From contig NC_015320.1 in the NCBI RefSeq assembly GCF_000194625.1, positions 1,100,612-1,164,611 on the forward strand: 64,000 nt of DNA, in the 5' to 3' direction. Below the pieces are notes generated by a model, which was not told the origin of the DNA, made no database searches, and saw only the letters and a list, made by a program, of their open reading frames with translations. Positions 1-64,000 of the stretch are shown one piece after another. Every line of letters begins with the position of its first letter. Positions within the stretch are counted from its first letter, which is position 1. The stretch is from Archaeoglobus veneficus SNP6 (lineage in GTDB: Archaea > Halobacteriota > Archaeoglobi > Archaeoglobales > Archaeoglobaceae). The position numbers were made by a program, and so were the translations under genes.

Positions 1-2
1 AG

Positions 3-380
3 AGCTTTGAAGAGTTCGAAATATGTGTTAAACGAGAGCATTCTAAGGTATTCGATAAATGTTCTCCGTATCAATCGGATTACGATGGCAACGAGATAGC
101 TGAGCTGACAGTCAGGGAGATTCTCTTCGACGCTGGCTACGAGTTCAATGCTGAAGAGCGGGCAGATCACATTGGTATCGAGCTCCTCCTCATGGCAGAG
201 ACATGCAGTGCGGACAGTATAGAGAGTCACAGGGGATTCTTCGAAAAAGAGCTTGTGGGCTGGGTGTTCGAGTTCTGTAACGCTCTTGAAAACAACGAAA
301 ACACCCGGTTTTATCGGGGTATAGTAAAAATACTGCGCGGATTTATGGAAATGGAAAAAATAGTAATAAACAGGCTGTAA
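3..380 (+). CDS. TorD/DmsD-family molybdoenzyme chaperone, C-terminal part (5' end outside window)
   Basis: This is a reading frame open from the window edge to the TAA at 378-380, about 125 residues. TorD-family proteins are cytoplasmic all-helical chaperones that bind the leader and help load cofactor into molybdenum or tungsten oxidoreductases. The visible part carries the family hallmark CSPYQSDY followed by an acidic helical stretch and the usual helical C-terminus (WVFEFCNALE). The gene converges on the cytochrome b gene, ending 1 base before its stop, so its partner catalytic subunit is probably to the left of the window. The assignment rests on the pattern only; the N-terminal half is not visible. 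Confidence 0.7.
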   Translation, partial: SFEEFEICVKREHSKVFDKCSPYQSDYDGNEIAELTVREILFDAGYEFNAEERADHIGIELLLMAETCSADSIESHRGFFEKELVGWVFEFCNALENNENTRFYRGIVKILRGFMEMEKIVINRL

Positions 381-381
381 T

Positions 382-1296
382 TTACGCTGTTGTTCTCGCG
401 AGAGCCTTTCCTATTCCGTAGAACGTCAGCAGCACGTAGACGAAGAACACCAGCATGACGCCGTTCAGTGCAACAAAAGCAGTTGTGCTGCTCTCGAGCA
501 ATCTGAATCCTGCAAGTCCTTCTTCTCCGAGCAGGTACACTGTGTAGGCTGCGAGACCCATTATACCGCAGGCAATGGCTCCAATTACATAGCCAATGGG
601 ATGGAATCTGTATTCTTCCTCCTCAACATCTACTCTCTTCGCAATGGGCACCCACTCTGGAAACTCTCCTTCAGCCTTGTGCTTGGGTATGAGTCCACTG
701 AATATACCCATGTTTATCGGGAAGTTACCTGGTGTGAAGTGCAGTATCGTCGCGTGGGCGAAGACGAAGAAGATAGCGAATACTGCAACGGCGACGTGTA
801 TCAATCTGAAGATAAAGAACAGCCCTGGATTGTTCTCCAGCAGCGGAAACGGGAACCAGAGGATAGCTCCGGTTATTACCTCAATCAGGCAGAAGATTGG
901 AACTGTGAGGATGTCAGCAACCATAACCCAGTCGTACTTGCCCGACTTCGGTCTCTCTTCAACGAGTCCGAACGTCCAGAGCATGTCCTGAACGAAGTCC
1001 TTGCCGAGCTGGATGAAGAAGCCCAAAGTGAATGTTATGTTCGAGTCGCCTCTCCCCCTCGTAATTCTCTCGAGTATGAAGTACGTGCCGAAAAACGCGA
1101 GGCTGAAGGCAAGTATTAGCCCGCAGAGTCTGTGGATGAACATCGATACCGCCGGGCCACCCATGAAGTCAATAACCCATCTGAGCTGTCCGCTGAAGGT
1201 TATCGGAAGGCCAGTGATGAGCAGGAGCATACCGGAAAGAGAAACAAGGAAGTGCGCTGCTCTCTGGGCTGGAGAGAACCTCAGCAACTGGCTCAA
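382..1296 (-). CDS. Formate-dehydrogenase-type cytochrome b membrane subunit
   Basis: The 304-residue protein is an integral di-haem cytochrome b of the FdnI/cytochrome b561-like superfamily, which passes electrons between a periplasmic or cytoplasmic oxidoreductase and the quinone pool. Hydrophobic segments lie near residues 16-36, 55-75, 125-150, 160-185, 230-255 and 270-295. Histidines at 15, 55, 167, 181 and 186, in or beside these helices, are haem ligand candidates. It overlaps the upstream small membrane gene by 4 bases and is the last gene of a three-gene operon with the iron-sulfur protein at 1618-2172. No catalytic subunit is adjacent, so the substrate is unknown. Confidence 0.85.
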   Translation of the reverse strand: MSQLLRFSPAQRAAHFLVSLSGMLLLITGLPITFSGQLRWVIDFMGGPAVSMFIHRLCGLILAFSLAFFGTYFILERITRGRGDSNITFTLGFFIQLGKDFVQDMLWTFGLVEERPKSGKYDWVMVADILTVPIFCLIEVITGAILWFPFPLLENNPGLFFIFRLIHVAVAVFAIFFVFAHATILHFTPGNFPINMGIFSGLIPKHKAEGEFPEWVPIAKRVDVEEEEYRFHPIGYVIGAIACGIMGLAAYTVYLLGEEGLAGFRLLESSTTAFVALNGVMLVFFVYVLLTFYGIGKALARTTA

Positions 1297-1601
1297 TGCC
1301 TTCCACCTCCGTGGTGTTGCTGCTCGAGTTTGTACATCTTGTCAAACTTCCAGTACTCCAGCACGGTCATGATGAAGACGAAGAACGCTCCGATTACGAG
1401 CAAAAGTTCTGCAATTTTATTGAGGTAGAGCATGACGTCGTTAACAAGCGTGTACTTGGCCGATCTTTCGTAGGGTGAAAAGTGTCTGTAGTTGTTATCG
1501 GTTATGTACTTACCACCCATAGGACCGTAGCTTGCCATGCTTAGTAACAGGGGCGAGATGGCAAGCAAACCGACGATCAGGGCAACAAGGCTTTTCCACA
1601 T
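1293..1601 (-). CDS. Small membrane protein of the redox operon
   Basis: A 102-residue protein with two predicted membrane helices, residues 3-25 and about 58-82, separated by an outward or inward loop rich in Tyr, Lys and Asp. I do not recognise a family. A good Shine-Dalgarno (GAGGTGG on the minus strand) precedes the ATG. It sits between the ferredoxin-like subunit and the cytochrome b, overlapping the latter by 4 bases, so it is probably an accessory membrane subunit of that complex. That role is inferred from position only. Confidence 0.65.
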   Translation of the reverse strand: MWKSLVALIVGLLAISPLLLSMASYGPMGGKYITDNNYRHFSPYERSAKYTLVNDVMLYLNKIAELLLVIGAFFVFIMTVLEYWKFDKMYKLEQQHHGGGRH

Positions 1602-1617
1602 TCATACCACCTCGTAT

Positions 1618-2172
1618 TTATACCATAAACACCTTCTCAACAAGCTCCTTCGCTGTATATCCTCTTATCCGCTCCCTGAACACCCTAACGATCTCCGATG
1701 CCTCTCCAGCCAGCAGTGCTCCGCCGGGGCAGACCATTGCACACCTTGGGATGGGCTCATTCTCGATTATGTTGCCGTTCTCGTCCTTCTGCTCGTACGG
1801 CTGAACGCAGAAGGTGCACTTGTCCATCTTGCCCTTAGTTCCGAATGCTCCGCTGCCTTCGAACTGCGGAGCTCCGAATGGGCATGCGTAGCTGCAGTAG
1901 CCGCATCCGATGCATTTGTCCTTGTTGACGAGGACTATTCCATCGGGACGCTTGTATATTGCGTCCATGGGGCATACTTTAAGGCATGCCGGGTCGCTGC
2001 AGTGCATGCAGGGCATGGGGATGTTTAACTGGCCGGGCTTGCCCTCGTTGATTGTTATTACTCTGATTCTGTAGATTCCGGGAGGGACGTTGTTGTGATT
2101 CTTGCAGATGGCTTCGCATGCTTTGCATTTGATGCAGAGGTTTGAGTGTGTGTCTACGATGAACTTGTACAA
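1618..2172 (-). CDS. Ferredoxin-type iron-sulfur subunit (FdhB/HybA-like)
   Basis: The 184-residue protein has four cysteine clusters typical of the 4x[4Fe-4S] electron-transfer subunits of molybdopterin oxidoreductases: CIKCKACEAIC at 13-23, CMHCSDPACLKVCP, CIGCGYCSYACP, and a C-terminal CTFC with CAMVCP. It would relay electrons between a catalytic subunit and the downstream cytochrome b. The start is a TTG; a strong ribosome binding site GGAGGTG ends 5 bases before it, which decides the start. It is first in a minus-strand operon and is divergent from the MoxR gene. Confidence 0.85.
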   Translation of the reverse strand: MYKFIVDTHSNLCIKCKACEAICKNHNNVPPGIYRIRVITINEGKPGQLNIPMPCMHCSDPACLKVCPMDAIYKRPDGIVLVNKDKCIGCGYCSYACPFGAPQFEGSGAFGTKGKMDKCTFCVQPYEQKDENGNIIENEPIPRCAMVCPGGALLAGEASEIVRVFRERIRGYTAKELVEKVFMV

Positions 2173-2183
2173 GGGATCACCTC

Positions 2184-2250
2184 CTGCAGTGGTGAAGTAG
2201 CCTCCTTTTTTAGATTACACCACTAAATCCAGTGATTTACCTTTATAAAT
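2184..2250. promoter_or_regulatory. Divergent promoter region between FeS subunit and moxR
   Basis: The segment holds the minus-strand Shine-Dalgarno for the FeS gene and a near-symmetric TATA element CTTTATAAAT at 2241-2250 that could serve either direction. Between them AGTGGTG and CACCACT form a 7-bp inverted repeat, a possible operator. The functional reading is inference. Confidence 0.45.
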
Positions 2251-2416
2251 TTTTTGAAATTCTTACTCTTTCTGTTGTGCTCTTTACTTCATCCCGTCAC
2301 CGGAATTGCCCGCAGAGCGGAGAGTTTTCAAATGTGAGTGTATACTTATCCCCAACTTCAGCGTACCACAAACATCAACCGAAAAATTAAGAAAGCTACT
2401 CGACGTATACGAAGCG

Positions 2417-3553
2417 ATGGAGTGTATCGACAGGCTGTCAGAGCTCAAACTGAGACTTGCAGACTGCTTTGTCCAGAGGGAGGCGGAAATAACGGCCGTA
2501 CTCAGCGGTTTACTTGCAGGCGAGCCGGTAATCCTCATCGGAGAGGTTGGCACGGCTAAAACTGCACTGATTGAAAAGATGGCCGAACTTATAGACGCGA
2601 GGTACTTCTATTACCTGCTAACGCGATTTACCGAGCCAGACGAGATTCTCGGCCCCCTCGACATAAACGCCCTTAGAGAAGGTAGATATGTAAGGCGAAC
2701 CGAGGGGAGGTTGCCGGAGGCGGAGATAGTCTTCCTCGACGAGATTTTCAAAGCGTCGTCGGCCATAAGAAACATTCTCCTTGACATAATCCTCAACCGC
2801 AGGTTTAGGAACGATGGCGGTTATATGAGGCTCCCAATGCTCACCATGTACACCGCAAGCAACGAGATAAGTACCGATGTGGAAGATGCAGCCTTCTACG
2901 ACAGGCTAACGGTGAGATGCTTCGTCAAGAGCGTTTCCGAGGATGCATGGAGCGAACTCGTTGAGAGAGGTATCGAACTCGAAGAAATGGCTATGCAGCC
3001 CGTACTCACGACCGACGACGTAAAAGCCTTGCAGCAGATGGTAATGCAGCGCTTCCGCTCAATGACTGAGAGCAGCCTGCTCCGTGTTTACCTTGACGCC
3101 CTCGCAGCTTTAAAGCAGCGCGGTGTCAGGATTTCCGACAGGAGGAAGATAAAGCTCCTTAAAATTGCCAGCGCAATCTCTGTAATCTACAATGAAGACG
3201 AGGTCTCGACGGACAGCTTGGCTGAGGCTTTGAAGTTCGTTGCTGTGCACGATGAAGATGATGTCAGGAAGGTGGAGCAGGTCATATTTGAACTCGGTCT
3301 CAGCAGCTTCTACAAGCACATCCAGAAACTTCAGACTGTAACTTCCGAACTCCAGAACGCCATAAGGCTTAGCTCTTCCGGTGGGCTCGACGAACTCAGG
3401 ATGCTTTCTTCAATTTACGCAAAGGCCTCATCCATGATGTCAGAGGTGCCGGAAAACCCGAGGCTGATGCCCTACGTCAGACAGCTCAAAAGTGCCGTTT
3501 TCAAGGCGAAGGACGTGCTTGACAGGAAGAAGGCCGAAATATTTGGTGACTGA
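2417..3553 (+). CDS. MoxR-family AAA+ ATPase (RavA-like)
   Basis: A MoxR-type AAA+ chaperone ATPase of about 378 residues. It shows a Walker A (GEVGTAKT, around residues 43-50), the MoxR segment following it (TRFTEPDEILGPLD), a Walker B (IVFLDEIFKA), and sensor motif TASNE. Such proteins act with a VWA-domain partner to assemble or insert cofactors into enzyme complexes; the VWA gene follows directly. The frame is open back to a TTG at 2306, but the ATG at 2417 is preferred because a TATA-like AAAAATTAAG lies about 26 bases upstream and the homologous region begins there. The exact client is unknown. Confidence 0.85.
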   Translation: MECIDRLSELKLRLADCFVQREAEITAVLSGLLAGEPVILIGEVGTAKTALIEKMAELIDARYFYYLLTRFTEPDEILGPLDINALREGRYVRRTEGRLPEAEIVFLDEIFKASSAIRNILLDIILNRRFRNDGGYMRLPMLTMYTASNEISTDVEDAAFYDRLTVRCFVKSVSEDAWSELVERGIELEEMAMQPVLTTDDVKALQQMVMQRFRSMTESSLLRVYLDALAALKQRGVRISDRRKIKLLKIASAISVIYNEDEVSTDSLAEALKFVAVHDEDDVRKVEQVIFELGLSSFYKHIQKLQTVTSELQNAIRLSSSGGLDELRMLSSIYAKASSMMSEVPENPRLMPYVRQLKSAVFKAKDVLDRKKAEIFGD

Positions 3554-3568
3554 TTGCAGGTGCAGGCC

Positions 3569-4891
3569 ATGCAGATGCAGAGTGTGCTGAATGCAACCCT
3601 CAGCAACAACCTCGTCAACGTTACGAGCAAGGATTTCGTATACAATCTCATCTCGCAGAGAATAGCCTCCTTTCTCCCTCCTGACCTGCAGGAGATATAT
3701 AATTCCTCGAGGCACATCCAGATAATCGCCACGGACTCTTACTTCCTCCACTACTCCCTCTACCCCTTCCTGCGCGGCAAGAACGAGGACGAGGTGCTTG
3801 AGGAGGTCAGACTCTTCTGCAGAGAATACATGGATGGAGAGCGCTACCAGATGCTCAAGACACTCACAACCCTCGACGACGAGCTCAGCCTCGTTTACAG
3901 CATAGCCCTAACCAAGTACATAGTGGGGCGGATAAGAGGAAGACTTGAGAACGAGGGAGAGGGCGTAGGAAAAATTTCGGGTAGCGGGAGGGGAGCGAGG
4001 GTCGAGACCTTTCTGAAAGGCATTTCCGCTCTGCTTGAGGGGGCTGTTGAAGAGGCGGAGAACGTTACGAAGAACGCGGAGGAGATAAGGGAGCTCATGG
4101 GTGGAAAGAGTGCTGGCAGGGAAGCAGGGACATTTCAGAAGATTCTGAACCTCGCGAAGCAGATGATGTTCGTCGAAGACCTGAAGAAAATTGTTGACAT
4201 GTCAAAGAGGATGATGGATTTCGTTCCGAAGGCAACGAGAATCTCAAAGGTGAAGGGAAAGACGGGTGATGAGCTTTCAGGCTACATGATAACCAAGCAG
4301 GTCGAAAGGGCTTTGCCGAGAGAGCTCGCTCTGCCAGATGAGCTTTTCATGCGAAGGCTCGCATCTGAAGGTTTCCTCGCGAGGGAGAAGCTGAAGGTCA
4401 GTGAGGGTGCGTACTACATTCTAATAGACAAGTCGGGTTCCATGGTCGGAGAAAAGACTGTGTGGGCGAGGAGCGTTGCGATGGCAATCTACAGGATGTC
4501 AAAGACAAAGAGAAGGAAGTACTTTCTCCGCTTCTTCGACACGAAAGTCCATCCTGATAAGCCCATTTCTGAACCAAAAGAGATAGTCGATGCGATACTC
4601 AAGGTTCAGTCGAATGGCGGGACAGACATAACCAACGCCATTTCAACAGCCATCGACGACCTCGTTGAAGGAAGGTTTGCTGAATACACTAACACAATTA
4701 TCGTAATAACTGATGGCGAGGATGTGGTTGATGACTTGTCAAAGGAGTTAAAGAAAACAAAGGCCAGCCTGATTTCAGTTATGATTCAGGGCAACAACGA
4801 CACGCTGAAGAACATAAGCGACCACTACATGCACGCTGAACTGACGGAGAGAGGTGGAGAGAGGTTGTTGAGGCTTGTTGAGGTTTCTTGA
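3569..4891 (+). CDS. VWA-domain protein, partner of MoxR ATPase (ViaA/CoxE-like)
   Basis: About 440 residues. A helical N-terminal two thirds is followed by a von Willebrand A domain with an intact metal-ion-dependent adhesion site: DKSGSM near residue 290, a threonine in NGGTDIT, and ITDGED. The protein is cytoplasmic and pairs with the preceding MoxR ATPase in the manner of RavA-ViaA. A frame-open TTG exists at 3554, but AGGTG at 3558-3562 is well placed for the ATG at 3569. The pair lies divergent from the FeS/cytochrome b operon, so maturation of a redox enzyme is an attractive but unproven role. Confidence 0.85.
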   Translation: MQMQSVLNATLSNNLVNVTSKDFVYNLISQRIASFLPPDLQEIYNSSRHIQIIATDSYFLHYSLYPFLRGKNEDEVLEEVRLFCREYMDGERYQMLKTLTTLDDELSLVYSIALTKYIVGRIRGRLENEGEGVGKISGSGRGARVETFLKGISALLEGAVEEAENVTKNAEEIRELMGGKSAGREAGTFQKILNLAKQMMFVEDLKKIVDMSKRMMDFVPKATRISKVKGKTGDELSGYMITKQVERALPRELALPDELFMRRLASEGFLAREKLKVSEGAYYILIDKSGSMVGEKTVWARSVAMAIYRMSKTKRRKYFLRFFDTKVHPDKPISEPKEIVDAILKVQSNGGTDITNAISTAIDDLVEGRFAEYTNTIIVITDGEDVVDDLSKELKKTKASLISVMIQGNNDTLKNISDHYMHAELTERGGERLLRLVEVS

Positions 4892-4960
4892 AATACCCGC
4901 CGCACCGATAGCTATAAAAGCTCCCTGCACCCTCGTTAGAGCGCTCTGAGTAAAGAACAA

Positions 4961-4970
4961 ATTTAAAAAA
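4961..4970 (+). promoter_or_regulatory. TATA box of the tRNA-Ser gene
   Basis: ATTTAAAAAA lies about 40 bases before the mature tRNA 5' end, with an upstream purine-rich stretch that fits a BRE. This matches the usual archaeal tRNA promoter position. Confidence 0.6.
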
Positions 4971-5004
4971 CGCACCGCAAAATATGGCAACGCTCCAATT
5001 CAAA

Positions 5005-5089
5005 GCCGGGGTTGCAGAGCCAGGCTACTGCGGGGGATTCGAGATCCCCTGCCCGCAAGGGCGCGTGGGTTCAAATCCCACCCCTGGCG
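5005..5089 (+). tRNA. tRNA-Ser (anticodon CGA)
   Basis: The 85-nt sequence folds as a class II tRNA. The acceptor stem GCCGGGG/CCCTGGC has one G-U pair; the D stem is GCAG/CTGC; the anticodon stem GGGGA/TCCCC encloses the loop TTCGAGA with anticodon CGA at 5040-5042. A long variable arm has stem GCCC/GGGC, and the T stem GTGGG/CCCAC has loop TTCAAAT. The discriminator base G at 5089 and the long arm identify serine rather than leucine. CCA is not encoded. It decodes UCG. Confidence 0.95.
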
Positions 5090-5256
5090 TCCTCTAAATT
5101 ATAATTCATAGTACGCTTCTATCCGACGAAACCTTCTTAACCTGCTCTCAAGGAAAACACTGAGGTTAATGCCAAATTTCTGCACCCATTCCTTAATTTC
5201 CCCGTCGATCAAGAAAAGAATTGAAACCAAAATTGAAGATAAACCATCCTCATAAA

Positions 5257-5805
5257 CTAACTATGCAACTGCACAACCTCCCGAACCTGAGCTTCAGATT
5301 CATTTTCAAATTTACTCAGAAGTTCCTTAATTCTCTCTTTCAGTAAAAAGCCCGTTTCAAGCTCTTCACCTTCGATTTCCTGAAGTTTGACGACGGTTTC
5401 GTGTCCGAGTGTCTCCGTGACCTTCCCGCAAAGGAAATCAACACAAATTACCTCCCTCACCCTCAGCCTGCAGCCATTCGGGCCCACGAAGAAACACGCA
5501 TTGGGAATGACTCTCTCGGACGGGAGCTCTACGCCCAGGAGGAGGTTGACAAGAAGAGTGTCAATTCCGTATTCGTTTTCAACCCACTTTCTGCAGCAGC
5601 ATTTCCCCTCCATTGCGCATTCCCGACAGAGTTCAACGAGACCTATCTCCACCATGAATTTTCGCGTAGCATCGATTGCCGAATCGAGCTTTCTGAGAAG
5701 ATTTCTGACCACTTCATCCTCCAGAAGTTTGCTGCCGTAGGTTGCGTAAATCCTCTTTGCGAGTGCAATCCTCTCCTCAACTGCACTCATCGCCCTGCGC
5801 AGCAA
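5257..5805 (-). CDS. YkgJ-like cysteine-cluster protein
   Basis: The 182-residue protein carries a cysteine cluster of the YkgJ type thought to bind zinc or iron: CRECAMEGKCCC near residue 60, CFFVGPNGC near 104, and CVDFLC near 122. The N-terminal third and the C-terminus are helical and charged. Function of the family is not established. It is a single gene, divergent from the DtxR-like regulator. A second cysteine-cluster protein of the same broad type lies at 61926. Confidence 0.6.
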   Translation of the reverse strand: MLRRAMSAVEERIALAKRIYATYGSKLLEDEVVRNLLRKLDSAIDATRKFMVEIGLVELCRECAMEGKCCCRKWVENEYGIDTLLVNLLLGVELPSERVIPNACFFVGPNGCRLRVREVICVDFLCGKVTETLGHETVVKLQEIEGEELETGFLLKERIKELLSKFENESEAQVREVVQLHS

Positions 5806-5871
5806 ACAGGCTGAACTAAAACGTTTCGAAGTGTTGCCATAGGCAAACTATTTACGTTCAGCGGTCGAACA

Positions 5872-6276
5872 ATGTTCGTGAATGTGGACACTCTGCTCAG
5901 GGTAGCTTACAGGGCATTCGAAGAGGGTGTACAGATAATAGGGCCAACGTATCTGTCCCTCCACCTCGGAATCCCGAAATCCTCTGCACAGAACCAGCTC
6001 ATAAGGCTTGCAGAGACTGGTTTGGGTGTGTATGTCCCGAAGAAGGGATTTCTCTTCAATGAAAAGGGTCTGCACGAGGCAAAGAAGGCTGTAAAAAAGC
6101 ACAGGCTCCTCGAATGTTTGATGGAGGAACTCGGGATGGAGAGAGGTGACGCTTGTAGAGAAGCAGCAAGAATAGAGGCTGTGGTGGGAGAGGGGCTGAT
6201 AAGGCTGCTGGAGGATAGATACAGACCAAGAAGGGTCTGTCCATGCGGTAAAGAAATTCCGGAGGTGGAGGGATGA
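5872..6276 (+). CDS. DtxR/MntR-family metal-dependent repressor
   Basis: A 134-residue protein. An N-terminal winged helix-turn-helix (residues about 8-62) is followed by a dimerisation/metal-binding segment with the family pattern HRLLECLMEELG, then RIEAVVGEG, and near the end CPCGKEIPE, which corresponds to the CPHGxPIP signature of DtxR proteins. The repressor would sense Mn, Fe or Zn. Its ORF overlaps the metal-binding protein gene by 4 bases, so it is probably cotranscribed with and controls the importer that follows. Confidence 0.75.
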   Translation: MFVNVDTLLRVAYRAFEEGVQIIGPTYLSLHLGIPKSSAQNQLIRLAETGLGVYVPKKGFLFNEKGLHEAKKAVKKHRLLECLMEELGMERGDACREAARIEAVVGEGLIRLLEDRYRPRRVCPCGKEIPEVEG

Positions 6277-7229
6277 AGTTCGCAGCATTTACTCTCCTGA
6301 TGCTAATTGCTCTTGCCACGCCAGCCTCCGCCATCGAAGTCGTTTGCTCAGTTCCAGATCTTACGCCCATTGTAAAGGCAGTAGGTGGAGAAATCGTAAA
6401 CGTGACGAGCGTGATGCCTCCCGGCAGCGACCCACACGCGTTCTCTATATCGATGGAGACGATGGAAAGGCTCGGTAACGCAGACCTGATCGTCCTCGCC
6501 AATTCAAAGCTGCTCCACTTCGAGGAAAAGATCAAGGAAAATTACGGAGAAAAATGCATCGACTTCGAGGATTATGCTGCATTCGGAGCGAAACTCGACT
6601 CATTTCCCGGATACGACGAGAACCCGCATGGTTACTGGCTGAAGTTTGAAAACGGCGTCGCGATAGCGAGGGCAGTAGAGGCAAAGCTATCGAGTATATT
6701 GCCAGAATACGCGTGGTACTTTGAGGGCAACCTGGAGGAGTTCGAGAAGGAGGTTGCGGAGGCGAAGAGGATAATCAGAAGTGCTGCAGCCGAGCAGGGA
6801 ATTGAGGGCAAAGCCTGTGTTGCGGCCGTACCGGGAGTCTGCTACATAATCCAGAACTCGGGTATGGAAGTCGATGCAGTTCTGCTGGCCGAAGGCCTTG
6901 GCTTTGTGAGCGGAAAAGATCTCGCAGAGATAGTGGAAAAGCTAAAAAGTTCAGAGTATGTCTGCATTGTAGTTCCGGAGTTCATGAAGAACTCAAAGGC
7001 CGGGGAAATTGCGAGGCAAATTTCTGCTGATACAGGAAAACCTGTTATCTACGTCAAGTTCGTTATGGTGGGTGAGGATGACAGCTACACTGGTTTGCAG
7101 TACTTCAACGCCCTCAGGTTTTCGGGACTTTCTTATACAAAGGCAGAGAAATCAAGCGGTTATACATTCATCACCGCTGTTGCAGCATGCGCAGTCGCGC
7201 TTGCAGTTCTTGGCAGGATAAGGAGATGA
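6273..7229 (+). CDS. Metal ABC transporter substrate-binding protein (ZnuA/TroA type)
   Basis: A 318-residue cluster A-I solute-binding protein for Zn or Mn. Residues 1-20 form a signal peptide ending ASA. Metal ligands are suggested by the conserved SDPHAFS (His near 52) and NPHGYW (His near 120), with a late Asp/Glu. There is no His-rich loop, unlike many ZnuA proteins. A C-terminal membrane helix with a basic tail (about 296-318) would anchor it to the cell surface. It overlaps the regulator upstream by 4 bases and the ATPase gene follows within 10 bases. Confidence 0.85.
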   Translation: MKFAAFTLLMLIALATPASAIEVVCSVPDLTPIVKAVGGEIVNVTSVMPPGSDPHAFSISMETMERLGNADLIVLANSKLLHFEEKIKENYGEKCIDFEDYAAFGAKLDSFPGYDENPHGYWLKFENGVAIARAVEAKLSSILPEYAWYFEGNLEEFEKEVAEAKRIIRSAAAEQGIEGKACVAAVPGVCYIIQNSGMEVDAVLLAEGLGFVSGKDLAEIVEKLKSSEYVCIVVPEFMKNSKAGEIARQISADTGKPVIYVKFVMVGEDDSYTGLQYFNALRFSGLSYTKAEKSSGYTFITAVAACAVALAVLGRIRR

Positions 7230-7237
7230 AGGGGATC

Positions 7238-8035
7238 ATGGAAGCCACAAAGGATGTTAGGGCAATTGAGGTCGAAAACGTCAGCTTCTCCTACAACGGC
7301 GTTAGAGCACTAACTGATATAACCTTCAGCGTTGACGAGGGTGAGTTTGTCGCAGTAATGGGACCCAACGGCTCTGGCAAAACGACGCTTCTCAGAATTC
7401 TCCTCGGCATGCTCAAACCTGAAAGCGGGAAAGTCAGAGTTTTCGGCTTTGATCCGTGCAGAGATGCGGAGAAAGTTCAATCCCTCGTTGGATTCATGCC
7501 TCAGAAGGAACACATATCCACAAAGCCACCGCTCCTCGTTAAGGACGTGGTGTTGATGGGGCGGGCAGCGAGAAAAGGCATTCTTTCCCCTCTATCCAAA
7601 GAAGATGTAGAAAAGGCCAGAGAGGCGTTAGAGGCAGTGGGGCTTGAAAAAGTCTGGGATACGAAGTTCAGCGAGTTAAGCGGTGGGCAGCAGCAGAGGG
7701 TTTTGCTTGCGAGAGCTCTCGCAGTCGAGCCAAAGCTCCTCCTACTTGACGAGCCATTCAACGGCGTTGACATTCCAAGTCAGAACAGGATTATAGAGCT
7801 GCTGGATAGACTTTCCAAGAAGGGCGTTACCGTGCTTGCAGTTGTCCACAACGTGAGCCCCCTGATACATCATATTGACAAGATTCTTCTCCTCAACAAA
7901 GAATTGATAGCGTATGGATCTCCTGGCGACGTCCTGATGCCTGAGAACATGATTAAAGCCTACGGAGCAATTATACCCATTATCGTATGTGAGGAGGGAT
8001 TCGCCCACCCACTCTTCGGTGATACCCATGGATGA
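7238..8035 (+). CDS. Metal ABC transporter ATP-binding protein
   Basis: A 265-residue ABC ATPase with Walker A GPNGSGKTT, the signature LSGGQQQRVLLARAL, Walker B LLLLDEP and the H-loop VVHNV. It energises the Zn/Mn importer with the adjacent binding protein and permease. The frame is open from 7187; ATGs at 7226 and 7238 are both plausible, and 7238 is chosen because AAGGAG lies at a normal distance from it. Confidence 0.88.
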   Translation: MEATKDVRAIEVENVSFSYNGVRALTDITFSVDEGEFVAVMGPNGSGKTTLLRILLGMLKPESGKVRVFGFDPCRDAEKVQSLVGFMPQKEHISTKPPLLVKDVVLMGRAARKGILSPLSKEDVEKAREALEAVGLEKVWDTKFSELSGGQQQRVLLARALAVEPKLLLLDEPFNGVDIPSQNRIIELLDRLSKKGVTVLAVVHNVSPLIHHIDKILLLNKELIAYGSPGDVLMPENMIKAYGAIIPIIVCEEGFAHPLFGDTHG

Positions 8036-8828
8036 CATTCCACTTTACATGCTCAGAGCCATCGCAGCTCTCTTTCTCATAGCGGTCAACGCGTCGGTAG
8101 CAGGCACGTTTACCGTATTCAGAAATGTTTCATTCCTCGTTGCTGGTGCAAGCCACGCTGCTTTGGCGGGAGCGGCCCTTGCAATCGTTCTCGAAACCTA
8201 CAACATATTCAGCATGAACCCCATAGTCGGCGGAATTCTCTTTGCCATGTTTACCGCAATCGCGGCAGGCTATGCATCGAAGGACGAGGGAATAAACACG
8301 GCGATAGGTATATCCTTCGCTCTCTCCATGAGCCTCGCGGTTCTGTTCATTTCCATGATAAGAGAGTACGCTGCAAGGGTGTGGGGGTTGCTGATCGGCG
8401 ATTTATTCCTCCTCACCAACGAAGACCTCGTTTTAATGCTGATTTCCACGCTGCTGGTAGTTTTCGTCTGCTCGCTGCTCTATCGTGAGTTTCTCTTTAT
8501 ATCCTTCGACATGGAAGGAGCAATGGCATACGGTATAAACGCCAGCATGCTGAACTACGTTCTGCTTTCCCTTATCGCTGTAGCAGTGGTGGTAACTCTT
8601 AAGGGCGTTGGGGCAATTCTTGTCTTTGCCATGTTTGTTGCCCCCGCTGCCGCTGCTGTGGAAGTTGCAGGAAACGTCAGGCAGGTTTTCATTCTCGCAT
8701 TCCTGATTGCAATGGTAAGTGGATTTGTCGGGCTTGCGATTTCCTTCTTCTACCAGGTATCCCCAGGAGCCGTAGCTTCGCTCTTCGCAAGCCTCACGTA
8801 CTTTGCTGCCGTCGCATATCGCAGGTAG
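8028..8828 (+). CDS. Metal ABC transporter permease (ZnuB/TroC type)
   Basis: A 266-residue protein with about eight or nine hydrophobic helices. It carries the ABC-3 family features: N-terminal MLRAIAALFL, a central GLLIGDLFLL segment, and a late GVGAILVFAMFVAPAAAA helix. It forms the membrane channel of the importer. The ATG at 8028 overlaps the ATPase gene by 8 bases, which closes the four-gene regulator-transporter operon. Confidence 0.87.
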   Translation: MDDIPLYMLRAIAALFLIAVNASVAGTFTVFRNVSFLVAGASHAALAGAALAIVLETYNIFSMNPIVGGILFAMFTAIAAGYASKDEGINTAIGISFALSMSLAVLFISMIREYAARVWGLLIGDLFLLTNEDLVLMLISTLLVVFVCSLLYREFLFISFDMEGAMAYGINASMLNYVLLSLIAVAVVVTLKGVGAILVFAMFVAPAAAAVEVAGNVRQVFILAFLIAMVSGFVGLAISFFYQVSPGAVASLFASLTYFAAVAYRR

Positions 8829-8905
8829 CCGGGCAGGAGACGAAGAAGGAGCAGTCCTGCATAAGGTTCGTAAGATTTTAGTATGATAAGTCAAGTGCGG
8901 GAAAC

Positions 8906-9403
8906 ATGATTCTCAAAGGCAGAGCGTGGAAGTTCGGCGACGATATATCAACAGACCATATTACACCAGGAAGGTACTACCACCTCAGGAGCAATTTGCC
9001 CGAACTGGCGAAGCACGTCATGGAAGACGCGAATCCCGACTTTGCGAAGCTCGTAAAGCCGGGAGATTTCATAGTTGCGGGAAAGAACTTTGGATGTGGT
9101 AGCAGCAGGGAGCATGCACCGAGAGTTATAAAGCTTGCAGGCGTTTCTGCCGTGCTTGCAAAATCCTTCGCCCGCATATTCTACAGGAATGCTATAAACA
9201 TTGGTCTTCCGCTGCTCATTGTCGATACCAACGGAATTGATGAAGGCGACCAGCTCGAAGTCAACCTTTCAACTGGTGAAGTTAAGAATCTAACAAAGGG
9301 GACGAGCATAAGCGCCAGACCTCTGCCCGATGTGATGATAAGGATACTGCAGGAGGGTGGGCTCGTAAACTACGTAAAGAAATACGGAGATGTGAGGGTT
9401 TAA
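8906..9403 (+). CDS. leuD: 3-isopropylmalate (or homologous) dehydratase small subunit
   Basis: The 165-residue swivel-domain subunit of a two-chain aconitase-superfamily hydro-lyase. Family motifs are DDISTDHITPGRY at 11-23, GKNFGCGSSREHAP around 58-71 and KSFARIFYRNAIN. It works with a LeuC-type large subunit not present here. The substrate loop reads YHLRSN; I recall that YLR(T/S)-like loops mark isopropylmalate isomerases and YLVY loops homoaconitases, so leucine synthesis is favoured, but this is from memory and the exact substrate is not certain. Confidence 0.85.
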   Translation: MILKGRAWKFGDDISTDHITPGRYYHLRSNLPELAKHVMEDANPDFAKLVKPGDFIVAGKNFGCGSSREHAPRVIKLAGVSAVLAKSFARIFYRNAINIGLPLLIVDTNGIDEGDQLEVNLSTGEVKNLTKGTSISARPLPDVMIRILQEGGLVNYVKKYGDVRV

Positions 9404-9499
9404 ATGCGGAAGTGTAAAGTCTGCGGAAACAAGGCGTACTTTGCAGAGGAGGGCGGAAGACTTAAGTGCCAGATTTGTGGCCAGTACCTCGAATATTAG
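9404..9499 (+). CDS. 31-residue zinc-ribbon mini-protein
   Basis: A tiny ORF begins with ATG directly after the leuD stop and encodes 31 residues with two knuckles, CKVCGN and CQICGQ, 18 residues apart, the spacing of a minimal zinc ribbon. Its last 38 bases overlap the 3' end of the convergent purE gene. Conserved cysteine spacing and the tight coupling to leuD argue that it is real, but no homologue is recalled and function is unknown. Confidence 0.55.
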   Translation: MRKCKVCGNKAYFAEEGGRLKCQICGQYLEY

Positions 9500-9944
9500 C
9501 ATCAGCTTCCTCGATTTCAAGCCTTTTTTGACGCTGATACTCGGCAACCATTTCCCTCAGTTCATGTCTTTTAATGGCAAGTATTTTCACGGCAGCAATG
9601 GCTGCATTTTCGGGTTCAAGCACAACAAGCGGTGCAACACCGGAAGGCATTCGGAGCGATGAAAGGATATCCATACCCGCAAACCTGTCGCTGTATGGTG
9701 GGCAGGCAATCACAGGACTGACAGTATTCGCATCTACGAAACCGCTTAAGGCGTTACTTCTCCCAGCCACTGTTATAAAAACGGCATCATCGTACTCTTT
9801 CAGTATTTCCAGCACCTTCTCTGGCGTTTTGTGAGCGGAAGCAATCCTGTAGCAGAACTCCACACCAAACTTCTCCAGCGTTTTGCCAATTCTCTTTGCG
9901 AATTCCATGTCCGATTTGGAGCCCATGAGAATAACGACATCCAT
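9462..9944 (-). CDS. purE: Phosphoribosylaminoimidazole carboxylase, class II PurE
   Basis: A 160-residue PurE-fold enzyme of purine synthesis. N-terminal GSKSDMEFA and SAHKTPE are the substrate phosphate and base sites; the central segment is AGRSNALSGFV, then CPPYSD and SSLRMPSGVAP. The AGRSN...SG and SSLR.PSG motifs match class II PurE (animal PAICS-like, direct AIR carboxylation with CO2) rather than class I, which has an AGGAAHLPGM segment at that place. Its 3' end overlaps the zinc-ribbon ORF. Confidence 0.85.
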   Translation of the reverse strand: MDVVILMGSKSDMEFAKRIGKTLEKFGVEFCYRIASAHKTPEKVLEILKEYDDAVFITVAGRSNALSGFVDANTVSPVIACPPYSDRFAGMDILSSLRMPSGVAPLVVLEPENAAIAAVKILAIKRHELREMVAEYQRQKRLEIEEADANIRGTGHKSGT

Positions 9945-9968
9945 GCCTCCACTGCTACGTGCGCCTTA

Positions 9969-9977
9969 AATTATTTA
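9969..9977 (+). promoter_or_regulatory. TATA box of the Sua5 gene
   Basis: ATTATTTAT is centred about 29 bases before the ATG at 10002, giving a likely leaderless transcript. This also supports that ATG rather than the upstream open frame from 9831. Confidence 0.5.
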
Positions 9978-10001
9978 TCGCCCCGTCGCAGCATACCAGC
10001 G

Positions 10002-10955
10002 ATGATCGTTATTAGAGTTGATCCAGTTAACCCCGAGAGGGGAAAAATCGCCAGAGCAGCGGAAATTATAAAGAAGGGTGGACTTGTCGCGTTTCCAACC
10101 GAGACTGTTTACGGGCTTGGTGGTGATGCGCTTAACGAGAATGCTGTACGAAGAATCTTCGAGGCAAAAGAAAGGCCGCCCCGCAACCCTCTGATAGTTC
10201 ACGTCTCAAGCGTTGAGCAGGTCTACCGGATTGCAGAAGTTAACGAAGTTGCCGAAAAGCTCATGGGAGAATTCTTTCCAGGCCCCCTCGCTCTCGTGCT
10301 TAAGAAGAAGGACGTCGTGCCAGACATAACAACCGCTGGAATGAAGAAGGTTGCAGTCAGAATGCCTGACCATAAGGTTGCACTGACACTCATCGAACTA
10401 TCGGAAACCCCAATTGCAGCCCCTTCTGCAAACATCTCCGGCAGACCGAGTCCTACAAAAGCTGAACACGTGATAGAGGATCTTGCCGGGAGGATAGATG
10501 CCATTCTGGATGCGGGAGAAGTAAAGATAGGTATAGAATCGACTGTTCTCGACGTGACATCAAAACCCGCGAAGATTCTGAGGCTTGGAGCAATAACACC
10601 GGAGATGCTTGTGGAGAGAGGTATAGAAGTGGAGGTCATAGACACGAGGCCATTCAGACACTATCAAACGAAGGCAAAACTCTACGTCGTTAATGCCGAA
10701 AATCTTGCAGAATTCGTTGGCAGCCTGAGGGAGAAAGGTGTAAAGGTTGGCGTTGCGCGTATTACTGCTGAATGCGACGCTGACAGAATCGTTGAACTTG
10801 GAAAGAGCATTGAGGACGTGGCAAAGAACCTCTTTTCAGCCCTTCGCGAACTCGACAGGAGTGGAGTTGATATAATCGTAGTTGAGGCGGTCGAAAGAAA
10901 GGGGTTGGGAAAGGTAATTATGAGCAAGCTCGAGGAAGCGGGAGAGATCGTCTGA
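10002..10955 (+). CDS. L-threonylcarbamoyladenylate synthase (Sua5)
   Basis: A 317-residue Sua5 protein that makes threonylcarbamoyl-AMP for t6A modification of tRNA. Residues 1-200 form the YrdC domain with FPTETVYGLGGDAL, the KxR site in RPPRNPLIVH, and SANISGRPSPT. A linker with GAITPEML leads to the C-terminal Sua5 Rossmann-like domain (about 225-317). The frame extends upstream to 9831, but homology begins at this ATG. Confidence 0.9.
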   Translation: MIVIRVDPVNPERGKIARAAEIIKKGGLVAFPTETVYGLGGDALNENAVRRIFEAKERPPRNPLIVHVSSVEQVYRIAEVNEVAEKLMGEFFPGPLALVLKKKDVVPDITTAGMKKVAVRMPDHKVALTLIELSETPIAAPSANISGRPSPTKAEHVIEDLAGRIDAILDAGEVKIGIESTVLDVTSKPAKILRLGAITPEMLVERGIEVEVIDTRPFRHYQTKAKLYVVNAENLAEFVGSLREKGVKVGVARITAECDADRIVELGKSIEDVAKNLFSALRELDRSGVDIIVVEAVERKGLGKVIMSKLEEAGEIV

Positions 10956-10963
10956 ACAAATTG

Positions 10964-11362
10964 CTACATTGCGTCGAAGTAGCTGACTTCAACGACGTCA
11001 GCCTCTGTGCTGTCGAGGATATCTGCGTTGTAAACGGTGACTATTCTCCCAACACTCCTCGGAGTAAGTCTGAGCCTCACGACAGTCATCTCGCTCTCCT
11101 CTATGTAGTGGTTAGAAGCGAAGATGATTGAGTGAGACATCACTTCCTTCCCGCTAACCTCCGCGATTATGCCCGTAGTTCCCCTGCCCACATTGTAAAG
11201 CTTCGATGGTGTCAGGAAGACGCAGCTTCCGATATCAGCCTTCAAAGCAGTGGCGACGTTATGGGCACTTCTAAGCTCGATCGCTCTTATATTCCTCTTT
11301 ACCAAATCTTCCAGCGTTTTTCTCGAAATTCCGGTAAGAACATAGCACCTCATTTCAATCAC
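10964..11362 (-). CDS. Archaeal conserved protein, DUF473-like
   Basis: A 132-residue soluble protein with alternating strands and helices and no membrane segment or catalytic motif that I recognise. Length and the opening YVLTGISRKTLEDL fit my memory of the archaeal DUF473 family, whose function is unknown. It overlaps the PAC2-family gene upstream by 4 bases and so is translationally coupled to it. Confidence 0.6.
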   Translation of the reverse strand: MIEMRCYVLTGISRKTLEDLVKRNIRAIELRSAHNVATALKADIGSCVFLTPSKLYNVGRGTTGIIAEVSGKEVMSHSIIFASNHYIEESEMTVVRLRLTPRSVGRIVTVYNADILDSTEADVVEVSYFDAM

Positions 11363-12084
11363 CCGAACATAGGCAGTTCTTCCTTCTTCGCAGCCTGCTC
11401 CTGCATCTTCGTCTGCTCAGCAAGCTTCTGCATCTGCGCTTCGATAATCTCTGCCTCTTTAATAAGCTTTTCAACGTTAACGTTCCAGCCGAACATGTTG
11501 TTCAGCACGTTTATAACCTCCGCTGCTGCTCTTGGATCGGGATTGAAGCCGAGGGTTTCACCAAGCAAAGCCATGCCCGGAAACTTCTTCGCGACACACT
11601 CGTTGAGGATCGAACCTGCGATTCCTGAGATAGTTCCGCTTCTGAATATCTCCACATAGTCTTTCAGCTCGTCAAGGAGCTCCTTCGACGTTGCTGCCCC
11701 AAAGACTCTGTGCTTGCCTTCAAGGGTTGCAATGCCTGCAATCGAGAATATCTTTGTGGCGTTAATACTCGCAGCCCAGTCAACTATTTTCCTGCTCATG
11801 TCGTATGCTATCTCAGGGATTATCGGGACATCGGAATGAATCAGGATGAAGTTGTGCTCTCTCGACTGGTAAATCCTTATTGGTGGCTGGATTACACCTT
11901 CCATTAGTGTTGCGATGGGCGGTAGCATCTCCGACTCAATCATCCCGATTTGCTCGGGCTTCAGTTCAGTTATGAAGTGCGCAGCAAGAATTGTTCCCAC
12001 GAGGCCTATACCTGGAAAACTCGTCAGTATTACTGGTTTATCTACATCCACACCTTCCACAAGAATTTCTGCTCCGTTTCGCAT
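11359..12084 (-). CDS. PAC2-family proteasome-assembly-chaperone-like protein
   Basis: A 241-residue PAC2-fold protein. Characteristic segments are SFPGIGLVGTILAAHFI at 23-39, PPIRIYQ, the strand-loop IHSDVPI, and an internal GEPL-like NPDPRAAAEVINVLN. The C-terminus is a Lys/Glu/Gln-rich helix. Relatives (PbaA/PbaB) are linked to archaeal proteasome assembly or ATP-independent chaperoning. A minus-strand TATA element at 12104-12113 lies about 25 bases upstream, so the mRNA is probably leaderless and covers the DUF473-like gene as well. Confidence 0.82.
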   Translation of the reverse strand: MRNGAEILVEGVDVDKPVILTSFPGIGLVGTILAAHFITELKPEQIGMIESEMLPPIATLMEGVIQPPIRIYQSREHNFILIHSDVPIIPEIAYDMSRKIVDWAASINATKIFSIAGIATLEGKHRVFGAATSKELLDELKDYVEIFRSGTISGIAGSILNECVAKKFPGMALLGETLGFNPDPRAAAEVINVLNNMFGWNVNVEKLIKEAEIIEAQMQKLAEQTKMQEQAAKKEELPMFG

Positions 12085-12103
12085 AGAATCTGTAAGGATA
12101 CAA

Positions 12104-12113
12104 TATTATTTAA
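12104..12113 (-). promoter_or_regulatory. TATA box of the PAC2-family gene
   Basis: On the minus strand the sequence reads TTAAATAATA, about 25 bases before the ATG at 12084, in the standard archaeal position for a leaderless start. Confidence 0.5.
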
Positions 12114-12184
12114 TCTCTTCCCATCGCTTATAGGCTGTATGCTTCACTGTTAATCATTACTACCTGACATGTGCCAAAAAGGTT

Positions 12185-12520
12185 ATGTACATTCTTACCA
12201 GCCCTACCTCGATGAGGCAGTATCCGTTCAAGCGCGGCTTCAAACCGACAGAGGAGAGGCTGGAAGAAGCTATAAAGAAACACTTTGGGGATTTCAAAAA
12301 GGAAGGAGACACATATATAGTCAGCTTCGGGGCCATAGAAGAGTTGAGGCTCAGAATTGAAAACAAGAAGCTCGTTGCTGAGTCGAAGACCAATCCGAAA
12401 GCACCGAACGACGTTGCGATGAACACGATTAAAACTTACAACAAATTTCTGGAAGAACTCACGGGCTACACAGCTAAAGAAAGGCAAAAGCTGTTAAAAA
12501 AGGAAATCGAGCGTGATTAA
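12185..12520 (+). CDS. Conserved archaeal small protein (possibly DUF5611)
   Basis: A 111-residue basic protein that opens MRQYPFKRGF after residue 9 and ends in a charged helix. The pattern of a short alpha/beta body (DTYIVSFGAIEELRLRI, KLVAESKT) followed by a long helix recalls the uncharacterised archaeal DUF5611 family, but this is a weak recollection. It overlaps the next gene by 8 bases (12513-12520). Function unknown. Confidence 0.55.
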   Translation: MYILTSPTSMRQYPFKRGFKPTEERLEEAIKKHFGDFKKEGDTYIVSFGAIEELRLRIENKKLVAESKTNPKAPNDVAMNTIKTYNKFLEELTGYTAKERQKLLKKEIERD

Positions 12521-12878
12521 ATGTATTCCTGTCTCACTGGATTTAAAGAAGGAAAAAGATGAGAGGTGCCTCAATTCAATGAATAGTCTGCTTATTAAAA
12601 GAGACTGTGGAATGGAAAAGTGCATGCTCGCAGCCAGGCTCGCGAACATGCTGGGAGATGTTGTGTGGGCTTCTTCCTCTTTTACACCCTATGTGCTGGA
12701 AGCAATGGGCGTGCATCCCCGGGCCGTGGTGGGAAAAAGGCGGGGAGAAGCTTCAAACGTCCTCAACCTGAATGAGCTGATTTCTAAAGAACTCGAAAAG
12801 GTTCTAATGAGTGCATTTTCAGGAGGTGACGAATGCCCTCCTTCATTCCTCCCTCCCACCCGAGATACGAATCTCTAA
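12513..12878 (+). CDS. Hypothetical protein upstream of phosphopantothenate synthetase
   Basis: A 121-residue ORF with a GTG start inside the end of the preceding gene; an internal ATG at 12612 is an alternative start. The body from residue 34 (MEKCMLAARLANMLGDVVW) looks like a compact alpha/beta domain. The last 46 bases overlap the next gene in another frame, and the Shine-Dalgarno of that gene lies inside this ORF. I do not recognise the family; coupling suggests a link to CoA synthesis. Confidence 0.45.
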   Translation: MIKCIPVSLDLKKEKDERCLNSMNSLLIKRDCGMEKCMLAARLANMLGDVVWASSSFTPYVLEAMGVHPRAVVGKRRGEASNVLNLNELISKELEKVLMSAFSGGDECPPSFLPPTRDTNL

Positions 12879-13606
12879 TGACAAGGGAAAAACTCGTTGA
12901 GGGCTTCAGGGCAGGAATAGTTGTCCCGGAGGGGTTGATAGCCCACGGGAGAGGAGAGGCCTTTGACTATATTCTCGGTGAGACGAGCAGAGATTTTGCC
13001 ATCGAAGCAGCGAAAGTTGCTGCTGCAATGATGCTGGCCGCAAGAAGGCCGGTGATTTCTGTAAACGGAAATGCTGCCGCTCTCGCAGCAGAAAAACTTG
13101 CAGAACTCTCCCGCGTTACCGGAGCACCGCTTGAAGTAAATCTATTTCACTGGAGCAGGGAAAGGGCAGACAGGATAAAGAAGTGGCTTGAACGATTTGA
13201 TTGTGAGGTTCTCGCAGAAGGCGACGCGGAAATAGAAGGTATTGAGCACTGCAGGAGGATCGTGGACAGCAGGGGCATACTCGTAGCGGATGTTGTGCTC
13301 GTGGCCCTCGAAGATGGTGATAGATGCGAGGTACTAAGAAGGGTCGGAAAGAAGGTTATAGCCATAGATCTCAATCCACTGTCGAGAACTGCCCAGATGG
13401 CCGACGTTACAGTGGTGGACAACGTAACGAGGGCAATTCCAAATATTGTTAAGTTTGCAAGAGAAATGAAAGAACTCAGCCGTGAGGAACTCGAAGAAAT
13501 CTTTAAGGGTTATGACAACGGAAAGATTCTAAAAAGGGCACTGGAAGCGATAAGAGAATATTTGACATCTAAATCTCTTGAAGCTTCCCGTTTTCAGCGA
13601 TCCTGA
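12833..13606 (+). CDS. 4-phosphopantoate--beta-alanine ligase (archaeal phosphopantothenate synthetase)
   Basis: The 257-residue archaeal enzyme of CoA biosynthesis that joins 4-phosphopantoate to beta-alanine with ATP, replacing bacterial PanC. Signature stretches are IPPSHPRYESL near the N-terminus, GLIAHGRGEAFDY, PVISVNGNAAAL, EVNLFHWS, VVLVALEDGDR and AIDLNPLSRTAQ. AGGAGGTGA at 12823-12831 is a textbook ribosome binding site for this ATG. Its partner pantoate kinase is not visible. The 3' end overlaps the convergent gene by 38 bases. Confidence 0.92.
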   Translation: MPSFIPPSHPRYESLMTREKLVEGFRAGIVVPEGLIAHGRGEAFDYILGETSRDFAIEAAKVAAAMMLAARRPVISVNGNAAALAAEKLAELSRVTGAPLEVNLFHWSRERADRIKKWLERFDCEVLAEGDAEIEGIEHCRRIVDSRGILVADVVLVALEDGDRCEVLRRVGKKVIAIDLNPLSRTAQMADVTVVDNVTRAIPNIVKFAREMKELSREELEEIFKGYDNGKILKRALEAIREYLTSKSLEASRFQRS

Positions 13607-14246
13607 CCCTCATGTACCCCGGTGGAAGGTCTCCAACAACGCTGTGCTCAATTCCCACCATGTAAGTGTCTTCTCCAAATCCAAAAAATTCCTCACCACA
13701 TCTTACGTTCATAACAACATCGTAGAATATGTTTATTATACTACTCAATTCCTCGCTGCAAATTCCTGACGGGAAGAGAGACACCATTGTCACATCCTGG
13801 GGAACTGAGTCTAAGACCTTCAGAAGAGCTCCAATGGCTTCTCTGCCGTAGATTGCCGGTATAAGGCAGAGGCCGAAGGTTACGATTACATCATTATCGC
13901 ACATCTTCTTGAACAGTGATTCGAGCCTTCTGAGTTCGTCGTAGTAGCCTTCTGATGGTATAAACGCATACAGCTCTCCAAAGGCAGCAATTTCTCTGGT
14001 TCCAACCTTTATAATTTTCGTTTTATTCAAAAACTCGTCAATCGAGGGGTTCCTGTCTTTGGCCGTTATGTACATCTTTCTCAATCTTCTGCACATAGTA
14101 TCGGTGTAAACAATAACATAAGTGTTATTTTCTTTAAAACTCGGAAAAACGTGGTGAAATAGCAGACTGACGACAGGATATTCGTTATCATATATTATCC
14201 TCACCCTGTTGTTTCTGAACTTTCTTACAAGCTCATCCAGTAGCAT
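13569..14246 (-). CDS. Uncharacterised archaeal protein, RecA/KaiC-like fold suspected
   Basis: A 225-residue soluble protein. The alternating pattern (VVSLLFHHVFPSF, TYVIVYTDT, DVIVTFGLCLIPAIYG, VTMVSLFPSGI) resembles RecA/KaiC-like or DUF257-type archaeal proteins, but I see no Walker A motif, so nucleotide binding is doubtful. It is AT-richer than its neighbours and stands alone, convergent with the phosphopantothenate synthetase. Function unknown. Confidence 0.5.
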   Translation of the reverse strand: MLLDELVRKFRNNRVRIIYDNEYPVVSLLFHHVFPSFKENNTYVIVYTDTMCRRLRKMYITAKDRNPSIDEFLNKTKIIKVGTREIAAFGELYAFIPSEGYYDELRRLESLFKKMCDNDVIVTFGLCLIPAIYGREAIGALLKVLDSVPQDVTMVSLFPSGICSEELSSIINIFYDVVMNVRCGEEFFGFGEDTYMVGIEHSVVGDLPPGYMRVRIAENGKLQEI

Positions 14247-14293
14247 ACATATTAGTTATAGTTATCATAATAATTAAACCTTTCGGAAAAATA

Positions 14294-15142
14294 TTACTCG
14301 ATGTCTACTCCGTAAACATTCCTTACGTTTTCAGCGCAAATTCTGTAGATAAAGTCTTCATCGAAACCATGTTTCAACAGCTCTTTGATCTTCTTCGGCA
14401 CTGTCTTTGGCCCGAGAACAGCTCCAGGTCTTTTTGCGTCGTCGATGTAGTCCGTTTCAACGGTAAAGCGTGTGCCTTGTTTTGCCGCCTCAAGCACATT
14501 GTTTCCCATGGCAATGACAGAAGGAAATATACCAACTTCCTCAAACTCCTTTACACGTGGTGGTGAAAAGTGCTTAACGACCTTATCCCTCTTTATACCT
14601 GCCTTATCTGCTATCCTGGCTATTTCCTCGATTCCCTCTCTACTGTAGCTCTCAGTGTGGAGCTGCACAGCGCATCCAACATCTTTCGCAACTTCGAAAG
14701 CATGCTGCATCACTTCGTTGCTGAGCTGCCAGATCTCTTCGTTAACTTTGTAGTGTGGCCTCCCGCTTTTTATCGCTACAGCCTTACCTTCCTCAACATA
14801 TTCTCCGGCGATATCGAGGGCTTCCATCATGACCTCTGCAGCTTTCCTGAACCCCAACCTTCCACCGAGAATCGTTATCTCCGCAGGATGGACTGCAAGG
14901 ACTGCATACGCCTTAACTATTTTGTTTGCTTTCTCAACAAGGCTAATGTGCGCATCAAAGATTTTCCTGAAGTCCTTTCCCGATTCAGGCCTTACATCAT
15001 AGTGCTTGCTGAGCAGCGATACAAGGAACACATGGGTGCCTCCAGCTTTCTTGAACTCTTCGAGTGCTTTCAGGCGAAGGTGGTTGTACAGGTGCATGTG
15101 GTCGTCTGTGATTATCATGCTCGCACCTTTATCCTCCGACAT
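14294..15142 (-). CDS. TatD-like metal-dependent hydrolase
   Basis: A 282-residue TIM-barrel amidohydrolase-superfamily protein. Metal ligands are seen as DDHMHLY near the N-terminus, HPAE after strand 3, HTES (AVQLHTES), KHFSPP and the late ETDYID aspartate. This arrangement matches the archaeal TatD-related group; substrate unknown (nuclease or lactone/amide hydrolase). An internal ATG nine codons in is an alternative start. Confidence 0.8.
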   Translation of the reverse strand: MSEDKGASMIITDDHMHLYNHLRLKALEEFKKAGGTHVFLVSLLSKHYDVRPESGKDFRKIFDAHISLVEKANKIVKAYAVLAVHPAEITILGGRLGFRKAAEVMMEALDIAGEYVEEGKAVAIKSGRPHYKVNEEIWQLSNEVMQHAFEVAKDVGCAVQLHTESYSREGIEEIARIADKAGIKRDKVVKHFSPPRVKEFEEVGIFPSVIAMGNNVLEAAKQGTRFTVETDYIDDAKRPGAVLGPKTVPKKIKELLKHGFDEDFIYRICAENVRNVYGVDIE

Positions 15143-15185
15143 TAAAAGCTTCCACGCGGACTTGGAAATGTCTCATCACAGCTGC

Positions 15186-15950
15186 CTACTCAAACCTGAC
15201 AACCCTGCAGTCGTTGACGTAGTTTTCCTCGAATATGCCTTTAAGTCTGCCACTGCAAACCGGACACTCAGGATTGTTGGAAATACTGATTTCATAGAAC
15301 TCCATGCTCCGCAAGTCAGCCCTGAGTAACCTGCCTGAGAGCACCTCCATGCCAAGGACGAGCTTTATAGCCTCGACGGCCTGGATACACCCGAACAGTC
15401 CTGCTACGGGGCCAATGACTCCCGGCTTTTCCTCACTTCTTGCTCGAGGAAAAACACAGCGGTAGCATGGTGTACCAATTACCGTCATTGCCTCGCCCTC
15501 GAAACCGTGGATTGCTGCATGAACTATGGGCTTGCCTAAAAGCCTGCATGCGTCGTTCAGCACGTACCTCGTAGTAAGGTTGTCCGGACACGAGACAACG
15601 ATGTCGTAATCCCCAACGATGTCCATGACGTTGCTGGGCGTTATACGGAAAGGATAAACCTCAACTTCCACATCAGGATTCAGTCTTTCGACGAACAACT
15701 TCGCTGATTCGGCTTTATTTATACCCACGTTGCCGCCGTGAATTATCTGCCGCTGGAGGTTGTGCTCTTCAACAACATCGCCGTCCATAATACCAAGCTT
15801 TCCAACTCCTGCAGCAGCAAGATATGCTATGACGGAACTTCCAAGCCCACCTGCTCCAACCACGAGAATTTTCGCCTTTTGTAGTCTTTTCTGGCCATCA
15901 TATCCTATTACGGAAATCTGCCTTATGTATCTGTCCGACATAACAATCAC
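15186..15950 (-). CDS. E1-like ThiF/MoeB adenylyltransferase
   Basis: A 254-residue ThiF/MoeB/HesA-family enzyme that adenylates the C-terminus of a small ubiquitin-like sulfur carrier. It shows RYIRQ at the start, the nucleotide loop GAGGLGSSV, DGDVVEEHNLQRQ, the DNLTTRYVLND segment, and the zinc pairs CYRC and CPVC. It would act in molybdopterin/tungstopterin or thiamine sulfur transfer, or in SAMP conjugation. It overlaps the DUF362 gene end by 4 bases. Confidence 0.87.
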   Translation of the reverse strand: MIVMSDRYIRQISVIGYDGQKRLQKAKILVVGAGGLGSSVIAYLAAAGVGKLGIMDGDVVEEHNLQRQIIHGGNVGINKAESAKLFVERLNPDVEVEVYPFRITPSNVMDIVGDYDIVVSCPDNLTTRYVLNDACRLLGKPIVHAAIHGFEGEAMTVIGTPCYRCVFPRARSEEKPGVIGPVAGLFGCIQAVEAIKLVLGMEVLSGRLLRADLRSMEFYEISISNNPECPVCSGRLKGIFEENYVNDCRVVRFE

Positions 15951-17065
15951 TCCACTATTTCAAGCGTATAATTACTAATTCCAATTCCAAGCTTCTCAGC
16001 ATGCTCTATCTGAGCCATTGGTTCAGTCCACTCCCAGAAGTCATCAACGAGAGCTCCAGGATTTGGCCGAGCTTTGAGGAGCGCATCAATGCATGCCTTA
16101 TCAACCGCAACGATGTCTCGGGATGCAAAGATACCGATGTCGGGGAACGCAGGCATGTCACTGTACGGACGGCAGTCGCAGTGGGGGGTTATGTCCATGG
16201 CAAAGTTTATGAAACCGAAATTATCCTTTCCCACTACTCTCACAACACCCAAAGCACATTCTGCGATTCTCTCCGATATTTCTCTTCCCGTTAGCCACTC
16301 CACATCTATTGCACGTTTTCTGCACACCTCGTAGCAGCCCGTGCAGCCGATGCATTTATTTCTATCTATGGTATATATGGTGCGGTTGCCTGTATCACCT
16401 GCAACGTGACAGGAAATGGCGTTTATCGGGCAGATTTCAGTACACCTCCCGCATCCATCACATTTCTCGTTTATCACAGGCTTTTCCGGGCAGTGTATAT
16501 CGAACTTGGACGGCTTCGCAACACATCCAACGCCGACGTTCTTTATGCTTCCACCTATACCAGCCTGCATGTGGAGCTTAAAGTGTGTTGCACAAACAAC
16601 ACCATCGCATTCTGCAATGGCTTTCGCCACGTGTACTTTCTTCAAGTGAACTCCGTTAATGTCCACAGTTACGCAGTCAAGGCCCAGCATACCGTCGGCT
16701 ATGATAATGGGTGCTCCCACTGTCTGCGAGGTGTAGCCGTTCTCCTCTGCTATAAGAAGTCTGCCGACTGCTGTACTTCTGTCCTTTGTCATGCCTAAGC
16801 CTGTGGTTTCGGTGACGAAGGGTTTGCCGCCTCTGTCCTTTACAGCCTCGACGATCTTCCGGATGAAAACAGAGCGGAGCGTTCTCGTCGTACCTCTATC
16901 GCCAAAGTGCGTTTTTACTGCGATGATATCTCCCTTGTCAACAAAGTCGAGAACGCCACTTTCCTCAATAAGCTTTTCCAGCTTTTTCACAGGACTGAGA
17001 TGGGGCTGGTACCACTCTTCAGGCTTTTTGACAGATGCCCGGGCATCTGAAAAGTAAACATCCAT
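15947..17065 (-). CDS. DUF362-domain protein with two [4Fe-4S] clusters
   Basis: A 372-residue DUF362 protein. The N-terminal domain opens with DVYFSDARA and the internal HFGDRGTTRT; a 2x[4Fe-4S] ferredoxin insert carries CDGCGRCTEICP and CIGCTGCYEVC; a C-terminal part contains HCDCRPYSDMP and DIVAVDKACID. The family occurs in anaerobes and its reaction is not known. The frame extends 30 codons upstream, but the ATG at 17065 lies about 20 bases from a clear TATA element. Confidence 0.85.
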   Translation of the reverse strand: MDVYFSDARASVKKPEEWYQPHLSPVKKLEKLIEESGVLDFVDKGDIIAVKTHFGDRGTTRTLRSVFIRKIVEAVKDRGGKPFVTETTGLGMTKDRSTAVGRLLIAEENGYTSQTVGAPIIIADGMLGLDCVTVDINGVHLKKVHVAKAIAECDGVVCATHFKLHMQAGIGGSIKNVGVGCVAKPSKFDIHCPEKPVINEKCDGCGRCTEICPINAISCHVAGDTGNRTIYTIDRNKCIGCTGCYEVCRKRAIDVEWLTGREISERIAECALGVVRVVGKDNFGFINFAMDITPHCDCRPYSDMPAFPDIGIFASRDIVAVDKACIDALLKARPNPGALVDDFWEWTEPMAQIEHAEKLGIGISNYTLEIVE

Positions 17066-17082
17066 GTTCAGAATTGCTCGGT

Positions 17083-17094
17083 AGGTATATAAAA
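17083..17094 (-). promoter_or_regulatory. TATA box of the DUF362 gene
   Basis: The minus strand reads TTTTATATACCT ahead of the ATG at 17065. It directly abuts the structured repeat at 17095-17158. Confidence 0.55.
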
Positions 17095-17158
17095 GGGGTG
17101 CCGGAAAAACGCTATGGCGGTGACGGCGGGAAGGCTGCAACCATTGCGATGGCACCCC
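17095..17158. other. Structured intergenic element between DUF362 and CooC genes
   Basis: GGGGTGCC at 17095-17102 pairs with GGCACCCC at 17151-17158. Inside, CGC-T-ATGG pairs with CCAT-T-GCG and GCGG with CTGC, giving one long interrupted hairpin of about 64 nt. TATA-like elements flank both sides. It may be a small structured RNA or regulatory element; no known class was recognised. Confidence 0.4.
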
Positions 17159-17255
17159 GGTATATAACTTCGTCCATCCTGATAGATAAGCATTGCGGTT
17201 AGCTTAATGATTTACACCGGTAAGGTTAATTAAGTGCCCAAAGCAACCACCCACT

Positions 17256-18023
17256 GTGCTCAAACTTGCAATATCAGGTAAGGGAGGTGTGGGTAAAACC
17301 ACCCTGGCGGCGATGCTCGCGCACCTGTTTGTGAGAGAAGGGTATTCAGTGACCGCTATCGATTGCGATTCCTCAATAAACCTCCCATCAGCCCTCGGAG
17401 TAAACGAAGAGGTAAAGCCACTCGCAGAGCTGAGGGAGGTTATAGAGCAGCGTGTGAAAGGTCCATTCGGAACCTTCCGCTACAATCCAAAGGTTGACGA
17501 CATCTTCGAGGAGTATTCGGTGAGAAACAGTGATGGAGTCAGAGTTCTTGTTCTCGGGACAATTGAAAAAGGTGGAGAAGGTTGCTTCTGCCCGGAAAAT
17601 GCCTTTCTTCGGGCAATACTCAGGCATGCGATTTTCAGAGATGACGTGCTCATCCTCGATATGGAGGCTGGAATAGAGCACCTCGGAAGGGGTACAGCTA
17701 AGGGTGTTGACGTACTCATTGCCGTCGTCGAACCAGGAACGAGGGCAATCGAAACGCTAAAGCGAATTGAGAAGCTTGCAGCAGACATAGAAATAAACAG
17801 AATAGCCGTTGTCGTGAACAAGTTTCTCGATACTCCAAAGTCCAGAGAACTCCTCAACACGATTAAGCATCCAATACTCGGTGTAATTCCCTATGACCAG
17901 TGCTTCGTTCAGGCAGACATGGAGAACATCCCACCCTACGAGGTATGCAACCTTGAGCCCTTTGAGAAGATAAAGGAGAACCTGCTCAAGTTTCTCGGGA
18001 AGCAGGAGGACAAAAAGAAATGA
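17256..18023 (+). CDS. CooC-like nickel-insertion ATPase
   Basis: A 255-residue MinD-superfamily ATPase with the deviant Walker A KGGVGKTT at 8-15 and the CooC-type signature GEGCFCPENAFLRA. CooC proteins use ATP and a CxC nickel/zinc site to mature Ni-Fe carbon monoxide dehydrogenase or acetyl-CoA synthase. The start is GTG. No CODH gene is in the window. The next gene overlaps it by 4 bases. Confidence 0.82.
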   Translation: MLKLAISGKGGVGKTTLAAMLAHLFVREGYSVTAIDCDSSINLPSALGVNEEVKPLAELREVIEQRVKGPFGTFRYNPKVDDIFEEYSVRNSDGVRVLVLGTIEKGGEGCFCPENAFLRAILRHAIFRDDVLILDMEAGIEHLGRGTAKGVDVLIAVVEPGTRAIETLKRIEKLAADIEINRIAVVVNKFLDTPKSRELLNTIKHPILGVIPYDQCFVQADMENIPPYEVCNLEPFEKIKENLLKFLGKQEDKKK

Positions 18024-18661
18024 AGATCGGAATTATTGCAAGAGGGAGGCATGGTCCCCTTACTGCCAGAATGATGTCGGAGTACTTTGAAGTTTCAGTA
18101 TTTGAGCTTCCAGAGGAGCTTCCAGTACTTATAGAAGATATAGAGCTTCCAGAGAACATTCTCAATTCAGATATTATTATCAGCTACGCCGCACATCCAG
18201 ACGTAAATATCAGGGTCGTGGAGGGGGCAAAGGCGAGGCTCGTAATTCTGACGGGAAAGTCTGGAAAAACTGGTTCAAGGGCACAACTCAAAGCCATCGC
18301 AGAAGAGAGGGGAGTAAGGCTGCTAATGGTCGATATATGCTGTGTCGCCTCAGAGATTGAGGGCTTTGAAGAATTTTTCAATCGCTTTGGCAAACCGGAA
18401 TTCGAAGTAAAGATAAGAAACGGAGTGCTTGAAGACGTGAAGGTAACGAGGTGTGCATTCTGCGGGGCAACGTGCTTTGTCGCCGAGAGGTTAAAGGGTG
18501 CTATAATAGAAGACGCTCCAAGGCTCGCAGGCTACTATACCCAAATTTACCCCTGTCTCGCATCCCGCGGCATAAAGGGCGGGATACATCTCGCTGCTGA
18601 GATGCACAAAATTGCGATGGAGAGGGCAATCAAGGCAGCTAAAGACATTAAGGACAAATAG
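18020..18661 (+). CDS. DUF166 family protein
   Basis: A 213-residue protein of the methanogen/Archaeoglobus DUF166 group (sometimes mislabelled thymidylate synthase). It has the sequence ICCVASEIEGF, and a Cys motif CAFCGATCF, with further Cys near IYPCLA; these could ligate a metal centre. Translational coupling to the CooC-like ATPase and the conserved cysteines suggest a role in metal-cofactor enzyme maturation. That role is inference. Confidence 0.7.
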   Translation: MKIGIIARGRHGPLTARMMSEYFEVSVFELPEELPVLIEDIELPENILNSDIIISYAAHPDVNIRVVEGAKARLVILTGKSGKTGSRAQLKAIAEERGVRLLMVDICCVASEIEGFEEFFNRFGKPEFEVKIRNGVLEDVKVTRCAFCGATCFVAERLKGAIIEDAPRLAGYYTQIYPCLASRGIKGGIHLAAEMHKIAMERAIKAAKDIKDK

Positions 18662-18691
18662 GGAAGTAATGAAGTAATAAAGCGACGTGTC

Positions 18692-18904
18692 CTAATAACA
18701 CCTCCTCATTAGAAGTAAAATACGAACATCGCAAAATCTATTCCAGCATTCAATGGCTATCCTCCATCTCAGTCTAAACTTCTTCCTCCTCCTCCTGAAA
18801 TTTACTGTTATCGAGCAGAAGAAACTCTTGGCTCTCTGCTTGAAAGAGCTGAATACAGATTCAACCAAACTCCTTTTTCCGAAACCTCTCATGCTTAAAC
18901 TCAA
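18692..18904 (-). pseudogene. C-terminal transposase fragment
   Basis: About 70 codons on the minus strand resemble the end of a DDE transposase: FGKRSLVESVFSSFKQR contains the final catalytic Glu, followed by a basic segment and WRIAIECWNRF. The segment is similar in style to the end of the IS6-like transposase at 57428 (GRRNAVEGFFSRFKER). An in-frame TAG precedes the fragment, and no N-terminal part is present, so this is a relic. Confidence 0.55.
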
Positions 18905-19010
18905 GATCTAATCTTTCAGGAGCTTCAATTAACCAAGGAACTATGGAGCTCTGCAGAAAATACAGTCTTCATCATGGTATCGTTGTGAGTTGTGATTATT
19001 TCGACCTTCC

Positions 19011-19342
19011 TTGCATTTCTTCACCATTTCAGTTCAGAAAGAGAAGTGCTTGGAATACGTTAGGAGGTACAAACCAGAAAAATGGCTTTTTCCAGGTCAG
19101 AGGAAAGATAAGCACATTTCAACCAGAACGGTTCAGGCAATCTTTGAAAAGGCAAGGAATAAAGCTGGAATAAAGAAGGACGTTACAGTTCATTCTTTAA
19201 GGCATTCATTTGCTACGCATTTGCTTGAAAGTGAAGTTGATCTGAAATACATTTCAGGAGCTTTTAGGGCATTAAAGCTCAAAAACGACAGAGATTTATA
19301 CTCACGTAAGCACAAAAAAATCTGAGTAAGATAAGGAGTCCG
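19011..19342 (+). pseudogene. Tyrosine recombinase (XerC/D-type integrase) C-terminal pseudogene
   Basis: The frame reads LEYVRRYKPEKWLFPG then VHSLRHSFATHLLE, the catalytic RHxxR-type box of a tyrosine recombinase. After DLKYI an extra T shifts the frame; in the next frame the expected QELLGH, SSKTTEIYTHVS with the nucleophilic Tyr appears, interrupted by a TAA where a Lys codon (AAA) would be. The N-terminal half is missing. One insertion and one stop therefore inactivated it. Confidence 0.75.
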
Positions 19343-19383
19343 CTGGATTTGATGTCGGGAGGTGATGGGCGTCCAGAATGAGT

Positions 19384-19402
19384 ATATACGCAATGCGTAT
19401 AT
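19384..19402. repeat. Perfect 9-bp palindrome upstream of the MNT/HEPN pair
   Basis: ATATACGCAATGCGTATAT has 9-bp arms around one central A. It lies between the integrase relic and the antitoxin gene, about 80 bases before the latter. It could be an operator of the toxin-antitoxin pair or a recombinase core site. Confidence 0.5.
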
Positions 19403-19419
19403 GAACGAGTTAAGTGAAA

Positions 19420-19433
19420 TGCCCGCCGTCGCC
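19420..19433. repeat. Left copy of a 14-bp inverted repeat framing the MNT/HEPN module
   Basis: TGCCCGCCGTCGCC is the exact reverse complement of 20129-20142. The two copies bracket the toxin-antitoxin genes with nothing else between. Confidence 0.6.
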
Positions 19434-19482
19434 CTGAAAAAATTTAAAACCGAGAATGAAATAAAATAATAGGTGGCAAAAA

Positions 19483-19779
19483 ATGAAAAAATCACTTGAT
19501 GAGATAAAAGAAATTATCGAAAAACACAAGGAAGAGCTTAAAGAAAAGTATGGTGTTAAAGAAATTGGTATCTTCGGCTCTTTTGTGAGGGGAGAAGCGA
19601 AAGAGGGCAGTGATGTTGACATACTGGTTGAATTCGAAAAACCGATAGGATTCTTTAAATTTCTCGAACTGGAGGAATATCTGAGCAATTTAATAGGTAG
19701 AAAAGTAGACCTTGTATCTAAAAAAGCACTTAAGCCACATATTGGAAAATATATTCTTGAAGAGGTTGTAACAGTATGA
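19483..19779 (+). CDS. MNT-type nucleotidyltransferase (antitoxin MntA-like)
   Basis: A 98-residue minimal nucleotidyltransferase with GSFVRGEAKEGSDVDILV around residues 31-48, which supplies the GSxxRG and DxD metal site. In HEPN/MNT systems this protein AMPylates and silences the HEPN RNase toxin. The HEPN gene starts 4 bases before its stop. The strongly AT-rich, Lys-rich composition differs from flanking core genes and fits recent transfer. Confidence 0.85.
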   Translation: MKKSLDEIKEIIEKHKEELKEKYGVKEIGIFGSFVRGEAKEGSDVDILVEFEKPIGFFKFLELEEYLSNLIGRKVDLVSKKALKPHIGKYILEEVVTV

Positions 19780-20120
19780 AAAGAACATACAGGGATTACA
19801 TACTGGACATCTTGTCATCTATTCAGGAAATTGGGGAATTCGTTGAAGGTATGGACTTTGAAGAGTTCGTAAAGGATAGAAAAACTGTAAATGCTGTTAT
19901 TAGAAGTCTGGAAGTGATGGGCGAGGCTGTGAAGAAAATTCCTTCAGAAATCAGGGACAAATACCCAGAAATTCCGTGGAAATACATTGCAGGTATGAGA
20001 GATAAGCTGATTCATGAATATCACGGCGTTGATTTAGAAATTGTATGGGAAGTCATAGAAAAGGAAATTCCACCTCTCAAACCCAAATTTGAAAAAATAT
20101 TGGAGGAGTTGAAGGGATGA
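19776..20120 (+). CDS. HEPN-domain RNase toxin (HepT-like)
   Basis: A 114-residue all-helical DUF86/HEPN protein. The active-site motif is RDKLIHEY (R-x4-H followed by the Tyr that the partner modifies) near residues 74-81. It overlaps the MNT gene by 4 bases, the standard toxin-antitoxin layout. Its target is probably tRNA or mRNA, as known for the family. Confidence 0.85.
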   Translation: MKRTYRDYILDILSSIQEIGEFVEGMDFEEFVKDRKTVNAVIRSLEVMGEAVKKIPSEIRDKYPEIPWKYIAGMRDKLIHEYHGVDLEIVWEVIEKEIPPLKPKFEKILEELKG

Positions 20121-20128
20121 AGTTAAAA

Positions 20129-20234
20129 GGCGACGGCGGGCACTCTGCGGTGCTTCGCACCTTGCCCCTATCCGGGGTCACTTAACAGGAGCATATCCGA
20201 CTTCGCTATTGCTCATCCAAATTGCCTTCGGCAA
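20129..20234. repeat. Right inverted-repeat copy and a cluster of small hairpins
   Basis: The segment starts with GGCGACGGCGGGCA, the right partner of 19420-19433. It is followed by GGTGC-TTC-GCACC (20149-20161), CCCC-TATCC-GGGG (20165-20177) and TTGCC-TTC-GGCAA (20222-20234). No ORF covers it. It may be the end of a mobile cassette or a structured RNA. Confidence 0.4.
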
Positions 20235-20308
20235 CTTCTTTTATCCGTCAAACGTTACCGGAAACTGCGAGCCCGCCAATCTCAAAAATGAAGAAGGAGA
20301 GGTAAAAA

Positions 20309-21589
20309 ATGTTTAAAAAACTGGAAAAAATGGGTTTATCCCAAACGGACCTTGCTGGAAAGGTAGCTGTGATCACTGGTGGTGGTAGAGGTATCGGAAA
20401 GGAGTTAGCGAGAGCTTTGGCATGGCTTGGTGCCAATGTTATCATTGCCGAGATTACCGAGGATGGTGCTGAAGTTGAGGCTCTTATTCGTTCTGAGGGA
20501 GGTTCAGCCCTGTATGTAAGAACTGATGTATCCGATGAGAGTAGCGTCAAAAGACTTGCAGAGAAAAGTTTCAAAGAATTTGGGAAGGTGGATATACTGA
20601 TTAACAACGCTACCATTGTAGAAACAGGCTCGATACTTGAGATGCCGTTGGAAAAGTGGGAGAAATCTTGGAGGGTCGATGTATTGGCTGCTGTTCGTCT
20701 AATAAAAACTTTTCTGCCGGGTATGCTGGAGAGAAAGTATGGAGTAATTGTTACCGTAACCTCAGACGAGGGGATGCCGTATGTTGCTCCTTACTCTGCT
20801 TCGAAGGCCGCTCTGAACTCGCTTGGCTTATCTCTTGCCGCCGAGCTGAGTGAAGAGTCGGGCGTATCTGTTTTTGTCTTTGCCCCCGGAATGGTGGATA
20901 CGCCGGGGATAAGAAAAGCTGCACGTGAGCTTGCACCCCTTTACGGTATGACGTATGAGGAGTTCATCAATCAGAATGTAAATCCCGGTTATGACGGTCT
21001 CATGCCGGCGGAAGACTGCGCAGCAGGTTTTGCATACTGCATTGTCCATGCAAAGGATTATCATGGACAGATAGCAGACCCTCTACTCCCACTTGCTAAA
21101 ACAGGGCTGAGTTTTTCATTTGGTGAAGAAAAAAGCGGAGCTCAGCCTGAACCCTCAGAAAAAATTATTCAAAAAAAGAACGTTTTAGAACTTGCAAAAG
21201 AAGTTAAGAAAATACTGGAAGATGTTGAAAAAGAAACAAATGAACTTGATTTGTTCAGGAGAATGTGGGTCACACGAACATTCAGAAAGAGGTGTGGAAT
21301 GAGCATCGAAGATTGGCTGAATACAATTTCAGAACTTGTATCCGAACTTGAAGAATACGATAAGGCTAAAAGATCTGGAGATACTGTAAAAATCGAATAC
21401 ATCCGTGGTAAACTCTTATGGGTAAAGAACAGTCTTGTAAGACTTGCAGACTATTTCAGAAAGAACATGAAGGATGCGGAAGGTTACTTCAATGACCCGG
21501 AGGCCTTATCCAGGGCTCTGAAAGTTCTGGCTTACAGAGAGAATACTGTGCGTTCACTGGTTATTCTTCTGGAACAAAGAAGTGAATGA
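20309..21589 (+). CDS. Short-chain dehydrogenase/reductase with C-terminal helical extension
   Basis: A 426-residue protein. Residues 17-265 are a classical SDR: TGGGRGIG cofactor loop near 25, NNAT, and catalytic YSASK. Residues about 280-426 form a Lys/Glu-rich helical tail with no recognised domain (predicted long helices around 290-330 and 340-400). The ATG is preceded by GGAGAGG. It lies in the accessory island next to the toxin-antitoxin pair; the tail may bind a partner or target. Substrate unknown. Confidence 0.75.
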   Translation: MFKKLEKMGLSQTDLAGKVAVITGGGRGIGKELARALAWLGANVIIAEITEDGAEVEALIRSEGGSALYVRTDVSDESSVKRLAEKSFKEFGKVDILINNATIVETGSILEMPLEKWEKSWRVDVLAAVRLIKTFLPGMLERKYGVIVTVTSDEGMPYVAPYSASKAALNSLGLSLAAELSEESGVSVFVFAPGMVDTPGIRKAARELAPLYGMTYEEFINQNVNPGYDGLMPAEDCAAGFAYCIVHAKDYHGQIADPLLPLAKTGLSFSFGEEKSGAQPEPSEKIIQKKNVLELAKEVKKILEDVEKETNELDLFRRMWVTRTFRKRCGMSIEDWLNTISELVSELEEYDKAKRSGDTVKIEYIRGKLLWVKNSLVRLADYFRKNMKDAEGYFNDPEALSRALKVLAYRENTVRSLVILLEQRSE

Positions 21590-21590
21590 A

Positions 21591-21965
21591 ATGTCAGAAA
21601 AGAAAATAGCATTAGTTTCGGTCTCCCTACTTTGTTTTCATGGCTTAATCGAGATAATAGTGCCAATACTGTTTATTCTTTTTAAGATAAATATCGGAAT
21701 ATTGGAAACTGGAGAGGGTGTTTCCGGGATAGAAGCTGTTGCTATCTGTATTGTTGGAGCGGTTTGGGGAATAACCAGATTCGTTGCTGGTTGGGGAATA
21801 TGGAGAATAAGAAAGTGGGCTATTATACTTGGTATATTAATGAGCGTTATTACGATAACTGCATCCACAGACATAATTCCTGCAGGCATGGTAGATACAG
21901 TTCTTTCAGCACCGGTATTAGTGCTCCTGCTCTATTTATGGTTTGAAGATGGAGCTTGCCGATAA
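21591..21965 (+). CDS. Four-helix small membrane protein
   Basis: A 124-residue protein with hydrophobic helices near 8-28, 43-65, 70-93 and 100-118, and few charged loops. I do not recognise a family. A GTG at 21582 in frame would overlap the SDR gene by 8 bases; the ATG at 21591 follows directly. It is probably cotranscribed with the SDR. Confidence 0.55.
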   Translation: MSEKKIALVSVSLLCFHGLIEIIVPILFILFKINIGILETGEGVSGIEAVAICIVGAVWGITRFVAGWGIWRIRKWAIILGILMSVITITASTDIIPAGMVDTVLSAPVLVLLLYLWFEDGACR

Positions 21966-21996
21966 AGATGCGGAACAAAGAAGGAGGTGAATAAAA

Positions 21997-22065
21997 ATGG
22001 AATTAGGGAACTACTCTAATGGCGTTATGAGGACGACGTGTGATGCTTATTCGGACAGGGCATAA
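21997..22065 (+). CDS. Possible 22-residue micro-ORF
   Basis: ATG at 21997 is preceded by a strong Shine-Dalgarno, GGAGGTGA at 21983-21990, at normal spacing. The frame ends after 22 codons. It could be a micro-protein, a leader, or the start of a decayed gene. Confidence 0.25.
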   Translation: MELGNYSNGVMRTTCDAYSDRA

Positions 22066-22081
22066 TAAAGAATAAAAAGCT

Positions 22082-22504
22082 CTAAATTTCTCCCTTGAAC
22101 AGCAATCCCTCTTTCTCGAGGATTTCCGTTGCTTTATCTATGTCATCGACCCTGAGTATTATCAGAGCCTTATCTCCGCCGAAGGTAAACGCATAGACGT
22201 ACTCTATGTTTATGTTTGCGTTGCCCAGAGCTTTGGCAATTTTGTAAAGTCCTCCGGGCTCGTCCTCTACCTCGACACCAAGAACCCTCGTAAGTGTCAC
22301 GGTGAAGCCCGCATCCTTCAGCGTTTTGTACGCCTCGTCGGTCTTGTCAACGACCATTCTGATAATTCCAAAGTCACCAGCTTCAGCAATGGTAAATGCC
22401 CTTATGTTGATGCCCTTTTCGTAGAGCTTCTCCGTTACGGCAGCAAGCCTTCCCGGCTTGTTTTCAACAAAAACGGAAACCTGCTTTATCGTCTTGTCGC
22501 TCAT
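22082..22504 (-). CDS. Tandem ACT-domain protein
   Basis: A 140-residue protein made of two ACT domains: QVSVFVENKPGRLAAVTEKL at the N-terminus and LGVEVEDEPGGLYKIAKAL from about residue 75. ACT domains bind amino acids or related small ligands. It follows the phenylacetate-CoA ligase gene by 12 bases and has a good ribosome binding site (GAGGTGG), so it may sense an aromatic amino acid or aryl acid and regulate the ligase. That role is inference. Confidence 0.85.
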   Translation of the reverse strand: MSDKTIKQVSVFVENKPGRLAAVTEKLYEKGINIRAFTIAEAGDFGIIRMVVDKTDEAYKTLKDAGFTVTLTRVLGVEVEDEPGGLYKIAKALGNANINIEYVYAFTFGGDKALIILRVDDIDKATEILEKEGLLFKGEI

Positions 22505-22516
22505 AATTCCACCTCT

Positions 22517-23818
22517 TTAAATTTTCCTCCTGTCAATTACCCTCTTCGCCTTGCCCTCGAAGCGCTGCAGTGTACCCGGATTCACAATTTCAACCTTGGC
22601 TGTGACGTTAAGCACTGCCTTGAGGTGCTCCGCGATGCGTTTCTCGAGTTCAAGAATATCTGAAACTTTATCCGTGAAAGCCTTTTCGCTTAGTTCAACC
22701 TGTACTGTCATGATATCAAGGCCGTTCTCGGCCCTATCAAGGATTATCATGTAGTGCTCGCCAACTTCCGGAATCTGCATGAGAACGTGCTCTATCTGGC
22801 TCGGGAAGACGTTTACACCACGTACGATTATCATATCGTCTGCCCTGCCCAGAATGCGCAGAATGCGCGGGTGTGTCCTTCCGCAGGCGCACTTTTCAGT
22901 CTCCATTATTGTGATGTCGCCGGTCCTCCATCTTATCAGCGGCATCGCCTCTTTGCTCAGCGTCGTCACTACAAGTTCTCCCTTCTCACCCTCTCCAACC
23001 TGCTCACCAGTTTCGGGGTCAATTATCTCTATCAGGAAGTGGTCAGCCCAGATGTGGAGGCCCTGTCTCTCCTGGCATTCCGTAAAGAGTGGCCCACTTA
23101 GCTCCGAAGTGCCATAAACGTCGTAGGCTGTAATGCCTGTCTTCTCCTCAATCCTCTTTCTCGTCTCCTCACTCCATGGCTCTGCTCCAAATATGCCCAT
23201 CCTGAGTTTCGTGTCGTCAGCAATGCTTATTCCTGCCTTCGACGCGTATTCTGCAAGATAAAGCATGTATGAAGGCGTGCAGGCAATTACAGTTGAGTGA
23301 AGGTCTCTCATTAGCTCTATCTGCCTCTGGGTGTTACCGGCAGAAGTTGGTAAAACCGTTGCACCTATTCTCTCTGCGGCATAGTGGAAGCCGAGACCGC
23401 CAGTAAAGAGGCCGTAACCATAGGAAATCTGCATTATATCGTCTCTCGTCACGCCACACGCCGTAAGGCTGCGGCACATACTTTCTACCCACACCTCAAT
23501 GTCGTTAGCAGTGTAACCCACAACCGTGGGCTTGCCAGTCGTACCGCTCGATGCGTGAAATCTCACTATCTGGGATATTGGCACGGCAAACATCCCGAAA
23601 GGATAGTTGTCCCTCAAGTCCTGCTTTTTCGTAAACGGCAGCTTCGGCAGGTCTTTCAACCCGGTAATGTCCCACGGATTCAACCCCATCTCCTTGAACT
23701 TCCTGCGGTAAAACGGTGAATACTCGTAGGCGTGGTGAACGAGTGCCCTCAACTTTCTCTCCTGAATGTCCTGAAGGTCTTTTTGAGGCATTTTTTCAGC
23801 TCTCGGATCCCAGTACAT
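22517..23818 (-). CDS. Phenylacetate--CoA ligase (PaaK family)
   Basis: A 433-residue ANL-superfamily adenylate-forming ligase. It has the P-loop ASSGTTGKPTVVGY near residue 90, VYGTSEL around 237, RWRTGDI and the C-terminal lysine in RFEGKAKRVID. It activates phenylacetate or indoleacetate with ATP and CoA, probably in anaerobic aromatic amino acid breakdown together with 2-oxoacid ferredoxin oxidoreductases. The ACT-domain gene follows on the same strand. Confidence 0.88.
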   Translation of the reverse strand: MYWDPRAEKMPQKDLQDIQERKLRALVHHAYEYSPFYRRKFKEMGLNPWDITGLKDLPKLPFTKKQDLRDNYPFGMFAVPISQIVRFHASSGTTGKPTVVGYTANDIEVWVESMCRSLTACGVTRDDIMQISYGYGLFTGGLGFHYAAERIGATVLPTSAGNTQRQIELMRDLHSTVIACTPSYMLYLAEYASKAGISIADDTKLRMGIFGAEPWSEETRKRIEEKTGITAYDVYGTSELSGPLFTECQERQGLHIWADHFLIEIIDPETGEQVGEGEKGELVVTTLSKEAMPLIRWRTGDITIMETEKCACGRTHPRILRILGRADDMIIVRGVNVFPSQIEHVLMQIPEVGEHYMIILDRAENGLDIMTVQVELSEKAFTDKVSDILELEKRIAEHLKAVLNVTAKVEIVNPGTLQRFEGKAKRVIDRRKI

Positions 23819-24542
23819 GCTCGATCCCCCTTCCTCGCTGCCCTTTACATTATTTATAATTTTTTTTCTTCATTACCTTCACTTTTTTCTACCATTCACT
23901 TTCTCTCACTTTATTGTACACACCTTAGCACACTTAATGGTGTATTATTTTGAGATAATTATATCATTAAGATCGAATATAATTATAAGATTATTTACTA
24001 ATAATTTTTGAAATTAATTTATTATTCTAAATTAGTTACTTTAGAACATAAGTAAATCCTAATTTAATTAAATCTATTATATTTTACTCTTTCCAAAAAT
24101 TTGTTACACAAATCCTGTAACAATCAATTTTTCGGTAAACCGAAAAATCGAGGTTTGAGGAATTCAATCGTTACAACAATTGTATGAATATGGGGATTCA
24201 TGCATGTTCAAGGGGGGTTAACTGCAAAAAGTGTGTAGGGTTGTGAAAATGCACACCATAGGGCCAATTTCTGTTACATATTTTATGTAATACTGCTTCC
24301 ACACAATTAACTGAAGATATTTTAATAATTTTAATTTATTCTAACTCAATTGAGCAATTAGAAAGAATAAATTTCAAAAGATTATTAGCATTGAATTAAT
24401 GATATTTAAGCAAAAATAAACTAATTTTTAAATTTTTTAGAATTAATAAAGTAAATAAATTGGTAAAATAACATTAAAATAATCATATGTAAGTTGTTGC
24501 AGTAAAAACAATGGTGAAAAAGTGAGAGATAGAACAGAGAGT
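23819..24542. other. AT-rich 0.7-kb gene-free region with multiple inverted repeats
   Basis: No convincing gene is present. A TTATAAATAATG element near 23848-23860 (minus strand) may be the promoter of the ligase gene. Inverted repeats are TTGTTAC/GTAACAA (24101-24123), ATTTTTCGGT/ACCGAAAAAT (24127-24148) and TTACATA/TATGTAA (24274-24290). A less AT-rich patch at 24184-24290 holds two mini-frames, the first with the Cys pattern CSRGVNCKKC, which may be a gene relic. Confidence 0.5.
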
Positions 24543-26456
24543 TCACTTTTTTATCCTCGACTTTCCGGGAGGGAGAAACTTCATAATCTCGTCGGGAGTT
24601 GCTATGCTTCTAACTATGTGTCTCTCTTCTTCCTTTGCCATTTCTACGAGTTTTCTGGCAATTTCAACGGAAATCTCGTTAGCGCTCATGTTACCAATGT
24701 CGAGTTCGACGTAGTAGTCGCAGTACTTTTTGACCGCGTTTGTTGGCCCTCCGAGAACACGTAGCTTTTCAACTTCCACACCGACAGCACACGAAACTGC
24801 AACGGTGAGATAGTTCCTCTTGCCCTCGATGTAGAAACTGCCCCTCGCAAGATATTCGCCATGTTTTGCGGCCCTCTTCACCTGCTCAGGCTTTACGTAG
24901 TAGACTTCTCCGCTATACTTTCCTTCCTTCCACAGTGCAGAGTAAGTTGCAGCGAACTGTGCAGCCTCGATTATGCTCGTCTCCGGAGCTTCTTGCCCGA
25001 GCTTGAGGACTGTAGCCGGAGCTCCTGGGGTCTGAGTGTGGAAGAAGAGGTCTTTTGGCTCCATGTACTTTGAGACGATCTCTTCATTCATGGCAGCGTT
25101 TCTGCCACCTATGACAAGGAACCCATCGGACGTTATGAACCATCTAAATCTCTCGAACCACTCTCTTTTTCTTGCAACCCTCAGTCCTTTCACGTACTTC
25201 TTAGCCTCGAGCTCTTCCACCCTCTGCATTTCCTCCTTCGTCTTCTCTATGGCCTTCAGCAAACCTTCAAGCTTCTGTCTGACCTTCTTCGCCCTCTCAT
25301 AGTACACGTCGGCTATCTGGGGCAGGTTTTTGTCCAGTGCAAGCTCGATTTTAGGCCCTATATTCACAACTACGCTGTTTTTTTCCGGGTGAATCTCTAC
25401 AACAAGCTTTGAAAGCTTTGGATGTGCCCGAACGATCTTTTTGATTTCGTCCCACGATTTCTGCTGCCTCGCCTGCCTGAAAGCCTCGAGAATCTGTTCG
25501 AGTAGCTGGTAGTTCTCGTAGACAGCATCTCCTGCCGCTCTGTACCTTTCCATCTCATTCTCGAATTCTTTCTTTGTCTCAAGCTGCTTTTCAAGCCTTG
25601 CTTTCAGCTTTTTGAGTTCCTCGCTTTCCTCCTGCTTTACCTCACTTATTCTCCTCGCGTAGTACTCGTCGAGAGCCTCGTTGAACGTGGGGAAGTACTT
25701 CCTTTCCAGTCCATCATATATCTGGAGCTCGATGGGGAGAACATCGATGTATTCTCCGTCTTTTGACACGATGTGTGGCGTAAACGCTCCCCGCCTGATT
25801 GCTCCGAAAATCGAGTCGATTGCCTCGGCAATTTTCTCTATTTCCTCCTCATTAAGCTCCTTTGCCACCTTGTTCTTGTTAATCCCTGCTCGCAAACATA
25901 CTTCTTCAGCGTAGAGCCCTCCAAGACCACTCCTTGCGAGGATTCTGACAACCTCTTTATCCTCATCGCGGAAAATTTCCGCTAATTTTTCAGAGTTGAG
26001 TTCGAATGGGGTTGTCCTTGGTTCAGGAAATCTGTAAACCTCACCAGGTTTGAAAAAAGGCTTTAGAGGCATGATTATTCTGAAACTTTCATCTGCGAGA
26101 ATTACATTGCCCTTTGAGAACAGCTCCACAATTATGAAGTTTCGCTTTTCTCTCTCCACCTCTATAACAACAACCCTGTCGAAATCGTGCTGTTCGATTT
26201 TCCTCACCCTTCCGCCTTCGAGGTGCTTCCTGAGCAGCATCGCGAAGCTCGACGGGATTCTGGGACTTTCCCTCGGAAACTTTGTCAGGTGGATTCTCCT
26301 GCCTGCCTCGAGAATGAGGTCTTTTCTGCCTCCAGCATAAATCTTGACGCGTATCTCGTCTGGAGGGTGGTGGTAGATTTTCTCGACCTTTCCGCCTACG
26401 AGCTGCTGTAGTTCTGAAACGCATGCTGCTATGTCGGCTGATGACATCGACTTCAT
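24543..26456 (-). CDS. rqcH: RqcH/NFACT-family ribosome quality control protein
   Basis: A 637-residue archaeal RqcH (Rqc2/NEMF/FpbA family). An N-terminal NFACT-N domain starts MSSADIAACVSELQQLVGGKV and has the DNA-glycosylase-like helix-hairpin-helix region; a long coiled coil (about 300-440) follows; the NFACT-R domain holds KRKREWFERFRWFITSDGFLVIGGRN-like sequence split here as REWFERFRWF and VIGGRNA, with PKDLFFHTQTPGAP. It recruits Ala-tRNA to stalled large subunits. The ORF extends 54 codons further, but homology starts at 26456. Confidence 0.88.
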   Translation of the reverse strand: MKSMSSADIAACVSELQQLVGGKVEKIYHHPPDEIRVKIYAGGRKDLILEAGRRIHLTKFPRESPRIPSSFAMLLRKHLEGGRVRKIEQHDFDRVVVIEVEREKRNFIIVELFSKGNVILADESFRIIMPLKPFFKPGEVYRFPEPRTTPFELNSEKLAEIFRDEDKEVVRILARSGLGGLYAEEVCLRAGINKNKVAKELNEEEIEKIAEAIDSIFGAIRRGAFTPHIVSKDGEYIDVLPIELQIYDGLERKYFPTFNEALDEYYARRISEVKQEESEELKKLKARLEKQLETKKEFENEMERYRAAGDAVYENYQLLEQILEAFRQARQQKSWDEIKKIVRAHPKLSKLVVEIHPEKNSVVVNIGPKIELALDKNLPQIADVYYERAKKVRQKLEGLLKAIEKTKEEMQRVEELEAKKYVKGLRVARKREWFERFRWFITSDGFLVIGGRNAAMNEEIVSKYMEPKDLFFHTQTPGAPATVLKLGQEAPETSIIEAAQFAATYSALWKEGKYSGEVYYVKPEQVKRAAKHGEYLARGSFYIEGKRNYLTVAVSCAVGVEVEKLRVLGGPTNAVKKYCDYYVELDIGNMSANEISVEIARKLVEMAKEEERHIVRSIATPDEIMKFLPPGKSRIKK

Positions 26457-26530
26457 CGTTAGGCCTTCGTTTTCCCGACGTTTTATTGTTTTCCCGTCAA
26501 CAGAATAAGCGCCGACGAGCGAGGCCGGAT

Positions 26531-26540
26531 AATTTAAATA
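26531..26540 (+). promoter_or_regulatory. TATA box of the sepF gene
   Basis: AATTTAAATA lies about 40 bases before the ATG at 26575, with the ribosome binding site GAAGGTGAG between. Confidence 0.5.
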
Positions 26541-26574
26541 CCAGAATCGTCGTAAGAATAGAAGGTGAGTGCTC

Positions 26575-26946
26575 ATGGGACTCATGGAGAAGTTGCTCGG
26601 TAAGTCAGAAAGAATCACGCCACCAGATTACGAAGAGCTCGACCTTAGCGAGTATGAGACGGAAATAGCGGGAGAAGCTGAAACTTACGTCAAGGTGGCG
26701 GAGATAACGGGCCTTAACGAGGTTGCCGAAATTAGAAGGCAGGTTTACGAGGGCAACATCGTAATTGCCGATATAGCCTTCCTCAAGCACGACAAGCTTA
26801 CCCTCGACAGAATTCTGAAAGACCTCAAGCAGCTTGCAGATGATATAAACGGCGATATAGTTGGACTTGGCGAAGACTACGTGATAGTAACTCCGACGGG
26901 AATAAAGGTTGACAGAAACAAGATAAGGGGGACAAAGAGGGCGTAA
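26575..26946 (+). CDS. sepF: SepF-like cell division protein
   Basis: A 123-residue archaeal SepF. The N-terminal MGLMEKLLG is an amphipathic membrane-targeting helix, followed by an acidic linker and the DUF552 core (YVKVAEITGLNEVAEIRR, GNIVIADIAFL, GDIVGLGEDYVIVTPTGI). SepF anchors FtsZ to the membrane in archaea that lack FtsA. The ATG at 26575 is preferred to the GTG at 26569 because of the ribosome binding site at 26561-26569. No ftsZ is in the window. Confidence 0.88.
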   Translation: MGLMEKLLGKSERITPPDYEELDLSEYETEIAGEAETYVKVAEITGLNEVAEIRRQVYEGNIVIADIAFLKHDKLTLDRILKDLKQLADDINGDIVGLGEDYVIVTPTGIKVDRNKIRGTKRA

Positions 26947-26952
26947 TATAGC

Positions 26953-27531
26953 ATGATTCCCTGCCCCTCCTGCGGAAAAGACATAGACATCGTAACGGTC
27001 ACTTACGACGTTCCATACTTCGGGACTGTTCTGCTCACGTCCATAAGCTGTGAGTGTGGTTTCAAGCATGCGGATTCCATCGTGGTTAACGTAAAGGAGC
27101 CCGTGAGATTCACAATCAAGATAAACAGGGAGAACCTCTATACCAAGGTTATAAGGTCAACATCAGGAACGATAAGGATTCCCGAGTTAGGTGTGGACAT
27201 TGAACCTGGGCCCGCCTCACAGGCATTCATAACAAATCTCGAGGGTGTTCTTGCACGCGTTGAGGACATTGTCAGGATGGCCCGCTCGTGGAACGTCGAT
27301 GATGAAGAGAAAGTCGCGAGATGCGACGAAATCCTCGAGAGGATTAGGAATACTGTTGAGGGTAAAGACGAGCTGACGCTGATACTTGAAGATCCCTTCG
27401 GCAACAGCCTCATCCTGTCGGAGAATGCCGTAAGGGAGGTACTTACCAGCGAGGAGGCAAGTTCTCTCAAAACCGGAATGACTGTAATGGACGTTTCTGG
27501 AAAAAGTGAAGAGGAACTTCTCAATCTGTGA
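26953..27531 (+). CDS. ZPR1-type zinc finger protein
   Basis: A 192-residue archaeal ZPR1-domain protein. The N-terminal zinc finger has CPSC and CEC in ISCECGFKHAD, followed by the ZPR1 beta-barrel with STSGTIRIPELGVDIEPGP and a C-terminal helical hairpin. Eukaryotic ZPR1 is a chaperone of translation factor eEF1A; the archaeal role is presumed similar. It follows sepF by 6 bases and is probably cotranscribed. Confidence 0.88.
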   Translation: MIPCPSCGKDIDIVTVTYDVPYFGTVLLTSISCECGFKHADSIVVNVKEPVRFTIKINRENLYTKVIRSTSGTIRIPELGVDIEPGPASQAFITNLEGVLARVEDIVRMARSWNVDDEEKVARCDEILERIRNTVEGKDELTLILEDPFGNSLILSENAVREVLTSEEASSLKTGMTVMDVSGKSEEELLNL

Positions 27532-27564
27532 TTTTTTCTGCCTCCTTATACAACTCTACAGCCT

Positions 27565-28332
27565 CTATTTACGGAGTGACTTTTCAGCCGAGGCGCAGAT
27601 GGCTTCCATTACAGCGTATTCTGCCCTGTGCTCCATAAGCCTGTGCAGACCTTCGATAGTCGTTCCGGCAGGGGTGGTAACCCTGAGTATCAGCTCTTCA
27701 GGCTTCTCAAACTTCAGCATTTCAGAAGTTCCATCGAAAACACCTATGGCTATCCTCCTTGAAAGTTCAGCGCTTAAGCCGAGCCTCAATCCTGCGTAAA
27801 CGAACGCCTGGAATATTCTGGCGAGAAAAGCGGTTGAACTCGAAAATGCCGTTGTTACATCCACCTCGTACTCGCTTCCCACCCTTACGACGTCTCCAAA
27901 GCACGATAGCACCTTTTCAATATCCCTCACAATGTCCTGCGTCTCGGATTCCACGTCGGTATAATACGTTGTTATCCCCTTTCCGAATTCTGCAGACAGT
28001 GTGGTCATGGCTTTTACAATCTTTGCATTCGGAGCGAGCCTCTTGAGTTCGTCAAAACCAAGGCCGGCAACGAAGCTAATTAGAACTTTTCCGCTCAAGT
28101 GCTTGCCTATCTGACTCAAAACACCAACAACATCCTTCTTCTTTACGGTCAGCATTACGATGTCGGAGCCCACGACTGCTTCGATGTTGTCGCTCGTAAT
28201 CTCGCATCTTATCTCTTCCAGAAACCTGATTTTTTCGGTGTTTCTCCTCGTTACAATGACGTCAAATCTCTTTGCAAGAGCTTTCGCAAGAGCACAGCCA
28301 AGATTTCCACAGCCTATAATAGCCACGCGCAT
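27565..28332 (-). CDS. proC: Pyrroline-5-carboxylate reductase
   Basis: A 255-residue ProC that makes proline from pyrroline-5-carboxylate with NAD(P)H. It has the N-terminal dinucleotide loop GCGNLGCALA, VLISFVAGL, KAMTTLSAEFGKGIT (family: R.MPN), and the C-terminal dimer domain VTTPAGTTIEGLHRL, which is the ProC signature. An imperfect 12-bp inverted repeat overlaps the region just before its start. Confidence 0.86.
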   Translation of the reverse strand: MRVAIIGCGNLGCALAKALAKRFDVIVTRRNTEKIRFLEEIRCEITSDNIEAVVGSDIVMLTVKKKDVVGVLSQIGKHLSGKVLISFVAGLGFDELKRLAPNAKIVKAMTTLSAEFGKGITTYYTDVESETQDIVRDIEKVLSCFGDVVRVGSEYEVDVTTAFSSSTAFLARIFQAFVYAGLRLGLSAELSRRIAIGVFDGTSEMLKFEKPEELILRVTTPAGTTIEGLHRLMEHRAEYAVMEAICASAEKSLRK

Positions 28333-28334
28333 GT

Positions 28335-28360
28335 TGAAAAATCGATAAATCGGTTTTTCA
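28335..28360. repeat. Imperfect inverted repeat at the proC start
   Basis: TGAAAAATCGAT (28335-28346) pairs with ATCGGTTTTTCA (28349-28360) with one G-T mismatch. It sits 2 bases from the proC start codon and may be an operator. Confidence 0.35.
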
Positions 28361-28410
28361 CGTTGTCGATTTTTATGGTTTCCTTAAAAACTTCACCAGC
28401 ATAGCCTCAA

Positions 28411-28420
28411 AAAGATTTAA
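28411..28420 (+). promoter_or_regulatory. TATA box of the transporter gene at 28445
   Basis: GATTTAAATT is centred about 29 bases before the GTG start, consistent with a leaderless transcript. Confidence 0.45.
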
Positions 28421-28444
28421 ATTGCCAGCGGAGAGCTTGCAGTC

Positions 28445-29149
28445 GTGCTCGACTTCGTCGTGTGGGCTGTGGCAACGCTCGGGATAGTGACGCTAACAAT
28501 CGTGCTCGCGGAGCGCTATGGCGTTGAGATAGCCGTGGGTATCTTCGCTTCTCTAACTGTAATTGCCAACATCTTGGCAGTGAAGAGGATAGCTGTTGCA
28601 TCTCTCATAGGCCCAGCGGGCGTCCTCGTTTATTCCTCGACGTTCCTCATAACCGATATCCTAGGTGAGATCTACGGGAAAGAGTACGGCAAGAAGGCCG
28701 TAATCGCTGGCTTCTTTGCGAATATAGTCGCACTCGTTTCAATTCTCATAGCTGTGAACTGGCAGCCAGCCCCAAGCTTCGCTATGCCGCCAGAACTTGA
28801 AAAGGCGTTCGAAGATGTCTTCAGCTTCGCCCCCCGCATTGTCATTGCATCTATGATTGCCTATTTGGTTTCACAGACCCATGATGTTTATGCATTCCAT
28901 TTCTGGAAAACTAAAACAGGAGGAAAATATCTCTGGCTGAGAAACAACGCCTCAACAATAGTGTCACAGCTAATAGACACCGTACTGTTCATAACAATTG
29001 CATTCTACGGTGTCGTGCCCACTGAAGCCCTCCTCGGGATGATATTCGGCCAGTACGTCATAAAAGTGGCAATAGCCCTGCTGGATACGCCGTTCATGTA
29101 CATCGCGACATATACATGGAAGGTTATATCTCCAAATTCGGTTAACTAA
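28445..29149 (+). CDS. Queuosine-precursor transporter-type membrane protein (VUT/YhhQ family)
   Basis: A 234-residue membrane protein with about six helices. Family marks are TDILGEIYGKEYGKKA after helix 3, VSQTHDVYAFHFWK, and SQLIDTVLFITIAFYG. Relatives import queuine or preQ precursors; in archaea the compound may serve archaeosine synthesis. The start is GTG. Its stop codon overlaps the end of the convergent, IS-interrupted gene. Confidence 0.8.
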   Translation: MLDFVVWAVATLGIVTLTIVLAERYGVEIAVGIFASLTVIANILAVKRIAVASLIGPAGVLVYSSTFLITDILGEIYGKEYGKKAVIAGFFANIVALVSILIAVNWQPAPSFAMPPELEKAFEDVFSFAPRIVIASMIAYLVSQTHDVYAFHFWKTKTGGKYLWLRNNASTIVSQLIDTVLFITIAFYGVVPTEALLGMIFGQYVIKVAIALLDTPFMYIATYTWKVISPNSVN

Positions 29150-29184
29150 TCTTTCCTCTTCAATCTCTTCTTTTCAAGTTTAAG

Positions 29185-29199
29185 CTTCTTTTTCTCGAG
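29185..29199. repeat. Left target-site duplication of the IS481-like element
   Basis: CTTCTTTTTCTCGAG is repeated exactly at 30166-30180 on the other side of the element. Confidence 0.9.
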
Positions 29200-30165
29200 T
29201 GTAGTATCCCAAAATTATTTCACAACCCTAAACCCAACTCTTGTGAGAAAACTAACGAACAAAAAGATCAGGTGGATAATCAGACAACTTGACAGAGGAA
29301 CTCCAGTGAAGGAAATAGCTGCTGTGATGAGAGTAACACCAAGAAGAATCTACCAGATTAAAAAACAATACGAGGAAACAGGAGAAATTCCAGAACTGAG
29401 ACAATCGGGAAGAAAACCCAAACAGATAGACAAAGAGATAGAACAAATAATCCTGCAAACCTACAACAAATACAGACTCAGCCCAGTTCCACTGGAAAAG
29501 CTGATAGAAAGAGATTATGGAATTCACATTCCGCACAACACCATATACAAAGTTTTACTCAAACACGGTTTGGTGGAGGAGAACATGAACAAGAAGAAGA
29601 GGAGGAAATGGGTTAGATACGAGAGAAAACACTCCATGTCCTTATGGCAGGGAGACTGGAAAATGCTTGGAGAGAAGTGGATAATAGCCTTTATGGATGA
29701 TGCTTCTCGCTTCATAACCTGCTACGGTGTTTTTGATTCCGCTACAACTGAGAACACAATCAGAGTTCTGAGAAAGGGATTCGCTGAATATGGCATTCCA
29801 GATGAGATTCTTACTGATCACGGAACCCAATTTGTTGCTGCAAAAAGCAGAGAGAAGGCTAGGCACAAGTTTAAAGAATTCTTGAAGGAGAATGGAATAA
29901 GGCACATTCTGGCGAGGGTAAACCACCCTCAAACCAATGGAAAGATAGAGAGGTTCTTTGGTTTGATGGAGCAGAAAATTGGTCTTTTTGAATCGCTGGA
30001 TGAGTTTGTTTACTGGTATAATTACGTGAAGCCTCACATGAGCCTGAATTTTGATGAACTGGAGATTCCTTATCAGGCGTTTCTGAGAAAGTTGCCCGCT
30101 GAAAGGGTGTTTGAGTTTAGCGGGAGGTGGTTGATTGAGGAGTGAAATTATTTCGGGATACCACA
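29200..30165 (+). mobile_element. IS481-like insertion sequence, 966 bp, complete
   Basis: The ends are a 24-bp imperfect inverted repeat (21 of 24 positions match): the left end begins TGTAGTATCCCAAAATTATT and the right end, read inward, TGTGGTATCCCGAAATAATT. A 15-bp direct repeat flanks it, so the boundaries are exact. It holds one full transposase gene. The intact repeat pair and the perfect target duplication suggest recent insertion. Confidence 0.92.
29243..30145 (+). CDS. IS481-family DDE transposase
   Basis: A 300-residue transposase. The N-terminal helix-turn-helix pair covers VKEIAAVMRVTPRRIYQIKK and a second domain ending with NTIYKVLLKHGL; the rve catalytic core has Asp in LWQGDWK, Asp in LTDHGTQF and Glu in TNGKIERFF. 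The start shown is GTG-like within the left end of the element and gives full-length homology. No frameshift or stop is seen, so it may be active. Confidence 0.9.
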   Translation: MRKLTNKKIRWIIRQLDRGTPVKEIAAVMRVTPRRIYQIKKQYEETGEIPELRQSGRKPKQIDKEIEQIILQTYNKYRLSPVPLEKLIERDYGIHIPHNTIYKVLLKHGLVEENMNKKKRRKWVRYERKHSMSLWQGDWKMLGEKWIIAFMDDASRFITCYGVFDSATTENTIRVLRKGFAEYGIPDEILTDHGTQFVAAKSREKARHKFKEFLKENGIRHILARVNHPQTNGKIERFFGLMEQKIGLFESLDEFVYWYNYVKPHMSLNFDELEIPYQAFLRKLPAERVFEFSGRWLIEE

Positions 30166-30180
30166 CTTCTTTTTCTCGAG
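30166..30180. repeat. Right target-site duplication of the IS481-like element
   Basis: Exact copy of 29185-29199, inside the interrupted coiled-coil gene. Confidence 0.9.
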
Positions 30181-30463
30181 CTTTAACCTCTCCTTTTCAA
30201 GTTTGTATTCGTACTTGCCAATCCTCTCGGCAAACTCCTTCTCAGCTCTTCTCCTGTGAAGTCTCGCTATAATGAGCTTGCTGAGGTACTTTCCAAAGTA
30301 GCCAATGAAGCCTGCAGCAAAGACCGCTGCCGTCCACTTTAGAATATCATCAATTTGAATCTGGAACACAACACAGTTTGGATGAAGAAAGATAAATCTC
30401 TTTTTCTCTGTGTGGGAAGACCTGCCTGAAGAAAAGAAAAAGAAGCTCTGAGTCAGGTGTTAT

Positions 30464-30607
30464 GTGATAAAGGGTGTGAGAAGAAGGCCGCGGGATGTAG
30501 AGAAGGAGAAAATGCTCATCCTGCTGGACTATGCCAGAATGAAGAGACTCATGGAGAAAGGAAAATTCGTGGTGCTCGGGGAAAGAAGGTACAGGTTGAA
30601 TCTCTAA
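30464..30607 (+). CDS. Small basic ORF, 47 residues, uncertain
   Basis: A GTG-started frame encodes a basic peptide with EKEKMLILLDYARMKRLMEKGKFVVLGERRYRLNL. The same frame is open upstream of a TGA at 30449, with WEDLPEEKKKKL before it, so this may instead be the end of a decayed gene with one nonsense codon. No family recognised. Confidence 0.35.
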   Translation: MIKGVRRRPRDVEKEKMLILLDYARMKRLMEKGKFVVLGERRYRLNL

Positions 30608-30613
30608 ACGTCT

Positions 30614-31360
30614 CTAAACGTTTCTCCCTATGACTATGAAACCTGTGTGCCACACCCTTGTTACTGGCCTCGTACCCACGCGCTTAAACTCGAGGTCTGT
30701 TCTGAGGATTTCAAAGCTCTCAATTTCCTTAAAACCCTCCCTCACCATCGCCTCGTAAACCCTCTTTGTAGCTTCGAAATAAGGATTGTAAACGGCGATG
30801 TAGCCGCTCGTTTTCAGTATGCGTTTTGCTGCTGGTATGAACTCAGCATCATCCTTCATGTCGAGAACAATTAAATCGAACTCCCTCTTAAAACCCTCTG
30901 CAACGAACTTCACGTCTCCGACTATCTGATGGATGTTTTTCAGCTTCGCAAGCCTGAAGTTTCTCCTTGCAATCTTCGCAAAGTCCTTTCTTTTTTCAAC
31001 AGTAATAACTTCGCCGTACTTGTTGAAGTACGCAAGATAAGCTGCGAGCATTCCGCTGCCCGTGCCTGCATCGAGTATGAGGGAGTCTGGGCTAAGACCG
31101 GTGTAAGCTATGATTGCTCCGATGTCTTTGGGCATTATCGGCGTTGCGCCTCTTTTGAAGTGCTTGAAGAAATCCGCTGGCTTAAAGGGCATTATGCGGT
31201 ATTTCACTCCAAGATGTGTTGCAATTTCATCGCCATAATTCTTATCTCTTAGCTCCTCCAGCCTTATGATGCCTTTATGCGTGTGAAGTTCTCCCTCAAA
31301 CCTCTCAACAAGAAAGCTGTCCTTTCCCCTGATCAGGACTACTGGCGGTTCGATAGCCAT
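30614..31360 (-). CDS. trmI: tRNA (adenine-N1)-methyltransferase TrmI, archaeal type
   Basis: A 248-residue class I SAM-dependent methyltransferase that makes m1A at tRNA positions 57/58. An N-terminal beta domain precedes the Rossmann core with ILDAGTGSGMLAAYLA (SAM motif I), GEVITVEKR, the FDLIVLDMKDD motif IV, and the preceding PKDIGAIIAYTGL segment typical of TrmI. It is followed by the NAC gene in reverse order on the same strand. Confidence 0.88.
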   Translation of the reverse strand: MAIEPPVVLIRGKDSFLVERFEGELHTHKGIIRLEELRDKNYGDEIATHLGVKYRIMPFKPADFFKHFKRGATPIMPKDIGAIIAYTGLSPDSLILDAGTGSGMLAAYLAYFNKYGEVITVEKRKDFAKIARRNFRLAKLKNIHQIVGDVKFVAEGFKREFDLIVLDMKDDAEFIPAAKRILKTSGYIAVYNPYFEATKRVYEAMVREGFKEIESFEILRTDLEFKRVGTRPVTRVWHTGFIVIGRNV

Positions 31361-31385
31361 CTTTTACCCCTGAACATCTTTCAGA

Positions 31386-31715
31386 CTACTCCTGAAGCTT
31401 GAGTAGTGCTTCCGCAAGATCACCATTTGCTTCCTCCAGTGCTTTCCTTGCAACTTCCTCGCTAACACCGGCCTGCTCCATTATGAGCTTCACGTCCTCC
31501 TCGCTGATGGGCGGTTTTCTTTCGATGACTTCGTAGCTGCCAACGATCTGGAAGGTCTCCATACCTTTGGCGGCGATCTTTGTAACCGTCGGATTTTTGA
31601 AAACGAGTTCCTCGCTCCTCGTTCTGATTATTACCTCCTCGGCTGCAATCTCTTCCATGTTGATGCCCATCTGCTTCATCATCTTCTTGAGCTGGTTAGG
31701 ATTCGCTGGGAACAT
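31386..31715 (-). CDS. nac: Archaeal nascent polypeptide-associated complex protein (NAC)
   Basis: The 109-residue homodimeric NAC that binds nascent chains at the ribosome exit. Residues 1-15 hold the PNQLKKMMKQMGI start, the NAC beta-domain follows (EEVIIRT, FKNPTVTKIAAKGMETFQIVG), and a C-terminal UBA domain runs from ISEEDVKLIMEQAGVSEEVARKAL. Length is typical. Confidence 0.92.
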   Translation of the reverse strand: MFPANPNQLKKMMKQMGINMEEIAAEEVIIRTRSEELVFKNPTVTKIAAKGMETFQIVGSYEVIERKPPISEEDVKLIMEQAGVSEEVARKALEEANGDLAEALLKLQE

Positions 31716-31819
31716 AGCTGGAAGTACCTGCGTGCAATATTAATACTTTAGCTCGCCTTTTGGCCTGACGGCGTTAGTAACAGATTGAGGCTCATAACCT
31801 CCTTGCAGAACTCTATGGC

Positions 31820-32473
31820 TTATACCGACACGTGCACGAATATGTGGTCTTTGTGGTAGGGTTCGAGGCCTTCATGGGCAACGACCCTCAGCGACTCTGA
31901 CAGCTTCTTTATCACAGCCCTGAATATCTCCGATGGTTCAGCCGTAGAATCGATACTCCTTGCCTTGACCATTATCAGCCCCTCTCCCCCTTCTTTGAGA
32001 AACATCCCGATGTTATCGAGGAAAATCTCCACCTGATTCTTCTGGGCTATGTCCTGATAGACGAAATCAACCTTCTCCACTATGCCGCTGTACCTCTGGG
32101 GCTTGGATGCATCCTCCAGCAACGGGATAATGTTTCTTCTCTCTTCTGCGAGCTCTATCAGCTTTGTGAATGGCTTTGCGGAGTATTCCACTGCATATAT
32201 CACCCCTTCCTCTACAATATCTGCGAGATGGCTAACTGTTGTCCCGCTCGCAGCCCCGAGGTAGAGTATTTTCCAGTCTGGTTTTATGTCGATACTGTAT
32301 CCCTTGAGAAGCATGGCAGCAAGCTTGCTCCTCGATGGAATCCACTCTCTGAACTCTCCAAACTTCTTCTCCCCGTAGTGGGTACCGTATTTGCTCTTTG
32401 TTGCGAGAATTTTCCTATCTTCTCTCTCAATGAGGTAAACGTTGTGGAGAATTTCTTTCGTCTTCCCTTTCAT
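31820..32473 (-). CDS. flpA: Fibrillarin-like rRNA/tRNA 2'-O-methyltransferase
   Basis: The 217-residue catalytic subunit of the C/D box sRNP. It shows the N-terminal YGEKKFGEFREWIP, SAM motif ILYLGAASGTTVSHLAD, YAVEYS, DFVYQDIAQ and the MVKARSID strand. It methylates ribose 2'-hydroxyls guided by C/D RNAs. The start overlaps the nop5 end by 4 bases, the usual fibrillarin-Nop5 pair. Confidence 0.95.
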   Translation of the reverse strand: MKGKTKEILHNVYLIEREDRKILATKSKYGTHYGEKKFGEFREWIPSRSKLAAMLLKGYSIDIKPDWKILYLGAASGTTVSHLADIVEEGVIYAVEYSAKPFTKLIELAEERRNIIPLLEDASKPQRYSGIVEKVDFVYQDIAQKNQVEIFLDNIGMFLKEGGEGLIMVKARSIDSTAEPSEIFRAVIKKLSESLRVVAHEGLEPYHKDHIFVHVSV

Positions 32474-33249
32474 GCCCTTCTCAGCTCCTCATACTTCTTT
32501 CTAACATCTGTAGCGAGTTCTTCCTTTAGCTCTCCCGTAAAGTAGTCAATCCTCGCCGCTATCGCGAGCTTTGCAGCCATAAATCTCGCCATCTTACCTC
32601 TTTTCTTCTTCGGCAACGTTCTGATGAACGGGTGCTGGAAAATCACACCGTGCTTTGGAATTTTCGCAGGTTTGCCCTTCCTCATTCTTGCCATCGCCTT
32701 GTAAAGGCTCTTTTCTGCCCCGAGTATCTGTATGGTACTTGCGGGAAGCGATGCAAGCCTCTGCAAGCTCCCAACCTTTTCAAGGAGCCTTGCAGCAATA
32801 ACCCCGCCGAGAATTGCAGAAAGATTTGGTGCGATTTTTCCCATTACTGCCTCTATTTCGCCCTCAATTCTCCTTCTCAGCCCTTTCAGTCTCCGTATCT
32901 CCTCCTGCATCTCTTCCGTAACTTCGCTCTCCTTTACCTCCTCGACGTCAGCAAGCTTGTTCTCGAGGAGATTGATCGATTCGTCGATTTCGTCGAGGGC
33001 TTTGAGAAGCATTATCGCATAGCGGTCCTCTCTTCTCAGTTCTTTCTCCGCTTTGAGCCTTGCAACTTCTATAGCCGTTTTTCTAAGCTTGGAATAGTAT
33101 TTTTCCGGTGATCCAAAGACCTTAACACCCAAGTCGAAGACATTGAAGGGTAGTTCTTCGTTGCAGGCGTTCATGAAACTCTCCACGAAGTTATCACTCA
33201 GCTTTACCTTTCCATCTTCAACTTCACCAAACCAGACCCTATATTTCAC
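32470..33249 (-). CDS. C/D box sRNP core protein Nop5/Nop56, short form
   Basis: A 259-residue Nop5. Its length is markedly shorter than the roughly 400 residues of many archaea and is like the Archaeoglobus fulgidus form known from the Nop5-fibrillarin structure. A coiled coil (about 85-135) is followed by the NOP domain, with NLSAILGGVIAARLLEKVGSL and the GAEKSLYKAM, HGVIFQHPFI and LPKKKRGKMARF segments. It bridges fibrillarin, L7Ae and the guide RNA. Confidence 0.93.
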   Translation of the reverse strand: MKYRVWFGEVEDGKVKLSDNFVESFMNACNEELPFNVFDLGVKVFGSPEKYYSKLRKTAIEVARLKAEKELRREDRYAIMLLKALDEIDESINLLENKLADVEEVKESEVTEEMQEEIRRLKGLRRRIEGEIEAVMGKIAPNLSAILGGVIAARLLEKVGSLQRLASLPASTIQILGAEKSLYKAMARMRKGKPAKIPKHGVIFQHPFIRTLPKKKRGKMARFMAAKLAIAARIDYFTGELKEELATDVRKKYEELRRA

Positions 33250-34193
33250 AGCAGTTCAACCTCCGCTCCTCTGTTTCTCGCTCTCGTGATTATGCTTTCG
33301 CAGTCGAAGCCGGCATCACTGAAAAAGCTCTTGATTTCCTTCGAAATGCTCTTCGCATCGGTGTCAGTCACAGCAAAAATTGCAGGGCCGGTGGAGCTCA
33401 TACCCGCGCAGTCTATCGTGCTCAGGAGGTCTTTGATGACATCGTATCGCTCAACTTCGATGCGCTTGAAGCCTATCTGCTGGATTCTGTTTAAAGCCTT
33501 ACAGAAGGCGTCAAGGTCTTCTTCGACCACTGCAGGCAGCATTTGCATCAGAATGATGTGAGAGAGTTCTCTAACTTCCTCGAGAGGTATGGGGCAGTTC
33601 TTGCTGAACAGATCAACCTCGGCCCTTCCGTGGGCTCCGGTAAGCTCAGGAATTGCGATGACTATTTTCCAGTCAGGAAAGTCATGCCTTGCAATAACTG
33701 GTGGAGGTGGGGCTTTGCTCGCTGAAGACGGGAGAAAAGAAGGCTTGACCTTCGTTGAGTGACCACCATCGACTATGAATCCGCCGTACTCGAAGGCTGC
33801 AACACCTATGCCTGAAGTTCCACCTCTTCCAACGAGCGATGCAAGCTCCCTTACACTCATCTTTTTGCCCGCAAGAGTTGCATATATCGTTGCTACTGCA
33901 AGGCTGATCTGAGTTCCGCTTCCGAGCCCTATGTGGGGTCTGTAGTCTGATTTTACTTCAAGAGTAGCGCTAAAGCCAAAGTGCTTTTCGAGTTTTAGGG
34001 CGATGTTTCTAAACCTGTCAGCGTTTATACCACCTTCGACACTAACTTCGTCACTTCTCCTGCCTATTACCTCCACAAAGGGCTCGTTAACGGATATTCC
34101 AACTCCTCCGTCGATTCTACCGAGACTACCATTTAAATCGATCAGCGTGACGTGAAGCCTTGATGGAGTTCTAATTCTGACCTTCTCCGGCAT
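33246..34193 (-). CDS. beta-ribofuranosylaminobenzene 5'-phosphate synthase
   Basis: A 315-residue GHMP-fold enzyme that condenses PRPP with 4-hydroxybenzoate or p-aminobenzoate in tetrahydromethanopterin synthesis. It opens RIRTPSRLHVTLIDLNG, has the glycine-rich GLGSGTQISLAVA loop, GRGGTSGIGVAAFEYGGFIVDGGH, and the late CAGMSSTGPAIFAV. The frame extends 18 codons upstream; the ATG at 34193 is chosen by homology. It is coupled to nop5 by a 4-base overlap. Confidence 0.88.
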   Translation of the reverse strand: MPEKVRIRTPSRLHVTLIDLNGSLGRIDGGVGISVNEPFVEVIGRRSDEVSVEGGINADRFRNIALKLEKHFGFSATLEVKSDYRPHIGLGSGTQISLAVATIYATLAGKKMSVRELASLVGRGGTSGIGVAAFEYGGFIVDGGHSTKVKPSFLPSSASKAPPPPVIARHDFPDWKIVIAIPELTGAHGRAEVDLFSKNCPIPLEEVRELSHIILMQMLPAVVEEDLDAFCKALNRIQQIGFKRIEVERYDVIKDLLSTIDCAGMSSTGPAIFAVTDTDAKSISKEIKSFFSDAGFDCESIITRARNRGAEVELL

Positions 34194-34259
34194 CAGCTTT
34201 TGTATAAAAACCGGGCTTAATAAGTTTTTAGGGAGGGGTATGAACAAGGCGATGGCTCT

Positions 34260-34862
34260 TCACTGCCTCTTTACCGGAAGCTCCACTTCTTTGAGATAAT
34301 CTTTGCTTCTGACGTCGACTATGTACGCCTTTGGAGCAATTACAGGCATTTCATGTCCGGTAAAAAGTCTCAAAACCTCTCCCGCCTGAATGGAACAGGT
34401 TAACGCATACGATATAGGGTCACGCCTGACTGAAGGATACTCAACATCGAAGAAGGAAATGCCGTCAGGCAAGAAGGTTGTTATTATGTCGGGGATGAAG
34501 GGGGCTCCAATCTCTTCGGCAACTTTTGCAGCGATTTCTATGTGCTTGTGGGCAACAACAACATCTATCCCCCTCAGCTGCCTCCTGAGCCCCTCGTAGC
34601 CCGAGTAGAGGTAGGAAATAATGCACGTGTCGCTGCTCATGGGATGCACCACATCGTAGTCATTTGCCTCGAGGGGTTTGATGCTTGCATCAATGCGAAC
34701 ATCGTTTGGAGTTACGAAGTCTCCGATGTAGCGGATGCAGCCGACCCCGCTACGCCATAACAGCTCCATGAGCATTCTGCTTCCCACGACAGCAACGCTA
34801 AACTTCTGTAAATAGTCAATTTTTTCCTCACTGGCGATTCCGTGCCAGAATATGCCCCTCAT
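34260..34862 (-). CDS. ThiF-like (degenerate E1 fold) protein
   Basis: A 200-residue protein that resembles the ThiF/MoeB fold: an opening YLQKFSVAVVGSRMLMELLW followed by SGVGCIRYIGDFVTPNDVR, and later DPISYALTCSIQAGEVLRLFTG. The GxGGxG loop, the ATP-binding Arg and the zinc cysteines of true E1 enzymes are missing. It lies just upstream of the beta-RFAP synthase gene on the same strand, so a link to methanopterin metabolism is possible but unproven. Confidence 0.5.
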   Translation of the reverse strand: MRGIFWHGIASEEKIDYLQKFSVAVVGSRMLMELLWRSGVGCIRYIGDFVTPNDVRIDASIKPLEANDYDVVHPMSSDTCIISYLYSGYEGLRRQLRGIDVVVAHKHIEIAAKVAEEIGAPFIPDIITTFLPDGISFFDVEYPSVRRDPISYALTCSIQAGEVLRLFTGHEMPVIAPKAYIVDVRSKDYLKEVELPVKRQ

Positions 34863-34965
34863 TGTCTTCGCGTAGATTGTGCTGTTAAATACTTTGCCGA
34901 TTGATAGCCTAATTAATTCGTGAACTCGGAATTACAATGCCAGCCGACCATGTCATCCTGCAAAA

Positions 34966-34973
34966 AGCTTAAA
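34966..34973 (+). promoter_or_regulatory. TATA box of the acidic small protein gene
   Basis: GCTTAAAT lies about 27 bases before the ATG at 34997, consistent with a leaderless start. Confidence 0.45.
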
Positions 34974-34996
34974 TTGGTACAGTTTAGTGGGAAGTC

Positions 34997-35269
34997 ATGG
35001 ACTTTGAAGAAATCATTGCGGAAATAATCGAAGAGGAAGATGACGAGTTTGAAGGAGATGAAGAGGCTAAACTCGCTGAAATCTACAGGCTCGCTTCGAG
35101 GCTCGTTAAGTTACTCGAAGAACTCAAAAGCTACGAGTTGAGAGAAGCTGCATCCCTCATGCTTATCAAGGAAATCGTAAGAGATGATAGAATACTTGTA
35201 GGTCTCGCAACGAAGATGCTCCAGGATATGAGTTTTGGCTTCGATGAGGACGAGAAGTACGTTTCATGA
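34997..35269 (+). CDS. Acidic helical small protein
   Basis: A 90-residue protein with a very acidic first 25 residues (EEDDEFEGDEEAKLAE) followed by two or three helices. I do not recognise a family. A clear promoter and good start support expression. It stands alone between the ThiF-like gene and the glutamate synthase operon. Confidence 0.6.
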   Translation: MDFEEIIAEIIEEEDDEFEGDEEAKLAEIYRLASRLVKLLEELKSYELREAASLMLIKEIVRDDRILVGLATKMLQDMSFGFDEDEKYVS

Positions 35270-35443
35270 TTCTATTTTTTCACTAATTAGCTCACTTGCG
35301 GATCATTTTAAAAAGTTTGGAGCAGTGGTTCTGTCTTTGTGACACCTATAAACTCGAAGTTCAAAAAACATGGACGTCAGCCCAAAAGACAGACGGTTTA
35401 AAAAGCTCTGATAAGAAAATAGAACGCAAAAAGTATAACAAAA
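35270..35443. other. Gene-free gap with a long inverted repeat
   Basis: TCTGTCTTT (35330-35338) pairs with AAAGACAGA (35385-35393) across a 46-base loop. TATA-like ATTTTAAAAAG (near 35305) and GGTTTAAAAAGC (near 35395) flank it. A small RNA is possible; nothing else is seen. Confidence 0.3.
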
Positions 35444-36277
35444 TCAATACGCGTATATCCTCCCGTACGGCCTCTTCGTCACCGGCAGGAGCTTCATGAA
35501 CTTCTCTGCGAGAATTTCATCTGCGTCATAGCCAAAGTAAGTAGAGAACTCGCCCACATATCTCTCAAGAGTCTTCCAGTCCTCCTCTTCCATATCGACT
35601 ACACCGACTTCCTTGCCGAGCTGGTGCTCTTCCACTTCGCCCCTGATGTATATGACCCCACCGTGCATGCCGGTGCCGATGTAGTATGCCTTGTGTTTCG
35701 GCTTTTTGAGCGTAAGGCCAAGCAGAATTACTCTACCACCAGCCATGTACTCGCCGAGAAAATCCTGCGACGTCCCGCCGACCACGAGGACTGGAATTTT
35801 ATCCTTGTATTCCTTCATGTGGATTGCCGTTCTGTAGCCCACGTCGTCCCTGATGAATATCTTACCACCCCTCATAGCCATCGCAACGACGTCGCCAGCC
35901 CTCCCTTCGATTACAATTTCTCCGTCGTTCATCGTGTTGCCGACCCCATCCTGGGCGTTTCCGTGGACAATTATTCGATGACCATCGAGAAATGCTCCGA
36001 GGTCGTTGCCAGGTGTACCAAAAATTTCGATTTCGAGTTTTCTCCTGTCCGGGAAGTATAGCCTCGTTCCAATGTATCGCTGCCCGCAGACGTTCTTGAG
36101 AATCAGCTTCTTCGCCCCTTTAAGCACACACTCACGCATTAAATCGTTCAGTTCCTTGTGATTGAGCTGTGAAGCATCTATTTTAGCAACGTCGCCTTCG
36201 ATCAGGGCGTATTCAAGGAGTTCGTCAACCTTGCGGACGTTCTCGAGAAATGCATCTCTAAACACCGCTGGCAGCAT
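35444..36277 (-). CDS. Glutamate synthase GXGXG-domain subunit
   Basis: A 277-residue stand-alone version of the C-terminal beta-helix of GltB. Repeats of the type GxGxG/GDVVA occur: GNDLGAFLDG, GNAQDGVGNTMNDGEIVIEGRAGDVVAMAMRGG and YMAGGRVILLG. Its initiation codon abuts the stop of the FMN-domain gene. With the next two genes it makes a three-piece archaeal glutamate synthase. Confidence 0.9.
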   Translation of the reverse strand: MLPAVFRDAFLENVRKVDELLEYALIEGDVAKIDASQLNHKELNDLMRECVLKGAKKLILKNVCGQRYIGTRLYFPDRRKLEIEIFGTPGNDLGAFLDGHRIIVHGNAQDGVGNTMNDGEIVIEGRAGDVVAMAMRGGKIFIRDDVGYRTAIHMKEYKDKIPVLVVGGTSQDFLGEYMAGGRVILLGLTLKKPKHKAYYIGTGMHGGVIYIRGEVEEHQLGKEVGVVDMEEEDWKTLERYVGEFSTYFGYDADEILAEKFMKLLPVTKRPYGRIYAY

Positions 36278-37797
36278 TACTCACCAGCCCCCTTTACGCC
36301 AAGAACCTCAAGCTCCCATTCTTCAAGCCCAACACCGCGCAGGTGATCTCTGTTACCTCTCAGACTTTCGATGGCATTTATACCCATTCCACCCAGCACG
36401 TCCTTGAGCTCGAGACTCCAGCCCCTCAAAAGGTTTACGAGTCTTTGAGCTCCAACCTTCGGATTCAAACGCCTTGAAAGCTCGGGATCCTGTGTGCATA
36501 TACCCCAGGCGCACTTACCCGTATGGCATCTCTGGCACATTGTACAGCCCAAAGCTATCAGCGCTGCAGTACCAATGTACACGGCATCTGCTCCCAGTGC
36601 AATGGCCTTCGCGACATCTGCAGCGCACCTTATACCTCCACCAACGATTATAGAACACTTGTGCCTTATGCGCTCCTCTCTGAGTCTCTGGTCAACGGCT
36701 GCAAGAGCCAGCTCGACAGGGATGCCCACATGCTCTCTCATTATCTTTGGAGTGGCTCCAGTTCCACCTCTGAAACCATCTATGGCTATTATATCCGCTC
36801 CAGCTCTTACTATTCCAGACGCTATGGCTGCAACGTTGTGAACCGCTGCAATCTTAACGCAGACAGGCTTCTCGTAGTTCGTCGCCTCCTTCAGAGCGTA
36901 TATGAGCATGGAAAGGTCTTCAATCGAGTAGATGTCGTGGTGAGGAGCAGGAGAAATGGCATCCGTTCCTTCAGGAATCATTCTCGTTTCTGATATGTTG
37001 ATCTTCACCTTCTCTCCAGGCAAATGCCCACCTATACCCGGCTTCGCTCCCTGACCTATTTTAATTTCGATGACTGCTGCACAGTTGAAGTATTCAGGAT
37101 CGACACCAAATCTTCCACTTGCGCACTGCACAATGGTGCAGTCCTTGAACTCCTCCCTCATTTCCTTTGGCATTCCACCCTCACCGGTGTTGAACAACGT
37201 TCCGAACTCCTTGGCGGCCATTGCGAGGGCTTTGAACGCGTTATAGCTGAGCGCCCCATACGACATTCCGGCGAAGAGAATGGGTGTCTCGATCACGACG
37301 TTCGGATGAAGCTCCGTCTTGATTTCAACATCCTCTCCATTCATCTCTATCTCGAGCGCATCTGGCTTTCTGCCAAGGAACGTTCTGAGCTCCATAGGCT
37401 CACGGAGCGGGTCTATAGAGGGATTCGTTACCTGAGAAGCGTTGAGGAGGAGGTGATCCCAGTAAATCTTCAAGGGGCGATGACTGCCGCAACCTGTTAG
37501 AATGATTCCTCCTGCCTCCGACTGCTTCTTTATGTCCCTTATATATTCGTCAGTCCAGTAGCTGTTGGGTCTGTACGTTCCGGTGTATGGGCGGATTATC
37601 AGCGCCTTTGTTGGGCAGTAAACTGCACAGCGCTGGCAGCCAGCACACAGTTCTTCTCTGGAAACAATTCTGTCGTTTTCCTCGTCGTATGAATGCACAT
37701 CGAAGGGGCACTGCTTTATACAGACTTTACATCGGGTGCATCGTTCATCGTTCCTTTCAACGATGAACTCCGGAAGCAGATGGGTCTTAAACTTCAT
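36277..37797 (-). CDS. Glutamate synthase FMN-domain subunit with ferredoxin module
   Basis: About 506 residues. The N-terminal part has two [4Fe-4S] motifs, CTRCKVCIKQCPF and CAGCQRCAVYCP; the central barrel is the GltB synthase domain with GEGGMPKEM, GQGAKPGIGGHLPGEKV, DGFRGGTGATP and GGGIRCAADVAKAIALGAD; CTMCQRCHTGKC supplies a [3Fe-4S]-type site. It aminates 2-oxoglutarate using ammonia from the amidotransferase. An ATG three codons earlier (37806) is also possible. Confidence 0.92.
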   Translation of the reverse strand: MKFKTHLLPEFIVERNDERCTRCKVCIKQCPFDVHSYDEENDRIVSREELCAGCQRCAVYCPTKALIIRPYTGTYRPNSYWTDEYIRDIKKQSEAGGIILTGCGSHRPLKIYWDHLLLNASQVTNPSIDPLREPMELRTFLGRKPDALEIEMNGEDVEIKTELHPNVVIETPILFAGMSYGALSYNAFKALAMAAKEFGTLFNTGEGGMPKEMREEFKDCTIVQCASGRFGVDPEYFNCAAVIEIKIGQGAKPGIGGHLPGEKVKINISETRMIPEGTDAISPAPHHDIYSIEDLSMLIYALKEATNYEKPVCVKIAAVHNVAAIASGIVRAGADIIAIDGFRGGTGATPKIMREHVGIPVELALAAVDQRLREERIRHKCSIIVGGGIRCAADVAKAIALGADAVYIGTAALIALGCTMCQRCHTGKCAWGICTQDPELSRRLNPKVGAQRLVNLLRGWSLELKDVLGGMGINAIESLRGNRDHLRGVGLEEWELEVLGVKGAGE

Positions 37798-38902
37798 CAG
37801 TCTCACCTTCTCGCTTCGAGTTTAGCCTGCCTATTATTGGCTCACCGCCATGTGGAGTCCAGACTCTATCAAGGTCGGGACAGACTGCCCTTATGGCAGC
37901 CTCCTCCGACGACATGAAGATAATGTCGCCTTTCTCACCGGCGGTGATGGGTCTCAACCTTATTCTGTCAGTCAGTCCGACCATCTCACCGTGGTGGGCT
38001 ATGATCACCGTAAACGGCCCGTTGAGAAGCAGAGGAGCATAAACCATTCTGAGGGTTGTGTAGAACTTCTTTCTCTTTTCATCCATATGGTCTATCTGAT
38101 CCCACATGGGAGGAGCAAATATCTTCGCAACTATTTCAATGGGCAGCCTCTGCCTGCGCATCAGCAAATCGACTGCATACGCTATAACCTCGGTATCCGT
38201 GTAGAGAGTGCAGTAGTAGCCGTACATTTCGAGGAATCGCCTGTTTGTTCCGTATGAGGAGATCTCACCGTTGTGCACAACTGTCCAGTCGAGGATGCAG
38301 AAGGGGTGTGCTCCACCCCACCAGCCGGGTGTGTTGGTCGGGAAGCGACTGTGGGCCGTCCAGATGTATCCCTCGTAAAGCTCATCGAGCATGAAGAAGT
38401 CTGCAATGTCCTCAGGGAATCCCACTCCCTTGAAAACGCCCATATCCTTGCCGGAAGAGAAGACGAAGGCATCTTCTATGCATGTATTTATGTACATAAC
38501 CTTTCTGACCACATAATCGTCATCTGAAAGCTTCTTCTCCTCCCCCTTCTTCTGCGGCTGTACAAAGTATCGCCAGAAGAGTGGTGGATCGACAACGTCT
38601 GCTTCGGGATTCGTCGGAATTTCCTCGTCGTGAACGACATCGAAATTGTCGTACAGGAAGTCGTCCACTTCAGCCTTCGCCTGCCTGCTCCCATCCTGAA
38701 ACATCACGTGAAGAGCGTAATAGTCTTTATACTCAGGATATACACCATAAACGGCAAATCCTCCACCGAGGCCATTTCCTCTGACTTTCATGTTTTTCAT
38801 GGCCTCGATTATCAATTCCCCACTGAACCGTCTCCCGCTACGATCCATGACACCGAATATTGCACAGGCCTGAATCTCCTTGTCCGGGAGTCTGTGTCTC
38901 AT
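37787..38902 (-). CDS. Glutamate synthase class II glutamine amidotransferase subunit
   Basis: A 371-residue Ntn-type amidotransferase. The probable nucleophile is Cys12 in ACAIFGVM, so an 11-residue propeptide must be removed. Further motifs are TAHSRFPTNTPGWWGGAHPF and VVHNGEISSYGTNRRFLE. It releases ammonia from glutamine for the FMN subunit, which it overlaps by 11-20 bases. A TATA element (TTTATAAATA, minus strand) near 38931-38942 precedes it. Confidence 0.92.
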   Translation of the reverse strand: MRHRLPDKEIQACAIFGVMDRSGRRFSGELIIEAMKNMKVRGNGLGGGFAVYGVYPEYKDYYALHVMFQDGSRQAKAEVDDFLYDNFDVVHDEEIPTNPEADVVDPPLFWRYFVQPQKKGEEKKLSDDDYVVRKVMYINTCIEDAFVFSSGKDMGVFKGVGFPEDIADFFMLDELYEGYIWTAHSRFPTNTPGWWGGAHPFCILDWTVVHNGEISSYGTNRRFLEMYGYYCTLYTDTEVIAYAVDLLMRRQRLPIEIVAKIFAPPMWDQIDHMDEKRKKFYTTLRMVYAPLLLNGPFTVIIAHHGEMVGLTDRIRLRPITAGEKGDIIFMSSEEAAIRAVCPDLDRVWTPHGGEPIIGRLNSKREGETDEV

Positions 38903-38951
38903 GCAATCACCAGCCCCACCTTTTGCGGTCTTTATAAATACCTTTTCCTAT

Positions 38952-40247
38952 TTACAGAGTTAAATGACTCCAAAATGCCGGTGTTTCCGGGTAGAGAATT
39001 TCCTTCACGGCATCTATGAACTCCCCGTATATGTGGGCATCGTTTGCGAAATGGTAGTACGTGCAGCCGGAAAAGTCTGTGAGTTCTGCAACATATTCTG
39101 TAAGAGTAGCGAAAGCAAACATGTTTGCGTGCATCGCTCCATAGATGTCGTTCGAGCGCATGTAGAAAATGCCTGCAAGCCGATTGCAGTCATTCTGGAT
39201 TTCACACACAAGCTGATAGCCGCGGAGACACGGAGGTTCATCGCTCGTCAAATCCCATGGCCTCGATATGCCCACGTAGCAATCCCGTCTGCATCTCTCC
39301 TCCCTAAGCTTTTCCATGCACATATAGAGCTGGTCAACCTTAACTTCGTCGTTCTCGCAATACCTCGCACGCTCTGCGTACGTGTAGACTTCGCCCTCCT
39401 TCAAAATCGGCTCGCTAACAGGTTTGTCAATACAATTCGCGTAAATGACATAGCTGTGAGCATACTCTACTCCATACTCTCTTGTAAATGGAGCCTTATC
39501 GTGAATCTGATTTTCTTCTGGCTTTCTCACCTCAACAAAGAGCCTGGGCACGAACCTGCTCGTCTGTTGTCCCTCAAAAACCTCTCCCCACTCAGTCTGC
39601 TTCTCCTTTCCGTGGTAAACCGCCTCGAGGGCAGAATGCCAGGCAGAAGAAATGTAATCTTCGACGAGGTGTGCTGCCTCATCCGTAACCCCAAAAATCT
39701 CCTCTGCTTTTCTCGCCTCACTTTCAGCCCTTTCAACATCCCTCTCGTAAATGTGGGGGCAGGAAATGAGCATGGCAATGCTCCCCTTTTCAAGGCCGGA
39801 TTTTTCAGATACTTCTTCGAGCATGTAGTTCAGAAAGTCGGAGTCGGGAGTAAAGTAGTTAAGTGCATCAAGGCTCCTCACGAAGGCCGTGACGTTGAGC
39901 CTGTCGTTGAAGTAGAGGAAGCTTACTTCCGTTATCGCAGGCGGAGTTTCGCAGAGATGGTCTTTGGGTAGCCATATGGGTATTGAAATCCTGCGGGTGT
40001 AGGGCTTTGCTCTCAGCCTCTCTGCTGCGACATCGAGTAAACCTTCGACCCTGTCGAAGTAGCTTTCACGGCATATCTGCCAGCAGGAGTAGTCGAGCTC
40101 CTCGACGTATTCCGGATTTTTAATAACTACGAGGGCTGGCCTGCATTGAATTGCGCGGCCATACCTTGATGGAAATGGCTTTCCTTCTTCAAGAATTTTG
40201 CCTATGAGCCTTCTCCTCGCATCTTCAACGCTGCTGGCGATGATCAT
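38952..40247 (-). CDS. Internally duplicated thymidylate-synthase-fold protein
   Basis: A 431-residue protein with two tandem halves of ThyA/dCMP-hydroxymethylase type. The C-terminal half keeps SRPWDLTSDEPPC (nucleophile Cys340), MRSNDIYGAMHAN (Arg364, Ser365, Asn375) and DAHIY (His405, Tyr407). The N-terminal half shows the matching PPA (Ala104 instead of Cys), VRSLD (Arg124, Ser125) and PHIY (His165); the Arg-to-His distance is 41 residues in both. Only the second half can be catalytic. It lies 49 bases upstream of the glutamate synthase operon. Substrate, and whether the folate is tetrahydromethanopterin, are unknown. Confidence 0.7.
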   Translation of the reverse strand: MIIASSVEDARRRLIGKILEEGKPFPSRYGRAIQCRPALVVIKNPEYVEELDYSCWQICRESYFDRVEGLLDVAAERLRAKPYTRRISIPIWLPKDHLCETPPAITEVSFLYFNDRLNVTAFVRSLDALNYFTPDSDFLNYMLEEVSEKSGLEKGSIAMLISCPHIYERDVERAESEARKAEEIFGVTDEAAHLVEDYISSAWHSALEAVYHGKEKQTEWGEVFEGQQTSRFVPRLFVEVRKPEENQIHDKAPFTREYGVEYAHSYVIYANCIDKPVSEPILKEGEVYTYAERARYCENDEVKVDQLYMCMEKLREERCRRDCYVGISRPWDLTSDEPPCLRGYQLVCEIQNDCNRLAGIFYMRSNDIYGAMHANMFAFATLTEYVAELTDFSGCTYYHFANDAHIYGEFIDAVKEILYPETPAFWSHLTL

Positions 40248-40356
40248 CTTCTCTGCTCAGGCAGAGTGTCGCGGGGTATTAAACGTTATTCACAGACACT
40301 ATTACTTAACTTCAGCACAGGCAAAAGGATATATCTCTCCGCTGAAAAGGGGGTTC

Positions 40357-41280
40357 GTGAAGTGCTCTCACTGCAACAGGCAGGCGGTATACTACCAGCG
40401 ACACTCAGGCAGACACCTCTGTAAAAAACACTTCATCTACGACTTCGAAAAGAGAGTTCGATACGCGGTAAAGAAGTACAGGATGATAGAGAGCGGTGAT
40501 AAAATAGCGATAGCTCTCAGCGGTGGGAAGGATAGTGTTGCTCTCACTTTTGCTCTCGACAGACTCTATGGGGAAAGAAAAGATGTTGAGTTCGTTGCAA
40601 TTACAATTGACGAGGGGATTAAAGGCTACCGCCCGCCCACCGTTGAGATTGCGAGAGAAATTACTTCCCAGCTTGGAATAGAGCATCACATCGTTTCCTT
40701 CAAAGAAAACTTCGGAATGGCTCTTGACGAGATGGTAAAGCTTGGAGACAAGAAGCCGTGCACGTACTGTGGAGTCTTCAGAAAATACCTGCTCAACAGA
40801 ACCGCAAGGGAGCTTGGGGCAACGAAGCTCGCCACCGCTCACAACCTCGACGATGAGACGCAGACAATTCTCCTCAACTTCCTGCAGGCTGACATAGAGA
40901 GACTTGCCAGGCTTGTTCCACAGCGAGTTCAGAAAGGGCTCGTAATGCGTATAAAGCCCTTCAGAGAAATTTACGAGAAGGAAGTCGTCGTATACTGTCT
41001 TCTCTTTGATCTTCCAATGGACATGAACGAGTGTCCCTACAGCTACTTCCCCGTTAGAGCAGCAATCAGAGACTTCCTCTACGACTTCGAGAACAAATAC
41101 CCGGGAAGAAAGTACTCCGTGATGAGGAGCTTCGAAACACTCATCCCGTGTCTGAAAGAAATGTTTCCGCAGATAGACCTAAACGCATGCGAAAAGTGCG
41201 GTGAACCGACGCCGAAACGCGTATGCCAGGCGTGTGTGCTCAGGGAGGAGCTCGAAAGGGCGAAGGAACAAATTCGCTAA
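40357..41280 (+). CDS. tRNA 2-thiolation protein, TtuA/Ncs6-TtcA family
   Basis: A 307-residue ATP-pyrophosphatase. An N-terminal zinc finger (CSHCNRQ, RHLCKKHF) precedes the PP-loop ALSGGKDSVALTFAL; the [4Fe-4S]/catalytic cysteines are in KPCTYCGVFRK and the later NECPY; AHNLDDETQTILLNF is the family signature; a C-terminal zinc finger has CEKCGEP and CQAC. It thiolates tRNA U54 or U34. The start is GTG with AAGGGGG 4 bases before; the open frame to 40198 is spurious. Confidence 0.9.
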   Translation: MKCSHCNRQAVYYQRHSGRHLCKKHFIYDFEKRVRYAVKKYRMIESGDKIAIALSGGKDSVALTFALDRLYGERKDVEFVAITIDEGIKGYRPPTVEIAREITSQLGIEHHIVSFKENFGMALDEMVKLGDKKPCTYCGVFRKYLLNRTARELGATKLATAHNLDDETQTILLNFLQADIERLARLVPQRVQKGLVMRIKPFREIYEKEVVVYCLLFDLPMDMNECPYSYFPVRAAIRDFLYDFENKYPGRKYSVMRSFETLIPCLKEMFPQIDLNACEKCGEPTPKRVCQACVLREELERAKEQIR

Positions 41281-41615
41281 ATGGGGGGATAAAACAAATA
41301 CTTAACTTGTCTATGAGCAAACTTAAACTTTAATGATCGAAGCAGTATGATCGAAGCAGTCCTGCTGCGGCAGGAATGAAAAATAACTGTCTATTGTAGT
41401 ATTGAAGAGGGAAACTTGGAAAATTAAGGTTTTTATTACTGGGAGTAATCCCTCAAGCCTTACTGACGTCAAAATTTTGCTCTGTAGCTTTGTTTCTGAA
41501 TATTCAACAAAGTAATTTTTCTAAACTTATTTTAGAATTAAATATTCATGCAACTTAAAATATCTTCAAAATACTACAATTTTGCCTGGATGGCAGAAAA
41601 AATGGAGGAGGAAAA
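41281..41615. promoter_or_regulatory. Gene-free control region of the TasA-like operon
   Basis: It holds a 14-bp perfect tandem repeat ATGATCGAAGCAGT (41333-41346 and 41347-41360), immediately followed by the hairpin CCTGC-TGCG-GCAGG (41361-41374). The rest is AT-rich with several TATA-like stretches. GGAGGAGG at 41604-41611 is the ribosome binding site of the first operon gene. Confidence 0.5.
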
Positions 41616-42245
41616 ATGAGAAACATATTAGTTAGCCTTTTGCTGCTGGGATTTGCAGCGGCATTGGTGGGATCAGGAACACTGGCATACTTCAGCGACA
41701 CAGAAACAAGCGAGAATAATGTGTTCGGCGCGGGTATGATTGACATCTCTATAGATGATGAGAACCCATGGATTAGTAATTACACGATGGAAGACCTTAA
41801 ACCCTGTGAGACTGGGTGGATAAACTTCACAATTAAAAACCTCGAAAAAGACGATCCAGTCAAAATTTACAAGCATATAAACATAACAGGGTATGATGGT
41901 GGTCTGCATCCGGAGTCAGAGGAAGCTGAAGATCTCAACGACGAAATCAACGACATCGGTAAAAACATAACATACGACCTACATGTTGCGATCTACAACG
42001 AGACCGGTGCTCTTGTGCATGAAGAATGGATAATCGAAGAAACTGAAAATGTGAAAGTTGAAGACATAGACTGTTATTGGATTTACCTCGGCGATATACC
42101 CCAGAACGGAACCATGGTCGTTAACCAGAGCTATCACATGCAGCCTGAAGTAACCAACTGGGCTCAGGGAGACATAATGTACTTTGATATTGAAGTCCTC
42201 GCTACGCAGACGAACGCACCCGCTCCATCGCCATTGTGGCCTTAA
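41616..42245 (+). CDS. SipW-type secreted protein, TasA/camelysin-like 1
   Basis: A 209-residue secreted protein. The N-terminus is a SipW-cognate signal: hydrophobic core to residue 20 then SGTLAYFSDTETSENNVFGAG, the same layout as TasA and CalY of Bacillus and the archaeal bundling pilin AbpA. The mature part is acidic, predicted all-beta, with Asn-X-Ser/Thr sites (NYT, NFT, NIT, NET, NGT, NQS). It ends with a Pro-rich tail. It is probably a surface fibre subunit. Confidence 0.78.
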   Translation: MRNILVSLLLLGFAAALVGSGTLAYFSDTETSENNVFGAGMIDISIDDENPWISNYTMEDLKPCETGWINFTIKNLEKDDPVKIYKHINITGYDGGLHPESEEAEDLNDEINDIGKNITYDLHVAIYNETGALVHEEWIIEETENVKVEDIDCYWIYLGDIPQNGTMVVNQSYHMQPEVTNWAQGDIMYFDIEVLATQTNAPAPSPLWP

Positions 42246-42265
42246 TCTTTTGAGAAGTGCCGAAA

Positions 42266-42991
42266 ATGAGAAAAATAGCAGTACCATTGGCAGCAATTTC
42301 AGCAATAGCATTGCTTTTTACAGCAGGGACACTGGCATACTTCAGCGATCTTGAAACATCAACGAATAACACATTTTCAACAGGAACACTGGATATTTTC
42401 TTGACAGACGGTATTGTTTCGGCAACTTCAGCATGGGAGAAATATGACTGGAAACCCGGAGAGCCACTTGAGAGTGGCGAACTGAGAGTCTGGAACCTCG
42501 GTACCAACAAAGGTGACCATCTGGAATTCGACTTTGAGCTGACAGAGTATGAGGATGATAACGGAGACCTAACTGATGGTCAGAACAATGGTCCAGAATC
42601 AGACACAGCTAATACAACAGCCGATGGAATGGGCAGATATCTGTACATAGATTGCATGAGCATTACGTGGTTTGAAAACGATAACGAAACGGATGAACAC
42701 ATCTTGATTTCTGGCGGTAGTGCTACAGGCTCCGGTGTATGTGGAAACTTTACCTATGGGCTCTACGACGTCAACGGCAACGGTTACATGGACCTGGATG
42801 ACCTTGCAACCCTCGACCTCGATAACGTTGCTCCTCCAGAACTCGATACAAATGGAGCATATGATGCTATAGACAACTACCTGCAGATTAACATGAACGT
42901 GGGATTCAATGAAACTGCAGGAAATGATTATCAGGGCGACGTAACAATAATGAACGTAACCGTGACGCTGAACCAGGTTGCAAGCCAGTAA
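42266..42991 (+). CDS. SipW-type secreted protein, TasA/camelysin-like 2
   Basis: A 241-residue paralogue of the previous protein. The signal region AGTLAYFSDLETSTNNTF repeats the same motif. The mature chain is strongly acidic, with an EF-hand/dockerin-like loop DVNGNGYMDLDDL around residues 172-184 and several N-glycosylation sequons. Calcium binding is likely from the loop. The gene follows the first by 20 bases; an upstream GTG at 42257 is less likely. Confidence 0.78.
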   Translation: MRKIAVPLAAISAIALLFTAGTLAYFSDLETSTNNTFSTGTLDIFLTDGIVSATSAWEKYDWKPGEPLESGELRVWNLGTNKGDHLEFDFELTEYEDDNGDLTDGQNNGPESDTANTTADGMGRYLYIDCMSITWFENDNETDEHILISGGSATGSGVCGNFTYGLYDVNGNGYMDLDDLATLDLDNVAPPELDTNGAYDAIDNYLQINMNVGFNETAGNDYQGDVTIMNVTVTLNQVASQ

Positions 42992-43030
42992 ACAACCTTA
43001 ATTTTTTATTTTTTAAAGCAGGTGAAAGTC

Positions 43031-43510
43031 GTGGCTCAAGCAGCGAAAATAGTTCTGCTTTGTGTGGCTGTGTTTGTCACTCTATCTATAGCACTCGTCT
43101 TATCCCAGGCTCGGTTTCTGACAGTCACGGGAACAAGCATGGAGCCAGCAATAACTCAAAACGACATTGTACTTGTGTTGCCTGTTAATTCAGATGAAAT
43201 AAAAGCTGGAAAAGTGATAGTTTACAGGCATGAAGTTGATGGCAAAACGTATCAGTTCGTGCACAGGGTTGTAGAGGTAAACGGAAAATCGTTGTTGACG
43301 AAGGGCGATTCTCTGAGTACCGTTGATAATTATGTTGTAAGGTCTGATGACGTTGTCGGAGTGGTCGTGTTCAAGATACCGTATGCTGGATGGTTTGTGA
43401 GATTTATGAATACTGTTTGGGGTTACGTGCTGTTCATACTCATGCCGGGTACGGCTTTGATTATATTTGAAATTAGACAAATATGGAGGGAAATAAAATG
43501 CAAAAACTGA
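43031..43510 (+). CDS. Signal peptidase I, ER/SipW type, first copy
   Basis: A 159-residue membrane peptidase. An N-terminal helix is followed by TGTSMEPAI with the catalytic Ser and by FVHRVVEV with His in place of the bacterial Lys, the mark of ER/archaeal/SipW enzymes; GDSLSTVDNYVV supplies the conserved Asp; a second helix closes the chain. It probably cleaves the TasA-like precursors. AGGTGA (43020-43025) supports the GTG at 43031. Confidence 0.87.
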   Translation: MAQAAKIVLLCVAVFVTLSIALVLSQARFLTVTGTSMEPAITQNDIVLVLPVNSDEIKAGKVIVYRHEVDGKTYQFVHRVVEVNGKSLLTKGDSLSTVDNYVVRSDDVVGVVVFKIPYAGWFVRFMNTVWGYVLFILMPGTALIIFEIRQIWREIKCKN

Positions 43511-43974
43511 AAATTGCCTTAATTGTAGTCATAGCAATCGCTCTGTTGAAAGTTTATCCAACACACTCATACTTCAGTGATGTTGAAACATCAACCGGTG
43601 TTTTCAAAGCTGGTGTGTGGTGTAAATCTGAACATTTCCATGCGGATACATCTTGTGCAAAATTTAGCAACTGTTTTAGCAGCTGTTACATGCACGGCAT
43701 CTCTATCAAAAATAGTGGAGACGTGCCTATTGACGTTCGTGGAATTGAGTTGAGATATGCTGGAGGAAATGTCACAAAAATAACCATTGGAAACTGCACC
43801 TTCTGGAGCGGAAGCTCCTCAAGCAGTATTTTTAGTGGACTCTGCACGCTAATGCCGGGAGAAAGGAAAGGACTGAGGATAACTTTCGATTCAAACGTCA
43901 GCGTAACGGAAATTATATTTACCTTTGACGACAGCTCTTCCAAAGGATTTCAGATCAGTGCAAGCTCTTGCTGA
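43498..43974 (+). CDS. Third SipW-type secreted protein, cysteine-rich
   Basis: A 158-residue protein with a short signal and the motif HSYFSDVETSTGVFKAGVW, clearly cognate to the two larger paralogues but without their long acidic domain. The mature chain has about eight cysteines (for example DTSCAKFSNCFSSC and the C-terminal SASSC), suggesting disulfides. It could be a minor subunit, cap or initiator of the fibre. Its ribosome binding site GGAGGG lies in the end of the peptidase gene. Confidence 0.72.
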   Translation: MQKLKIALIVVIAIALLKVYPTHSYFSDVETSTGVFKAGVWCKSEHFHADTSCAKFSNCFSSCYMHGISIKNSGDVPIDVRGIELRYAGGNVTKITIGNCTFWSGSSSSSIFSGLCTLMPGERKGLRITFDSNVSVTEIIFTFDDSSSKGFQISASSC

Positions 43975-44000
43975 GTGCTTGCGGGGAGCTGATTAAAAGG

Positions 44001-44927
44001 ATGAAAAAGTTGGCTGTTGCCCTATTGATGGCTATACTTGCACTTGCTTTTCCGGTGGTGTCGGACATAGCTACTGGAAAGCTGACATCTCTGATTGTTC
44101 TTAGCGGAAGCATGCATCCTATTATGCAGGTGGGGGACGTGGTTGTTGTAAAACGCTGTAATCCAGAGTGCCTGGTAGCAGGAGACATAATTGCATTTAA
44201 GGATCCGTCTGACAGAGAGAATATCATAATAACTCACAGAGCAATAGAGGTTTTTACCGAGGATGGTAAATTAACCGGTTTCAGGACAAAAGGCGATGCA
44301 AACGAAGAGCCTGACGAGTTTGTGGTTGATAGGGAGGACATTATTGGAAAAGCAGTCTTTATAGTTCCGCTTGTCGGATACCTGTTTGAAGCCTACCATT
44401 CCAAAAATTTCCTTGCCTACTTTACTCTGATCATACTGCCAGCGTTTATGCTTACAGTAGGCGAGATGAGAAAAATCTTCTCTTATAACCTGCAAACTGA
44501 AAGGAAGACTGAAAAAGAAGGAATAAGGAAGAAGCGAAAGTACACAGTCATCAGAAAGAGAAGGTTCTTCGCGATATACATTTCATTGACAGCAGCGCTT
44601 CTGCTTGCATTATACCCGATTACAGCGGTGGAAGGATCAGAAGTGTGTAACCACGGATTTCTACCATGCCTAATAATATGCGATGACATACCCGGCTACA
44701 CTGTCGTTCAACCGGGTGAAACGGTGAGGGTAAGTGGAATTGTGGATGCTGTTCAGTATGTGGTTCCAGTTTTCTGGGCCGTCAGGCTTTCCGAGCTGAA
44801 TTTTAGTTTACCTTTGGCTTTTACAGCCATATTCAGCTCGATTCTAACTTTTTCCATGTATCCACTATGGATACAGAATTTACCCGAACTTAGGAGAAAG
44901 AGAAGGAGAATTTTTGGAAGGAGATGA
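44001..44927 (+). CDS. Signal peptidase I, ER type, second copy with C-terminal membrane extension
   Basis: A 308-residue protein. Residues 1-165 are a second ER-type signal peptidase: LSGSMHPIMQVGDVVVVK (catalytic Ser), ITHRAIEV (His), GDANEEPDEFVV (Asp). A basic linker RKTEKEGIRKKRKY leads to an extra region with two more helices and a Cys-containing loop (CNHGFLPCLIIC). The extension may hold the enzyme near the fibre assembly site. Confidence 0.83.
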   Translation: MKKLAVALLMAILALAFPVVSDIATGKLTSLIVLSGSMHPIMQVGDVVVVKRCNPECLVAGDIIAFKDPSDRENIIITHRAIEVFTEDGKLTGFRTKGDANEEPDEFVVDREDIIGKAVFIVPLVGYLFEAYHSKNFLAYFTLIILPAFMLTVGEMRKIFSYNLQTERKTEKEGIRKKRKYTVIRKRRFFAIYISLTAALLLALYPITAVEGSEVCNHGFLPCLIICDDIPGYTVVQPGETVRVSGIVDAVQYVVPVFWAVRLSELNFSLPLAFTAIFSSILTFSMYPLWIQNLPELRRKRRRIFGRR

Positions 44928-44932
44928 GGTAA

Positions 44933-45952
44933 ATGAAGTACACAAAATATAGGATTATGTGTGAGATAAAAAAGAGGTTCTGGATCCTGACAGTGGTTCT
45001 GCTTGTTTCTTCTTTGCTACTCTCCGGCTACTGGTATTATTCATCCAGCAAGCCGAGATATGTTGAAGAGAAAGTTGAAGTACCGTTTTACACTGTTAAG
45101 GGTGGCTATACTGGCTCAGCTCTGGTATTGAAGGAAAATCCAGTATGGGAAGTAGAAGACAGACTCAGCGGACTTCCTGTTTATCTGTTGGGAATCTCCC
45201 CAATCATGGACGTGAACTTCAGCTTTAAAATTTCAAATCCGAATGCAAACGTTTCAATTAAGAGTGTTACAAAAGTTATCTACAGCTCCAGTTACAACGA
45301 GAAGTTGCTCTGGAAGAAAACTTATATGGAATTCACAAATGAGACCACAGGGAATTCTCTCGAAAGTACTTTTTCGATAAATATAACCGATCTCAGGAAA
45401 ACGATTAACGATGTACAGAAAGCTCTTGGTTTTCATCAGGGTACAACTGAAGTAAAAATCGTGACTTGTGTGAATTACTCCGGGTTCGTTAACGGAGAGA
45501 AAGTCGAGGAAGTCAAAACCTACGTGATGCCGCTGGATGTTGGAGGAGATACATACAAATTTGAGAATGTCTATAACACTGATAGTAAAAAGAGAACAGA
45601 AAATAGAATCGTTGAGGTTGAACCACCACTAATCGATAAGATGGCCCCAGTATTTGTGATGACAGCACTTCTCTCCACGCTGGTGACGTTTTCCGCTGTA
45701 AAAATTAGATTCGACCCGAATAACCACGATCTCAGAAAACTAAAGATTGAAGAAGAAAAGAGCAAACTCGAAAAGTGGATAAGTGAGGGAAAGCTTGTGA
45801 ATAACCCCGGTCTGATAAGAGTGGAAATGGATTCACTAAAGGGTCTTGTAGACGCGGCCATAGATACAAATGAAAGAGTAATTTATGACTCGGAGGTATC
45901 AGAATACTTTTTCATACACGGTGACGTGATATACATCTTCAGAGAGACGTAA
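44933..45952 (+). CDS. DUF5305-like membrane protein of the TasA-like operon
   Basis: A 339-residue protein. A helix at about 16-36 precedes a predicted beta-rich exterior domain (about 40-235) with sequons, a second helix near 240-262, and a cytoplasmic tail with WISEGKL, SLKGLVDAAIDTNERVIYD. This pattern matches the DUF5305 family often found with archaeal SipW-type peptidases. It is the last gene of the operon and may anchor or polymerise the fibre. Confidence 0.72.
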   Translation: MKYTKYRIMCEIKKRFWILTVVLLVSSLLLSGYWYYSSSKPRYVEEKVEVPFYTVKGGYTGSALVLKENPVWEVEDRLSGLPVYLLGISPIMDVNFSFKISNPNANVSIKSVTKVIYSSSYNEKLLWKKTYMEFTNETTGNSLESTFSINITDLRKTINDVQKALGFHQGTTEVKIVTCVNYSGFVNGEKVEEVKTYVMPLDVGGDTYKFENVYNTDSKKRTENRIVEVEPPLIDKMAPVFVMTALLSTLVTFSAVKIRFDPNNHDLRKLKIEEEKSKLEKWISEGKLVNNPGLIRVEMDSLKGLVDAAIDTNERVIYDSEVSEYFFIHGDVIYIFRET

Positions 45953-46034
45953 ATGCAAGCATTTCCTCAACTACATTTACCTAATTTTTCATCACTTCTG
46001 TATTATGGTTACAGAGAGCACTCTCAGAACTGCT

Positions 46035-47102
46035 TCAAACGATCCAGTCTCTAACTTCAACGCTCCGCCCCCTGAATCTTGCGATACCAACTCTGAAGAA
46101 AGCAGTCAGGCAGAGCATCATCCAGAGGGGCGAATAAAAGAAGTAGAACACAGGAAGCAGTTTGAAGTCTATTTTCCACTTCATTTTCAGCGCAAGAATT
46201 ACCTCTATTGTGACCCAGACGAGGAACGCCGTAAGGGCAGCAAGCAGGTTCTGCAGCAGGTGCTTCTGGAAGAGGGCAAACATGAGCAACGCCAGAACTT
46301 TTGGAGGCAGAAAAAGCATCACGGGTAGAATCAAATACAGCAGCTTTGTGAGAATATCGTCAGATATGAACATATTAACGATGAAGCCAGCAATTGCCGG
46401 AAAGAGAAGAAACAGGGCTGGAAGCCACAGTGCTGGCCTTCTAATTATGTGTCCAAAATTTTCAATGAAAACCTCTGCTCCGCCAACAGCCCACCTCTCG
46501 CGCTGTGCAAACCACTCTTTCAGCGTTGACGGGGCTTTTGTAGTAGCCCTTCCACCCACCCCCACCTTAAAGCCGTGCAATCCCAACCTGATTCCAAGGT
46601 CTGTGTCCTCGTTTATTTTCCTCCTGAAGCCTCCGAGTTCGAAAAATACGTTCCTTCGTATCCCAAATGCAGCCCCGTTAAGACCAAGTGATGCTTTCAG
46701 CTTCGACGCGAGAGTGGCGACAATGTACATGTTCAGGTAATCTATGTTCGCAAGGTTCTGAATCGTCGTCGAGGCTTTGACCTCTTTACGCACCTCCACG
46801 GCATCGTACTGCCTGAGCATCTCAATAATGTCCTCTATATTACATTCGAGGCGTGTGTCGGAATCCAGAAATATCAGGATGTCTCCGGTAGCGAGCTTTG
46901 CAGCGTCGTTTAACGCCCTCCACTTACCCCTTCTTTTTTCGCTAACGCTCGCTTTCAGCCCGTATTTCTCTATAACTTCGAGTAACTCCTTCTCAGGCTC
47001 ATCAGCAGCAACAATAACCTCACAACGCTTTCCAAATCTCCTGACGTTGTGCTCTATGCAGCCTGCATGCCTGTACGCAGCTATGATGATGGAAACGTTC
47101 AC
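46035..47102 (-). CDS. Membrane-bound family 2 glycosyltransferase
   Basis: A 355-residue protein with a GT-A domain: VSIIIAAYRHAG, the DSDTRLE metal motif near 95, NEDTDLGIRLG and the QRERW (QxxRW) processive-type motif; four to five C-terminal membrane helices follow. It would add or polymerise sugars at the cytoplasmic membrane face, possibly for surface glycans. It converges on the TasA-like operon. Confidence 0.85.
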   Translation of the reverse strand: MNVSIIIAAYRHAGCIEHNVRRFGKRCEVIVAADEPEKELLEVIEKYGLKASVSEKRRGKWRALNDAAKLATGDILIFLDSDTRLECNIEDIIEMLRQYDAVEVRKEVKASTTIQNLANIDYLNMYIVATLASKLKASLGLNGAAFGIRRNVFFELGGFRRKINEDTDLGIRLGLHGFKVGVGGRATTKAPSTLKEWFAQRERWAVGGAEVFIENFGHIIRRPALWLPALFLLFPAIAGFIVNMFISDDILTKLLYLILPVMLFLPPKVLALLMFALFQKHLLQNLLAALTAFLVWVTIEVILALKMKWKIDFKLLPVFYFFYSPLWMMLCLTAFFRVGIARFRGRSVEVRDWIV

Positions 47103-47166
47103 GCCCCCTCCATTTTTGCGGGGAATTAAAAAATTCCGAAAGTGTCGGAAAATGTCAAAGATAGAA

Positions 47167-48237
47167 CTATGCTCTCTTCGTCAGGGGTATGATGGCCATG
47201 AGAGTTATAAGTACAGCCCCGAAGATCGAGAACAGCAGATACTGAAGAGCAGAATCCTGCTCAACACCAATCCCGCTGCCTGAGAGTATAAATACACTCG
47301 CCCCCCACAGCACGAGGCCTGTTGAGATCAGGAGGAACGGTATTGCAAGCTGCTTTATGAATGGCTTCTTCTCGAGTATGAGGTCAAATATCTTACCGAA
47401 AGTTGCGGCAATTCCTCCTGCAACAACCCACCATATGGAGCCATATATGAATGATGTTATGAGGGTGATGACTCCGGGCGCAATCGGCTGGTTGTAAACC
47501 CTCCAGACCATGTTGAGGCCCTGTATCGTTCCGATGACGATGAGAATTGCCGAGATTACGTACGCAATGAACGACATTCTGCCCTCGAGCAGTGCCTTTT
47601 TCAGCGTTGAGAAGTAGTCTTCCACAACGTCCTCGAGGCCGTAGGCCTTTATCAGAAAGTAAAACCCTATTGCAAAGATTATGGCTCCGGTACCCCATTC
47701 AGGATACCTTGCAAGCAGAAATATCGAGTAGATGAGGAAGAGAATGCCGAGAGGTGTTAAGGTCATGCGCGCTATCTTCGGGTCGTTCAGCATCCTCTTT
47801 ATCAGGAAGTAGGTGCTCTCTATGGTTTTGCTCTGCTTTACAATAATCCTTGATACCGCATCAATTTTGAACCTTGAGGAAATTATAGGCAGCACGAACT
47901 CGTCCTCGCTGCCGTCAGTCACTACGATGGCGCTTGTTGCACCAAACTTCCTTGCGAGCATGTCGAGCTGCTCCGCAATCTTCGAATCGGAGATGACTCC
48001 AACGTTTTCGTCTCCGCAAACTGTAACAACCTCAACGTCTTCGCCTTTTTCCTTAAGCTCGTCGTATATCTTAACAGCTCCAAACATCGTGTTTACGTCT
48101 GAATCCTCGGGATCTGCTATTGCAAGCTTTATCGCGGCCTGAATGTTCGCCTCTCTTCCGATGACAGGCGAAGGTATCCCCGTCTTCCTGCCAAGGTCGT
48201 CATCCCTGTCTATAGCGAGAACGAGTTTCTTAACCAT
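47167..48237 (-). CDS. DUF373 membrane protein
   Basis: A 356-residue archaeal DUF373 protein. The soluble N-terminal part begins LVLAIDRDDDLGRKTGI and contains TVCGDENVGVISD and VVTDGSEDE, a nucleotide-binding-like alpha/beta layout. About six membrane helices follow (from residue 160). The family is conserved in archaea and its function is unknown. Confidence 0.85.
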   Translation of the reverse strand: MVKKLVLAIDRDDDLGRKTGIPSPVIGREANIQAAIKLAIADPEDSDVNTMFGAVKIYDELKEKGEDVEVVTVCGDENVGVISDSKIAEQLDMLARKFGATSAIVVTDGSEDEFVLPIISSRFKIDAVSRIIVKQSKTIESTYFLIKRMLNDPKIARMTLTPLGILFLIYSIFLLARYPEWGTGAIIFAIGFYFLIKAYGLEDVVEDYFSTLKKALLEGRMSFIAYVISAILIVIGTIQGLNMVWRVYNQPIAPGVITLITSFIYGSIWWVVAGGIAATFGKIFDLILEKKPFIKQLAIPFLLISTGLVLWGASVFILSGSGIGVEQDSALQYLLFSIFGAVLITLMAIIPLTKRA

Positions 48238-48697
48238 TCACTTCATTCTTTTTACGGAAAATATATAAGCTTACTGTATCGCAAAGTCGCGTCCGTTGCA
48301 GTAAGATGTTTCACAGTTAACTCTGGCTTTTTTCCACATTAAGCCCGATTCACGATTATCGCCTGATTTCTGGAGATGCTTTAACTCAGTTTTTCCGCTT
48401 CAGTTACTTCCTGAACAATTCTTTCGGCAACCCATGCTCCCTATCTCCAGGCATGCGTTCAAGCACGTCTTTCGCGGAACAATAAGTATTACTTTTCGCG
48501 TCAAATTTTTCTCAATATCATATATCTTAGCCACTTCATACATAAGTACGACCACGGTCAGGATATCCCTGATCATACCTTTACCATTCTCTACTGGACA
48601 AGACTTGGAGACGATCAATTTGAATTACAAATTGATGCCCTGAGTTTGCCCACATCACCTTGAAAACATTTTATAAACGCACTGCAGAGCCGGTCGT
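48238..48697. other. Intergenic region with a weak ORF and the promoter of the FAD gene
   Basis: A minus-strand TTG-started frame at 48400-48618 (72 codons) has a Cys-rich end (KTCLNACLEIG, GCRKNC) but no recognised family and low GC; it is probably a relic. TTTTATAAA at 48669-48677 is the TATA box of the next gene, 25 bases before its GTG. Nothing else was seen. Confidence 0.4.
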
Positions 48698-49921
48698 GTG
48701 AAAATAGCCATAGTTGGAGCAGGCCTGACAGGGTTAAGCGCTGCAATAGCACTTAAAGAATACGCGAACGTCGTAGTTTTTGAGAAAGACGACGTTGGCG
48801 GCCTTGCATCCTCTTACTGCCGGGAGTACTGCATAGAGAAATTTTACCACCACTGCTTTAGAGGTGATAACGCCCTACTCGAGATGATAAAAAAGCTCGG
48901 TCTCTCGAGCAAGCTCGTCTGGAAAGTTGCCAGAATAGGCTATGCCGTAGGCGGGAAGGTATATCCTCTTAACACACCATTCGAAATTCTCCGCTACCCC
49001 CACATGAGCTTTATGGATAAGGCGAAGCTTGCTCTCTTCACTATCAGGAGCAAGAGACGCGACTACACAAAGGCTGACAGCGTGAGCGTTGTTGATGGTA
49101 TAAGACAGGAGCTTGGTGACAGGTTGCTGGAAAAATTTTTCATGCCTCTCCTGAAGGCAAAGTTTGGCGAGAGCTATCCAGAAGTCAGCTACGCGTGGCT
49201 TCTCGCGAGAGTTTCAATAAGGAGCAACAGAAAGTACAGCGGAGAGGAACTCGGCTACCTCCGCCACGGTTTTCACCAGCTCATAGAAAGGATGCGTGAA
49301 GACATCGAAATAATGAGCAAGGCTGCAAGAATCGAAAAAAATGCTGGATGGGTCGTAAACGGTGAACGCTTCGATGCAGTGATATATACTGCTCCGCTCC
49401 CCGAACTTGATGAAAAAATACGAAAAGCTGCTGGCGTGCAGGATGTGAAGTATCAGAGCTCTGTTTGCGCGCTCATCGGGGCTAAGAAAAGCATTACCGA
49501 GGATATATACTGGACGAACGTTGACAGGGGGATCTTTGGAGCGATAATCGAGCACACACACTTCATGCCATTCGAGGACTATGGAGAGCACGTTATATAC
49601 CTCGCGAGCTACTCTTCGCCGTCAGGATGGCTTTTCAATGCGAAGAGCGATGAACTCAGGAAGCTTTACCTCAAAGATGTGGCGAGGTTCGGGCTTGAGG
49701 AGAAGGACATCAACTGGATAGAAATATTCAGAGCAAAGTACAGCGGCCCCATCTACGAGAAAGGTTACTTGAACAAGATAACCCCCTACAGAACAGCCCT
49801 TAAAGGTCTTTACATAGCAGGAATGACCTCCAAGCCAAACTATCCCGAGAGAAGTATGAACGGCAGTATTAAGGCCGGAATGGAAGTGGCAGAGGTTGTT
49901 AAGGCAGATCTGGAGGTTTAG
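48698..49921 (+). CDS. FAD-dependent amine oxidase-like oxidoreductase
   Basis: A 407-residue flavoprotein with the dinucleotide loop IVGAGLTGLSAAIALK at 4-19, VVFEKDDVGGLASS, and a C-terminal FAD-contact segment GLYIAGMTSKPNYPERSMNG. The nearest type I recall is the protoporphyrinogen oxidase/UDP-galactopyranose mutase-like group. It could act in surface-sugar or lipid (for example menaquinone/haem) metabolism; substrate unknown. The start is a leaderless GTG. Confidence 0.78.
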   Translation: MKIAIVGAGLTGLSAAIALKEYANVVVFEKDDVGGLASSYCREYCIEKFYHHCFRGDNALLEMIKKLGLSSKLVWKVARIGYAVGGKVYPLNTPFEILRYPHMSFMDKAKLALFTIRSKRRDYTKADSVSVVDGIRQELGDRLLEKFFMPLLKAKFGESYPEVSYAWLLARVSIRSNRKYSGEELGYLRHGFHQLIERMREDIEIMSKAARIEKNAGWVVNGERFDAVIYTAPLPELDEKIRKAAGVQDVKYQSSVCALIGAKKSITEDIYWTNVDRGIFGAIIEHTHFMPFEDYGEHVIYLASYSSPSGWLFNAKSDELRKLYLKDVARFGLEEKDINWIEIFRAKYSGPIYEKGYLNKITPYRTALKGLYIAGMTSKPNYPERSMNGSIKAGMEVAEVVKADLEV

Positions 49922-49923
49922 GA

Positions 49924-50142
49924 ATGTTCGTTGTTTTCAGATGTAGAAAATGCGGCAGATACCTGTATGCAAAAGAGTCCACCAAAACGAAGATGTGCGT
50001 GTGTGGATGTAGAAACAATCTCAAGCGCGTAAGGAAGCTTGCGAGAGCTGAAACCGAACTCGAAGCAGGAGAAATCGTGAGAAGACTCCAGGGCAGTGGA
50101 ACAGAGTTTGATAGTCTCGACAAAAGATTACGGAATTGGTAA
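49924..50142 (+). CDS. DUF1922-like zinc-ribbon protein
   Basis: A 72-residue protein with CRKCGRYL and CVCGCRNN knuckles at 8-35, the shape of the archaeal DUF1922 zinc ribbon, and a helical tail. It starts 2 bases after the FAD oxidoreductase stop. Function unknown. Confidence 0.7.
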   Translation: MFVVFRCRKCGRYLYAKESTKTKMCVCGCRNNLKRVRKLARAETELEAGEIVRRLQGSGTEFDSLDKRLRNW

Positions 50143-50200
50143 TCTGATTAACGTGCTCTCTGCCAGCAGCGACGCAAAAATCGAATAAAAAAAGGAAATT

Positions 50201-50404
50201 TCAGGTTCTAAGGGCAAGCTTGATGTCCTCGGCCTTAACAGTCTTTCTGCCAGCGTGCTTTGCAACCTCGATTGCCTTTCTGGCAATCTGGGTAGCCCAC
50301 TCCTCAAGGATTTCGGCCATTGCTTCCCTTGCATCCTCACTAACTCTCTCTGCACCAGCCTTCCTTATCAACCTGTCAATTGGCGCAATAGGCAATTCTC
50401 CCAT
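50201..50404 (-). CDS. Archaeal histone (HMf type)
   Basis: A 67-residue histone-fold protein: [20 protein letters not shown], the central helix [23 protein letters not shown], and [15 protein letters not shown]. It forms dimers that wrap DNA. GGAGGTGA lies 6 bases before the ATG, and the minus-strand TATA at 50441-50452 gives a short leader. Confidence 0.95.
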
Positions 50405-50440
50405 TTACACTCACCTCCTCCAATAAGCTGGTGAGTTATT

Positions 50441-50452
50441 CAACATATATAT
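50441..50452 (-). promoter_or_regulatory. TATA box of the histone gene
   Basis: The minus strand reads ACTATATATATG about 40 bases before the histone ATG, a strong archaeal core promoter for a highly expressed gene. Confidence 0.5.
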
Positions 50453-50486
50453 AGTTTTCGTTTGAACTTCCACCATATTGCCCAAA

Positions 50487-50530
50487 ATTAATGCAGCATT
50501 AATGTCTATGACGCCAGGGTCGATCTGGCG
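50487..50530. repeat. Two adjacent inverted repeats between histone and npdG
   Basis: ATTAATGC-A-GCATTAAT is perfect at 50487-50503, and CGCCAG/CTGGCG form a second hairpin at 50512-50530. They may be an operator pair for the divergent or tandem promoters, or the start of a small RNA. Confidence 0.4.
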
Positions 50531-50636
50531 ATGAGCATTTACGTGTGAACACATGCACATAATTTCCACGGCACAGTCATCAAGCACATCTATCTGAAGT
50601 GTTCGATAGAAAAAAGAATACTAAAAATAATTTAGT

Positions 50637-51293
50637 CTATACAAATTTCACACTGAGGTCTTTTACCTTATTTCTTATGGATATATTAATCAAGAGAGGA
50701 GTCAGTCCTTCTACGAGCCTTGATGCGGCGAGGGGGCCCGCATCAAGTCCTCTTAATCCATCGATGCTGTTTACAATTTCCAGAACAATTCGTTTTGCTT
50801 CGTCATCGTCGCTGCAGACGGGGACATCCCACTCAAAACGTTCATCGAGATTCGCAAACCGTTCGGCCGGAACCGTCTGAAAGGCCGAAACAACCCGGCT
50901 ATCTTTAAGAATAGATGCAATTTTCTCGGCTGCTGAACCTTCCGGAGGAGGCGCATATATGAACAATCTGCTCTTCTTTTCCATGGGGACTACAGGAGTT
51001 ATGACGATCTTTCCTGCAAGATCTTCTTTGAGACTTTCTGCAGCTTTGTACACGTGACTGTAGGGGATAGCCAGGATGGCCACGTCTGACAGCTCCGAAG
51101 CTTTCGCATTGTCTGCTCCAGATATGACCCCATTTAATCCTCTACTCTCCAGCATTGAGGTGTACTCTTCCGCCTTTTGTCGGGCTTTCTCACCCTTTCT
51201 CGAACCCACTATCACCTCGTAGCCTGCAATCGCAAGCCGTAGAGACAGGCCGATGCCGATATGACCGGTTCCACCAAGAACTGCTATTTTCAT
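50637..51293 (-). CDS. npdG: F420-dependent NADP reductase
   Basis: A 218-residue enzyme that transfers hydride between reduced F420 and NADP. It has VLGGTGHIGIGLSLRLA at 5-21, SRKGEKARQKAE (NADP phosphate site), AILAIPYSH, VVSAFQTVPAE and the late DAGPLAASRLVEGLTPLLI, all as in the characterised Archaeoglobus enzyme. It feeds NADPH to biosynthesis. Confidence 0.92.
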   Translation of the reverse strand: MKIAVLGGTGHIGIGLSLRLAIAGYEVIVGSRKGEKARQKAEEYTSMLESRGLNGVISGADNAKASELSDVAILAIPYSHVYKAAESLKEDLAGKIVITPVVPMEKKSRLFIYAPPPEGSAAEKIASILKDSRVVSAFQTVPAERFANLDERFEWDVPVCSDDDEAKRIVLEIVNSIDGLRGLDAGPLAASRLVEGLTPLLINISIRNKVKDLSVKFV

Positions 51294-51413
51294 TGTATCA
51301 CCTACTGGACGTGCAATTTCACTTAATTTATCATTTTAGATTTGTGGTTAGACTTTCTTTGGGTGCCACAAATTATTTGAATTTTAACTTAATTAAACAT
51401 AATTTATTAAAAA

Positions 51414-52652
51414 TTAAAGAGATTGAAGGTTCTCAACTACCGCCTTTGCGAACTCCTTCGTTCCAACGAGGTTTCCGCCGACGTGGCGGTGGATGTCGTA
51501 GGTAACAGTTCCGCTCTGAATGGTCATCTCCACAGCTTTCTTTATCATCTCGCTTCCCTCTCTCCACCCGAGGTACTCGAACATGAGCGCCCCCGTCAGA
51601 ATCTCAGCTGTCGGATTCACTTTGTTCTGGCCAGCGTACTTCGGCGCAGAGCCGTGGACGGGCTCGAACACACCCATCCCGTCGCCTATGTTGCTGCCGG
51701 GAGCTATACCCAGGCCACCAACCATCGCTGCAGCGGCGTCGCTCATGTAATCGCCATTGAGGTTTGGCATCGCGAGCACATCGTATTCTGCAGTTCTCGT
51801 CAGAATCTGCTGGAACATGTTGTCGGCAATGCGGTCCTTGATAACGATCTTCCCTTCTGGCTGCTCGCCGTTGTATTTCTCCCACAGCTCGTCTTCAGTT
51901 ATGGTGTACTCGCCAAATTCTTCTCTTGCAAGTTCATAACCCCAGTCTCTGAACGCTCCCTCTGTGTACTTCATTATGTTGCCCTTGTGCACGAGCGTAA
52001 CGCTCTTCCTTCCGTTCTGGATGGCGTACTGTATTGCAAGCCTTACGAGTCTCTTCGTGGCGAACTCGCTTATGGGCTTAATTCCTATACCCGAGTCTTC
52101 CCTTATGCTGACGCCGAACTCGTCCTTGAGGAATTTTATGAGCTTCAGCGCCTCGTTGCTACCTCTCGGCCACTCAATGCCCGCATAAACGTCTTCTGTA
52201 TTCTCTCTGAAGATTACGAGGTTCACCTTCTCTGGCTCTTTGAGGGGGCTTGGAGCGCCCTTCAGGTAGTAGACGGGTCTCACGTTGGCATACAAATCGA
52301 GAACCTGCCTTATGGTTACGTTTAGACTCCTGAAACCTCCGCCGACAGGTGTTGTCAGAGGGCCTTTGAGCGCAACTCTGAACTCCCTTATCGCGTTGAG
52401 CGTATCTTCGGGCAAATAATTGCCGTAGAGCTTGTAAGCATCCTCACCAGCGTAAATCCTGAACCACACAATCTCTTTGCCAATCTTTTCTGCTGCAGCA
52501 TCGAGTACCATCAGCGCTGCTGGCACAACATCCTTGCCTATTCCGTCGCCCTCGATGTAGGGAATAATCGGGTTATCGGGCACTATGAGCTTTCCGTCCT
52601 CGTACCTTATCTTTTCCCCCTCTTCTGGAGGCTTTATCTTTTCGTAGGCCAT
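51414..52652 (-). CDS. icd: NADP-type isocitrate dehydrogenase
   Basis: A 412-residue enzyme of the decarboxylating dehydrogenase family. It opens [13 protein letters not shown], has the isocitrate phosphorylation-site region [61 protein letters not shown] and [16 protein letters not shown]. The length equals that of the Archaeoglobus enzyme. The ORF extends 31 codons upstream, but this ATG fits the family. It follows the P-type ATPase by 22 bases. Confidence 0.92.
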
Positions 52653-52674
52653 GCCCCCGCATCGCTGGTGGGCT

Positions 52675-55269
52675 TTAAAACTTTTGCCGAGTTGCGAACT
52701 TTTCGATTTCGGCAAGGAAGAAGACGAGGGATGTGACGGCGACAATTTTCAGCCACGTTTCTGATGTGAGAGGTGCTGTATGGAGCCATCCAAAGATGTC
52801 CGGTAGATGCGTGGCAGCAACTTGAAGGCCAGCCATTGCGGCGATTCCAGGTATTATGGCAGGGTTCCACCGCTTTAACGTTGTGAAAAAGCTCTCGCTG
52901 AGACTTCTCGAGCTGAGCAGGTAGAATATTTCAAAGAAGACGATTGTGTTCATAGCTGCAGTTCTTGCTGCATCCCCATCGCTCTGGCTGAAGTATAACA
53001 GATAAGCTCCCAGCACCATGAGTATCGAAATCCACGTAATTCTGAAGAGTATCTGCCTGCTGAGGAGCTCTTTTCCAGTTGGCTTCAGCCTGAGCAGCCC
53101 CGGTTCGCGGGGTTCGAAGACGAGCGTGGTTCCAAGCAGAATGGCCGTTACAGTATTAATCCAGAGAATCTGCACTGGCAGGATTGGTAAGGCAATTCCA
53201 ATGAGGAAGGCAGACATCACCGAAAGAGCCTCACCCCCATTCGTTGGCAGAAGCCAGGCGAGAACCTTCTGAATTTTCCTGAAGACGTTTCTTCCTTCCT
53301 CTATGGCTGCAACTATCGTTGCGAAGTTGTCGTCGAGAATTATCATATCACTCGCCTCCTTCGCAACTTCCGTGCCGGAGCCCATGGCAACACCTATGTC
53401 TGCAGCTTTTAGCGCTGGAGCATCGTTTACACCGTCACCGGTAACAGCAACGATCTCTCCACTTTCCTGAAACGCCCTCACTATCCTGAACTTGTGCTCG
53501 GGCAGAACCCTCGCGAAGATTCCCACATCTTTGAGAGCTTTTCTGAGCTCTTCGTCGCTCATTCTGTCGAGTTCGTCTCCTGTCAGGGCGTACCCTCTTA
53601 TCCCAAGTTCTCTTGCTATTGCGAGGGCTGTAGCCGGATGGTCGCCAGTGATCATCACAACTCTTACTCCTGCGTGCCTGCAATTCTTCACAGCTTCGTA
53701 ACACTCCTCTCTCGGCGGGTCGATCATGCACTGGAATCCAAGAAAAACCATGTCCCTGAGGTGTTCCCTTATACTGAAACCCTCGACGTCCGTTACCTTG
53801 TAAGCGAAGGCGAGAATCCTCATTCCGCGCGATGCGAGATTCTCGGCTGCGCTGTGCAGCTCTTCGACATCTATCTCTACAGGCTCTCCGTTGACCATCA
53901 TCTCAGAACACATGGATATAATGCGCTCCGGCGACCCTTTTGCGTAGACTATCGCGAGGCCATTGTCTTCGATAGCTGTGGCCATAAACCTTATCGCAGG
54001 ATCGAAGGGAATTTCTCCGATAATCCTTTTTTCCTTCTCCAGACTTTCGTCCGCAATTGCTGCAGCTTCGAGAAGTGCAATTTCCGTCGGGTCTCCGCTC
54101 ACAACGTACCCTCCTTCATCAGCCCTGTAAACAGCCCTGTTGCACACATAGCCAGCGAGAATCGTCAGCTTAACCTCTCTGAGCTCTCTAACCCTCTCAC
54201 TCTTCAGCTCTTCAATCTCGTATTCCTTGCCACCAGCGTAAATCCTGACGACTTTAATTCTGTTCTGGGTCAGCGTTCCGGTTTTGTCAGTGCATATGGT
54301 CGTTACACTCCCAAGAGTTTCGACTGCTGGAAGCCTTCGCACAATGGCTTTCCTTGCAGCCATATCACGAACGCCGAGAGCGAGAATCATTGTAAGAAGA
54401 GCCGGCAGCGATTCGGGAATCGCTGCAACCGCAAGACCGACGGATGCGAGAAAGGTCATTTCAGTTTCGTACCCCCTGTAAAGACCTATGAGGAAGTTGA
54501 AGGCAGATAAGGCTATGATTATGAAGAAGATGTTTCTACCGAGTTTCTTCATTCTCCTCAGGAGCGGCGTCTCGATTCTCTTCTCCCTTTCAGTCCTCCT
54601 GGCAATTTTTCCAAGCTCCGTCTGGCCGGATGTTGCAACAACGACAGCCCTTGCGTAGCCCTCCGTTACAAGTGTTCCGGCAAAGACCATGTTTGGCCTT
54701 GTGAACCTTTCTTCGACAGCATCAACGCTCTTTTCAACCGGAACACTCTCTCCCGTCAGCAGAGATTCGTCAACCCTCAGGCCGTTTGCTTCGAAGAGTC
54801 TCGCATCAGCAGGAACCTTCATTCCTGCTTCGAGAACTATAACGTCCCCTGGAACGAGAAGTCTTGCAGGGATCTCTTTTTCGAGTCCTCCCCTGATTAC
54901 TCTCGCCCTAACCTCGACGATTCTTTTGAGTGCTTCGAGAGTTTTCTCGGCCTTTCTCTCCTGAGCGTACCCTATAATGGCATTTACAGCGACAACAGCA
55001 AAAATTATGACAGAGTCCGCGAGCTTTCCGAGATATACCGTGAGAATTCCGCTAACGATCAGAACGTAAATGAGAGGATCGTGAAAGTGGAGAAGAAACC
55101 TGACGAGTTCGTTCTCTTTCTTTTCTCTGATCTCGTTTGGTCCGAAAACTTCAAGCCTCTTCCTCGCTTCCTCTTCCTTCAGCCCCTGGGGAGAAGTCTC
55201 GAATGTTTCGAAGACCTCTTCGTGGCTGAAGGTATGCCAGTCTCCCATTTGCCTAATTATGTCAGGCAT
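52675..55269 (-). CDS. P-type (type II) cation-transporting ATPase
   Basis: An 864-residue ATPase of the Ca/PMR1-like type. Motifs are [11 protein letters not shown] in the actuator domain, the phosphorylation site [11 protein letters not shown] near residue 330, [13 protein letters not shown], and [18 protein letters not shown]. Membrane helix 4 reads [12 protein letters not shown], where Ca pumps have PEGLP. About ten helices are present, and a cation-ATPase N-terminal domain begins [13 protein letters not shown]. The ion is probably Ca or Mn but is not decided by sequence. Confidence 0.88.
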
Positions 55270-55348
55270 TCCCTAATTAGTTATCGATTGTGGCCGAGTT
55301 TTCATCAAAATCGAAAAGGAGATATAGTCAATCAGGTTGCAGCGTAAT

Positions 55349-56368
55349 ATGCGGGGAATACTGGTTGCAATTTTGGTAATAATTGTGATGTTGATACATC
55401 CAGTAGCAGCCATCGAGTCTTCGTGCATGCAATGCCACGAGAGCGTTGCAGTGAACTACTCCAAGAGCCTCCATTATACAATAGAGGGGATAAAAACAGG
55501 ATTCCAGCAAGGCTCCGGAAAGACCTTAGGAATAGATGTGCCAGCATACTGCCTGGACTGCCACGTGGAAAACTGCACAGAGTGCCACAAAGTCCACAAG
55601 CAGCTACCGAACATGACTGACTGTGTCAACTGCCACAAAGACCAAATCGGCGTTAACTACATTGGTTACCTTGCTGAAATGATGAAGAAAGCACCTCATG
55701 CGGACGTACACTACAAAAAGGGCTTCGAGTGTCTGGACTGCCACAGCCTTGACGAGGTACACGGCGATGGAAATGCATACACATTTGGAGAGCAGGCGGT
55801 AAAAATAACATGCGAGGATTGCCACATTAAAGGCCTCGTCGTGGATGGTAAAAAGGCAACACCTTATGACCCGAACATTCTCGCCCACAAGCTCCACCGC
55901 GATATATCCTGCTTTGCATGCCATGCTGATTACTACCAGACGTGCTCCAACTGCCACCTTGACACCGGCGAGTTTGACAAGCTAAGCACTGACGAGTTCC
56001 ACATCCTGCGTTACAACGGTCTGCTCTATCCGGCCCATGTCATGACCACGAGTTATGAGGGCAAGACTTCAAAGAGCGCTGGAACTGTGATGCCCCATAC
56101 AATCACGGCAAAGGCCAGAGATTGCGAAGAGTGTCACGACAAAGAGAAGGAAGTGTTCCTGGTTGGCTTTGATGGCAGGTTAGTGGGCCCGCCTGGCGTT
56201 GAACTTGCTGATCCGCCGTCGAAGCTTGCGATAGATCTGAGTAGCTTCGGCATCAACTTCAAGGTAGACATAACGCAGCTTGGAACGCTGATAATCCTCG
56301 CAGTTCTCGGAGGTATTGCTGTGCACCTTGCCAAGCGCAGGATTACTCTCGGGAGGTGGGTAGGATGA
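55349..56368 (+). CDS. Nine-haem cytochrome c with C-terminal membrane anchor
   Basis: A 339-residue exported cytochrome. A signal helix (about 3-22) is followed by nine CxxCH haem motifs, beginning at residues 26, 68, 76, 92, 128, 155, 188, 199 and 259, with many additional histidines as distal ligands. A helix near 313-330 with a basic tail anchors it. The next gene, a cytochrome b, overlaps by 4 bases, so the pair probably moves electrons between quinone and an extracellular or periplasmic acceptor or donor. Confidence 0.88.
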   Translation: MRGILVAILVIIVMLIHPVAAIESSCMQCHESVAVNYSKSLHYTIEGIKTGFQQGSGKTLGIDVPAYCLDCHVENCTECHKVHKQLPNMTDCVNCHKDQIGVNYIGYLAEMMKKAPHADVHYKKGFECLDCHSLDEVHGDGNAYTFGEQAVKITCEDCHIKGLVVDGKKATPYDPNILAHKLHRDISCFACHADYYQTCSNCHLDTGEFDKLSTDEFHILRYNGLLYPAHVMTTSYEGKTSKSAGTVMPHTITAKARDCEECHDKEKEVFLVGFDGRLVGPPGVELADPPSKLAIDLSSFGINFKVDITQLGTLIILAVLGGIAVHLAKRRITLGRWVG

Positions 56369-57048
56369 CGCATCACGATAAGGAATACGAGACGATTGAA
56401 GTAGAAAGGCATTCGGCACTGTACCGCTTTTATCACTGGGCAATAGTCTCCACGGGCCTCATAATAGGCTGGACGGGCTGGAGGCTCGGAGGACTTTACG
56501 GCGTTTCATTTCCAGACATGGAGACGGCGTTGAATATACACCTGTATCTCGGCTTCGTCTTCGGCGCACTGTGGGTTCTGCTATTCATCTACGTGGTTCA
56601 GCACGAATGGGAGTGGTTCTCACCAAGACGCTTTCCCTACGCGATAAAGTTCTTCATTCAGGAGGCGCTCGCCTGGACGGGCATAGGTCCGCACATTGAA
56701 GACCCGAGGGGTTACGACCCTGAAAAGAGAGAGTACGTTGAAAAGCTCATACCGACAGAGGTCATGGTTCTCTGGATGTACCTTCTGATGGCAGCAATCA
56801 TGGGTATAACGGGCTTTGCCCTTTACTACACAGATATATTTGCTCCGTTGATAAAGTTCGCCGATGGATTCGCACCGATCTTCGGCCTGCCAGATGGCTA
56901 CACGCTGATCAGAGCTATTCACAGACTCGTCATGTACTTCTTCCTGATGACAATGCTGATACACGCGTACGCAGTCATAATCTTTGACGTCCTCGGTTCG
57001 ATGATTACGGGGAAGAGGAAGGAGAGGGTTGTCAGGAGTAGGAAGTAA
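56365..57048 (+). CDS. Cytochrome b membrane partner of the nine-haem cytochrome
   Basis: A 227-residue cytochrome b of the four-helix b561/FdnI type. Helices lie near 25-45, 60-82, 133-155 and 185-210. Haem-ligand candidates are His in LYRFYHW, IHLYLG, IHRLVMYF and LIHAYAV. The ATG overlaps the cytochrome c stop. It should connect the menaquinone pool with the multihaem protein. Confidence 0.87.
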   Translation: MTHHDKEYETIEVERHSALYRFYHWAIVSTGLIIGWTGWRLGGLYGVSFPDMETALNIHLYLGFVFGALWVLLFIYVVQHEWEWFSPRRFPYAIKFFIQEALAWTGIGPHIEDPRGYDPEKREYVEKLIPTEVMVLWMYLLMAAIMGITGFALYYTDIFAPLIKFADGFAPIFGLPDGYTLIRAIHRLVMYFFLMTMLIHAYAVIIFDVLGSMITGKRKERVVRSRK

Positions 57049-57086
57049 ATTTTAACATTACCTTTATTTTTTGAGAGTATAGTTGA

Positions 57087-57227
57087 TTCTGGAATCACCT
57101 TTCAGCTATAGGTGCTGTGGGAGACCTCGGAGCAAAGCTGTTCTCAACGGAGTTTGGTGGTTTAGCTGAGAACCTCCTACTCAGACACGGGCTCACGAGA
57201 GAGGATGCCTTGAAGGTTCGCAAGTAA
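57087..57227 (+). pseudogene. Gene-end relic (possible DHH-type phosphoesterase)
   Basis: A 46-codon frame with no start encodes LSAIGAVGDLGAKLFS and later LLRHGLTREDALKVRK before a TAA. GAVGD recalls DHH-family proteins, but the fragment is too short to be sure. The rest of the gap to 57374 has a second open stretch reading LSASPGGALTYAIG that runs into the IS target, and is likewise a relic. Confidence 0.35.
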
Positions 57228-57374
57228 ACCAGAAAGGATCTATAACGATTTCTGGCTTTACTTCGCAATAGTGTGTTCAATTACTCTATTTTGCCCTTTC
57301 CGAAAATCTTTCTGCTTCTCCAGGTGGTGCGCTCACCTATGCTATTGGTAATTGCTCTGACGTAGTTCTACAAT

Positions 57375-57383
57375 CTCAACCCA
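57375..57383. repeat. Left target-site duplication of the IS6-like element
   Basis: CTCAACCCA is repeated exactly at 58079-58087. Confidence 0.85.
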
Positions 57384-58078
57384 GGCAGTGTCAAAATAAC
57401 AAAAAATAAATAACTAAGATACAACTTATGCAGCCTGCGCTAAGCCAGTTGGTAGATTACGTCAAGTCTACAAAAGTCTTTCGAAGGAACAGGAAAGATG
57501 TGGAACTTAAAATACTTGCAGCATTATTATACTTCTTTGGCCTTTCTTTGAGAAAAACAAGTGATTTTCTATCTTTATTCGAAGAAATAAGTCACGAATC
57601 TGTTAGGATTTACTACCATAGACTCAAAACAGTCTTAAAACAACCAGAAAAGAAGAAAAGAAGACTTGTTGCGATAGATGAAACAAAAATAAAACTGGAA
57701 AAGAAACAAATCTTTGTTTGGGCTGCTATAGACGTTGATACCATGGAATGCCTAGCTATATGGGCTTCTGGAGGAAGAGGAAGCTTTGAAGCTTACGTTT
57801 TCCTTAGAGAAGTTCTCAAGCATTGCGAAAACAAGCCAGAGATCGTTGTTGATAGAGGTTTCTGGTATCTGTGGGCTTTGAAAAGGTTAGGGCTGAGATA
57901 CAGGCATGAAACGTTTGGTAGAAGAAATGCTGTAGAAGGATTCTTTTCGAGGTTTAAAGAGAGAACGAAGAGGTTCTGGAACAGATTTCCATTCAGGAGT
58001 TCTTTTGTCTCTGTACAGAGCTGGTTGGAGAGCTTTATGGCCTTCTACAACTACTGGAGGTGTTAACTTGACACTACC
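57384..58078 (+). mobile_element. IS6-like insertion sequence, about 695 bp, complete
   Basis: The ends are 17-bp imperfect inverted repeats (14 of 17): GGCAGTGTCAAAATAAC on the left and, read inward, GGTAGTGTCAAGTTAAC on the right. They are flanked by a 9-bp direct repeat. The single gene spans almost the whole element. Confidence 0.88.
57428..58066 (+). CDS. IS6/ISC-type short DDE transposase
   Basis: A 212-residue transposase with an N-terminal helix-turn-helix part (LKILAALLYFFGLSLRKTSDFL) and the DDE core: Asp in VAIDETKI, Asp in IVVDRGFWY and Glu in RRNAVEGFFSRFKERTKRF. This is the compact type found in archaeal IS6-family elements. No disruption is visible. Confidence 0.88.
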   Translation: MQPALSQLVDYVKSTKVFRRNRKDVELKILAALLYFFGLSLRKTSDFLSLFEEISHESVRIYYHRLKTVLKQPEKKKRRLVAIDETKIKLEKKQIFVWAAIDVDTMECLAIWASGGRGSFEAYVFLREVLKHCENKPEIVVDRGFWYLWALKRLGLRYRHETFGRRNAVEGFFSRFKERTKRFWNRFPFRSSFVSVQSWLESFMAFYNYWRC

Positions 58079-58087
58079 CTCAACCCA
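58079..58087. repeat. Right target-site duplication of the IS6-like element
   Basis: Exact copy of 57375-57383. Confidence 0.85.
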
Positions 58088-58178
58088 AACTGCGACACCA
58101 AGCCTCTATGAGTTTTTGATACTTATCTTTAAGGTATAGAACTACCTTTCCAAAAATAATATTAAAAATTAAAAAATT

Positions 58179-58703
58179 TTACGATACAACAATGCTGCCT
58201 TCCGTTATCAGGTTATTAGACAGCACATCAACAACCTGTACAGTCAACGATGTTCCTGAATCAACATTGTACGAAGCAGCCGCATTTTCGCTGAAAGTTA
58301 TCCATTCACCAACGTCGAACATATTGTTATCTGCTGCTCCAGTACTTATTGTAGCATTAAGCTTTCCAAGACTAGATGTTGCAGTGCCAGAGCTATCGAA
58401 AGTTATGATATCAATGGTCGCAGTAGAGTTCTTTACTATTACTTTCATCTGTGAAAATGCTACAGATTCTCCGCCCTTGTGCTCCAGTATAAAAACATCC
58501 TCGCCACTGGTTGAAGTTAGTGTATCACTAGCGTCCTTCAACGTGAGTTGTGCTTGGGGCGCTGTTTTGGGCGCCTTTGTACCCAGCCCAAACACAAAGC
58601 TGGCAATGACTGCCGCTAAGATCACTGTAATTGCCACCATCAAAATGACGCCAATCACTGGAGACACTGCTTTCTCTTCCCTTACAAAATCTCTCCCTAA
58701 CAT
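58179..58703 (-). CDS. Archaeal type IV pilin-like protein
   Basis: A 174-residue pilin. A short basic leader REEKAVSPVIGVILMVAITV shows the class III (prepilin peptidase) signal with cleavage just before the hydrophobic stem; the stem runs to about residue 40 and is followed by a Ser/Thr-rich, mainly beta head. It should be processed by PibD and assembled into a pilus. It stands alone; TTAAATAG at about 58746-58753 and GGAGGTGA (minus strand) provide promoter and ribosome binding site. Confidence 0.85.
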   Translation of the reverse strand: MLGRDFVREEKAVSPVIGVILMVAITVILAAVIASFVFGLGTKAPKTAPQAQLTLKDASDTLTSTSGEDVFILEHKGGESVAFSQMKVIVKNSTATIDIITFDSSGTATSSLGKLNATISTGAADNNMFDVGEWITFSENAAASYNVDSGTSLTVQVVDVLSNNLITEGSIVVS

Positions 58704-58744
58704 GAGTTCACCTCCTCATTATAGTAATTAGTACAGGCCACCCT

Positions 58745-58754
58745 ATTTAAGCTT
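58745..58754 (-). promoter_or_regulatory. TATA box of the pilin gene
   Basis: The minus strand reads CTTAAATAGG about 45 bases before the ATG, followed by GGAGGTGAACTC just before the start. The remaining 58755-58992 shows no gene. Confidence 0.5.
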
Positions 58755-58992
58755 ATTGGTAAATGAAATGAGCACCACTATGCAACCAAAAACTACTATA
58801 AAATATAATGAAACTCATCCCATTTATCTCTTTCGATTATCGAACGTTTAAATTAAATTCTTCGTTTAAGTTTATTGTGAAGTTCATGGCATTGCAGTCG
58901 TTACGCGGACCTTTCATCAGTACAGAGCGTCCAAATACCCTCCGACTTTCAAGCAGCACTGACAACGCAAGTCTTAAGAAAGGTTTGTCGTT

Positions 58993-59673
58993 GTGACACT
59001 GATGGAAATAAAAAAGCTTGGAGATACTCTCGAAATTGCCGTCGAGAGAAACCTGAGAGTGACCGTAAACGACATCTCCTTTGGTATGGCGTGCACACCG
59101 TCAAACATAGAAGAACTAATCCTCGGTTTTATGGTAACGGAGGGTATCGCCAATCCAGATGGCGTTAAGGTTACAATCAATGGCGAGAATGTAGAGGTTA
59201 TTATAGAAGACGACGCAAAAGTAAAAATTACGTCCTCCGGCAGCATTGGGATAGAGGAGGGAGAATTAAAACGGGTAAATGCAGGAGAGAAGTTTGGAAT
59301 TGACGAGTTAAAAAGTGCCCTTGAGTATCTCGAGGTAGAGGAATACAAGCGAACGAGGGGGTACCACATTGCAGCAGTCGTAAGCAAGAAGGGGCTTGAG
59401 GCAAGAGCCTACGACGTTGGCAGGCACAACGCCGTTGATAAAGCCGTTGGCATGTGCATAAAGAAGGGCATAGCCCTTGACAGAACATTCCTTCTCATTT
59501 CGGGTAGAATATCGAGAGGGATCGCTGCAAAGTGCGTCAGAGCTGGAATTCCACTCATAGTTTCCAAAGCTGCAATTCTCGACTCAGCAATTGAGCTGTG
59601 CAGGCTAACAGGCCTTTCAGCCGTCTCCTTTGCAACCAACATAGCGGTTAAGGGAGATGCCCTCGAAATTTGA
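58993..59673 (+). CDS. fdhD: FdhD-family sulfur carrier, variant lacking the Cys pair
   Basis: A 226-residue FdhD, the protein that passes sulfur from a desulfurase to the Mo/W cofactor of formate dehydrogenase. It has CTPSNIEELILGFMVTEGI, ARAYDVGRHNAVDKA, LLISGRISRGIAAKCVRAGIP and ILDSAIELCRLTGLSAVSFA. The CxxC loop of the E. coli protein is replaced by SSGSIG at 81-86. An ATG at 59002 is an alternative to the GTG. LarE overlaps its end by 17 bases. Confidence 0.88.
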   Translation: MTLMEIKKLGDTLEIAVERNLRVTVNDISFGMACTPSNIEELILGFMVTEGIANPDGVKVTINGENVEVIIEDDAKVKITSSGSIGIEEGELKRVNAGEKFGIDELKSALEYLEVEEYKRTRGYHIAAVVSKKGLEARAYDVGRHNAVDKAVGMCIKKGIALDRTFLLISGRISRGIAAKCVRAGIPLIVSKAAILDSAIELCRLTGLSAVSFATNIAVKGDALEI

Positions 59674-60430
59674 AGAGCTAAGGAAAATTGTAGGAGACAG
59701 AGTGGCCATAGCCTTCTCCGGCGGAGTGGATAGCGCAACGCTCGCAGCTCTCTGCAGGAAGTGGGGAATCGAAGCGATAGCCGTAACTGTAAAAACAGAC
59801 CTGATGGCGGCAAGAGACCTTGAAAACGCAAAGAGAGTTGCAGAAGAAATAGGTATAGAGCACGTAATCGTTGAAGTTGCCGTTCCCGATGCTGTTCTCG
59901 AAAATACTCCTCAGAGATGCTATTACTGCAAAAAGACCATCATAAAGGCGATTAAAGACGTTGCAGAGAGCAGAGGATTCAGGGTTATTGATGGCACGAA
60001 TGCCGATGACCTCAAAGACTTCAGGCCCGGACTGAAGGCTCTCGAAGAAGAAGGAGTGATCAGTCCGTGGGCGATGGCAGGCTTCACAAAGAAGGAAATA
60101 CGGAGGGTAGCAAAATCCCTCGGACTTTCAGTCCACAACAGACCTTCGAACTCCTGTCTTGCGACGAGAATTCCCTTCGGCGAGAGGATCGAAGTAGAGT
60201 GGCTTAGGAGGATCGAAGGGGCTGAGGAAGCGGTTATAGATATTATAGGCGAGAGGAGAATCAGAGTGAGAAAGTACGGGAAAAACGCTGCTGTGGAAAT
60301 AGAGGGTATCGAGGAGATAAATGATAAGAAGCTCGAAGCTATTGAATCTATTCTTAAAAAGCTCGGATTCGAAAGTATTACTTTCTCAGAATCAAAAACA
60401 GAATCAAAAACATTTTTCTGCAACAGGTAG
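59657..60430 (+). CDS. larE: ATP-dependent sacrificial sulfur transferase (LarE type)
   Basis: A 257-residue PP-loop enzyme: FSGGVDSATLAAL, then PQRCYYCKKTI and RPSNSCLATRIPFGERI, where the Cys corresponds to the sulfur-donating Cys of LarE. LarE sulfurates the nickel-pincer cofactor of lactate racemase. No larB or larC is in view, and the tight coupling to fdhD suggests that here it may serve a different sulfur acceptor. Confidence 0.83.
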   Translation: MPSKFEELRKIVGDRVAIAFSGGVDSATLAALCRKWGIEAIAVTVKTDLMAARDLENAKRVAEEIGIEHVIVEVAVPDAVLENTPQRCYYCKKTIIKAIKDVAESRGFRVIDGTNADDLKDFRPGLKALEEEGVISPWAMAGFTKKEIRRVAKSLGLSVHNRPSNSCLATRIPFGERIEVEWLRRIEGAEEAVIDIIGERRIRVRKYGKNAAVEIEGIEEINDKKLEAIESILKKLGFESITFSESKTESKTFFCNR

Positions 60431-60441
60431 ACGTTGGAAGG

Positions 60442-61227
60442 ATGGCAGAGAAGCCAAAAATTCTGCTGACCAACGACGATGGCTTGTATTCTGCTGGCCT
60501 CAGAGCGAGTTACGATGCGCTGAAAGACATTGGTGAGGTTTTCGTCGTCGCTCCGGCTGTTCAGCGGAGCGGAGTTGGACGGAGCATTTCTATAATGGAG
60601 CCCATACGGGTCTCAAAGGTAAGCGCAAATGGAATGGTGAGCTTTGCAGTCGATGGCACACCGACAGATGCAGTCATAATCGGAATTCACGAGATTATTG
60701 GAGAACTGCCAGATCTCGTCGTTTCCGGCATAAACCTTGGAGAAAATATATCCACCGAGGCGGTAACGACTTCTGGAACTGTTGGCGCTGCGCTCGAAGC
60801 TGCAACCCAGGGAAGCGCAGCCATAGCCATCTCGCTTGAAGTCCCGGACATTGACAAGTTCGAATTCGTCTTCAAGCCCTACAATTTCTCTCTCGCAAAA
60901 ACCGTGCTCAGGAAACTCGCAAAGAACATTCTTTCAAAGGGGATGCCAGAAGGAGTTGATGTCCTGAATGTGAATGTCCCCTCAAAGCCCTCCGGCGGTG
61001 TTGAGATCACGAAGCTCGCGAGAAGACTCTACATAACGAGGATAGAGGAGAGGCTCGACCCAAGGGGGAGAAAGTACTACTGGATTGATGGTGTTGAAAT
61101 TGATGATGCCGAAGAAGGTACTGACCTGCATGCATTGCGTAATGGAAAAGTTTCAATAACGCCATTAACCCTCGACTCAACTGCAAGGATTGACTTCGAC
61201 AAACTCAGAAGGTGGTTGGATGAGTAA
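60442..61227 (+). CDS. surE: 5'/3'-nucleotidase SurE
   Basis: A 261-residue phosphatase with the N-terminal metal site LLTNDDGLYSAGL, VVAPAVQRSGVG, the VVSGINLGENIS loop and the GTVGAALEA segment. It dephosphorylates nucleoside monophosphates. It follows larE by 11 bases and overlaps rpiA by 8. Confidence 0.92.
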   Translation: MAEKPKILLTNDDGLYSAGLRASYDALKDIGEVFVVAPAVQRSGVGRSISIMEPIRVSKVSANGMVSFAVDGTPTDAVIIGIHEIIGELPDLVVSGINLGENISTEAVTTSGTVGAALEAATQGSAAIAISLEVPDIDKFEFVFKPYNFSLAKTVLRKLAKNILSKGMPEGVDVLNVNVPSKPSGGVEITKLARRLYITRIEERLDPRGRKYYWIDGVEIDDAEEGTDLHALRNGKVSITPLTLDSTARIDFDKLRRWLDE

Positions 61228-61894
61228 CGGAAAGGCTAACGCTGCAAAAAAAGCCGTTGAACTTGTCAGAGATGGGGCGGTAATAGGAATAGGCAGCGGA
61301 ACAACAGTTGAAATCTTCCTGAGAGAGCTTGGAAGGCGAATAGAGAATGAGGGGCTGACGGTTTACGGTGTGCCCTCTTCGTATCAGTCTCACATCCTTG
61401 CAACAAATAATGGAATTAAGGTTGTTGACCTCATCCAGTATCCCGAACTCGACATCTGCATAGACGGTGCAGACCAAGTTGATGAAAGGTTCAACTGTAT
61501 CAAGGGTGGAGGCGGAGCTTTAACGAGGGAGAAGATCGTTGCTGCCGCGTCGAAGGAGGTTGTAATTATTGTGGATTCGTCAAAAATCGTTGACAGGCTC
61601 AACATGCCAGTTCCCATTGAAGTTCTCCCCTTCGCCTACGGCTTCGTTGAAAGGAGACTTTCAGCAATGGGCAGGCCTGTTTTAAGGGAAGGTAGCGGCA
61701 AGCTCGGGCCGGTCGTTACTGACAACGGCAACTTTATCATAGACTGCGACTTCGGCGATATTGATAAACCAGAGGAGCTCGAGAGGGAGATAGATAGAAT
61801 TCCTGGAGTTGTGGAGTGTGGAATATTCTGCTCCGAGTTGATAGACGGAGTAATAGCCGGATATGAGGATGGAGCGAGGTTTTTGAAGAAGTAA
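61220..61894 (+). CDS. rpiA: Ribose-5-phosphate isomerase A
   Basis: A 224-residue RpiA with GIGSGTTVEIFLREL, PSSYQSHILA, the catalytic ICIDGADQVDERFN and KGGGGALTREKIVA, plus VVIIVDSSK. It interconverts ribose and ribulose 5-phosphate. The start ATGAGTAA overlaps the surE stop; an upstream frame from 61190 is not needed. Confidence 0.92.
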   Translation: MSNGKANAAKKAVELVRDGAVIGIGSGTTVEIFLRELGRRIENEGLTVYGVPSSYQSHILATNNGIKVVDLIQYPELDICIDGADQVDERFNCIKGGGGALTREKIVAAASKEVVIIVDSSKIVDRLNMPVPIEVLPFAYGFVERRLSAMGRPVLREGSGKLGPVVTDNGNFIIDCDFGDIDKPEELEREIDRIPGVVECGIFCSELIDGVIAGYEDGARFLKK

Positions 61895-61925
61895 ATCTTT
61901 AAAAATATCCATCAAATAAGTCAAT

Positions 61926-62378
61926 ATGTACGTGCCATGGAGACGTGTGGCTTCATGGCACTGCGACGCATGCGGGATTTGCTGCTATAGGTACAGAGTG
62001 AGGCTAACATTCTACGAGTATCTCAAGCTCAGACCAACTGGTCTTGTGGAAGAGAAATTTGGAAGATACTACATCCGCAAAATCGGTGGCAGGTGTCCGT
62101 TCCAGGTTGGAAGATTGTGTTCACTGCAGGGAGTGAAGAAGCCTGCTGCCTGCAAGCTGTTCCCATTCTTCGTAAGGCGCAAGGGCGAGAGAGATGCATT
62201 CTACGAATATAATGGCGAAGAGTTTTACGTCTACATCTCCACCGACTGCCCCAACGTTGTGCTGAGCAGAGAGCGCAGAGAGAGTAAAAGAGTCGAAAGT
62301 CTGGTGAGAGAAGCTGTTCAACTGTACACGGGCGAGAAAAGAAACGTAGAGTTTATCACGGCCCCTACAGTCGTTTAA
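61926..62378 (+). CDS. YkgJ-family cysteine-cluster protein
   Basis: A 150-residue protein with the Zn/Fe-binding cysteine cluster CDACGICCYRY near residue 13, GRCPF, RLCSLQG and ACKLFPF. The Cx2Cx2CC...C...CxL pattern is that of YkgJ. Function unknown. A TATA-like TCTTTAAAAAT around 61894-61904 precedes the ATG. Confidence 0.78.
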   Translation: MYVPWRRVASWHCDACGICCYRYRVRLTFYEYLKLRPTGLVEEKFGRYYIRKIGGRCPFQVGRLCSLQGVKKPAACKLFPFFVRRKGERDAFYEYNGEEFYVYISTDCPNVVLSRERRESKRVESLVREAVQLYTGEKRNVEFITAPTVV

Positions 62379-62572
62379 TTCTGTAGAAAAATTTATCAAC
62401 CGGAATGGCGAAGATTTGAGTGTAGCAAATTCCGTGGGCTTTCATAATCGCCCCAATTCGGAAAAGAATTGATTAAAAAAATTTGAAACGTGAAAAAAGC
62501 TATAAGACAGAATGTTGATGGATAAAAATGTAGTTAAAGTTTAATCAAATGTAAATATAAAAAGGGATGAGT

Positions 62573-64000
62573 ATGGAGTATACAGCCGAGCAGATTGAAG
62601 TGCTTGGAGACATCGAGGCCGTCAGAAAGAGGCCCGGAATGTACATAGGCGGCATTGGACTTAGGGGACTCCATCATCTCCTCTGGGAGATAGTGGATAA
62701 CTCCATAGATGAGGCTCTGGCAGGGCACTGTAAGAACATAACTGTAACCCTCCATAAAGACGGTTCTGCGAGCGTTGAAGATGATGGAAGGGGAATCCCA
62801 ACGGAAGTTCACGAACTTGGAAGGCCAGCGGTGGAGATAGTGTTAACCAAGCTGCATGCTGGAGGAAAGTTCAACAAAAAAGCGTACAAGGTCGCCGGAG
62901 GGCTTCACGGCGTCGGTCTTTCAGTCGTTAATGCCCTTTCTGAGTGGCTTGAAGTCTGGGTCAAGAGGAACGGCAAGATTTACTACCAGAAATACGAGAG
63001 AGGTGTTCCTGTCACACCCCTCCAGGTTATCGGAGAGACAAAAGAAACAGGAACAAAAATAAGGTTCAAGCCCGACGAGGAAATTTTCGAAACGACAGAG
63101 TTCAGATGGGACATCGTTGCACAACGATTGAAGGAACTAGCCTACCTGAACAAGGGTATCAGACTGAAGCTCATTGACGAAAGGAGTGGAAAGAGCAAAG
63201 AGTTCTACTCAGAGGACGGTATAAAGGGCTTCGTTGCCCAGCTCAACAAAAACAAGCCCGTAATTCACGACGTAATCCACTTTTCCGAAGAGAAGAACGG
63301 AATAATGGTGGAAGTAGCCATCCAGTTCACCGACACCGAGATAGAGAACGTCCTCTTCTTTGCAAACAACATAAACACCATAGAGGGTGGAACGCACGCA
63401 GTGGGCTTCAGAGCAGGGCTGACGAGGGCAATAAACGAGTTTGGCAAGAAATACGTGAAGAAGTTCAAACCCCTCACCGGAGCAGACATAAGGGAAGGCC
63501 TGACGGCTGTTGTTTCGGTAAAGGTGCCGGAACCACAGTTTGAGGGACAGACGAAAACCAAGCTGACTAACAGCGAGGTAAAAACTGTTGTAGAGTCGAT
63601 AGTCTATTCTGAAGTGTTGAAGTGGCTCGAGGAACATCCAAATGAAGCCAACAGAATCATAGAGAAGTGTATACTCGCAATGAAAGCGAGAGAAGCGGCG
63701 AGAAAGGCAAGAGAGATTGTGAGGAGAAAAGGTGAGATCTCCATAACCCTGCCAGGAAAGCTCGCAGACTGCTCCTCAAAGAACCCGGAGGAAAGGGAAC
63801 TGTTCATAGTGGAGGGTGAATCTGCAGGCGGTTCTGCGAAACAGGCGAGAGACAGGCGCTTTCAGGCCATACTACCTATAAGAGGTAAGATCATAAACGT
63901 TGAAAAGGCAGGAATGGCCAAAGCACTGCGCAACGAGGAGATCAAGGCGATAGCCGCTGCAATTGGGGCAGGAATAGGCAAGGACTTCGACATAACAAAG
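62573..64000 (+). CDS. gyrB: DNA gyrase subunit B, N-terminal part (runs off the window)
   Basis: The 476 visible residues form the GHKL ATPase and transducer domains and the start of the Toprim domain. Motifs are VRKRPGMYIGG, LWEIVDNSIDEALAG, DDGRGIPTEVH, GGLHGVGLSVVNALS, FVEGESAGGSAKQ-like VEGESAGGSAKQARDRRFQA. It supercoils DNA with GyrA. Gyrase is found in only some archaea, including Archaeoglobus. The ATG at 62567 six bases earlier is an alternative start. Confidence 0.95.
   Translation, partial: MEYTAEQIEVLGDIEAVRKRPGMYIGGIGLRGLHHLLWEIVDNSIDEALAGHCKNITVTLHKDGSASVEDDGRGIPTEVHELGRPAVEIVLTKLHAGGKFNKKAYKVAGGLHGVGLSVVNALSEWLEVWVKRNGKIYYQKYERGVPVTPLQVIGETKETGTKIRFKPDEEIFETTEFRWDIVAQRLKELAYLNKGIRLKLIDERSGKSKEFYSEDGIKGFVAQLNKNKPVIHDVIHFSEEKNGIMVEVAIQFTDTEIENVLFFANNINTIEGGTHAVGFRAGLTRAINEFGKKYVKKFKPLTGADIREGLTAVVSVKVPEPQFEGQTKTKLTNSEVKTVVESIVYSEVLKWLEEHPNEANRIIEKCILAMKAREAARKAREIVRRKGEISITLPGKLADCSSKNPEERELFIVEGESAGGSAKQARDRRFQAILPIRGKIINVEKAGMAKALRNEEIKAIAAAIGAGIGKDFDITK

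Follow-up and report, generated by a model that had tools for sequence, protein, structure and literature searches.

Organization of the locus

The region from 41616 to 45952 of the window (the whole stretch of DNA analysed, 64,000 nucleotides from Archaeoglobus veneficus) contains six genes, all on the plus strand and packed tightly or overlapping. Each of the six open reading frames was recovered where an earlier reading, made from the DNA alone (the sequence-only reading), had placed it. The features are listed below, with the basis of each assignment in brackets.

41616..42245, + strand: Cal1, an acidic secreted subunit of the TasA/camelysin family, 209 aa (PF12389, TIGR04088, family profile against TasA 8aur/5of1)
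42257..42991, + strand: Cal2, a secreted TasA/camelysin-family subunit with an EF-hand-like loop, 244 aa (PF12389, TIGR04088, hhalign)
42997..43018, + strand: U6AU6 tract, a candidate archaeal transcription terminator/attenuator (between the major subunit genes and the SP1 gene)
43022..43510, + strand: SP1, a short Sec11/SipW-type signal peptidase, 162 aa (TIGR02228, clade)
43483..43974, + strand: Cal3, a short Cys-rich protein with a SipW-type signal and a donor-strand-like N-terminus (TIGR04088, profile comparison)
43968..44927, + strand: SP2, a Sec11-type signal peptidase with a C-terminal TM-ectodomain-TM extension (TIGR02228, hydropathy)
44933..45952, + strand: DUF5305 protein, comprising a TM, a beta-rich ectodomain, a second TM and a conserved C-terminal tail (PF17231, AlphaFold2)

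Three of the genes probably start downstream of the listed position, at the ATG at 42266 in Cal2, 43498 in Cal3 and 44001 in SP2, each of which is better by ribosome-binding site or homology. The U6AU6 tract occurs once in the window, against 0.01 occurrences expected; RNA folding ahead of the tract gave a hairpin no better than that of shuffled sequence.

Both peptidases exceed the TIGR02228 cut-off of 51.85 bits (SP1, 81.1 bits, 7.7e-23; SP2, 97.2 bits, 8.4e-28), and both carry the SM.P and HR motifs with invariant Ser and His columns, in agreement with the two Ser-His signal peptidases first proposed. A joint SP1/SP2 profile matches human SEC11C at 1e-21. SP2 is, however, more than a plain signal peptidase and carries an additional TM-ectodomain-TM unit at residues ~200-300 predicted from hydropathy. 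SP1 proteins from two-peptidase operons form a single clade (support 96/97). SP1 is missing from the Ferroglobus- and Geoglobus-like loci, which indicates that strict pairing of peptidase and substrate is not required.

The last gene is likewise a DUF5305 membrane protein as predicted (PF17231, 2e-60; 204 bits against a cut-off of 29), with an AlphaFold2 model of pLDDT 80.5. Its most conserved part is the C-terminal tail, predicted to be cytosolic. A fold match to C5a peptidase domains is partial only (4.7e-4 over 115 columns, TM 0.21), and no homology is claimed.

Relationship of the subunits to TasA

Cal1 and Cal2 match PF12389 above its curated cut-off of 22.5 bits (Cal1, 42.5 bits, 8.5e-11 over residues 14-200; Cal2, 33.6 bits, 4.4e-8), and Cal2 aligns with the Cal1 family in hhalign at 99.4%, 2e-21. 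A SipW-type signal is present in all three secreted proteins, each above the TIGR04088 cut-off of 19 bits (Cal1, 42.3 bits, 5.6e-11; Cal2, 34.6 bits, 1.5e-8; Cal3, 24.4 bits, 2.3e-5). The mature Cal1 chain is predicted to begin at Y25 (YFSDTETSENN). The single motif x-LAYFSDxETS-x-N suggested for all three does not extend fully to Cal3, in which the cleavage motif, THSYFSDVETSTG, lacks both the 'LA' and the trailing N. Mature Cal1 has a pI of 4.05 and seven sequons, fitting its earlier description as a long acidic subunit with sequons; mature Cal2 has the same pI and six sequons. The EF-hand-like loop reported in Cal2 lies at residues 171-182 (DVNGNGYMDLDD). The 12-residue pattern is present and recurs in Cal2 orthologues, but at 14.1 bits it falls below the Pfam EF-hand cut-offs (25.4 and 25.0 for PF00036 and PF13405).

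With Cal1, Cal2 or Cal3 as single queries, PDB searches gave no relevant match, so profiles were needed. A profile of 19 sequences, comprising both long subunits plus relatives, matches TasA over the whole domain (8aur, 3.7e-12; 5of1, 3.9e-12). AbpX ('archaeal bundling protein X') is matched weakly (0.012-0.018), and AbpA (7UEG) is absent among the matches of this profile up to E 5. The TasA donor strand comprises residues 28-38, with F29, I32 and F39 (PMC9674648), and the conserved residues lie in the subunit interface (PMC10151520). The landmarks F29, D31, F39, the KPG proline box and the N..QG..C-terminal strand are largely kept in the Cal1/Cal2 family, and in mature Cal1 few stretches are as well conserved as the N-terminal segment (56% vs 27% pairwise identity). 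Cal2, the only one of the three chains modelled with AlphaFold2, gave a low-confidence model (pLDDT 48) from an alignment of sequences of the window and related loci. The model is too weak to show whether the fold is a jelly-roll, and its best Foldseek match, TasA 5of2, is not significant (E 0.067).

Cal3 was expected to be a third fibre subunit. It is short and Cys-rich as described, with seven Cys in the mature chain, and shares the signal and donor-strand segment with Cal1 and Cal2, which are TasA-like over their full length, but has no detectable relation to TasA or TapA beyond this. Its PF12389 match (11.4 bits, E 0.28) covers the signal region only and is below the cut-off, and in hhalign profile comparison with Cal1 only the first ~45 aa align, and it is not a demonstrable homologue of TasA. 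Nor can it be called a TapA homologue by sequence, as TIGR04087 gives 13.6 bits against a cut-off of 80 and the Cal3-family profile matched no TapA structure. Cal3 belongs to a family of its own that recurs immediately upstream of SP2. It may be a TapA-like base, starter or nucleator.

Distribution of the operon and of DUF5305

The core gene order is found in five Archaeoglobales loci/genomes and, further than the sequence-only reading had guessed, in other archaea: two methanogen-like genomes have the identical six-gene order, including the EF-hand-like loop in the second subunit. With its recurrence in distant archaea, the set is probably conserved machinery that builds cell-surface fibres. 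Camelysin-family genes occur in no more than 6 of the 57 Archaeoglobales genomes, which indicates that the system is dispensable. Across the Halobacteriota, PF12389 is found in 51 of 390 good genomes, and at the loci inspected the camelysin genes of these other members usually adjoin a short Sec11-type peptidase.

A Sec11-type peptidase lies within 2 kb of DUF5305 in 36 of the 40 loci surveyed. Other partners of DUF5305 are DUF1102 proteins, which are weakly Taf-fimbria-like, and AbpX-like proteins. Such an association with varied fibre-like partners makes DUF5305 look like a component common to archaeal fibre loci, and the protein is a candidate membrane anchor or assembly platform. No mention of DUF5305 was found in the literature searched; the operon offers a first functional setting for it.

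Proposed assembly and comparison with known systems

The evidence supports the original proposal of a fibre operon of the TasA/camelysin type that uses SipW-type signals and has two ER-type (Sec11) peptidases dedicated to it. The operon probably builds a surface fibre of the TasA/AbpA type. Donor-strand exchange has reportedly been demonstrated for Bacillus TasA and Pyrobaculum AbpA. By analogy, Cal1 and Cal2 would be exported via Sec and cut just ahead of YFSD by SP1, as a dedicated Sec11-type enzyme, freeing an N-terminal strand that could insert into the next subunit. Cal3, with the donor segment alone on a different small domain and its gene adjoining that for SP2, would likely act as a starter or base in the manner of TapA. 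SP2 would mature it and, jointly with DUF5305, may hold it at the membrane. DUF5305, with its beta-rich ectodomain, would provide the anchor and the platform for assembly. In Cal2, Ca2+ would probably be bound by the EF-like loop and so stabilize the subunit; this recurrent loop is the one sign of the calcium-dependent fibre that the sequence-only reading thought possible.

Going by the Pfam name of PF12389, 'Camelysin metallo-endopeptidase', Cal1 and Cal2 might instead be secreted metallopeptidases, or some other kind of monomeric surface protein, for which the two peptidases would serve secretion alone. This is unlikely, as direct reading of both sequences finds the HExxH zinc motif in neither, the nearest solved relatives are fibre-forming TasA and, weakly, AbpX, and the residues that are conserved are those of the donor strand and proline box, known from a subunit interface. 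The many sequons, the acidic composition and the membrane-anchored, beta-rich nature of DUF5305 would also suit an S-layer or other envelope coat formed by Cal1-Cal3, with SP2 and DUF5305 as coat-assembly factors. Presence in only six Archaeoglobales genomes is unlike an S-layer, profile searches of the operon proteins (Pfam/NCBIfam type) matched no S-layer family, and the sequence kinship is to TasA fibres; a coat is thus very improbable.

It is also conceivable, though rather doubtful, that the operon houses two systems, a fibre made by Cal1, Cal2 and SP1 and a separate membrane adhesin or sensor formed by Cal3, SP2 and DUF5305. Loci with Cal and a short peptidase in the absence of DUF5305 occur in halophiles and others, five loci have Cal3, SP2 and DUF5305 in the absence of SP1, and a cytosolic tail as the most conserved part of DUF5305 would suit signalling. 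Against this, Cal1/Cal2-type genes are also present at all 12 recognized Cal3 loci (12/12), and the donor-strand N-terminus is common to Cal3 and the long subunits.

Beyond the fibre proposed for this operon, we suggest tentatively that a long Sec11-type peptidase and DUF5305 may form a general archaeal platform that builds and anchors donor-strand fibres, serving at least three subunit families (TasA/camelysin, AbpX-like and DUF1102/Taf-like). The version of the platform in the window would have a dedicated starter, Cal3, provided with its own peptidase, and a calcium-stabilized main subunit. If true, the platform would correspond, in archaea, to chaperone-usher or TapA-type assembly. For the nucleation, processing and anchoring of archaeal donor-strand fibres, the conserved six-gene set supplies a list of candidates, comprising the two peptidases, each with its different partners, the starter subunit and DUF5305.

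The tapA-sipW-tasA operon of Bacillus subtilis and sipW-calY of B. cereus are alike in having TasA-family subunits, the SipW-type signal, a dedicated Sec11-type peptidase and a minor subunit adjoining the peptidase. The A. veneficus operon differs from these in its two different peptidases, the DUF5305 membrane protein and the EF-like loop in one subunit, and in that no TapA homologue was detected. Camelysin genes of other Halobacteriota share PF12389, whereas the halophile loci inspected have no adjoining SP2 or DUF5305.

Weak matches to the Taf fimbriae (NCBIfam TafA/TafC/TafE/TafF), far below the curated cut-offs, are found at a second DUF5305 locus of the A. veneficus genome and in haloarchaea, where a long Sec11-type peptidase and DUF5305 accompany DUF1102 proteins. 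These loci differ from the operon in the window in subunit family and signal motif, and no Taf likeness is claimed for the latter. A genome search for TafA gave no match in the genome or among the controls, and is thus uninformative. Cryo-EM of A. veneficus appendages gave a cytochrome filament (PMC12954529), and no TasA-type filament from these organisms was found in the literature consulted. The archaeal bundling pili (AbpA, AbpX) are TasA-related donor-strand fibres (PMC9674648, PMC10151520), among them Pyrobaculum calidifontis AbpA (PDB 7UEG); here the profile matched AbpX weakly (0.012) and AbpA itself did not appear among its matches. AbpX-like proteins from other Archaeoglobales (L048, L051) carry an AYPG motif and form a family apart. 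As archaeal TasA homologues have already been published, the operon is a variation of a known type rather than a new type.

The operon and its relation to TasA

The window spans bases 1,100,612-1,164,611 of the A. veneficus genome, a single contig of 1,901,943 bases. The operon and the ORF upstream of it are as follows.

40198-41280: ORF for a TtuA-like PP-loop enzyme
41616-45952, + strand: six-gene operon, with short spacers or overlapping genes

The listed TTG start of the TtuA-like ORF probably lies some 50 codons upstream of the true one, because the LIM/zinc domain starts at residue 55.

In the operon, Cal1 and Cal2 exceed the Pfam cut-off for the TasA/camelysin family; the Peptidase_M73 match spans residues 14-200 of Cal1 and the N-terminal half of Cal2. 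When profiles are compared, Cal2 nevertheless aligns over its length with the Cal1 family (hhalign 99.4%, 2e-21). The sequence-only reading had proposed three SipW-type fibre subunits. A SipW-type signal does exceed the NCBIfam cut-off in Cal1, Cal2 and the short, Cys-rich Cal3, but Cal3 does not yet stand as an ordinary subunit: beyond the signal and ~45 N-terminal residues it does not align with Cal1/Cal2. The two signal peptidases of that reading are borne out: SP1 and SP2 (the short and long types, SPshort and SPlong) are both Sec11-type and above the archaeal signal-peptidase cut-off. Family searches assign the sixth gene to DUF5305.

The central proposal of the sequence-only reading, a TasA-type fibre operon, is upheld. 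Against the PDB, a nine-sequence Cal1 profile gave TasA (8aur, 5of1) as top match (8e-4), and a 19-sequence profile, built from relatives of Cal1 and Cal2 in several archaeal families, matched TasA over the whole domain (8aur, 3.7e-12; 5of1, 3.9e-12), with the archaeal bundling protein AbpX ranking next (0.012-0.018). The model of the mature Cal2 chain is of low confidence (pLDDT 48, pTM 0.52); its first PDB match, TasA 5of2, is not significant (E 0.067). Aligned by eye, TasA AFNDIKSKDATFASGTLDL, taken after its first residues from the profile alignment, corresponds to Cal1 YFSDTETSENNVFGAGMIDI and Cal2 YFSDLETSTNNTFSTGTLDI. All three proteins share the KPG box and a terminal strand of the form N..QG(D/N)...F...Q, and mean pairwise identity within the Cal1 family is 56% in the donor segment versus 27% elsewhere. 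Residues 28-38 of TasA, with F29, I32 and F39, form the N-terminal strand that completes the next subunit's sheet in the fibre (PMC9674648), and the most conserved camelysin residues, including the proline box, sit at this donor-strand interface (PMC10151520).

A 12-residue EF-like pattern occurs in Cal2 of the window, of both Archaeoglobus relatives and of three methanogen-like loci, in Cal1 of the Ferroglobus-like and Geoglobus-like loci, and in an extra Cal-type protein of the latter. It arises in ~2% of shuffled Cal2 sequences, and the window loop scores under the Pfam EF-hand cut-offs. Calcium binding by this putative loop is plausible; the calcium regulation suggested by the sequence-only reading is not yet upheld.

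Conservation of the operon

Of 57 Archaeoglobales genomes, 6 carry camelysin genes; among good Halobacteriota genomes the count is 51 of 390. Where they are linked to DUF5305, gene order is strikingly stable. The window order (Cal Cal SPshort Cal3 SPlong DUF5305), which the sequence-only reading had suggested seeking in other Archaeoglobales, recurs identically in L118 and L120, loci of two methanogen-like genomes of another family (large-genome genus g63), and with four Cal genes in two Archaeoglobus-type genomes. Two further loci have a single Cal ahead of SPshort; the Ferroglobus-like, Geoglobus-like and three other loci are without SPshort. Cal3 was recognised in 12 of the 17 DUF5305-linked loci, always immediately upstream of SPlong, and the pattern F[FW]SG...FDS.VS...D[DG]S.K is common to the C-termini of the window Cal3 and the methanogen-like Cal3 family.

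In a tree of 65 peptidases, SPshort of two-peptidase operons form one supported clade (n=11, 96/97), outside which SPshort of halophile loci fall; hence the two-peptidase design is old and not a local duplication. The SPlong do not resolve into a single clade.

Several lineages have hairpin-like and/or oligo-T tracts directly 3' of the major subunit genes and 5' of the first peptidase gene.

Window: 42997-43018
L123 (methanogen-like locus): ~10120-10160
L115 (comparison locus): ~10300-10330
L118 and L120: upstream of SP1

It is as if transcription were attenuated at these candidate sites, yielding more subunit than enzyme; folding of the window, L118 and L120 stretches was no better than that of shuffled sequence (n=3).

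In L123 (9400-10120), Cal2 seems degraded, without an open frame between Cal1 and SP1; its relatives carry an intact gene. A large gene 3' of DUF5305 in the Archaeoglobus relatives L045 (2826-6338) and L044 (2090-5601), named by eye as a subtilisin-like secreted protease, appears broken into two ORFs in L044.

DUF5305 and other fibre loci

In the DUF5305 model (pLDDT 80.5), two transmembrane helices enclose a beta-rich ectodomain (42-229), and a small conserved tail follows at the C-terminus; fold searches gave weak, partial matches only. A Sec11-type peptidase lies within 2 kb of DUF5305 in 36 of 40 loci, among them a second A. veneficus locus (genome position ~1,266,000).

L043 (G000:C1:1258000-1274000), 7956-13177: DUF5305/DUF1102 locus parallel to the window operon
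L048, 6929-10052, and L051, 4079-5467 (two other Archaeoglobales): AbpX-like secreted proteins (AYPG motif; 2e-10) adjoining a DUF5305-type protein and a long Sec11-type peptidase that has additional hydrophobic stretches at its N-terminus

L043 encodes three secreted DUF1102 proteins that carry a GADFxxYxA-type motif. Its long Sec11-type peptidase has an ectodomain flanked by membrane segments, and further genes of the locus encode DUF5305, a secreted protein rich in Cys and a regulator-like protein of 152 aa. This locus type is widespread among Archaeoglobales and halophiles; relatives of its DUF1102 proteins match NCBIfam Taf fimbrial models weakly, well under cut-off. The gene neighbourhood of DUF5305 and SPlong, beside Taf-like DUF1102 and AbpX-like proteins, suggests that the pair is a common component of archaeal fibre loci.

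The searched literature contains no mention of DUF5305 and no joint mention of camelysin and Methanosarcina, absence there being no proof of novelty; Archaeoglobus, biofilm and TasA were paired solely in a general review. Cryo-EM of A. veneficus appendages has yielded a cytochrome filament (PMC12954529). With its two Sec11-type peptidases and DUF5305, the window operon is a conserved, putative TasA-type fibre operon of archaea, a variant of an already known fibre type.
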